From: a virus
DNA length: 24,218 nucleotides
Virus record (IMG/VR): IMGVR_UViG_3300005436_000034
Location: 1 to 24,218 of that record
Strand: one strand, 5' to 3'
In this document: piece after piece, positions 1 to 24,218 of the stretch
Numbering within the stretch: position 1 is the first letter of the stretch
Layout: each line of letters begins with the position of its first letter
Translations under genes and position numbers: made by a program
The notes under the pieces: generated by a model
What the model was told of the DNA's origin: nothing
Database searches by the model: none
What the model saw: the letters and a program-made list of their open reading frames with translations, nothing else

Positions 1-278
1 GCGTTACCGTACTCGTTCAGAGTGACGGAGACGGTGGTGGGGTTACCGGCCGCGACAGCGTCCGGGTCAACCAGCTCGTTGAGCGGAGTGATCTGCTGGG
101 CCAGGTCGGCGTACAGCTCGAACACGACAGAGGAACCGGGCATAGCCTGCTGGACGGGACGCTTGTCCGCGACCATACGGAACATGGGCTGAGCACGCAG
201 GGCGAACTCAAGAGCACGGTCGTAAGTGGTCTGGACAAGGTTCGCCATTGCAGCTGTGCCAGTGAAGGCATTAGCCAT
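1..278 (-). CDS. Major capsid protein, N-terminal part (runs off the window)
   Basis: The readable part begins MANAFTGTAAMANLVQTTYD and continues with ALRAQPMFRMVADKRPVQQ, PGSSVVFELYADLAQ and TVSVTLNEYGN. This pattern (a YDRALEFALRAQPMFR helix, a PGSSVVF strand, then VTLNEYG) is the usual N-terminus of HK97-fold major capsid proteins of actinobacteriophages, which build the icosahedral shell. About 92 codons are visible and the C-terminus lies beyond base 1. The start is the ATG at 278-276, preceded by an AAGGA ribosome-binding site. It follows the scaffold-like gene in the same operon, the usual order. The family call is from memory of the motif; no search was run. Confidence 0.85.
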   Translation of the reverse strand, partial: MANAFTGTAAMANLVQTTYDRALEFALRAQPMFRMVADKRPVQQAMPGSSVVFELYADLAQQITPLNELVDPDAVAAGNPTTVSVTLNEYGN

Positions 279-300
279 TTAGAGAATCCTTGGTAGGTGA

Positions 301-780
301 TTAGCGAAGGTTTTGGAAGTTCGCAATCAGATCCTGCACGGAGCCAGCCTGGTTGACATTGCGCTGAAAGTCTTCAATCCCAGTAGACGGGCGGCCATCG
401 CCGCCCGCATCGTTGAGCTGCTTGAAGAGGTTCTGCTGTCCAGGCGTGAGCACTGGAGTCTGGTCAACCACATCGGTGGTCTCACTTAGCGGAGCATCTG
501 CGATTCCGAAGGCAGATCGAACGTTGGTGACCCAAGACTTGATTGCCTCCGGGTCAGCGTCACCCTGGTACAGCGCAGCTGCACTTCGAGGAACGCCAAG
601 GTCTTCGAATACGGACGACACTCGCTGAGCTGCAAGCTGCTTCTGCACGTCTGCAAGCTGCTTCTGAAGCTCGGCGTTGTTCTTCTGGACGCTCTCCGCC
701 CAACCTCGCAGGCCCTTATTGGTGTTAGCCTGGCTGTTGACGTCTTCGTCCATGCCCTCGAAGGACCAGTTGTCATTCAT
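301..780 (-). CDS. Capsid scaffolding-like protein (159 aa)
   Basis: An acidic, highly helical protein starting MNDNWSFEGMDEDVNSQANT. Residues about 22-52 (LRGWAESVQKNNAELQKQLADVQKQLAAQ) form a clear coiled coil, followed by an Ala/Asp-rich middle and a Gln/Asn-rich end (FKQLNDAGG, VQDLIANFQNLR). A short, acidic coiled-coil protein immediately before the major capsid gene is the typical profile of a scaffold that guides procapsid assembly and then leaves. The ATG at 780 is preferred over an upstream in-frame start because GGGAG sits at correct spacing before it and the extra 28 residues would run into the spacer next to the tRNA genes. The function is inferred from position and composition. 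Confidence 0.7.
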   Translation of the reverse strand: MNDNWSFEGMDEDVNSQANTNKGLRGWAESVQKNNAELQKQLADVQKQLAAQRVSSVFEDLGVPRSAAALYQGDADPEAIKSWVTNVRSAFGIADAPLSETTDVVDQTPVLTPGQQNLFKQLNDAGGDGRPSTGIEDFQRNVNQAGSVQDLIANFQNLR

Positions 781-869
781 TTGTACTCCCAGTTGTATTT
801 CGTTAATCGAATGCCATGCTTCTTGTCCTGGGGAGAACAATCGCAAGCTCACTCTACCGGTCAAGATTA

Positions 870-899
870 CTCTGAATGGGGCCGGTCGATCCTTCAGAG
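870..899 (-). other. Hairpin between tRNA-Met and the scaffold gene
   Basis: A 7-bp stem (870-876 with 893-899; arms CTCTGAA and TTCAGAG) lies 3 bases beyond the 3' end of tRNA-Met on the transcribed strand. There is no T-run, so it is more likely an RNA-processing or stability hairpin than a terminator. Confidence 0.4.
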
Positions 900-901
900 A
901 G

Positions 902-975
902 TAGCGGGGACAGGATTCGAACCTGCGACTGACGGCTTATGAGGCCGGTGAGATACCAGACTTCTCTACCCCGCT
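902..975 (-). tRNA. tRNA-Met (anticodon CAT)
   Basis: The minus strand folds as a standard 74-nt cloverleaf: acceptor AGCGGGG with CCCCGCT, T8, D-arm GAGA/TCTC with A14 and G18G19, anticodon loop CTCATAA, T-arm GCAGG/CCTGT with loop TTCGAAT, and discriminator A. CCA is not encoded. The first anticodon-stem pair is a C-T mismatch. The A1-U72 pair argues against an initiator tRNA, which has a C1xA72 mismatch. A tRNA-Ile2 read by lysidine modification of CAT cannot be excluded. It lies in the late operon between virion genes, so it must be cut out of the long leftward mRNA or made from a local promoter. Confidence 0.9.
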
Positions 976-978
976 ATT

Positions 979-1003
979 GCCCATGTGTCATACGGCCATG
1001 GGC
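979..1003 (-). other. Hairpin in the spacer between the two tRNA genes
   Basis: A 7-bp inverted repeat (979-985 GCCCATG with 997-1003 CATGGGC) with an 11-nt loop. A second short hairpin (CTCC TTTC GGAG, 1023-1034) follows. They fill the 62-nt spacer between the tRNAs and may help RNase processing. No open reading frame is present. Confidence 0.35.
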
Positions 1004-1037
1004 GACCGTGGACTTTCGTCCTCTCCTTTCGGAGCCG

Positions 1038-1110
1038 TCTGGAATGCTGGGATCGAACCAGCCACCTTCCGCTTCCAGAGCGGACGACACACCATTGCAT
1101 CTTATTCCAG
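1038..1110 (-). tRNA. tRNA-Pro-like (anticodon TGG), unusual core bases
   Basis: The minus strand gives a 73-nt cloverleaf: acceptor CTGGAAT with ATTCCAG, discriminator A, D-stem GATG/TGTC with two wobble pairs, anticodon stem TCCGC/GCGGA, loop TCTGGAA, T-arm GCTGG/CCAGC with loop TTCGATC. The best-fitting anticodon is TGG (Pro), and C1-G72 with A73 fits bacterial tRNA-Pro identity. Three nearly invariant positions are off: position 8 is A instead of T, position 14 is C instead of A, and position 33 is C instead of T. It could be a degenerate or specialised tRNA. CCA is not encoded. Confidence 0.7.
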
Positions 1111-1113
1111 TGA

Positions 1114-1131
1114 CCAGCGCCTTAGCGCTGG
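1114..1131 (-). other. Strong hairpin between virion gene and tRNA-Pro
   Basis: A perfect 7-bp stem (CCAGCGC / GCGCTGG) with a 4-nt loop lies 7 bases past the stop codon of the 322-aa virion gene and just before tRNA-Pro in transcription order. There is no T-tract. It probably protects the upstream mRNA end after tRNA excision, or acts as a weak terminator. Confidence 0.45.
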
Positions 1132-1138
1132 TGTTGTG

Positions 1139-2107
1139 CTATACGAGCTGTCCTCCACCATGACGGGCGAGACCACCCTGAGAGCCACCGACATTGCCTG
1201 AGACATTGGCTCGCTGCCAAGATGCCAGACGCTGCTGGAACTGTGCTGAGTTCAGGTCACCACCAGAACCGGCAGTGCCAGCACCAGGCTGGAAGACAGC
1301 CTGCTCTTCCTGGCCGTAGGTATAATTCTGACCGAACTGCTGTGCAGTCTGACGGAACTGGTTGAACTCCTGAGCGATCTGGCTGTAACCCTGAGCTGCC
1401 TGCTGCTGGCTGTAGCCAGCCTGAGCGAGCCTGGTTGCGTAACCTTGGTCGAAGCCAAGCCCACGGCTCAAGGCCTCAGAGCCAATGGCCGCAGTAGCGG
1501 CCTGCTGCTGGAGCAGAGGCACAGCCTTCTGAGGATCAAGGAAGTAGGCAGCCATGTCGCCCTTGCTCAGTCCCATCTGACTGAGCGCCTGAGTGTACTC
1601 AGGTGAAGCAGTGACAGTGGCCTGACTTGCCATCTGGACTCGACTGTTCATCTCAGCAGGACTGACGTCCTGGCCGATGAAGTTGGTGAAGTCCTGAGCT
1701 GAGTCGTAGAAGCCGGTCGGGAGACCGGCAGTACGCATCGTCTGCCTGTAGGCATCCTCTGTGGCAAGGTAGTCAGCCGGAGAGAGAACAGCAAGACCGT
1801 TCTTCTGGCGGATGGCATTGCCTGCGAACCTCTGCTTGTACGCATCAGTATTCTGGAGTAGAACAGAGATTGTGTCCGCAGCGTAACCCTGCTGAACGTA
1901 ACCGAGGATTGTCGGTGCCAGACTTCCAAGACCATAGCTGTCGAACAGGGCCTTGAGGGACGCATAGGCATCCCTGTTTGCACCAGTGAGAAGAGTGGCA
2001 GGATCAGTACTGCCACTGGTGACACCAGAGCCGACACCAATGCTTCCGTGTCCAGCGCCAGGTGAGGTGTACGTACTACCAGGATTGGTGGCGATCGGAG
2101 TACTCAT
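1139..2107 (-). CDS. Virion (probable ejection) protein, 322 aa
   Basis: Unknown at the family level. Residues 1-40 are Gly/Ser/Thr-rich and disordered. A helical section follows (SLAPTILGYVQQGYAADTISVLLQNTDAYKQRFAGN, then LSPADYLATEDAYRQTMR and FTNFIGQDVSPAEMNSRVQMA), and the last third is very Gln/Ala-rich (RLAQAGYSQQQAAQGYSQIAQEFNQFRQTAQQF). The layout resembles small internal or ejection proteins that accompany virion peptidoglycan hydrolases. The start codon overlaps the stop of the transglycosylase gene (TGATG), so the two are translationally coupled. The two tRNA genes follow it. The structural role is inferred from location and composition. Confidence 0.65.
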   Translation of the reverse strand: MSTPIATNPGSTYTSPGAGHGSIGVGSGVTSGSTDPATLLTGANRDAYASLKALFDSYGLGSLAPTILGYVQQGYAADTISVLLQNTDAYKQRFAGNAIRQKNGLAVLSPADYLATEDAYRQTMRTAGLPTGFYDSAQDFTNFIGQDVSPAEMNSRVQMASQATVTASPEYTQALSQMGLSKGDMAAYFLDPQKAVPLLQQQAATAAIGSEALSRGLGFDQGYATRLAQAGYSQQQAAQGYSQIAQEFNQFRQTAQQFGQNYTYGQEEQAVFQPGAGTAGSGGDLNSAQFQQRLASWQRANVSGNVGGSQGGLARHGGGQLV

Positions 2108-3402
2108 CAGAACACCTTGCCAAACTGGGCTAGAACGGTATGGGCAACCTGGTACATGCTGTCACGTGCATTGTTTGTCTGCTGCCATCTCGGGTCAGCT
2201 CGGAGCGTGTTCTCGAAGTCCCACAGGGGCTGGGCCCCTGTCACTCCGGTCTTCGGATCCTTGTAGCTGAGGGCCTTGGAGATGGTCGGGTCGAAGGTGC
2301 TGAGAGCATTCGGGTTGACCTCAAGGATCGAACCCATCTGCTGGATGTAAGGCGACGCCAGATCCTGCACAGTCTGACCACCGTCGATCTGCGTGGCGAA
2401 CTGCGAGTACTGGGACTTGGCCTGGGACCTGATGCCAGCCTGCATGTCTGCGAAGGTGGAGACACCCTTCTCGATCATCTGCACCTGGTTCTGATACCAG
2501 CTGTCAGACATCTTGACACCCATCGAGTAGGCGTACTGGAGTCCGTTGCTGTACTGCGTCTCTGCGTCTCCGGCCATCCTGCCGTTGGTCAGCTTCGAAA
2601 AGCTGCCAGCGTAGTAGCGGACCTGATCGTCAGTCCAGCCCTTGGCTGCGATGTTGTAGGCCATGGATGATGCCAATGCGGCGTTAGCCGCAGGGTTGAC
2701 ACCGAGACTGACAAGCAGCTGGGATGCGTGGACCTGAGCCTGTGTGAGCTGCTGCTTGGCCTGGGCAGGATCCGTGGCCATGGTGGTGAGGTAGGTTCGT
2801 TCGCTGGCATCGTGAGTCTTCCACCAGTTGGTGGTCATCAGCGTTGCCTTGAACTTGTCCGTACTCCACTGACCGGTGACTGCCTGGTTGAAGATCTTCT
2901 TCAGCTCAGGGTTGGCGTTCAGGAATGCAGAGGTGAAGCCGTACTGCTCAGCTAGAGTGGCAGGGTCTATGGCTGCTGGTGTTGGCGTAGTCGTAGTACC
3001 ACCACCAGATGTAGAAGGCGTGCCGGTCGTAGAACTGCTATGACCTGACTTTGACATGATGCTGTCCGCGTAGCCGTAACCGGCTCCGAGATTTCCAGGA
3101 CCAGCATTGTAGGCAGCGAGTGCCTTTCGAATGCTGCCACCTTCCTGCTTCATCAGATCACTCATGTACCTGGTGTAAGCGGAGATGGCAGCCACGGGAT
3201 CGAACGGGTCACCTGAGCTGTAGCTGCTCCATGTCCCTGGCATGAACTGAGCCAGGCCCTGAGCCCCAGCAGGGCTCACAGCCCTGGGATTCCATGAAGA
3301 CTCTTCAGCTATCTGCTCAGCCACGACGTCGACAGGGATGCCGATAGAAGCGGCAGCCTGCTGAATCAGAGCCTTATACTGTGGCGGAATGTAAACGCTC
3401 AC
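2107..3402 (-). CDS. Virion lytic transglycosylase (SLT domain) with a C-terminal repeat domain, 431 aa
   Basis: Residues about 8-115 form an SLT/GEWL-type lytic transglycosylase: the catalytic Glu is in AEESSWNP (E34), followed by AGAQGLAQFMPGTW (45-58) and AYNAGPG (97-103). Such enzymes cut the glycan strand of peptidoglycan, here probably during DNA entry. A Ser/Thr/Gly linker (about 118-145) leads into a helical C-terminal domain (YGFTSAFLNANPELKKIF to FENTLRADPRWQQTNNARDS) that is clearly related to the C-terminus of the NlpC/P60 gene before it. The start is GTG, overlapping the upstream TGA (GTGA). Its place between portal and capsid genes indicates a virion enzyme, not the lysis endolysin. 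Confidence 0.88.
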   Translation of the reverse strand: MSVYIPPQYKALIQQAAASIGIPVDVVAEQIAEESSWNPRAVSPAGAQGLAQFMPGTWSSYSSGDPFDPVAAISAYTRYMSDLMKQEGGSIRKALAAYNAGPGNLGAGYGYADSIMSKSGHSSSTTGTPSTSGGGTTTTPTPAAIDPATLAEQYGFTSAFLNANPELKKIFNQAVTGQWSTDKFKATLMTTNWWKTHDASERTYLTTMATDPAQAKQQLTQAQVHASQLLVSLGVNPAANAALASSMAYNIAAKGWTDDQVRYYAGSFSKLTNGRMAGDAETQYSNGLQYAYSMGVKMSDSWYQNQVQMIEKGVSTFADMQAGIRSQAKSQYSQFATQIDGGQTVQDLASPYIQQMGSILEVNPNALSTFDPTISKALSYKDPKTGVTGAQPLWDFENTLRADPRWQQTNNARDSMYQVAHTVLAQFGKVF

Positions 3403-4700
3403 TGGATCAGCCCCATCTGTCTAAGCACCGAGTTTCCGACACCGAGCAGACTGTCACGTGCGTTGTTGGACTGAAGCCACTGAGGTGACTGCTTCAGCGC
3501 TGCTTCGAAATCTCCAAGAGTCTGTCCGGCAGGCTGACCGTCTGCATTGACCTTGTTGAGTGCACTTCGGATCATCGGGTTGTTGACACTGAACTGACTG
3601 TCAGGCTGCTCAAGCAGCCTGCTTGCCACCTGGCTGTAAGGATTGGCGATGTCCTGCATGGTGGCCCCGCCATTGATCTGGTCAGCATAGGCAGGGAACG
3701 AACTGATAGCAGTCTGGCGAACCTGCTCCATGGCATCATCCTGAGTGGACAGGCCACGGGCTATCAGAGCTGCCTGATTCTTGATCGCCTGGTCCGACAG
3801 GGTCACACCCTGACTTCTGGCGTACTGGGTGATCACATGCTGAAAGGCTCCAGCGGCACCCCCAAGGGTGCCGTCCTTGGTGAAGTTGACATAGCTGCCA
3901 AGCATGTTCTGGATCTGAGCATCAGTCATGTTGGTCTTCAGTGCAGTCTCAGCAATCTGCCCAAGCTTGCCCTGGGGGATAGCCGCTCCCATTTCCCCAG
4001 CCTTCTGCTGGATGGAAGTGGTCATGGCCATCAGGTTCGCATTGTATGTGGCAGGGTCAGTGATCTTCTGGAACTGTGCCTGCTTAGCTGAATCCGAATT
4101 CTCTTTCCACCAATTGGTGGTTATGAGCTGAGCCTTGAACTTGTCGCTTGACCAGTTGCCAGCGACAGCCTCAGTGAACGTCTTCTTCAGGTCGGGGTTG
4201 GACTGAAGGAACGAGTAGGACCAGCCGTACTGCGCGGCCAGCTCCTGAGGATCCAGTTTGGCAGCGACACTGTTGCCGTTGGTGAACTGGTAGTTGCCAG
4301 TAGCAGAACCCTGATCCACGCCGCTGATGCGGCGTGCTCCAACGAACCTGGACATGTAGTAGTCCTGGTCCATGCTGGTGACCCTGACAGCCTCACCAGG
4401 GCGAGGAGCCTCAAGCATCTTGCCGTTGCCCATGTAGATGGCAACATGGTCAGGAGACTTGCCACCAGCTCCAGCAGAGAAGAACACCAGGTCGCCCGGC
4501 TGGAGGTGACCGGAGTCAACCGCAGTTCCCTGGCCGATCTGATCGTAGGTTGTGCGAGGAAGGCTGATGCCGAAGTTCTTGAAGACCTGCTGAACCAGAC
4601 CTGAGCAGTCGACGCCGGAGGAGAGAGAGTTACCGCCCCAGACATACGGAGTGCCAACGTACTGCTGTCCGTATCCGAGGATGTCAGCTGCTGAAGCCAT
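3399..4700 (-). CDS. Virion NlpC/P60 peptidoglycan hydrolase with a C-terminal repeat domain, 433 aa
   Basis: Residues 1-128 are an NlpC/P60 cysteine peptidase: YVGTPYVWGGNS, the catalytic Cys in DCSGLV (C32), LQPGDLVFF, and the catalytic His in DHVAIYMG (H85), then MLEAPRPG with the third polar position. These enzymes cleave peptide stems of peptidoglycan. The remaining 300 residues (YGWSYSFLQSNPDLKKTF, ITTNWWKEN, GLSTQDDAMEQ, FEAALKQSPQWLQSNNARDS) align motif by motif with the C-terminus of the transglycosylase gene. A strong GGAGG-type site precedes the ATG at 4700, which follows the upstream stop almost directly. It is probably an ejected or baseplate-associated enzyme for local wall digestion. 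Confidence 0.88.
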   Translation of the reverse strand: MASAADILGYGQQYVGTPYVWGGNSLSSGVDCSGLVQQVFKNFGISLPRTTYDQIGQGTAVDSGHLQPGDLVFFSAGAGGKSPDHVAIYMGNGKMLEAPRPGEAVRVTSMDQDYYMSRFVGARRISGVDQGSATGNYQFTNGNSVAAKLDPQELAAQYGWSYSFLQSNPDLKKTFTEAVAGNWSSDKFKAQLITTNWWKENSDSAKQAQFQKITDPATYNANLMAMTTSIQQKAGEMGAAIPQGKLGQIAETALKTNMTDAQIQNMLGSYVNFTKDGTLGGAAGAFQHVITQYARSQGVTLSDQAIKNQAALIARGLSTQDDAMEQVRQTAISSFPAYADQINGGATMQDIANPYSQVASRLLEQPDSQFSVNNPMIRSALNKVNADGQPAGQTLGDFEAALKQSPQWLQSNNARDSLLGVGNSVLRQMGLIQ

Positions 4701-4705
4701 GGATG

Positions 4706-5551
4706 CTAGACCTTCCCTCCGGACAGGAGCTCCTGAAGAGCTCCCATGTAAGTCGTACTCGCCTGATAGTTGGCATACTCAGGAGTTTCCCTGAGAGACT
4801 GCATGGCCAGGTTCTGCCTGGCGGCATCAGTCTCGCCACCAGAGCTCTTCAGAACGTTGGTGTCAGTGACGTATCCCTGAGGGGAGTACGTCAGTTCCTT
4901 CTGCTGAACAACAGGATTGGCTCGCTCCTGTGCATTGAGGCTAGACTGGAATGCCTTCATCTCATCGGCAGTAGGAGCACGACCAATCAGAGCCTGGGCT
5001 GCTGATTGGAAGATGGCATTGCTGTCTGGAGCCGAAGTAAGCTGGGTCGTACTGATCGTCTTGTCGATCGTCTGACCGCCCTTGCCCTTGCCTCCGTTGT
5101 TGCTTGCGATGTCCTTGGCCAGGATATCCCAAGGCGTCAGGTTTGTGCCGTTGGAGTGATAGGTGGCAGACTGGTTGACCAGGGACGCCCACTCGTTAGC
5201 AAGGGACTGATCATTGGCAGTCAGGTACTGACTGTCCAGCAGGGACACCTTCGCTCGGAAAGCGTTCTGCTGGTCAGCGCTCCATTGGTAGTACATGCCC
5301 GCTGCGGCATTGATATTGATGAGGATAGGGAGCCCGTTGGCTCCCGCTCCAAGATCCCCAGCATAAGGGACAACAGCGCTTGGGTCATACGGACCATACG
5401 TTGGAGCATCGTGCGTATGACCCAAGCCACCGTTGAGAGTTTCCTTGCCTACACCGAAGTAGGCACCACCAGCCCCAGAGGAAGAGGATCCAGCGGTGGC
5501 GCTTACTGCGCCACTAAGGGTTGGCGTTCCCGGTCCAACTGGACTAGACAC
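4706..5551 (-). CDS. Virion protein of unknown function, 281 aa
   Basis: Not recognised. The first 30 residues are Ser/Gly/Ala-rich and disordered. The middle carries YYQWSADQQNAFRAKVSLLDSQYL and a helical section. Near residue 190 is ALIGRAPTADEMKAFQSSLNAQER, a motif often seen in actinophage virion proteins of this neighbourhood. The start is GTG at 5551, overlapping the stop of the giant gene by 8 bases and preceded by GGGGAGG. The C-terminus (ETPEYANYQASTTYMGALQELLSGG) echoes the helical ends of its neighbours. It probably belongs to the same ejection or internal-protein set as the genes on either side. Confidence 0.6.
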   Translation of the reverse strand: MSSPVGPGTPTLSGAVSATAGSSSSGAGGAYFGVGKETLNGGLGHTHDAPTYGPYDPSAVVPYAGDLGAGANGLPILININAAAGMYYQWSADQQNAFRAKVSLLDSQYLTANDQSLANEWASLVNQSATYHSNGTNLTPWDILAKDIASNNGGKGKGGQTIDKTISTTQLTSAPDSNAIFQSAAQALIGRAPTADEMKAFQSSLNAQERANPVVQQKELTYSPQGYVTDTNVLKSSGGETDAARQNLAMQSLRETPEYANYQASTTYMGALQELLSGGKV

Positions 5552-8500
5552 TACTGTGAGCCTCCCCTGTCACTGGATTCGTTATGCCCGTACCGTCATA
5601 GTGGTCGAACATGTCCTTGCTCAGGTACTTGTCATGCAGTGTCTGGAAGTACGTGTTGCCTTCAATCAACTGCATGACTCCATTCTGGAACTGAGCCTTC
5701 AGATCATCATTGCTCTTGTCGTTGATGCTGGTTCCAGCAGTCGCAGACTGAGCTGACCTGAAGTTGTAACTGTGAGTGTCACCGGCCCGAGCCGCAAGCT
5801 CGGCCTTTACTGTGCCTCGCAGATTCAGGTACTGCTGAAGAGCCTGGATGTCAGGCCGGTTCTGCAATTCCTTGGCTGTGGCTATGTCCGCCAGGGCGAT
5901 AGCCCTGCGGTCGTCCTTCGAAGGATCAGTCGTGTTGTACGCCTGGGTCCATGCCTCGTTGTAGTACGGGTTCTTGGTGACTCCGTCAGCCTGGTAAGGA
6001 TGACTGAGAACCGTGACCAGTGCCCGCTTCTGCGCCAGCAGGTCTTCAGCTCCCTTGTCGTTCAGGGTCTGGAGTCCACGCTGGAACAGCTGGGCATTGA
6101 TACCGTTCATGTACGAGGTGTACTGCTGCCAGCCAGTGTTGGCCTGGCCCTGGGCAAAGGCATCCTTTGCGGACAGCTTGGTTCGCTGGCCCGAGATGAC
6201 CTGCTGCATGTAAGCAGTCTGGCTGTAGTCTCCACCACCCTGGTCTCCGATGATGACACCAGCAAGTTCCGGATCGGCATCGATCAGGGACTTGAACTGG
6301 GTTGCCAGCCTCTGCCCAGCCTGAGTGGCTGGGACGCCAGGGATGTTGTTCTTGCTCAACGAACTAGTGAAGGCGTAAGCGGAGTCGCCGTACTTCGCGT
6401 AGAAGTTGGCGTCAGCGTTCTTCGGGTCAGCAGCCCTCATGGTCCTGTACTGATCCCTGAAGAACTGGTAAGGATCCTGGAAGCTGACACCGAAAGGCAG
6501 CACCGTGGTTCCGGAGAACCAGGCTTTGAGCATCACAGAATTCTCTGCGCTCTTCTTGGCTTCAGCGAGACTGGGAGGTGCAGTCCTGAGCCCATTGCTG
6601 TACATGTACTGCTGCTGCTGCAAAGCCTGCAACGTCATCTGCTGGGCAGTGCCGTCATCGTTGGCCTTGTTGATGGTGCGGAGAACGCCGCCCCATAGGG
6701 CGTCGGTGTCATGAGCTGTGATCCCCTGGGGCAGGACGCCGATCTTCTGGAAGAAGTCACCGACCCTTGGGTCAGCCTTCACTGCGAAGTGGTTGGCTGC
6801 CATCTGAACAATCGGGCCCTCGCCAGGGTTGTACCACGGGCTATTCTGCATGGCGATGTTCAGAGAGTTCAGCGGGATCTGCGCTACCGGAGTAGCGCCC
6901 AGACCAAAGGCATCCCTGACAGCGCCAGGAAGCTGGAACCTGATGTAGGTATCGCTCTTGTCGACAAGGACCTTCTTGCCAGTAGCGGGGTCGATCGTGT
7001 AGCCATCAACAATGGGATCACCATTGTAGGTGTAGGCATGTCCGATGCGACCAGGACTGGTGTAGATCTGGCCCGCATGGGCCAGAGTCGCTGGCTTGTC
7101 GGACAGGATCCTCGCCCAGCGGTTGAACGCTTCCTGCATAGGACCGAAGAACGGCGCAATGAAGCGGTTGGCATGGGTGATCTTGGTCTCGAAGTCCATG
7201 TTGTACGTGAGCTTCTTGACGTCAGCCAGTGCCAGCTTCCTTGCGTTCTCTTCGATCTGCTCAAGGTGCTCAGGCGCGAAGTGCGTAATTCCCTGAGTCT
7301 GAGCGGTGCCAATGGCGTCCTGGACATGACCCTTGTAGAGGGTCGCGAACACAGGGTTCTTCGACAGGACATTGGCAGGCTTCTCAGCCATGACGTGGTA
7401 CCACTTGCTGATCTTGTCATCGATCATCTGGATGGTCGAGCCCTTGCCCATTCCGTAAGCTGAACGCTCTGCGTTCACCTCAGGACGGCCAGCCTGCTGG
7501 GTTGCTGCCATGAGCTTGCCGATGGTGGTGTCATCTTTGCCATCGACCACCGCCTGACGCAGTTCTTTGAACTCCGGAGAGGAGTCGGGAAGCTGGTAGT
7601 TGACCTCACTGTGGATGCGGTCGGCCATCTCCCTGGTGGTCATGTTGTTGATTGTCAGGGACTTGAAATAGCTGCGGCCCTGGCCATTCAGCCAGTTGGC
7701 AATCTGCTCAGGAGTCTGCCCCTTGACCGCCAGCATGCCAGCAGGATCGTTGGCGATCTGCCGCTGAACCACACGGAGCCAGCCACCAAGGTGACCCTCT
7801 TCGCCGGGGTGGACAGTAGTCCAGCCAGCGTTTCCACGGATCTGACCCTGAAGGTGACTGGCGGTTCCGCCATAGGCGGAGTCAATCGTGGAGCGACCAG
7901 ATGCCAGGTCGGCGAACAGTCGCCCTCTGGCCCCTTCTCCGGCACCAGAGATAACCTGGCCGCCAGGGGTGATGATCTGCTTGTCCATGAGCTTCCTGCT
8001 CATGTTGTTGAACTGGGCACTGGCAAGCTTGGCACCATCGAGCTGAGTCTGAAGAAGATCTATCTTCTGCTGGTGCCCAACAAGCATCTGCTGCTGCCTC
8101 GCAGCAGCCTTGCCAGACTGAGGCACATAGGCAGCGATGTTCTGCTTGGTGGTCCTGGCCTGAAGGAGGTCATCCTCAAGCTGGCTCATTGCTGAGTTTA
8201 GGCTGATGTTGTGAGCCTCAGCCCCAGTGTAGTCATACAGCATCGAGTTGATGGGGTTGTGGATCCGCCGGATGACCTGACCAGCGAAACCCTTGGCGAC
8301 CTGCTCTGCCTTGGTGTAAGCACCAAGGGTTGCAACCTGGCCAAGGAAGTCATCGCTCAGAGCCCTGGGCCCATAGCCCAGGCGAAGGTGAGCCTGGAAC
8401 TTCCAGAGGTGGTTGAACAGATCGGTGAAGTCATTGAACTTCTGGCTAGCGCCCTGGGCCAGAAGCCCAGGCCTTGCACCCTGAGTGACAAGGTTGCCAG

Positions 8501-10394
8501 CCTGCTCAATGGAGTTGCCCTCGGCAAGCAGCTTGTTGAATGCTCCACCGTTGTACTTCAGAAGATTCTTCATCTTCGAGAAGTCCATCATCGGATGGTT
8601 GTTCTCAAGCTGGGTGGCGAAGACAGGGTGAGTGGCGATGATGTTTCCATCATCCTCAATATGGCTGACGTTCAGGTCGGTGCCGAGTGAGGTCTGGATC
8701 CTGGAGCCACCGTAGATGTTGGCACCACTGATGTAGTTGGCACGGCCCTTGCTGAAGACAGAGTAGATCTTCTTGGCGGCGTCCTCGGTGACGCCGTGCT
8801 CAGCAGCCATACGACCAAGGGTCTTGGATTCAAGGTCGTACAGGAAGTTCCGTTTGCCCTCATTCGGGGCCGCGATGTAGTCGGACACAAGCTTGCTGCG
8901 CTCAATGTCTCCGTACATGCCTGACTCGCGGATCTGAGCGTCAACCTCACGGTACGAGTTCGGGTCATCGAGTGCGACCCAACCCTTGGGCTTGACATTG
9001 TTCCAAAGATTGTCGAGCCGGTTCACCATGCGTACAGGACGAACAAAGAAGTTCGAGTACAGCAGACTCATTGGAGCACTGGCATAGGCAGTGCTGGCCT
9101 GCTGGCCAAGCTTTGCCATGGCAGGAGTAACGCCAGGAGTGAAGAACATGCCGTGCTTCATCTGGTCAGCAGCGTCAAGAGCACGACTGATGTGACCAGT
9201 AGCAGCCTCAATGTCATTGATCTGCTTGGTGTGACTGGCGATCTGCTGAGCCAGCTGCTGGGCAGCTGGTGAGTTCGGGTCAGGGAACTTGGGGAGGTTC
9301 GAGTACATGGTGTTGCGCTGGGAGACGTAGCCCTCAAGCTCAGCCTTCAGCTCAGGAGCTTCCTGGGTGAGTCGACTGATGGTCGACTGGTCACCCATGG
9401 CAGTCTTCAGAACCTCGTCAATCTGGGTCCTGTCAGTAGCGTGGTAGAGAGCAGCGGCGATGCCGCTTGCGTTTCCACCAGACAGTGCCCACTTCTGACC
9501 AGTGGCCCAAGCGGGGAACTGGTCAGCGAGCTTCGCCTTATTCGACTCGATGTAGTCACCGAACTTGGTGAAGGTTGAGCTGTTGAGGTTCCTGTCAATG
9601 TTGTTACCAGCAATGCGGCTAGTCCATGCATCCTGGGCTGCCTTGACCTGATCGAGACTGGAACCCTTGAGGTTACCGACAGCGCCAATCACCTTGTTGC
9701 CAAGGGCGTCGGTTCCACTCTTCGCGAGACCACTGACACCAGTTACACTGGCGACCTTCCCGAACAGTGTTGGGTTGGCCGTATCTACAGCAGGACGAAC
9801 GTAGGAGACGTCCTTGGCTACCTTGAGCCCCTTGCCAGCGAGGACCAGAGGGTCCGCGAACCAGGAGAAACCGGCGTCAAGACCGCCGGAAGTCCACTGC
9901 TGGATACCGTGATCGTAGTAGGCCTTGACCTGGTCCGGGTGATCCCAGATCAGGGTGCCGTCCCTGTTGATACCAGTCTCGAACTTCTCGTTGCCCGTAG
10001 GGTCCTTGATGAAGTTCGCGTAGAGAACCTGGCCAGGGCTGACGTTCTTGGCATCCCTGTACGCACGGTCCCACGTATCGCCGGAGAAGACGGAACCCTG
10101 GCCGTTGGCCTGAAGGTCACCAGTCGCCAGAAGGGCAGTCGTCACAGGACGACTGATGTACTTGCTGTAGACGGAGTACATCTTAGCGCCAGCCCATTCG
10201 ATGGGCTTGGCCAGCCAGTCAGTACCGTTGTTGGCCTGAGGCGCAGCCTTGTTCTGGATGGCCTGCTGCATCTGGGCCTGATAGGTAGCAGCAAGCTGCT
10301 TCGGGTCAGAGCCCGTGCCACCCTGTCCAGCCATCGGGGCTACAGTCGGAGCAGTAGTGTCTCCGACATTGAACTCACCGGTAGGACTGGACAT
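5544..10394 (-). CDS. Giant virion protein, 1616 aa (probable internal/ejection protein)
   Basis: The largest gene in the window. It begins MSSPTGEFNVGDTTAPTVAP, is mostly helical, and has a predicted coiled coil near residues 735-790 (MSQLEDDLLQARTTKQN, HQQKIDLLQTQLDGAK). Aromatic-rich stretches occur at about 440-460 (APMSLLYSNFFVRPVRMVNR) and about 1075-1100 (RFIAPFFGPMQEAFNRWARIL). No enzymatic motif is evident. A very large helical protein beside peptidoglycan hydrolases and between portal and capsid resembles the internal core or ejected proteins of podoviruses such as T7 gp16, although no sequence similarity is claimed. The ATG at 10394 is preferred over the GTG two codons earlier because AGAGG lies at proper spacing before it. 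Confidence 0.7.
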   Translation of the reverse strand: MSSPTGEFNVGDTTAPTVAPMAGQGGTGSDPKQLAATYQAQMQQAIQNKAAPQANNGTDWLAKPIEWAGAKMYSVYSKYISRPVTTALLATGDLQANGQGSVFSGDTWDRAYRDAKNVSPGQVLYANFIKDPTGNEKFETGINRDGTLIWDHPDQVKAYYDHGIQQWTSGGLDAGFSWFADPLVLAGKGLKVAKDVSYVRPAVDTANPTLFGKVASVTGVSGLAKSGTDALGNKVIGAVGNLKGSSLDQVKAAQDAWTSRIAGNNIDRNLNSSTFTKFGDYIESNKAKLADQFPAWATGQKWALSGGNASGIAAALYHATDRTQIDEVLKTAMGDQSTISRLTQEAPELKAELEGYVSQRNTMYSNLPKFPDPNSPAAQQLAQQIASHTKQINDIEAATGHISRALDAADQMKHGMFFTPGVTPAMAKLGQQASTAYASAPMSLLYSNFFVRPVRMVNRLDNLWNNVKPKGWVALDDPNSYREVDAQIRESGMYGDIERSKLVSDYIAAPNEGKRNFLYDLESKTLGRMAAEHGVTEDAAKKIYSVFSKGRANYISGANIYGGSRIQTSLGTDLNVSHIEDDGNIIATHPVFATQLENNHPMMDFSKMKNLLKYNGGAFNKLLAEGNSIEQAGNLVTQGARPGLLAQGASQKFNDFTDLFNHLWKFQAHLRLGYGPRALSDDFLGQVATLGAYTKAEQVAKGFAGQVIRRIHNPINSMLYDYTGAEAHNISLNSAMSQLEDDLLQARTTKQNIAAYVPQSGKAAARQQQMLVGHQQKIDLLQTQLDGAKLASAQFNNMSRKLMDKQIITPGGQVISGAGEGARGRLFADLASGRSTIDSAYGGTASHLQGQIRGNAGWTTVHPGEEGHLGGWLRVVQRQIANDPAGMLAVKGQTPEQIANWLNGQGRSYFKSLTINNMTTREMADRIHSEVNYQLPDSSPEFKELRQAVVDGKDDTTIGKLMAATQQAGRPEVNAERSAYGMGKGSTIQMIDDKISKWYHVMAEKPANVLSKNPVFATLYKGHVQDAIGTAQTQGITHFAPEHLEQIEENARKLALADVKKLTYNMDFETKITHANRFIAPFFGPMQEAFNRWARILSDKPATLAHAGQIYTSPGRIGHAYTYNGDPIVDGYTIDPATGKKVLVDKSDTYIRFQLPGAVRDAFGLGATPVAQIPLNSLNIAMQNSPWYNPGEGPIVQMAANHFAVKADPRVGDFFQKIGVLPQGITAHDTDALWGGVLRTINKANDDGTAQQMTLQALQQQQYMYSNGLRTAPPSLAEAKKSAENSVMLKAWFSGTTVLPFGVSFQDPYQFFRDQYRTMRAADPKNADANFYAKYGDSAYAFTSSLSKNNIPGVPATQAGQRLATQFKSLIDADPELAGVIIGDQGGGDYSQTAYMQQVISGQRTKLSAKDAFAQGQANTGWQQYTSYMNGINAQLFQRGLQTLNDKGAEDLLAQKRALVTVLSHPYQADGVTKNPYYNEAWTQAYNTTDPSKDDRRAIALADIATAKELQNRPDIQALQQYLNLRGTVKAELAARAGDTHSYNFRSAQSATAGTSINDKSNDDLKAQFQNGVMQLIEGNTYFQTLHDKYLSKDMFDHYDGTGITNPVTGEAHSSV

Positions 10395-10403
10395 GGTCAC
10401 CTC

Positions 10404-10589
10404 TTACTGACTGTATGGCGGAAGCTGACTGCCCAGGACGCTGGACGATATGGCATTCTGGGCATTGGGCGACATCGGGATCGAGGCCAGATCATGAGCA
10501 ACCCGAGGCGAGTTGAACGTGAGCGAAGCAAGCGAACCGAGCTGGTCCGCCCACTGGCCAGGATAGAGGTAGGCAGGCATGGGGGTCAT
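10404..10589 (-). CDS. Small protein of unknown function, 61 aa
   Basis: Starts MTPMPAYLYPGQWADQLGSL and ends SVLGSQLPPYSQ. It has no recognised domain. The ATG overlaps the stop of the upstream gene in an ATGA arrangement, so it is probably translated by coupling. A longer reading from an upstream in-frame ATG is possible, but it would overlap the neighbour by nearly 50 bases. It ends 9 bases before the giant gene start and probably belongs to the virion module. Confidence 0.55.
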   Translation of the reverse strand: MTPMPAYLYPGQWADQLGSLASLTFNSPRVAHDLASIPMSPNAQNAISSSVLGSQLPPYSQ

Positions 10590-11014
10590 GTGGTCGAACT
10601 CGCCTTCACCTGTCGGATCATGTTGCGCAACGCCCATGAGGCGTTGGGCTGATTGGCCATGAACTGGAGAACCGGCAGATATCCCTGAAGGTTCTTCACA
10701 TCCTGGCTCGACTGGTTAGGAAGTCCAAGGGATGACATGTCAGGCCCTGCCCCGCTGTTCGCTCCTGCGGTGACGGGCTCTCCTGGTCGCTGAGTAGGCG
10801 CACCCATTGGAGTAACGTTTGCTCCTGGGTTTCCCCCTCCGGATCCAGGCGGTGCCTGGCCGGAGTCTGCCGCCAGAGGCGCACCAGCCTGCTGAGCCTG
10901 GTAGGCCTGCTGTTCTCCATAGTCGGCATTGGGCAGATCCTGCACCTTCTGAACGTCGCCGATGTCAGTCCGCTTGGACAGCGGGCCTGGGCCCGATACC
11001 TGGTTAGCTGCCAT
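10586..11014 (-). CDS. Pro/Gly/Gln-rich protein of unknown function, 142 aa
   Basis: Begins MAANQVSGPGPLSKRTDIGD. Residues 30-90 are low-complexity (AQQAGAPLAADSGQAPPGSGGGNPGANV), followed by a short helical C-terminus (LQGYLPVLQFMANQPNASWALRNMIRQVKAS). It overlaps the preceding gene by 11 bases and the following one by 4. The disordered N-terminus with a compact end suggests a minor virion or assembly protein. No family is recognised. Confidence 0.6.
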   Translation of the reverse strand: MAANQVSGPGPLSKRTDIGDVQKVQDLPNADYGEQQAYQAQQAGAPLAADSGQAPPGSGGGNPGANVTPMGAPTQRPGEPVTAGANSGAGPDMSSLGLPNQSSQDVKNLQGYLPVLQFMANQPNASWALRNMIRQVKASSTT

Positions 11015-11207
11015 TGACTATCTCCTTGAAGCGCTTGTCCACGTCCAGCTGCATGTGATGCTGAAGAACCATGATGGATGCGGTGCTCAAGGCACCGCTC
11101 ACACCATCGAAGAAGTTGGATGCGAAGTTGAAGCCCAGTCCGATGACGGACCACTTGTCATAGCGATGGGGCCGGAGTTCATACTGAACCTCAAGGTCTT
11201 CATCCAT
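11004..11207 (-). CDS. Small protein with a hydrophobic centre, 67 aa
   Basis: MDEDLEVQYELRPHRYDKWS, then a hydrophobic stretch (VIGLGFNFASNFFDGVSGALSTASIMVL, about residues 21-48), then a charged end (DVDKRFKEIVNGS). It may be one membrane segment or an amphipathic helix. An AAGGA site precedes the ATG and the gene starts just after the stop of the 98-aa gene. Function unknown. A membrane role in DNA entry or lysis is possible but unsupported. Confidence 0.6.
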   Translation of the reverse strand: MDEDLEVQYELRPHRYDKWSVIGLGFNFASNFFDGVSGALSTASIMVLQHHMQLDVDKRFKEIVNGS

Positions 11208-11215
11208 GTTCTTCC

Positions 11216-11512
11216 TTACTTGGCGAAAGTCCCGCCACCACCAGTGAGCGGGGTATTGACCTGGATAGTGCTGTTCGGGGCAATGGAAGGCGACGGGCTG
11301 TGTGCACGAGAGGCACCAGTCTGCGAGGTGGACTCAAGAGCGTCAGCCTCATAGGGCTGCATCATCATGCCCTTCTCACTCTTCCACACGCCCTCAGGGG
11401 CGTGATTCGGGAACATGCCCGACACCAGACCCTGCTGGTCCTGGAACTGTCCATCGGGGCCGACCGCACTACCGGAGGCAGTGTTGGAGCCCGAGCTGTT
11501 TTCAAAAGCCAT
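11216..11512 (-). CDS. Small protein of unknown function, 98 aa
   Basis: Ser/Gly/Asn-rich protein (MAFENSSGSNTASGSAVGPD) with a central MFPNHAPEGVWKSEKGMMMQPYEA block and a Gly-rich end. No recognised domain. Its ATG shares a base with the TAA of the zinc-ribbon gene (TAATG), indicating coupling. Portal-adjacent disordered proteins in such operons are often minor head components; that role is inference. The coding sequence contains a perfect hairpin at 11387-11404. Confidence 0.6.
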   Translation of the reverse strand: MAFENSSGSNTASGSAVGPDGQFQDQQGLVSGMFPNHAPEGVWKSEKGMMMQPYEADALESTSQTGASRAHSPSPSIAPNSTIQVNTPLTGGGGTFAK

Positions 11513-11709
11513 TAGGCTGTCTTCCTTCGGTTGGTGCGAGGCTTGGCCTCGGCGTTGATCACTTCGTCCGGTACGGACTTGACTTCTAGTTCACCGCATC
11601 GACCACAGCGAAGCTGGTCACGCGGATCCTCACCGTACTGGTACAACTCGCCAGTATGGCAGCTTTCACAGATGCCGCCGACATAAGTCGGCGTGTACGA
11701 AACACTCAT
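11512..11709 (-). CDS. Zinc-ribbon protein, 65 aa
   Basis: Contains two CxxC pairs, CESC and CGRC (residues about 14-17 and 35-38), with a conserved-looking LRCGRCGELEV hairpin, which is the layout of a zinc ribbon. The C-terminus is basic (AKPRTNRRKTA), consistent with nucleic-acid contact. Its ATG overlaps the portal stop codon (ATGA). Small zinc ribbons next to portal genes are common in phages and their role is unknown. Confidence 0.7.
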   Translation of the reverse strand: MSVSYTPTYVGGICESCHTGELYQYGEDPRDQLRCGRCGELEVKSVPDEVINAEAKPRTNRRKTA

Positions 11710-13538
11710 CCTGCGGGTCCTCTGCGAGCGATGGTGGCTGACATATTAGGACCGCCGCTCGAAGACATCCCTGCCAGTAGATTCATGAGGTCTGGACGAC
11801 CGCCAGGACTTGCTCCAGCATGGCCAGGCGCAACGCCCTGAGGCAGCCCTGACTGCTCGAAACCTGGCGGTAGGGCTCCTGGTCCACCTGGCCCCTGCGG
11901 AGCCCCTGGCGGGCCTCCTGGTGCCTGTCCTGGGGCTGCTGGTGCGGCCTTCGGAGTCATGGCCTGAAGGACTGCCTCGTGCAGGGGCAGGCCCTTCTCG
12001 CGCAGCTTGATGACTTCAGCCACTTCCCTGAGCAGGACCGTAGGGTCCTGCCCCTGACTGGCCATGATGCCCAGCTGCTGGACGTAGGCCATCAGGCCCT
12101 GCTTGATGGAGTCGCTTATCTGCTCGTTGTCGATCTGGGTTTGCAGTTGCACAATGTCGATGTCCATAGGAAGCTGTCGCTGAACAAAGTCTCTGGAAAC
12201 CAGCTGATCCCCTCGCAGCTGGAGAAGCGCGACAATCGCGCGTGCAGGATCCTGGCCAGCCGCAAATCCGTAGGTGACATCAACGGTGTGGACTCCCTTG
12301 ATGTCTTTCGACGGAACATATTCCTCCTCGAACGGAGTGCCGTTGACCATCCCACGGATGGTCTTCTTCACGTTCGGCCAGAGCTTCTCGTCCATATCGA
12401 ACGCCATCTCAATGGCGCAGCGGAGAGCCTCAGAGGCTACCTGCTGGCCAGTGGTGATGACCATGTTGAAGCTGCCCATGAGGGCCTGGACGCCCTTGCC
12501 GGTGATGATGTTGGCGTCGATGTTGCCAGAGCGTGCATCGTTGTAGCGGGTTGCCTTCATGAGCTCCTGCTCATGAATCTGTTCCTGCTGGAATGCGAAC
12601 TGAGGCATGTCCCTGTTGATGTACTTGATCTTGTCGGGACTGTCAGTACGGATGATCGCGTCATCACCAAAGGTCATGCGCTGAACATCACGAGGAACAG
12701 CTAGAGGAGAACGAACCGCCTTCTCAGTGGCTTCCAGACCCAAGAGGGCCATACGGCCCTTCGCCAACTGGACCCACACGGCATCATCGAAAGCTCCTCG
12801 AATCTCACGGTCGAAGCCAGGACGGACACCAATAGAGATGGTGACCTTGCCCATAGGGTTGTCCATCTGGGTAATGACTGTGTCGCTGTGCGACGGGAGG
12901 TACATGATGATCTGGTCGGAGTCTATGTACTTCGCGATCTCGATCTCACGCGAAGCCCACGAGTTGTCTCCAGATCCATTGTTGCCAACGAACACCTTCC
13001 GGAGGAAGGGATACTTGGCGACGAGAGTGATCGCCTCCTCATACCAGACCTTCGTATAGGACTTGAGCCTACCAAACAGGTCGAACTCAGGATAGACGCC
13101 GATCGGGTTCTCAACCCTGATGACCGGCATCATGTTCTCAAAGTCGGGCTCTACGCAGTAGATGCCCATGCCGTAGGAGTTGTAGGCATCGCAGAACTCC
13201 ACCTGCTTGCCGGAGGGGAGACGGGACTGAGTGGTCCAGAAGTGGGCCATCTTCGTCCGCTTCGCTGAGAACTTCTTGGCAGCGACTGAGGTGATGACAC
13301 CAGAGGTGCAGTTGATCGAGGGCATGACGCCCATCGTCTCAGCGATGTCCCTGGCGGTCGTGTCGATCATGTTGGCCACAATGGGCTTGGGCCAGGAGTC
13401 GGGCATAGCCCCTGGCATGATCGTGTCCACATCGCCCGATCGGATGTCACGGACGTCCTTGTTGCGCTGGTCCCTTGCCCGCGACACGAAGCGGAGCTTG
13501 GTGACCTTGTCCGCTACCTGGTTGGCGGTAAGGGCCAT
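11706..13538 (-). CDS. Portal protein, 610 aa
   Basis: Begins MALTANQVADKVTKLRFVSR and carries typical portal-type stretches: PIVANMIDTTARDIAETMG, YNSYGMGIYCVEPDF, IRVENPIGVYPEFD, GKGVQALMGSFN and a helical TQIDNEQISDSIKQGLMAYVQQL. The portal is the dodecameric ring at one capsid vertex through which DNA is packaged and leaves. Size and position, after terminase and before head genes, fit. The last 80 residues from about 530 are collagen-like and Pro/Gly-rich (APGQAPGGPPGAPQGPGGPG), an unusual disordered tail. An AAGGA site precedes the ATG, just past the lysin stop. Confidence 0.85.
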   Translation of the reverse strand: MALTANQVADKVTKLRFVSRARDQRNKDVRDIRSGDVDTIMPGAMPDSWPKPIVANMIDTTARDIAETMGVMPSINCTSGVITSVAAKKFSAKRTKMAHFWTTQSRLPSGKQVEFCDAYNSYGMGIYCVEPDFENMMPVIRVENPIGVYPEFDLFGRLKSYTKVWYEEAITLVAKYPFLRKVFVGNNGSGDNSWASREIEIAKYIDSDQIIMYLPSHSDTVITQMDNPMGKVTISIGVRPGFDREIRGAFDDAVWVQLAKGRMALLGLEATEKAVRSPLAVPRDVQRMTFGDDAIIRTDSPDKIKYINRDMPQFAFQQEQIHEQELMKATRYNDARSGNIDANIITGKGVQALMGSFNMVITTGQQVASEALRCAIEMAFDMDEKLWPNVKKTIRGMVNGTPFEEEYVPSKDIKGVHTVDVTYGFAAGQDPARAIVALLQLRGDQLVSRDFVQRQLPMDIDIVQLQTQIDNEQISDSIKQGLMAYVQQLGIMASQGQDPTVLLREVAEVIKLREKGLPLHEAVLQAMTPKAAPAAPGQAPGGPPGAPQGPGGPGALPPGFEQSGLPQGVAPGHAGASPGGRPDLMNLLAGMSSSGGPNMSATIARRGPAG

Positions 13539-13546
13539 CTTGTTCC

Positions 13547-14290
13547 TTACTTCTGCATGCTCTTGATGACGGCGTGGATGGTGTCAATGGACGCCTTGTC
13601 CACAGCGGGCAGCTTGTTGGGGTCGCCAGGGTAGGTGCCAGTGAACGCAGCAGCAAGCCAGTACATCATGTCGTTGACCAGGATCTGACGGTCTTCGGGG
13701 GAAATCACAAAGGGCTCCGTAGGAGTAGAAGTGGGAGGCTGGGGGTACTGGCCGAAGTCTGCACTGGTTGCGTCGTCCACATCAGCGCCACCGTTGAGGA
13801 CGGTGCCGCCAACCTGACGGATGTCAACCTTGGCATACCAGATCCCATTGGACCAGGCGGTGGTCTGCCAGAGGAAACCGATGCCGTAAGCATCGGCACC
13901 AACCATGATCTTGTAACCGCCATAGACGCCGACAAGACTCTTGTTGAGGACCGAGCAGACGCCGTCGAAGTACGCCTTGACATCAGCCCACTGAGCGTCG
14001 AAGTCGACAGCGAAGTAGATGACATGATCAGACGGAAGGCCTACGGCCGTCCGCTGCGCGATGGCTGCCTTGGCGTCATTCGCACCAGCAGCAAAGCCCT
14101 GACCCGCACGATTGGCGGTGGACTCCCAGACAGTCACGACTGCGAGGCCAGCGGCAACATAGGCCTTGACCTCGTCAGCTGTCAGGTTCTTGGTAGGGTC
14201 TCCGCTGAAGTAGCGGGCAACCCACTTGGCTCCAGTGGCCAGAATGCCAGTGGTGTCGGGTCGTGCCCAGGCAATGTCAATGCCCTTCAT
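13547..14290 (-). CDS. Lysin, DUF1906 (Rv2525c-like) glycoside-hydrolase-type domain, 247 aa
   Basis: Residues 1-190 match the DUF1906 pattern: MKGIDIAWARPDTTGI, AKWVARYFSGDP, LAVVTVWES, HVIYFAVDFDAQ, VGVYGGYKIM, FLWQTTAW and YAKVDIRQVGG. These TIM-barrel proteins resemble GH25 muramidases and are used as lysins by actinophages. A Pro/Thr linker leads to a small helical C-terminal part (about 207-247). The ATG at 14290 is favoured because AGGAG abuts the other ATG two codons upstream with no spacing, but is 6 nt from this one. It sits directly after the 54-aa membrane protein, which suggests a compact lysis cassette between terminase and portal. Confidence 0.8.
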   Translation of the reverse strand: MKGIDIAWARPDTTGILATGAKWVARYFSGDPTKNLTADEVKAYVAAGLAVVTVWESTANRAGQGFAAGANDAKAAIAQRTAVGLPSDHVIYFAVDFDAQWADVKAYFDGVCSVLNKSLVGVYGGYKIMVGADAYGIGFLWQTTAWSNGIWYAKVDIRQVGGTVLNGGADVDDATSADFGQYPQPPTSTPTEPFVISPEDRQILVNDMMYWLAAAFTGTYPGDPNKLPAVDKASIDTIHAVIKSMQK

Positions 14291-14441
14291 CGTCATCTCC
14301 TGGTTTGTCGCCGATGTAGAATTTCATGTGCTTCTGGTTTGACTTCTTGATGTGCAGCGCCAATAGGGCGCTGGCCGCTATGTTGGGCCAGACGGGGACG
14401 AAGAAGTCCACGAAGAGCCAGCGGTGAAGGAAAGCTACCAC
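14277..14441 (-). CDS. Small membrane protein, holin candidate, 54 aa
   Basis: A GTG-started frame between terminase and lysin. The protein reads VVAFLHRWLFVDFFVPVWPN, then IAASALLALHIKK, then a charged tail ending GDKPGDDDEGH. It has one or two hydrophobic segments (residues 3-32) followed by basic then acidic residues, as in small holins. The start overlaps the terminase stop by 3 bases, GGGGA lies upstream, and the stop lies 14 bases inside the lysin gene. The tight overlaps and placement before the lysin support a real gene. The holin role is inferred only from position and hydrophobicity. Confidence 0.55.
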   Translation of the reverse strand: MVAFLHRWLFVDFFVPVWPNIAASALLALHIKKSNQKHMKFYIGDKPGDDDEGH

Positions 14442-16393
14442 CAGCCACGATCCCCACTGGCCATCGCCGCCTGAGCGGCGTAGTCGAGGTCGATCGTTGT
14501 GACCTTCTCGCGGTCACGCATGGACTGGTACTGGTTGGGCAGAGCGAACTGTGTGTCGTTCTCATCGACCAGTTCCCTCGCACGGATCTCCGCGAACCAG
14601 AGAGCCATGACAAGGTCTGTCTTGCCCTTGGTCTCAGGGAACCAGGTGGTGAGCTGCTCAATGAGTGCCTTCACTCCCTCCGAGCCTGAGCGGCTCGGCA
14701 GGTGGATCAGGTTCTGTCCGACCTCATGGGCATCGAAGAGCATCGACATAGAAGCTACGCCGAAGTCCACATCCCACTTGTTCTTGCCAGTGAAGTGCTC
14801 CTTCAGCAGGCAGCCACGGGATCCGAGGAACTGCTTGATATCCCGGTTCTGGGTCACCATGAGGTTCATCGCGTTCTTCTCGATGCGCCACTCGTTGATC
14901 CGGTACCTGACGGTCAGTTCCTTGATCTTGTCGAAGATGTCATCAGGCTTGCAGTGGCTCTTCGTCCATGCGTCGATCACCCATCGGGTACCGGTGTAGC
15001 GATCTACTGCCATGACGATAGAAGCACTGTGGCCAGTCATAGCGGGGTCGAACCCGCCGATGATGTAGCAGCCTTCCATGCCGTGCTGCCGGTGCCCTGG
15101 GGCACCGCCTACAAGTGGTCCAGTGGAACGCATGCCATCCACGCAGCCGACAACCTTGGCCACTGGGAAGATGCTGTCCTCAACCACCTGGTCCTGCTGG
15201 TAGACCATGGACCAGTTCCGAGGGCTCATCTTACTGCGCTTCTTAGCCAGGGCGGGTCCATGCCACATGTCATACAGTCCGTCGTCACCGACGACGGTGG
15301 TCTTGCGTGCTGCCAGGGAGACGGGTGGCCGGTTGGTACGTGGCCACAGGGTCACCCAGTCTTTCGGGTCATCCGCGAATTCAAGTACTGCTGGCTGGGT
15401 GAGGTAGGTCCATGGCGACTTGTCGTCGTCAGCGTAATACTCGGCCTTCTGGATCTCAGAGTAGAGATCAACCGGCTGAAGTCGGGTTCCGACCAGGAGA
15501 AGCTTTCCTCCTGGGACTGCCAGTCGAGAGACGATCTCGTTCTGGATCCAGTCAATCTGCTTGCCATACTCACTGGCGTTGCCCATGTCTACACAGTCAT
15601 CCATGATGATCAGGTCAGCTCGGGAGCCGTAGATCTGACCACGGATACCGATAGCTCGGACCGTAGGAGAAGGCTCACCAGAGTCTCGGCTGTCGGCCGA
15701 GACGTAGATCTCATTGGCAGTCCATGCACTGGAGTTCTGGTCGAACCCGCCCTGAGGGGCGAAGTCCTGCTGAAGCTTCGAGTATGCACTACTAGTGCCA
15801 GCGAGGCGATCCTTGATCGCACGAAGGAACCGCTTGGACATGTCCTGGGTCTTGGACACGATGATGATACGGATGTTCGGGTCTTCGCAGATCCGGTAGG
15901 TCACATAGTTGATCGTGATCGTCGTACTCTTCGCATGCTCGGGAGGAGTGTTGACGATGATGACCTCAGGCTCACCCTTGTGGTAAGTCTGGTTGGGATG
16001 CAGGTCCCTTGGTTCCCTATTCTCAAGCAGGTCGATCCACTGGAGGTGGTGAGTGAACAGCTGGGTATCGAGGTACTTCATGCAGAAGTCCTCGAAGGAA
16101 GGCATGCCCTCTGCCTTGCCCTCTCCGGGATTCGTAGCTATGTGCTTGAGCAGGTCCATCTGCTCACGGAAGTTCGCATCCGTCTTGCGCCAGTACTCGT
16201 AGGTCTTGTAGTGAAGACCAAGATCCTCGATAGCCCTGGCAACAGGGATACCCTTCTTCCTGTAGTCCAGGACGATAGCCTTGTTACGGGCCGCCATCTG
16301 TGGCGTCCCCTTCTTGGCAATGTCCCGACCAGCCCTGGCTGAGGTGTTGTTGGTGTACTTGTTCTCGGAGGCCAGAGTTCTCTTCGTAACCAT
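14435..16393 (-). CDS. Terminase large subunit, 652 aa
   Basis: The packaging motor. The ATPase has a degenerate Walker A (PPEHAKST, about 150-157), Walker B LIIMDD (261-266) and a coupling motif LVGTR (300-304). The RNase H-like nuclease has GGFDPA (D449), WRIEKNA (E505) and KTDLVMALWFAE (D593). It would cut concatemers and pump DNA into the head through the portal. Residues about 35-80 (VLDYRKKGIPVARAIEDLGL, YEYWRKTD) look like a helix-turn-helix of the kind found in small terminase subunits, and no separate small subunit is visible. AGGAG precedes the ATG at 16393. It is the first gene of the leftward operon. Confidence 0.92.
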   Translation of the reverse strand: MVTKRTLASENKYTNNTSARAGRDIAKKGTPQMAARNKAIVLDYRKKGIPVARAIEDLGLHYKTYEYWRKTDANFREQMDLLKHIATNPGEGKAEGMPSFEDFCMKYLDTQLFTHHLQWIDLLENREPRDLHPNQTYHKGEPEVIIVNTPPEHAKSTTITINYVTYRICEDPNIRIIIVSKTQDMSKRFLRAIKDRLAGTSSAYSKLQQDFAPQGGFDQNSSAWTANEIYVSADSRDSGEPSPTVRAIGIRGQIYGSRADLIIMDDCVDMGNASEYGKQIDWIQNEIVSRLAVPGGKLLLVGTRLQPVDLYSEIQKAEYYADDDKSPWTYLTQPAVLEFADDPKDWVTLWPRTNRPPVSLAARKTTVVGDDGLYDMWHGPALAKKRSKMSPRNWSMVYQQDQVVEDSIFPVAKVVGCVDGMRSTGPLVGGAPGHRQHGMEGCYIIGGFDPAMTGHSASIVMAVDRYTGTRWVIDAWTKSHCKPDDIFDKIKELTVRYRINEWRIEKNAMNLMVTQNRDIKQFLGSRGCLLKEHFTGKNKWDVDFGVASMSMLFDAHEVGQNLIHLPSRSGSEGVKALIEQLTTWFPETKGKTDLVMALWFAEIRARELVDENDTQFALPNQYQSMRDREKVTTIDLDYAAQAAMASGDRGWW

Positions 16394-16429
16394 TCAGGCT
16401 CCTAACATAGATGACACGGTCTGAGTCGT

Positions 16430-16849
16430 GCTCCCGAAGGGAGCGACGGTACGTCCGTGAAGTCTATGACAAGATCAACACGTACTAGATTCCACGGCAG
16501 CCCTCAGGGGCTGCCTTAGCCGGAGGAAGGATTCCCGTGAGGGAAGGACTACGGTCCCCCTAGGGACCGCTTGTCTAGGTTGGAATATGGTACTCCAAAC
16601 CATGAGGACACAATTCATGCCTACTATGCTGGTTATGGAGAAGGGAGCCTTAAGGGCTCCCATTCAGTCTAGGTTCCTATTTAGAGTAGGACCTAAACAA
16701 GTAGCAGCCTTAAGGGCTGCTATCTCTATTCAAGTACAATCCCTAGTTGACTTGAATAAATCGGAACCCTTGAGGGGTTCCTCATTCATACCTAGACAGT
16801 CCCTCAGTCTGTCTAAGCATGAGCTAGTACTACTAAGATCTACTTAGTA
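16430..16849. repeat. Array of about 12 short hairpins upstream of terminase
   Basis: Inverted repeats at 16430-16444, 16496-16515, 16532-16545, 16552-16569, 16578-16601, 16643-16661, 16670-16695, 16702-16722, 16728-16757, 16763-16781, 16793-16815 and 16831-16849. The GC-rich ones share a loop-closing CC(C)TNAGGG pattern while their outer arms differ in a compensated way (GGGAGCC/GGCTCCC, TAGCAGCC/GGCTGCTA, GGAACCC/GGGTTCC, CGGTCCC/GGGACCG). From 16643 on they alternate with AT-richer stems. If the late promoter lies to the right, this is the 5' leader of the terminase mRNA. Confidence 0.7.
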
Positions 16850-16883
16850 TGTCACTCTATCTAAGGTGTGTTTTCGGGTTTTT

Positions 16884-16912
16884 TTGACAACATGACCCTG
16901 GATCCGGGAAAA
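16884..16912 (+). promoter_or_regulatory. Weak candidate promoter: T-tract plus TTGACA
   Basis: A 7-T run ends in TTGACA (16884-16889), a perfect -35 box, but the position 17 bases downstream reads GGAAAA, a poor -10. An inverted repeat (GTGTGA-N6-TCACAC, 16913-16930) follows directly and would overlap the start site. It could need an activator, or be chance. Confidence 0.25.
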
Positions 16913-16950
16913 GTGTGACCAATCTCACACTGCTTGTCCATCATGTGGAC
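16913..16950. promoter_or_regulatory. Two operator-like inverted repeats
   Basis: GTGTGA-N6-TCACAC (16913-16930) and GTCCA-N5-TGGAC (16936-16950) lie next to each other. A further GTGTGA half-site is at 16965-16970. Their size fits dimeric helix-turn-helix binding sites. No regulator can be assigned. Confidence 0.35.
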
Positions 16951-16984
16951 GCTCGGATGACCGTGTGTGACTGGAGATAATCGT

Positions 16985-17019
16985 ATGGTTAATACCATTG
17001 TTTGAGTGGTATATACCAC
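16985..17019. promoter_or_regulatory. Pair of similar palindromes, 21 bp apart
   Basis: ATGGT-TAAT-ACCAT (16985-16998) and the perfect palindrome GTGGTATATACCAC (17006-17019) share TGGT-N4-to-6-ACCA symmetry. Their centres are 21 bp apart, two turns of the helix, which places them on the same DNA face. This is the usual look of a double operator bound cooperatively by a dimeric repressor or activator. The HTH protein at 20447-20812 is one possible partner, by guess only. Confidence 0.45.
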
Positions 17020-17103
17020 CTAGGGGTTTATCCCGAGAATTTAAGTGGGTCTCACGAGTCACGAGTCAGGCGCGATTAACAAACACCCCGGTCTGTCCTG
17101 ATA

Positions 17104-17152
17104 TGTCCGATTCGATTTGCTATGAGATGTCTGAATTGCTCTGTCCGAATTG
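17104..17152 (+). repeat. Three imperfect direct repeats of TGTCCGAATTG
   Basis: TGTCCGATTCG (17104-17114), TGTCTGAATTG (17128-17138) and TGTCCGAATTG (17142-17152). Spacing is 24 and 14 bp. The stretch is AT-richer than its surroundings. They could be iterons of a replication origin or binding sites, but three imperfect copies are weak evidence. Confidence 0.3.
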
Positions 17153-17166
17153 TGTGGACATATGAT
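17136..17166 (+). promoter_or_regulatory. Weak candidate rightward promoter
   Basis: A good -10 box TATGAT (17161-17166) is preceded at 19 bp by TTGCTC (17136-17141). The spacer is longer than ideal. If used, it would start a rightward leader of about 840 nt that contains all the fold-backs and the rRNA-leader-like segment before the first gene. Confidence 0.25.
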
Positions 17167-17335
17167 GACAATGCAGTCATTGTGTATCGTGCAATTGATG
17201 CATATGCACGGAATATATATGTGATCGGCTGCATATGTATGCGGATACGCGAGGATGGCTCATGTTTCAACAGTTTGTTGAAGGGACTGTCATCTGGTAA
17301 GGCTACCTAACCAGCCCACCCCTACACGCGTGATC

Positions 17336-17384
17336 CATGTAGGCGCGCGACACGCGCGTACATGCTCAACATCAGCGCATGTAC
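17336..17384 (+). other. Two mutually exclusive hairpins sharing TACATG
   Basis: Hairpin A pairs CATGTA-GG-CGCGCG (17336-17349) with CGCGCG-TACATG (17353-17364) around a 3-nt loop. Hairpin B pairs GTACATG (17358-17364) with CATGTAC (17378-17384). They cannot form together. Hairpin A is very stable and GC-alternating. Confidence 0.5.
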
Positions 17385-17513
17385 AGGCCTGAGACCGTTA
17401 CCATTCCGTGATGCGAAAGGGTCTTGTGATCATGGTCTGAGCGGGCCAGTGTTGTCCCCAGCACCACAGAGCAGCGGAACACAGCACAGACTGAGTCAAG
17501 GTCGCTACAACAA

Positions 17514-17603
17514 GGCCTAGACATAGACCGTGAGTGTCTGCTTAACTGAGTGCACGCAGTCCGAAGGGACTGCGGCTCGGCTCACTCGCTAACGGTCTAG
17601 GCC
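17514..17603 (+). other. 90-nt interrupted fold-back structure
   Basis: GGCCTA (17514-17519) pairs with TAGGCC (17598-17603), GACCGT (17526-17531) with ACGGTC (17592-17597) and GAGTG (17532-17536) with CACTC (17583-17587). Inside lies a perfect 8-bp hairpin, CGCAGTCC/GGACTGCG (17555-17574). The nested pairing is too long for a simple operator and suggests a folded RNA or a DNA cruciform. Confidence 0.5.
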
Positions 17604-17767
17604 GGAGTGACCAGCCGCACGAACAGAGGACCGCAAAGCACCACAGCTTGACAGTACGACCGCAGTACGCAAGACTGAAAGCGCACCAAACGAAGTCGCA
17701 GAGGTCGATGCCACAGGATCACTCACTAGGCTGAGTGGCGAGCATGGCAACCCGAAGCGCTTGATAC

Positions 17768-17787
17768 TTGAGAACTCAACATTGTGT
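17768..17787 (+). promoter_or_regulatory. Segment resembling the rRNA-leader antitermination box
   Basis: TTGAGAACTCAACATTGTGT closely matches the TTGAGAACTCAATAGTGTGT segment remembered from the Mycobacterium rrn leader (boxA/boxC region): 18 of 20 positions are the same. In rRNA operons this region recruits Nus factors so that polymerase reads through terminators. A hairpin (CGCACCC/GGGTGCG, 17806-17823) follows 18 bases later. Its place in the leader of the early region fits a nut- or put-like role. The comparison sequence is from memory. Confidence 0.45.
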
Positions 17788-17805
17788 CGCTAGTCATCAG
17801 AATCA

Positions 17806-17823
17806 CGCACCCTGATGGGTGCG
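17806..17823 (+). other. Hairpin after the rRNA-leader-like segment
   Basis: A perfect 7-bp stem CGCACCC/GGGTGCG with a TGAT loop. No T-run follows. It could be part of an antitermination-type RNA element together with the upstream segment. Confidence 0.4.
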
Positions 17824-17881
17824 CTGGATGCGAAGCAGCCGACAGGCTCACCTCTCCACACGTGAGAGCGTCAGGGTAGGC

Positions 17882-17924
17882 GTGCTCGATCCAGGTGACT
17901 AGATTCTCTCTCTTTCCCTAGCAC
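17882..17924 (+). promoter_or_regulatory. Polypyrimidine tract complementary to the shared ribosome-binding site
   Basis: TTCTCTCTCTTTCCCT (17904-17919) lies upstream of the first early gene. Its last 11 bases (17909-17919) can pair without interruption, with one G-U pair, to AGGGAGAGAGA, the sequence before six of the seven ribozyme-linked genes. Flanking GTGCT/AGCAC (17882-17886, 17920-17924) or CTAG/CTAG (17899-17902, 17918-17921) could hold it in a loop, although these stems are short. Confidence 0.4.
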
Positions 17925-18016
17925 AAGGGGGATGGGCGTCCAGCCCTTTAGGTGTCTGTACGTCCTTCCTCCAGGCTACTCGGATCAATGCCGAGTGGTG
18001 AACGATGGGAGTAGAG

Positions 18017-18220
18017 ATGTTCACGAGTGAGAACGGTGTCAGCCTCGAAAAGATCCAACACGAGGTGACCACATGGAGCAAGACCAACGTGAGCAAGTAC
18101 ACCAACTATGGCCTACTGGCCATCACTGTCCTGCCGACCAAGGCATGGGCTGAGGAGTACAAGCGTCGGTTCGATCTCCGGATGCCTCACCGTAGCCACT
18201 ACGTTCGTCAGGCGGTCTGA
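18017..18220 (+). CDS. Small early protein of unknown function, 67 aa
   Basis: MFTSENGVSLEKIQHEVTTW, then KYTNYGLLAITVLPTKAWAEEYKRRFDLRMP. No recognised domain. The ATG at 18017 is preferred to the in-frame ATG at 18005 because GGGAG lies 5 nt before it. It is the first gene of the rightward set and ends one base before the next start. It lacks the shared ribozyme-linked ribosome-binding sequence. Confidence 0.65.
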   Translation: MFTSENGVSLEKIQHEVTTWSKTNVSKYTNYGLLAITVLPTKAWAEEYKRRFDLRMPHRSHYVRQAV

Positions 18221-18221
18221 G

Positions 18222-18539
18222 ATGATCGTCTATGACGGTGGCCGTGCGGTGCACCTCAACAGCAACGAGCTCCACTTTCAGCTGATGCAGTTGAACACCA
18301 GAAACTCCATGCTCAATGGAGTAGAGGAGATCACCGATGCGATGGCGCAGACCATCGCAAGCTGGTATCACTCACCAAGCAGCCCCAACTCCACCTTGCT
18401 TAGTACTATGGGCAAGGTGAGTGACGACATGGACTTGCGTGACTTCGTGTCGCATGCCGAATACATGTCCAGTGGTGGTTTCGACAGGCTGTGTCTGAAC
18501 TACTTGGAGTCGTACATCACGAGCAAGCAAGACCTCTAG
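18222..18539 (+). CDS. Early protein of unknown function, 105 aa
   Basis: MIVYDGGRAVHLNSNELHFQ, then EEITDAMAQTIASWYHSPSS, LSTMGKVSDDMDLRDF and FDRLCLNYLESYI. The MAQTIASWYHSP...LSTMGKV pattern resembles a small-protein family recalled from actinobacteriophages with no known function. The ATG follows the preceding stop (TGAGATG), so coupling is likely. The G of its TAG stop is also the first base of ribozyme 1. Confidence 0.7.
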   Translation: MIVYDGGRAVHLNSNELHFQLMQLNTRNSMLNGVEEITDAMAQTIASWYHSPSSPNSTLLSTMGKVSDDMDLRDFVSHAEYMSSGGFDRLCLNYLESYITSKQDL

Positions 18540-18592
18540 GACGAAACGCCCCTTGAGGGGCGTCCACCAGTCATGCTGGTGCTGACGAGTCC
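18539..18592 (+). ncRNA. Hammerhead ribozyme 1, type II
   Basis: Stem II GGAC (18539-18542) pairs with GTCC (18589-18592). Core GAAA is at 18543-18546. Stem III is 7 bp (A18546-T18563 to C18552-G18557) with loop TTGA. The cleavage site is after C18564 (GTC). Stem I is CACCAG/CTGGTG (18565-18570, 18576-18581) with loop TCATG. Core CTGACGA is at 18582-18588. All invariant hammerhead core bases are present. It starts on the last base of the upstream stop codon. Confidence 0.93.
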
Positions 18593-18605
18593 ATAGCGCA
18601 GAATA

Positions 18606-18622
18606 GGCCAGTCATACTGGCC
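18606..18622 (+). other. Hairpin between ribozyme 1 and gene start
   Basis: A perfect 7-bp stem GGCCAGT/ACTGGCC with loop CAT lies in the 50-nt spacer after ribozyme 1, just before the ribosome-binding sequence. After cleavage it would be a second 5' hairpin on this mRNA unit. Confidence 0.55.
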
Positions 18623-18642
18623 GCAATCAAGGGAGAGAGACA

Positions 18643-19047
18643 ATGGACAAGAAGATTGCCATGGACTGGGCCGACGCTCTTGAGAGCGGCGACTACGTGC
18701 AGGGCAGGAGCAGGCTCAACAACCAAGGCAGCGATGGCGTTCACCGCTACTGCTGCCTTGGCGTTCTCGCCGAAATGGCAGTGGAAGAAGGTGTCATCCG
18801 GCGTGGCGAGACGAACATCTTCGGCACTGTAGCCTACCTGGACACCAATGGGCCCGAATCGGCCCTCCTTCCCCGCCTGGTGAAGCTGTGGGCTGGAATG
18901 GAGAGCCAGGATGGTGCCCTCGGCAACGACGTGGCTCTCACCATGCTGAACGATGGGGCGTACGCCGATGGTGGTGGCTGGGACGTCGAGCCTCGCACCT
19001 TCGTGCAGATCGCCAAGGTGATCCGCGAAAACTGGGAAGCACTGTAA
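18643..19047 (+). CDS. Early protein with a YCCLGVL motif, 134 aa
   Basis: MDKKIAMDWADALESGDYVQ, then GRSRLNN, VHRYCCLGVLAEMAVEEGV (C37, C38), LPRLVKLWAG, LTMLNDGAY and FVQIAKVIRENWEAL. This layout (GRxxLxx...YCCLGVL...LNDxG...FxxIAxxI) is a widespread phage small-protein family of unknown function. The ATG has the shared GGGAGAGAGACA site, the only copy with C instead of A near its end. It is the only gene of unit 1, between ribozymes 1 and 2, and its stop codon abuts ribozyme 2. Confidence 0.8.
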   Translation: MDKKIAMDWADALESGDYVQGRSRLNNQGSDGVHRYCCLGVLAEMAVEEGVIRRGETNIFGTVAYLDTNGPESALLPRLVKLWAGMESQDGALGNDVALTMLNDGAYADGGGWDVEPRTFVQIAKVIRENWEAL

Positions 19048-19101
19048 GGACGAAACGCCCCTCAGGGGGCGTCCATGACTGAATGTCATGCTGATGAGTC
19101 C
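19048..19101 (+). ncRNA. Hammerhead ribozyme 2, type II
   Basis: Stem II GGAC (19048-19051) with GTCC (19098-19101). GAAA 19052-19055. Stem III 7 bp with loop TCAG. Cleavage after C19073. Stem I CATGAC/GTCATG (19074-19079, 19085-19090), loop TGAAT. CTGATGA 19091-19097. It directly follows the TAA of the previous gene, with the shared ribosome-binding site 15 nt further on. Confidence 0.94.
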
Positions 19102-19126
19102 AAAAACGTCAGTAAGGGAGAGAGAA

Positions 19127-19282
19127 ATGAAACTCACACTCGCACAGAGGGTAGAACGTGCCCGTCTGTTCGATCTGTACAGCGACGCTGTCGACCTTGA
19201 GGACTTTGTTCTCATCGATGGTGAATGGACACTTGACGGGATGATTCCCGCTGAGTGGTTCGAGGCGGTCTACGGTGAGTGA
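19127..19282 (+). CDS. Small early protein of unknown function, 51 aa
   Basis: MKLTLAQRVERARLFDLYSD, then AVDLEDFVLIDGEWTLDG and an acidic end. No recognised domain. The start is the ATG 3' of the shared GGGAGAGAGAA site. An in-frame ATG further upstream would begin inside ribozyme 2 and is rejected. It is the first of four overlapping genes in unit 2; its stop overlaps the next start by 8 bases. Confidence 0.7.
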   Translation: MKLTLAQRVERARLFDLYSDAVDLEDFVLIDGEWTLDGMIPAEWFEAVYGE

Positions 19283-19514
19283 GCCGTACAAGCTCTATGC
19301 TGCCCGTAAGCTGGAGGCTGGGATGTTCATCCTCGTTCCTCCGGCCAATGGCAGGCACCGGTCAGCCGGTGCCGTTGACGGCTCACAGCACATCCGGATC
19401 ACCAATGTCCACACGAGTGGTGGATACGGTCAGTCCTGGACTGAGATCTTCTTCGAACATGGACAGTTCACTGTCGATGCCAACCTCCAAGTGAGAGTGC
19501 TGGTGTACGGATGA
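19275..19514 (+). CDS. Early protein of unknown function, 79 aa
   Basis: MSEPYKLYAARKLEAGMFIL (GTG start), then VPPANGRHRSAGAVDG, IRITNVHTSGGYGQSWTEIFF and FTVDANLQVRVLVYG. Mostly beta-strand pattern, as in a small barrel, with no family recognised. It starts within the end of the previous gene and its stop overlaps the next ATG (ATGA), so it depends on coupling, not on the shared ribosome-binding site. Confidence 0.65.
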   Translation: MSEPYKLYAARKLEAGMFILVPPANGRHRSAGAVDGSQHIRITNVHTSGGYGQSWTEIFFEHGQFTVDANLQVRVLVYG

Positions 19515-19735
19515 TAGTTCGCTCCATGGTCACGCTCCAGAAGCGCAACAAGAAGGGCCAGTACTGGGTCTGCATGAAAGATGGCGGACAACGGCTTGGT
19601 GTGATCATCATGACCGGTCCTCATGGACCGTCATGGCGTGAGCTTGGGTTCGACACCAAGCCCAACCAGTGCAAGACCAAAGAAGAGGGCGTTGCCCGTC
19701 TTCTCCTCCGGCTGAACGGTGGCAAGCGTGTCTGA
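19511..19735 (+). CDS. Basic early protein of unknown function, 74 aa
   Basis: MIVRSMVTLQKRNKKGQYWV, then CMKDGGQRLGVIIMTGPHGPSW and a Lys/Arg-rich end (LLLRLNGGKRV). The high basic content and short strand pattern could suit nucleic-acid contact, but no domain is recognised. ATGA overlap with the upstream gene. Confidence 0.65.
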   Translation: MIVRSMVTLQKRNKKGQYWVCMKDGGQRLGVIIMTGPHGPSWRELGFDTKPNQCKTKEEGVARLLLRLNGGKRV

Positions 19736-19910
19736 CATCTTTGTCCGCATCATAGAAGATGAGATCTATGACAAGGATCGGGCAGAGCGTGCCAAGACCA
19801 AGCATGATGAAATGCTGGCAAGGCTCGGCAAGGGCAAGACTCACTACGTCAAGGTAGAGGGCGGTCAGCGCAGCTCGCCCTATCGTGTAGTCCTGTACGA
19901 ACGCAAGTGA
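19728..19910 (+). CDS. Charged early protein of unknown function, 60 aa
   Basis: Reads MSDIFVRIIEDEIYDKDRAE, then RAKTKHDEMLARLGKGKTHY and a basic end. The N-terminal half is a strongly charged helix. The GTG at 19728 has GGTGG at proper spacing; an in-frame GTG at 19719 would add three residues. It overlaps the previous stop. Its own TGA abuts ribozyme 3. Function unknown. Confidence 0.6.
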   Translation: MSDIFVRIIEDEIYDKDRAERAKTKHDEMLARLGKGKTHYVKVEGGQRSSPYRVVLYERK

Positions 19911-19966
19911 GACCGAAACGCTGCCCAACGGCAGCGTCCATGGCTAATGGCCATGCTGATGAGGTC
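19911..19966 (+). ncRNA. Hammerhead ribozyme 3, type II, with a changed stem II
   Basis: Stem II is GACC (19911-19914) with GGTC (19963-19966), a compensated change from GGAC/GTCC. GAAA 19915-19918. Stem III 8 bp with loop CAAC. Cleavage after C19938. Stem I CATGGC/GCCATG (19939-19944, 19950-19955), loop TAATG. CTGATGA 19956-19962. Covariation in stem II shows that pairing is selected. It follows the TGA without a gap. Confidence 0.94.
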
Positions 19967-19992
19967 AGTACATCTCATAAGGGAGAGAGAAA

Positions 19993-20370
19993 ATGACTGT
20001 GAATCTGACGCTGGAGAATGTCGTCAAGGCTGCCGAGGAGATTGTCTCTGAGGCACCGGCCGGGTACATCTACCCGACCAATCTCCAGACGGAGAACGCT
20101 TCGTGCCTCTACGTGAGGGACGGCAGGCCCGACTGCATCGTCGGCAAGATCCTGGACAAGCTGGGAGTCCCTCTCGACTTCGATGAGGATGACTCTCTGA
20201 ATGTCGACCTCGCTTACGGTCTGCTCCGTTGGCTGGAGCAGGAGAGTGTGATCGAGATCGGTGAGAGTGTCGTGGACTTCCTGTCGGAGATCCAGAGCCA
20301 GCAGGACATGGGGGTGACCTGGTCTCGCTCGCTGGAGCTGGCCAAGGATCGTGTGGGCATCGAGGAATAA
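19993..20370 (+). CDS. Early protein with a CIVG motif, 125 aa
   Basis: MTVNLTLENVVKAAEEIVSE, YIYPTNL (25-31), CLYVRDGRPDCIVGKILDKLGVPL (C48 in the CIVG motif), and WSRSLELAKDRVG at the end. It is related to the last ribozyme-linked gene (22521-23033): YIYP/YVYP, C-x-V-G, LGVPL and a final GxxW...AKD block occur in the same order. Function unknown; the family is common in actinophages. Shared GGGAGAGAGAAA ribosome-binding site. Sole gene of unit 3; its TAA abuts ribozyme 4. Confidence 0.78.
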   Translation: MTVNLTLENVVKAAEEIVSEAPAGYIYPTNLQTENASCLYVRDGRPDCIVGKILDKLGVPLDFDEDDSLNVDLAYGLLRWLEQESVIEIGESVVDFLSEIQSQQDMGVTWSRSLELAKDRVGIEE

Positions 20371-20422
20371 GGACGAAACGCCCTTCGGGGCGTCCACAGC
20401 TCAATGCTGTGCTGATGAGTCC
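20371..20422 (+). ncRNA. Hammerhead ribozyme 4, type II
   Basis: Stem II GGAC (20371-20374) with GTCC (20419-20422). GAAA 20375-20378. Stem III 6 bp capped by a C(TTCG)G tetraloop, a very stable loop. Cleavage after C20394. Stem I CACAGC/GCTGTG (20395-20400, 20406-20411), loop TCAAT. CTGATGA 20412-20418. It follows the TAA directly. Confidence 0.94.
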
Positions 20423-20446
20423 AGACTGATTCAAAGGGAGAGAGAA

Positions 20447-20812
20447 ATGACTGACAACGAGCTGCAGGCATTCAACGCGCAGATCGAGAAGGACAAGATC
20501 CGTGCCGAGATGCGTGCCGAGCTTGAGGCTGAGCTCCGTGCACAGATCGAGCAGGAGTTCCAGGACCGGTCCCTGACCGCCATGACGCTCCAGGACATCG
20601 CCGACAGCTGGAACATGACCACCATCACGGTGTCCAAGGTTCTGGAGATGTCCGGCGTCAAGTCCGTGGTCAACGGCCGGTTCAAGCTGTACGACCCGAA
20701 GGACGTCAAGCGTGCCCGTATCAACAAGGACCGCAAGGTTCTGGAGTACTGGGGACTGGTTCACCAGGTCGAGCGTGAGCACGGTCTGGTGGAGAGTGTG
20801 GTCGAGGCGTGA
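20447..20812 (+). CDS. Coiled-coil plus helix-turn-helix protein, 121 aa
   Basis: Residues 5-42 are a long charged helix (NAQIEKDKIRAEMRAELEAE), probably a coiled coil for dimer formation. Residues 47-70 (TLQDIADSWNMTTITVSKVL) fit a helix-turn-helix, followed by a strand pair (VNGRFKLYDPKDVKRA) typical of MerR-like or excisionase-like folds. The C-terminus is basic then acidic. It is likely a DNA-binding regulator of phage genes. Shared ribosome-binding site before the ATG; an upstream in-frame start inside the preceding gene is rejected. First gene of unit 4. Confidence 0.75.
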   Translation: MTDNELQAFNAQIEKDKIRAEMRAELEAELRAQIEQEFQDRSLTAMTLQDIADSWNMTTITVSKVLEMSGVKSVVNGRFKLYDPKDVKRARINKDRKVLEYWGLVHQVEREHGLVESVVEA

Positions 20813-20997
20813 AAAAGACCATGCCCACCGATGCCACGCTTGAGGGGTACGTGAGTGCCCCTTCGCTTGAGCGTGCCATCGAGATGCTTGAGTATGAGCT
20901 CAGCGGCCTGGTCAAGGATGAGCCGCTGAGCTTCAACAGCTACGAGTACGCCGAGAACACAAGCTTCAAGGTGGTCATATCCGTCTCTGAAGCGTAA
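20809..20997 (+). CDS. Small early protein of unknown function, 62 aa
   Basis: MKKTMPTDATLEGYVSAPSL (GTG start), then ERAIEMLEYELSGLVKDEPL and a final strand FKVVISVSEA. No recognised domain. GTGA overlap with the HTH gene, so it is coupled and could act with it. Its TAA abuts ribozyme 5. Confidence 0.62.
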   Translation: MKKTMPTDATLEGYVSAPSLERAIEMLEYELSGLVKDEPLSFNSYEYAENTSFKVVISVSEA

Positions 20998-21054
20998 GGA
21001 CGAAACACGCCCATCGGGGGCGTGTCCATGACTGAATGTCATGCTGATGAGTCC
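20998..21054 (+). ncRNA. Hammerhead ribozyme 5, type II
   Basis: Stem II GGAC (20998-21001) with GTCC (21051-21054). GAAA 21002-21005. Stem III about 8 bp (ACACGCCC/GGGCGTGT, 21005-21012 with 21018-21025). Cleavage after C21026. Stem I CATGAC/GTCATG (21027-21032, 21038-21043), loop TGAAT. CTGATGA 21044-21050. Stem I is identical to that of ribozyme 2, while stem III differs. Confidence 0.94.
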
Positions 21055-21080
21055 AGTAAGAACTCAAAGGGAGAGAGAAA

Positions 21081-21743
21081 ATGGCAAACAGCGCTGAGAT
21101 CGTTGAGAAGGCTGCCGCGTTCCTGGACACCTATGGTCCGGCGAACTGGCGCAGCAAGGTCAACGTTGACGTGCTCGACATGGGCAGCCTCCGGCACTGC
21201 GTGCTCGGCCAGATCTACGGTAACTATGACCGTGGATATGACAAGCTGAGCGGCTACAGCGGCTGGAACGCCACCGCCTTCTGTGACCACCAGGCCGCAT
21301 GGATCAACTACTTGTCCAGCGGCAAGGTGGACAAGTACAAGGGTGTCGAGTGGGTCGGCAAGAGTAACGGAGTCCTGGTCACGGCGATCAAGTCCTTCGA
21401 GATCGAGGGGACTCTGTTCGTGGCCTACAAGGGTGTCTCATCCGCCAGGCCGCTGGTTCGCCTGGTGAGTGACTTCCTGGCGGACTACAAGCCGAAGCCT
21501 GAGGCACCCAAGTACGTGGTGGGCCAGCTGTACACCGACAAGGACAAGAGGTACGTGTTCCTGTACCACGGCGAGGATGTCTACCCGAACTTCAACCGTC
21601 TCAACGGTGACGGTGGCACCAAGTTCGCCTCCCCTGGTCACGCTGACGTCAGCTTCTACGAGAGGGAGTGCGGCCCCCTGGTGCCGCTCGCTCTGACCAG
21701 CGGCAAGTTCGACCGCAAGACTGTCCACGCAGTAATCAAGTAA
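21081..21743 (+). CDS. Early protein with a CVLG motif, 220 aa
   Basis: MANSAEIVEKAAAFLDTYGP, then VDVLDMGSLRHCVLGQIYG (C40), YSGWNATAFCDHQAAWINYL, a beta-rich middle (VEWVGKSNGVLVTAIKSFEIEG), a KPKPEAP linker (about 137-144) and a second domain (YVVGQLYTDKDKRYVFLY, FASPGHADVSFYERECGPLVPL). Two-domain layout: a CVLG-type domain plus a strand-rich domain. Function unknown. Shared GGGAGAGAGAAA site. Sole gene of unit 5; its stop lies 3 bases before ribozyme 6. Confidence 0.75.
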   Translation: MANSAEIVEKAAAFLDTYGPANWRSKVNVDVLDMGSLRHCVLGQIYGNYDRGYDKLSGYSGWNATAFCDHQAAWINYLSSGKVDKYKGVEWVGKSNGVLVTAIKSFEIEGTLFVAYKGVSSARPLVRLVSDFLADYKPKPEAPKYVVGQLYTDKDKRYVFLYHGEDVYPNFNRLNGDGGTKFASPGHADVSFYERECGPLVPLALTSGKFDRKTVHAVIK

Positions 21744-21746
21744 GAA

Positions 21747-21801
21747 GGACGAAACGCGCCCACCAGGCGCGTCCACAGCTCAATGCTGTGCTGATGAGTC
21801 C
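21747..21801 (+). ncRNA. Hammerhead ribozyme 6, type II
   Basis: Stem II GGAC (21747-21750) with GTCC (21798-21801). GAAA 21751-21754. Stem III 7 bp with loop CACCA. Cleavage after C21773. Stem I CACAGC/GCTGTG (21774-21779, 21785-21790), loop TCAAT, identical to ribozyme 4. CTGATGA 21791-21797. It starts 3 nt after the stop, the largest gap among the seven. Confidence 0.94.
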
Positions 21802-21824
21802 ATCAGAAACAAGGGAGAGAGAAA

Positions 21825-22391
21825 ATGGCAAACCGAATCGCAGCGCTCCGCGTCCTCGCTGACATCCTTGAGGAGAAGGAGCACGACGAGAAGAACGGGT
21901 TCGACATCGGCTCGTTCATCAGCTCGGCTGACTTCGACTTCGAAGGCCCGTCTGTCGTGCTTGAGGCTGGCGTCAGCCCGTCCCTGTGCGGCACCACGCT
22001 CTGCGTGGCTGGCTTCGCAGCAATCGAGGCTGGCTACAAGATCGAGGTCGAGAGGCGCAAGGACAGGAAGTACTGGGAGTCGAAGTACGTCTACAAGTAC
22101 TACACTCCTAAGGGCGAGCAGGTTCTTGACATCGACTGGGAGGATGCTGGGGCCAAGTACCTCGGACTCCCGGACGACCATGCCCGTATCGTCTTCTACG
22201 GCACCTCAGACGATGGTGACCAGTCCGTTGCCATCCTGGAGCGTCTGGCCGCTGGCGAGACCATCACTCAGGGCGAGTGGTACAACTACGCCCAGAACCT
22301 GGACGTCGACATGGAGAACTTCTCCGGCTACCACAACAGCAATGACCGCGAGGACGAAGAGTGCGCCTGCACTTGCTCGGCCTGCTACTAG
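21825..22391 (+). CDS. Early protein with a CVAG motif and a Cys-rich tail, 188 aa
   Basis: MANRIAALRVLADILEEKEH, then SPSLCGTTLCVAGFAAIEAGY (C55, C60), VLDIDWEDAGAKYLGLP, FYGTSDDGDQSVAILERLAAGE and an end ECACTCSACY with four cysteines. The CGTTLCVAGFAA...A..LGL layout is a recurrent phage small-protein pattern of unknown function. The Cys tail could bind a metal. Shared GGGAGAGAGAAA site. Sole gene of unit 6; the last base of its TAG is the first base of ribozyme 7. Confidence 0.75.
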   Translation: MANRIAALRVLADILEEKEHDEKNGFDIGSFISSADFDFEGPSVVLEAGVSPSLCGTTLCVAGFAAIEAGYKIEVERRKDRKYWESKYVYKYYTPKGEQVLDIDWEDAGAKYLGLPDDHARIVFYGTSDDGDQSVAILERLAAGETITQGEWYNYAQNLDVDMENFSGYHNSNDREDEECACTCSACY

Positions 22392-22442
22392 AGCGAAACG
22401 CCCTTCGGGGCGTCCATGGGTCAGTCCCATGCTGATGAGCTC
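22391..22442 (+). ncRNA. Hammerhead ribozyme 7, type II, with a second changed stem II
   Basis: Stem II GAGC (22391-22394) with GCTC (22439-22442), again a compensated variant. GAAA 22395-22398. Stem III 6 bp with a C(TTCG)G loop. Cleavage after C22414. Stem I CATGGG/CCCATG (22415-22420, 22426-22431), loop TCAGT. CTGATGA 22432-22438. The spacer to the next gene is much longer (78 nt) than for the others. Confidence 0.94.
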
Positions 22443-22462
22443 AAACGTCAGAGACCAAGGAC

Positions 22463-22506
22463 GAACTTACACAATAAGTTCTGTACAGAGATTGCTGCGC
22501 AATCTC
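22463..22506 (+). other. Two extra hairpins between ribozyme 7 and its gene
   Basis: GAACTTA/TAAGTTC (22463-22469, 22475-22481, loop CACAA) and GAGATTGC/GCAATCTC (22488-22495, 22499-22506, loop TGC). The second ends 4 nt before the shared GGGAGAGAGAA site, so it could affect ribosome access or 5' stability of the last unit. Confidence 0.55.
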
Positions 22507-22520
22507 GTAGGGAGAGAGAA

Positions 22521-23033
22521 ATGATCGAGATCAACCTGGCCAAGGCCAAGGAAATGATCGCTGGAGTTGTGGCTGAGCGCGGGGAGGACTACGTCTACCC
22601 TATGAACAACTGCACCTACATTCACGAGGCAGGCAAGAAGCGCTATCAGCGCGACGACTCTCTCAGCGGCTACACTCCCGAAGAGGATGAGCCCGGCTGT
22701 GGTGTCGGGCTCGCTGTCATCAACCTCGGCGTGCCGCTGGAGTGGTTCAAGGAAGGTGCCGTCCTCGAAGACGAGGTCGAAATCGGCACCAACAACAACG
22801 GCGACGTTCGCACCTTGGCCTGGAACCTGGAAGGCCAAGGTGTCGCCAAGATGACTGACAGCGCCATCACCTACCTGAAGGCATTCCAGCTCAAGCAGGA
22901 CGACGGCATCCCCTGGGGCCAGGCCAAGGACTACGCCGACGGCGTCAGCCTGAGTCGCTTCAGTGACTCTTTCATCCACATCTCCGACCGCGATGACTTC
23001 GAAACGGTGATGTACAAGGCCCTGGACATCTAG
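22521..23033 (+). CDS. Early protein with a CGVG motif, 170 aa
   Basis: MIEINLAKAKEMIAGVVAER, YVYPMNN (24-30), EPGCGVGLAVINLGVPLEWF (C60), NLEGQGVAKMTDSAITYLKA, GIPWGQAKDYADG and a short acidic end. It is a longer relative of the 125-aa protein at 19993-20370, with the same order of motifs plus an insert after the first Cys (CTYIHEAGKKRYQRDD). Function unknown. Shared GGGAGAGAGAA site. It is the first gene of the last ribozyme unit, and no ribozyme follows it. Confidence 0.76.
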   Translation: MIEINLAKAKEMIAGVVAERGEDYVYPMNNCTYIHEAGKKRYQRDDSLSGYTPEEDEPGCGVGLAVINLGVPLEWFKEGAVLEDEVEIGTNNNGDVRTLAWNLEGQGVAKMTDSAITYLKAFQLKQDDGIPWGQAKDYADGVSLSRFSDSFIHISDRDDFETVMYKALDI

Positions 23034-23042
23034 TTCAACACT

Positions 23043-23062
23043 CCAGCCGCCCATGCGGCTGG
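23043..23062 (+). terminator. Hairpin after the last ribozyme-linked gene
   Basis: A perfect 8-bp stem CCAGCCGC/GCGGCTGG with loop CCAT lies 10 bases after the stop. No T-run follows, so termination would be weak. It may instead protect the 3' end of the last unit, taking the place of a ribozyme stem III. Confidence 0.4.
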
Positions 23063-23071
23063 GGCTCTAGT

Positions 23072-23107
23072 CTGCACAGTCTGTTGCTCTCTCTCCGGCC
23101 TGTGCAG
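23072..23107 (+). promoter_or_regulatory. Hairpin displaying an anti-ribosome-binding-site loop
   Basis: CTGCACAG (23072-23079) pairs perfectly with CTGTGCAG (23100-23107). The 20-nt loop contains CTCTCTCTCC (23087-23096), of which 9 bases can pair with GGAGAGAGA, part of the sequence before all but the first ribozyme-linked gene (8 bases there). A shorter alternative pairing, GGCC/GGCC near 23097-23110, competes. It lies between the ribozyme cluster and the next gene. Confidence 0.45.
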
Positions 23108-23138
23108 GCCAGTGTCCCAGTCAAGATCCGGAGGATGA

Positions 23139-23642
23139 ATGGCCGTAACGCCAAAGGCAGAAATCAAGGCAGTCGTGTCGGTCTTCGACTCTGAAGAGTT
23201 CGACATGATGGACAACGAACAGGCTGCGGAAGCTATCATCGCAGCCATCAACCAAGAGAGGGAGAAGACGAAGCGGTTCGTGGTCGTAGCCAGTCTCAAA
23301 TGGCCCGACCACCCTGACTACCACATGTGGGCATCAGGTCCGTTCAATACGGAGAACCAGGCCGCTGCCGTTGGGCAGCGGTTCGTCAACGACCCTCTGA
23401 CTGGTCGGGGAAACGGGCGCTGGAAGATCGTGCCCATCCTTCCTCCGGCCACCAATGCCGCTAGGACAGCTTGGGATGCTGTCCGTCCACCGATCGAGGA
23501 ATGCTGTTCTGGCCACCATGGGTGGCTCAAGGACGAGCTGGATCAGTGGTCATGGCACCGCGCCCCTGAGGGCGCGCCCCACTGGCGCTATGGACCCTCT
23601 GGTGACCGCATTGACGTGGTCTACGACAAGGGTGGATGGTAA
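23139..23642 (+). CDS. Protein of unknown function, 167 aa
   Basis: MAVTPKAEIKAVVSVFDSEE, EAIIAAINQEREKTKRFVVV, WPDHPDYHMWASGPFNTENQAAAVGQRF, IEECCSGHHGWLKDELDQWSW and a WRYGPSGDRIDVVYDKGGW end. The ECCSGHHGW segment has a Cys/His cluster that could bind metal. No family recognised. A standard GGAGG site is used, not the ribozyme-linked one, and no ribozyme precedes it. A perfect hairpin (23559-23576) lies in the coding sequence. Confidence 0.7.
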   Translation: MAVTPKAEIKAVVSVFDSEEFDMMDNEQAAEAIIAAINQEREKTKRFVVVASLKWPDHPDYHMWASGPFNTENQAAAVGQRFVNDPLTGRGNGRWKIVPILPPATNAARTAWDAVRPPIEECCSGHHGWLKDELDQWSWHRAPEGAPHWRYGPSGDRIDVVYDKGGW

Positions 23643-23806
23643 TGGCCATAAGAGGCCTCTGGGAGTTACGAAACTGTAGCCGTTGCAGCTGCAAGAGGCA
23701 CCACCACTTGGACAAGGCTGGAAGCATGGGCCGTTGTCGTAAGATGTGGTGCTTCTGCGGTGGCTTCATAGAAGGGAAGTACGTTGAGCCCAAGGAGGGA
23801 CGCTAA
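23642..23806 (+). CDS. Cys-rich zinc-finger-like protein, 54 aa
   Basis: MAIRGLWELRNCSRCSCKRH, HHLDKAGSMGRCRKMWCFCG, GFIEGKYVEPKEGR. Six cysteines in two groups (CSRCSC and CRKMWCFC) and three histidines suggest a small zinc-binding fold with a basic surface. The ATG shares a base with the upstream TAA (TAATG). Too short for usual gene finders. Function unknown. Confidence 0.6.
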   Translation: MAIRGLWELRNCSRCSCKRHHHLDKAGSMGRCRKMWCFCGGFIEGKYVEPKEGR

Positions 23807-23810
23807 CGAC

Positions 23811-23933
23811 ATGTGTCGTTGGTGTAACCACATGCGTCGCCAGCACTTCGGAAACAAGATCCTCGGTAAGGGCGAGAAGTGCACTGTCCCTTACTGCACC
23901 TGTGTCTACTTCACCAGAAAGCAGGAGTCGTGA
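23811..23933 (+). CDS. Cys-rich mini-protein, 40 aa
   Basis: MCRWCNHMRRQHFGNKILGK, GEKCTVPYCTCVYFTRKQES. CxxC near the start and a CTVPYCTC group at the end suggest a zinc knuckle. GGAGG lies 11 nt before the ATG. It overlaps the next start (TGATG). Probably the same type of small metal-binding protein as the gene before it. Confidence 0.55.
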   Translation: MCRWCNHMRRQHFGNKILGKGEKCTVPYCTCVYFTRKQES

Positions 23934-24025
23934 TGCAGCAGTTCAAGCATGACGCCGGTCTGGTCCTGCTGGGCATCATCATCGGCCTGGTTCTGGCTGG
24001 CGCGATGATCGGCTCGTTCAAGTGA
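23933..24025 (+). CDS. Single-span membrane mini-protein, 30 aa
   Basis: MQQFKHDAGLVLLGIIIGLV, LAGAMIGSFK. One clear transmembrane helix (about residues 9-27) with Gly/Ala spacing. It starts inside the previous stop (TGATG) and overlaps the next gene (GTGA). Function unknown; such mini-membrane proteins are common in phage early regions. Confidence 0.5.
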   Translation: MQQFKHDAGLVLLGIIIGLVLAGAMIGSFK

Positions 24026-24153
24026 ACCCGTACGCCGTGTTCATCGTCAGCTGCTTCATCGCGCTGCCACTGTCAGTTGTCATCTGCACTCTGATCGAGT
24101 GCAAGCGTGAGCGAGAATTCGAGAGGGAGCAAGATAATGATCGACAAGGTTGA
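24022..24153 (+). CDS. Membrane mini-protein with charged tail, 43 aa
   Basis: MNPYAVFIVSCFIALPLSVV (GTG start), ICTLIECKREREFEREQDND, RQG. One transmembrane helix (about 5-25) followed by a highly charged cytoplasmic-type tail. GTGA overlap with the previous gene, and the next gene starts within its end. Together they form a compact coupled pair of membrane proteins of unknown function. Confidence 0.5.
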   Translation: MNPYAVFIVSCFIALPLSVVICTLIECKREREFEREQDNDRQG

Positions 24154-24218
24154 GGCTGGCAAGAAGTACCACACCTGCACCCCTGGTGGTGTCGAGGTTG
24201 ACGTGCTCGCTGTCGGCG
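24137..24218 (+). CDS. Protein of unknown function, N-terminal part (cut by window end)
   Basis: MIDKVEAGKKYHTCTPGGVE, VDVLAVG, continuing past the window. The GGGAG before the ATG lies inside the end of the preceding gene. Only 27 codons are visible, too few to classify. Confidence 0.45.
   Translation, partial: MIDKVEAGKKYHTCTPGGVEVDVLAVG

Follow-up and report, generated by a model that had tools for sequence, protein, structure and literature searches.

Seven type II hammerhead ribozyme motifs in the early gene gaps of a Streptomyces-type phage and their possible role in transcript partition

The window, by which is meant the whole stretch of 24,218 nucleotides of viral DNA analysed here (IMG/VR record IMGVR_UViG_3300005436_000034), carries early genes that are grouped into seven units, all on the + strand. 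Unit 1 has one gene (18643..19047; 134 aa, phrog_18067, no assigned function); unit 2 has four genes with overlapping ends (19127..19910; 19127-19282, 19275-19514, 19511-19735, and 19728-19910); unit 3 has one (19993..20370; 125 aa, phrog_572); unit 4 has two that overlap (20447..20997; 20447-20812 and 20809-20997); units 5 and 6 have one each (21081..21743, 220 aa; 21825..22391, 188 aa, phrog_889); and unit 7 extends beyond its first gene (22521..23033; 170 aa), which is a phrog_572 paralogue of the unit 3 gene. The unit sizes of 1, 4, 1, 2, 1, 1, and at least 1 genes given in the original prediction match these reading frames. Comparison of the early genes with protein families gave little information and assigned no functions. 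Relatives were found via the terminase because the early region had no nucleotide match among annotated phages; they are Streptomyces phages, and the source phage is Beephvirinae-like, podovirus-like, and of Streptomyces type.

The segment 18539-22442 contains seven type II hammerhead cores, each complete and on the + strand. Hammerhead 1 (18539..18592, cut predicted between 18564 and 18565) shares its first G with the last base of the upstream stop TAG, and an extra hairpin read from the sequence, GGCCAGT-CAT-ACTGGCC (18606..18622, +), stands between it and the ribosome-binding site. Hammerheads 2 (19048..19101, predicted cut 19073/19074, stop TAA), 3 (19911..19966, predicted cut 19938/19939, stop TGA), 4 (20371..20422, predicted cut 20394/20395, stop TAA), and 5 (20998..21054, predicted cut 21026/21027, stop TAA) begin 0 nt after the stop codon, while hammerhead 6 (21747..21801, predicted cut 21773/21774) begins 3 nt after its TAA and hammerhead 7 (22391..22442, predicted cut 22414/22415) overlaps its TAG by 1 nt. 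Stem II thus starts directly after the stop codon in four of seven copies, overlaps it by 1 nt in two, and follows it by 3 nt in one; its compensatory versions are GACC/GGUC in hammerhead 3 and GAGC/GCUC in hammerhead 7. The distance from a stop codon to its predicted cut is 23-30 nt, and that from the cut to the next start codon is 51-106 nt. Within 18539-22442, one ribozyme occupies each gene junction that has a gap. Ribozymes are absent from the four junctions at which genes overlap (19275, 19511, 19728, and 20809) and from the next gap after the array (23034-23138).

The invariant core (CUGANGA, GAAA, and UH at the cut) is exact in 7/7 copies, with GUC at every predicted cut. The pattern CGAAAC-N8..24-GTC-N14..30-CTGANGAG matches exactly seven times in the window, only on the + strand, and 0 times in 100 dinucleotide shuffles; a relaxed scan allowing one to three core mismatches found no degenerate or antisense copies in the region. 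In all seven, the minimum-energy structure is the hammerhead (stem II/GAAA/stem III/GUC/stem I/CUGANGA/stem II; z -2.0 to -4.4), in which loops close stems I and III, stem II remains open, and the order is II-III-I-II. A covariation set of 14 hammerhead copies from the window and its relatives had 100% of cells paired and double changes in 12 of 16 pairs, i.e., 2/4 in stem II, 4/6 in stem III, and 6/6 in stem I. Double-change cells numbered 51, compared with 14.1±2.6 in shuffled sets, and the signal collapsed in slid controls. The identification as complete type II hammerheads is borne out by sequence, structure, and covariation; pattern, fold, and Rfam model agree on one copy per successive intergenic gap, and the coordinates first given for the array were exact.

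Each stop codon is closely followed by stem III, a GC-rich hairpin, as would be seen if the elements were ordinary terminators or mRNA stabilisers with a chance likeness to hammerheads. The empty shuffles, the covariation of three stems around an invariant core, and the absence of a U-tract or + strand terminator from the gaps refute this as a full account and leave it a negligible probability. On the + strand, the seven gaps have neither promoter-like nor terminator-like sites, and their readings as promoters or intrinsic terminators, the latter also for want of a U-tract after the GC hairpin, were rejected.

The covariance-model search proposed with the original prediction (Rfam Hammerhead_II, RF02276) matched the same seven elements in the window and no others, with scores of 26.7-34.6 bits and record-wide E-values of 2.7e-7 to 3.1e-5. 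All seven lie below the gathering score of 37, which is a curation cut-off and not a biological definition, and a default Rfam scan of the window therefore returns a tRNA only. The low scores are due to a loop I of only 3-5 nt and to the absence of the usual pseudoknot between loop I and the tail 3' of stem II, which occurs in the majority of type II hammerheads, though not in all. Loop I-tail pairing in the window was no better than in dealt controls (2.60 vs. 2.59), so the copies lack the contact to which type II hammerheads usually owe their speed at low magnesium, or have one of another kind. A long-range extension of stem II through the upstream and downstream flanks was likewise no better than dealt controls and was rejected.

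Arrays of this kind also occur in cultured phages. Nine genomes of R4-family (Arquatrovirinae) Streptomyces phages hold 9-12 hammerheads each (90 in total), which occupy 71 of the 79 early gaps that measure 60 nt or more and none of the 117 junctions shorter than 20 nt. All 77 Rfam hits are type II, with none of type I or III, and none of the nine genomes has an RNA annotation for them; the carriers of these unannotated sets include R4, Janus, Animus, Hank144, and Loofah. Other phage records have 7-12 hammerheads each. In an IMG/VR sample, 29 loci had two or more hammerheads, none with mixed strands (0/29), at a median of 2 nt after the stop and 24 nt before the start. Seven copies are therefore neither a record nor exceptional.

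Parts of the window copies are shared in swapped halves: 32 nt between copies 2 and 5, 34 nt between 4 and 6, and 23 nt between 4 and 7. Together with the mosaic early genes among the relatives, this could point to recombination cassettes, i.e., short intergenic repeats for early gene shuffling whose cleavage is incidental or absent. However, the core is invariant while the stems covary with 100% pairing, repeats kept for recombination only would drift into core mutants, of which the relaxed scan saw none, and the R4-family copies within one genome are too different to recombine; such cassettes are accordingly given only a slim chance.

Loss of core bases at equivalent positions in related phages was to count as refuting the original prediction, and the comparison gave a mixed answer. 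Where podovirus relatives have a hammerhead, its core is intact (9/9), but most close relatives have no hammerhead there, and the cultured Beephvirinae, which had been expected to share it, carry none (0/6). In most relatives, among them the two closest with long contigs, the slot is filled by a different RNA element. This element, motif B, is a pseudoknotted RNA of approximately 60 nt in the same stop-to-RBS slot of close relatives, and its pseudoknot pairs the stop codon into the fold. Between two relatives that are nearly identical, one element has been exchanged for the other. In the slot upstream of the homologue of the unit 6 gene (phrog_889), relative G005 has a hammerhead and relative G007 has motif B. 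Further motif B elements lie, for example, upstream of the G007 gene at 25573-24980 and in early gaps of FlowerPower. Motif B matches no Rfam family; its model has no match in the window and a single marginal one in R4-family phages (E 0.028). Because it lacks a CUGANGA or GAAA core, it was classed neither as a permuted pistol nor as a non-circularly permuted hammerhead. The occupation of a hammerhead slot in close relatives by this undescribed pseudoknotted RNA is new here, as is the exchange between near-identical relatives. Sharing a slot with known ribozymes is the kind of association behind the discovery of pistol, hatchet, and twister-sister (PMC10085705), so the pairing of hammerhead and motif B is of a type that earlier yielded new ribozymes. 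It is conceivable, although we consider it unlikely, that the stop-to-RBS slot is a general dock for interchangeable self-processing RNAs, with motif B being a novel ribozyme that cleaves itself or an element that processes RNA in the hammerhead's stead by other means.

With stem II at or near the stop in all seven copies, a terminating ribosome would cover it, and motif B likewise draws the stop codon into its pseudoknot. Cleavage might then be regulated, by such a ribosome, magnesium, or a ligand, and the array would act as switches by which genes are destabilised or uncoupled in certain conditions. However, no copy has an aptamer-like domain, compact packing accounts equally well for the spacing between stop and stem II, and R4-family hammerheads are often 10-46 nt from the stop; regulated cleavage is considered improbable.

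The best reading, to which we assign a probability of approximately 0.7, is that cis-cleavage by the seven hammerheads partitions the early RNA into separately end-protected units. Serial cleavage of a polycistronic early RNA would best fit the observed position, strand, and copy number. The rightward (early) transcript would be cut co-transcriptionally into units the size of a gene or small operon, and every reading frame would be left whole because the cuts fall between a stop codon and the next start codon. Given established hammerhead chemistry, the upstream message would end in the stem III hairpin with a 2',3'-cyclic phosphate, and the downstream message would start with the stem I hairpin and a 5'-OH, followed by the AAGGGAGAGAG ribosome-binding site. 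Both new ends would be hairpin-capped because the type II permutation closes stems I and III, which no other permutation is known to do. The likeliest advantage is that units would decay at separate rates and begin with a uniform 5' leader whatever their context; 5'-end-dependent and 3'-exonucleolytic decay would be confined to one unit, in the manner of a natural RiboJ insulator; we infer that this stabilisation and insulation may be the selected function.

Partition is favoured by the placement of all copies on the sense strand, in gaps only and right after stop codons, and by the same rule in the unrelated R4-family phages. Against it are counted the close relatives that mostly manage without hammerheads, the sub-cut-off Rfam scores, and the missing or different loop I contact. 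A 5'-OH end can be an entry point for RNase J, as is known for the glmS ribozyme, so partition could destabilise the units instead. Also counted against it is the inactivity in vitro of four of the 18 consensus-matching hammerheads assayed (Perreault et al., 2011; PMC3088659). Two successive hammerheads would leave exactly ligatable ends, 5'-OH and 2',3'-cyclic phosphate, and the units might then be substrates of an RtcB-type ligase that makes circular, exonuclease-proof mRNA; hammerhead-bearing circles are widespread among eukaryotic elements (PMC7761336). Nevertheless, spliced or circular products were sought and none found (Perreault et al., 2011; PMC3088659), and no ligase is seen in the window, which is a partial genome. 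Cleavage for ligation is thus held to be very unlikely.

The partition of phage transcripts has a precedent. Clustered hammerheads that flank genes or gene blocks in prophages were first described in 2011 and proposed to process transcripts into operon- or gene-length mRNAs; cleavage was shown for the tandem sets of Clostridium scindens, Azorhizobium, and Agrobacterium. Tandem phage-type hammerheads cleave in vitro, and cleavage by the triple of Agrobacterium tumefaciens was seen in E. coli as well (Perreault et al., 2011; PMC3088659). That study speaks against two suggestions, namely that phages have hammerheads one at a time or in small numbers only, and that an operon partitioned by ribozymes may not have been described before; the other phage records also speak against the first. 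What phages gain from their hammerheads is regarded as an unsettled question (de la Pena, 2017; PMC6155905). No paper on hammerhead arrays in Streptomyces phages was found in the open-access literature searched, and what is new here is that hammerheads fill nearly all early gaps in two Streptomyces phage groups that are unrelated to each other, of which one is cultured. The unannotated arrays in cultured phages make hammerhead function testable in a system that can be grown, and the exclusive use of type II, which closes both cut ends in hairpins, points to end-protected mRNA units as a definite hypothesis.

Among known systems, the RF02276 family resembles the window copies in core, stem order, and open stem II, whereas the window copies have the short loop I, lack the loop I-tail helix, and score below the cut-off. 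The RiboJ insulator places a hammerhead and a hairpin before the RBS and standardises the 5' leader; unlike the array, it is single, engineered from a satellite RNA hammerhead, and placed after a promoter rather than between genes. In haloviruses HF1/HF2, a hammerhead lies 13 nt upstream of an early gene start and the 5' end of the early transcript is within 3 nt of its cut, but this is a single core variant in an archaeal virus (PMC3088659). The clusters of Perreault et al. (2011) likewise have several hammerheads near one another on one strand of phage DNA, flanking single genes or short blocks, but they are of types I, II, and III, whereas the window has seven consecutive type II copies, one in each gap along a 3.9-kb early segment of a podovirus-like phage, without the pseudoknot and with relatives that interchange the hammerhead with another RNA motif. 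The R4-family arrays (Hank144, Janus, Animus, and R4) are likewise type II, on the sense strand, and in nearly every gap of an early operon; they belong to a different phage group, sit less tightly to the stop codon, and have a longer loop I, in which 5-6 nt complement the tail in several copies, unlike the window copies.

The seven elements at 18539-22442 are type II hammerhead ribozymes, real and well supported, and the positions of the original prediction were confirmed by pattern, covariance model and folding. The type II order pattern CGAAAC-N-GTC-N-CTGANGAG has exactly seven matches in the window, all on the + strand, and none in 100 shuffles of it. A search with the Rfam type II model (RF02276) recovered those seven elements only, though at 26.7-34.6 bits, under its cut-off of 37 bits, which is why a default Rfam scan of the window reports only a tRNA. 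The minimum-energy structure of each isolated element is the hammerhead in all seven, and a relaxed scan of the region found no degenerate or antisense copies. In an alignment of 14 distinct copies (seven from the window and seven from relatives), pairing is kept in 100% of cells, with both-sided changes in 12 of 16 pairs and 51 double-change cells compared with 14.1 ± 2.6 when partners were dealt anew; sliding the partners by 1-3 columns lowers pairing to 23%-44%. Stem II varies inside the window itself (GGAC/GUCC, GACC/GGUC, and GAGC/GCUC). The core letters are constant across copies, which were collected by a core-requiring search, and core constancy in relatives therefore stands on the relaxed scan.

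The viral record of 24.2 kb encodes a terminase with 63%-66% identity to those of the Beephvirinae Streptomyces podoviruses Manuel, WRightOn, FlowerPower, and Immanuel3, together with portal and endolysin families. The hammerhead segment is a rightward early cluster of small genes of unknown function and, like its counterpart in these podoviruses, lies opposite the structural genes. Two phrog_572 paralogues lie at 19993-20370 and 22521-23033; Beephvirinae have one to two copies of this family, and many mycobacteriophages a single copy adjoining an exonuclease and an ERF-family gene.

Stem II begins immediately 3' of the stop codon in four of seven copies (19048, 19911, 20371, and 20998), shares one base with it in two (18539 and 22391), and lies 3 nt past it in one (21747). 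Cleavage is predicted 23-30 nt past the stop and 51-106 nt ahead of the next start, and translation of every unit, a gene or overlapping gene block, starts at the same AAGGGAGAGAG-type site. Overlapping gene junctions carry no hammerhead, and no promoter-like sites or + strand terminator-like sites were found in the seven gaps. Copies 1 and 7 have additional hairpins between ribozyme and RBS. At 22459-22506, 3' of hammerhead 7, GGACGAACTTACACAATAAGTTC resembles the first half of another hammerhead with one A missing and CUGANGA absent, followed by a second hairpin and the RBS; it is perhaps a remnant. Copies 2 and 5 have stem I and the 3' core in common (32 nt), copies 4 and 6 share 34 nt, and the stem III half (23 nt) is common to copies 4 and 7, a sequence pattern suggestive of gene conversion between copies.

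Loss of core bases in related phages would have spoken against the ribozymes. Among 80 viral contigs with related terminases, the Rfam model finds one or two hammerheads in six, and a core search of such contigs gave nine perfect copies and no decayed ones; however, the two closest long contigs (terminase identity 86%-88%) have no hammerheads and carry another element instead. Similarly, no hammerheads were found in six cultured Beephvirinae. The early region of two relatives also contains partial matches to the bacterial 16S rRNA model (L150:8364-8506, 84 bits; L177:8735-8843, 71 bits).

The early gaps of relatives without hammerheads are occupied by motif B, an undescribed pseudoknotted RNA of approximately 60 nt that matches no Rfam family. 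It is composed of a short 5' strand, a long hairpin, and a second hairpin with a loop complementary to the 5' strand; the stop codon usually lies inside this strand and is often part of the pseudoknot. It was found in Beephvirinae-type phages (early gaps of loci L128, L130, and L132; L176, L190, L196, and L202; and L251 from contig G007). In 31 gaps chosen without regard to pairing, same-gap complementarity averages 5.23, compared with 3.96 ± 0.17 when loops were dealt among gaps (0 of 2,000). Covariation extends to all four helices in a canonical subclass, CUGUGA-CYA-NNN-GAGC..GUUG-NNN-CGGCA-UCACAG-CCG-A; the instances of this subclass were chosen for pseudoknot pairing, so the pseudoknot itself is tested fairly by the 31-gap dealing. 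A strict motif B pattern retrieves 20 stretches from IMG/VR, mostly of the Beephvirinae-type phage group, and the motif B model has no match in the window. Contigs G005 and G007 are 92%-98% identical across most of their shared length, and the slot 5' of the homologue of the gene at 21825-22391 holds a hammerhead in one and motif B in the other. The exchange is bounded by stop codon and RBS, and both elements contain the central hairpin CAGCGC-TTCG-GCGCTG. This swap suggests that hammerhead and motif B fill one role or travel as cassettes.

A strict type II pattern occurs at no fewer than 80 loci in IMG/VR. Whole records carry 10 (G082), nine (G083 and G092), eight (G087, the cultured Streptomyces phage Hank144), seven (G084, G093, G127, and G132), and six (G128) hammerheads. 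None of the 29 fetched loci with at least two hammerheads has mixed strands, and in fetched loci the medians are 2 nt past the stop and 24 nt ahead of the start. Nine cultured R4-family (Arquatrovirinae) phages (L263-L271: Hank144, R4, Pablito, phiELB20, Animus, Janus, Diane, Triumph, and Loofah) have 90 in total, 9-12 per genome; these occupy 71 of the 79 early gaps that measure 60 nt or more and none of 117 tight junctions. All 77 Rfam hammerhead matches in these phages are type II, and their annotation tables have no RNA entries at the hammerhead sites. The tiny annotated R4 genes 60.1, 67.1, and 75.1 overlie hammerheads (L264:3763-3846, 6126-6218, and 9074-9175) and are probably annotation artefacts. 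In addition, a hammerhead-like element in which one additional U separates CUGANGA from stem II recurs in at least seven R4-family genomes (L264-L270); it is either a conserved variant or inactive.

Hammerhead cleavage leaves a 2',3'-cyclic phosphate and a 5'-OH. Type II is the only arrangement in which the two flanking stems, I and III, are both closed, and hence the only one to give an upstream RNA that ends in a hairpin and a downstream RNA that starts with one, which fits the type II-only usage in the R4 arrays and the window. This topology suggests that the hairpins would protect both new ends. Against such protection, a loop I-tail contact was sought in the window hammerheads and is absent, which may slow cleavage, and there is a chance that 5'-OH ends attract RNase J.

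The role of phage hammerheads is treated as open in reviews (de la Pena, 2017, PMC6155905). A ribozyme-partitioned operon had been proposed here as possibly undescribed, but clustered prophage hammerheads and the partition idea were already described, with tandem sets that cleave in vitro and an A. tumefaciens triple that also does so in E. coli (Perreault et al., 2011, PMC3088659). Arrays of such density, or in Streptomyces phages, were not found in the open-access literature; the interest lies in how dense the arrays are, in the phages that can be cultured, and in the hammerhead-motif B exchange.
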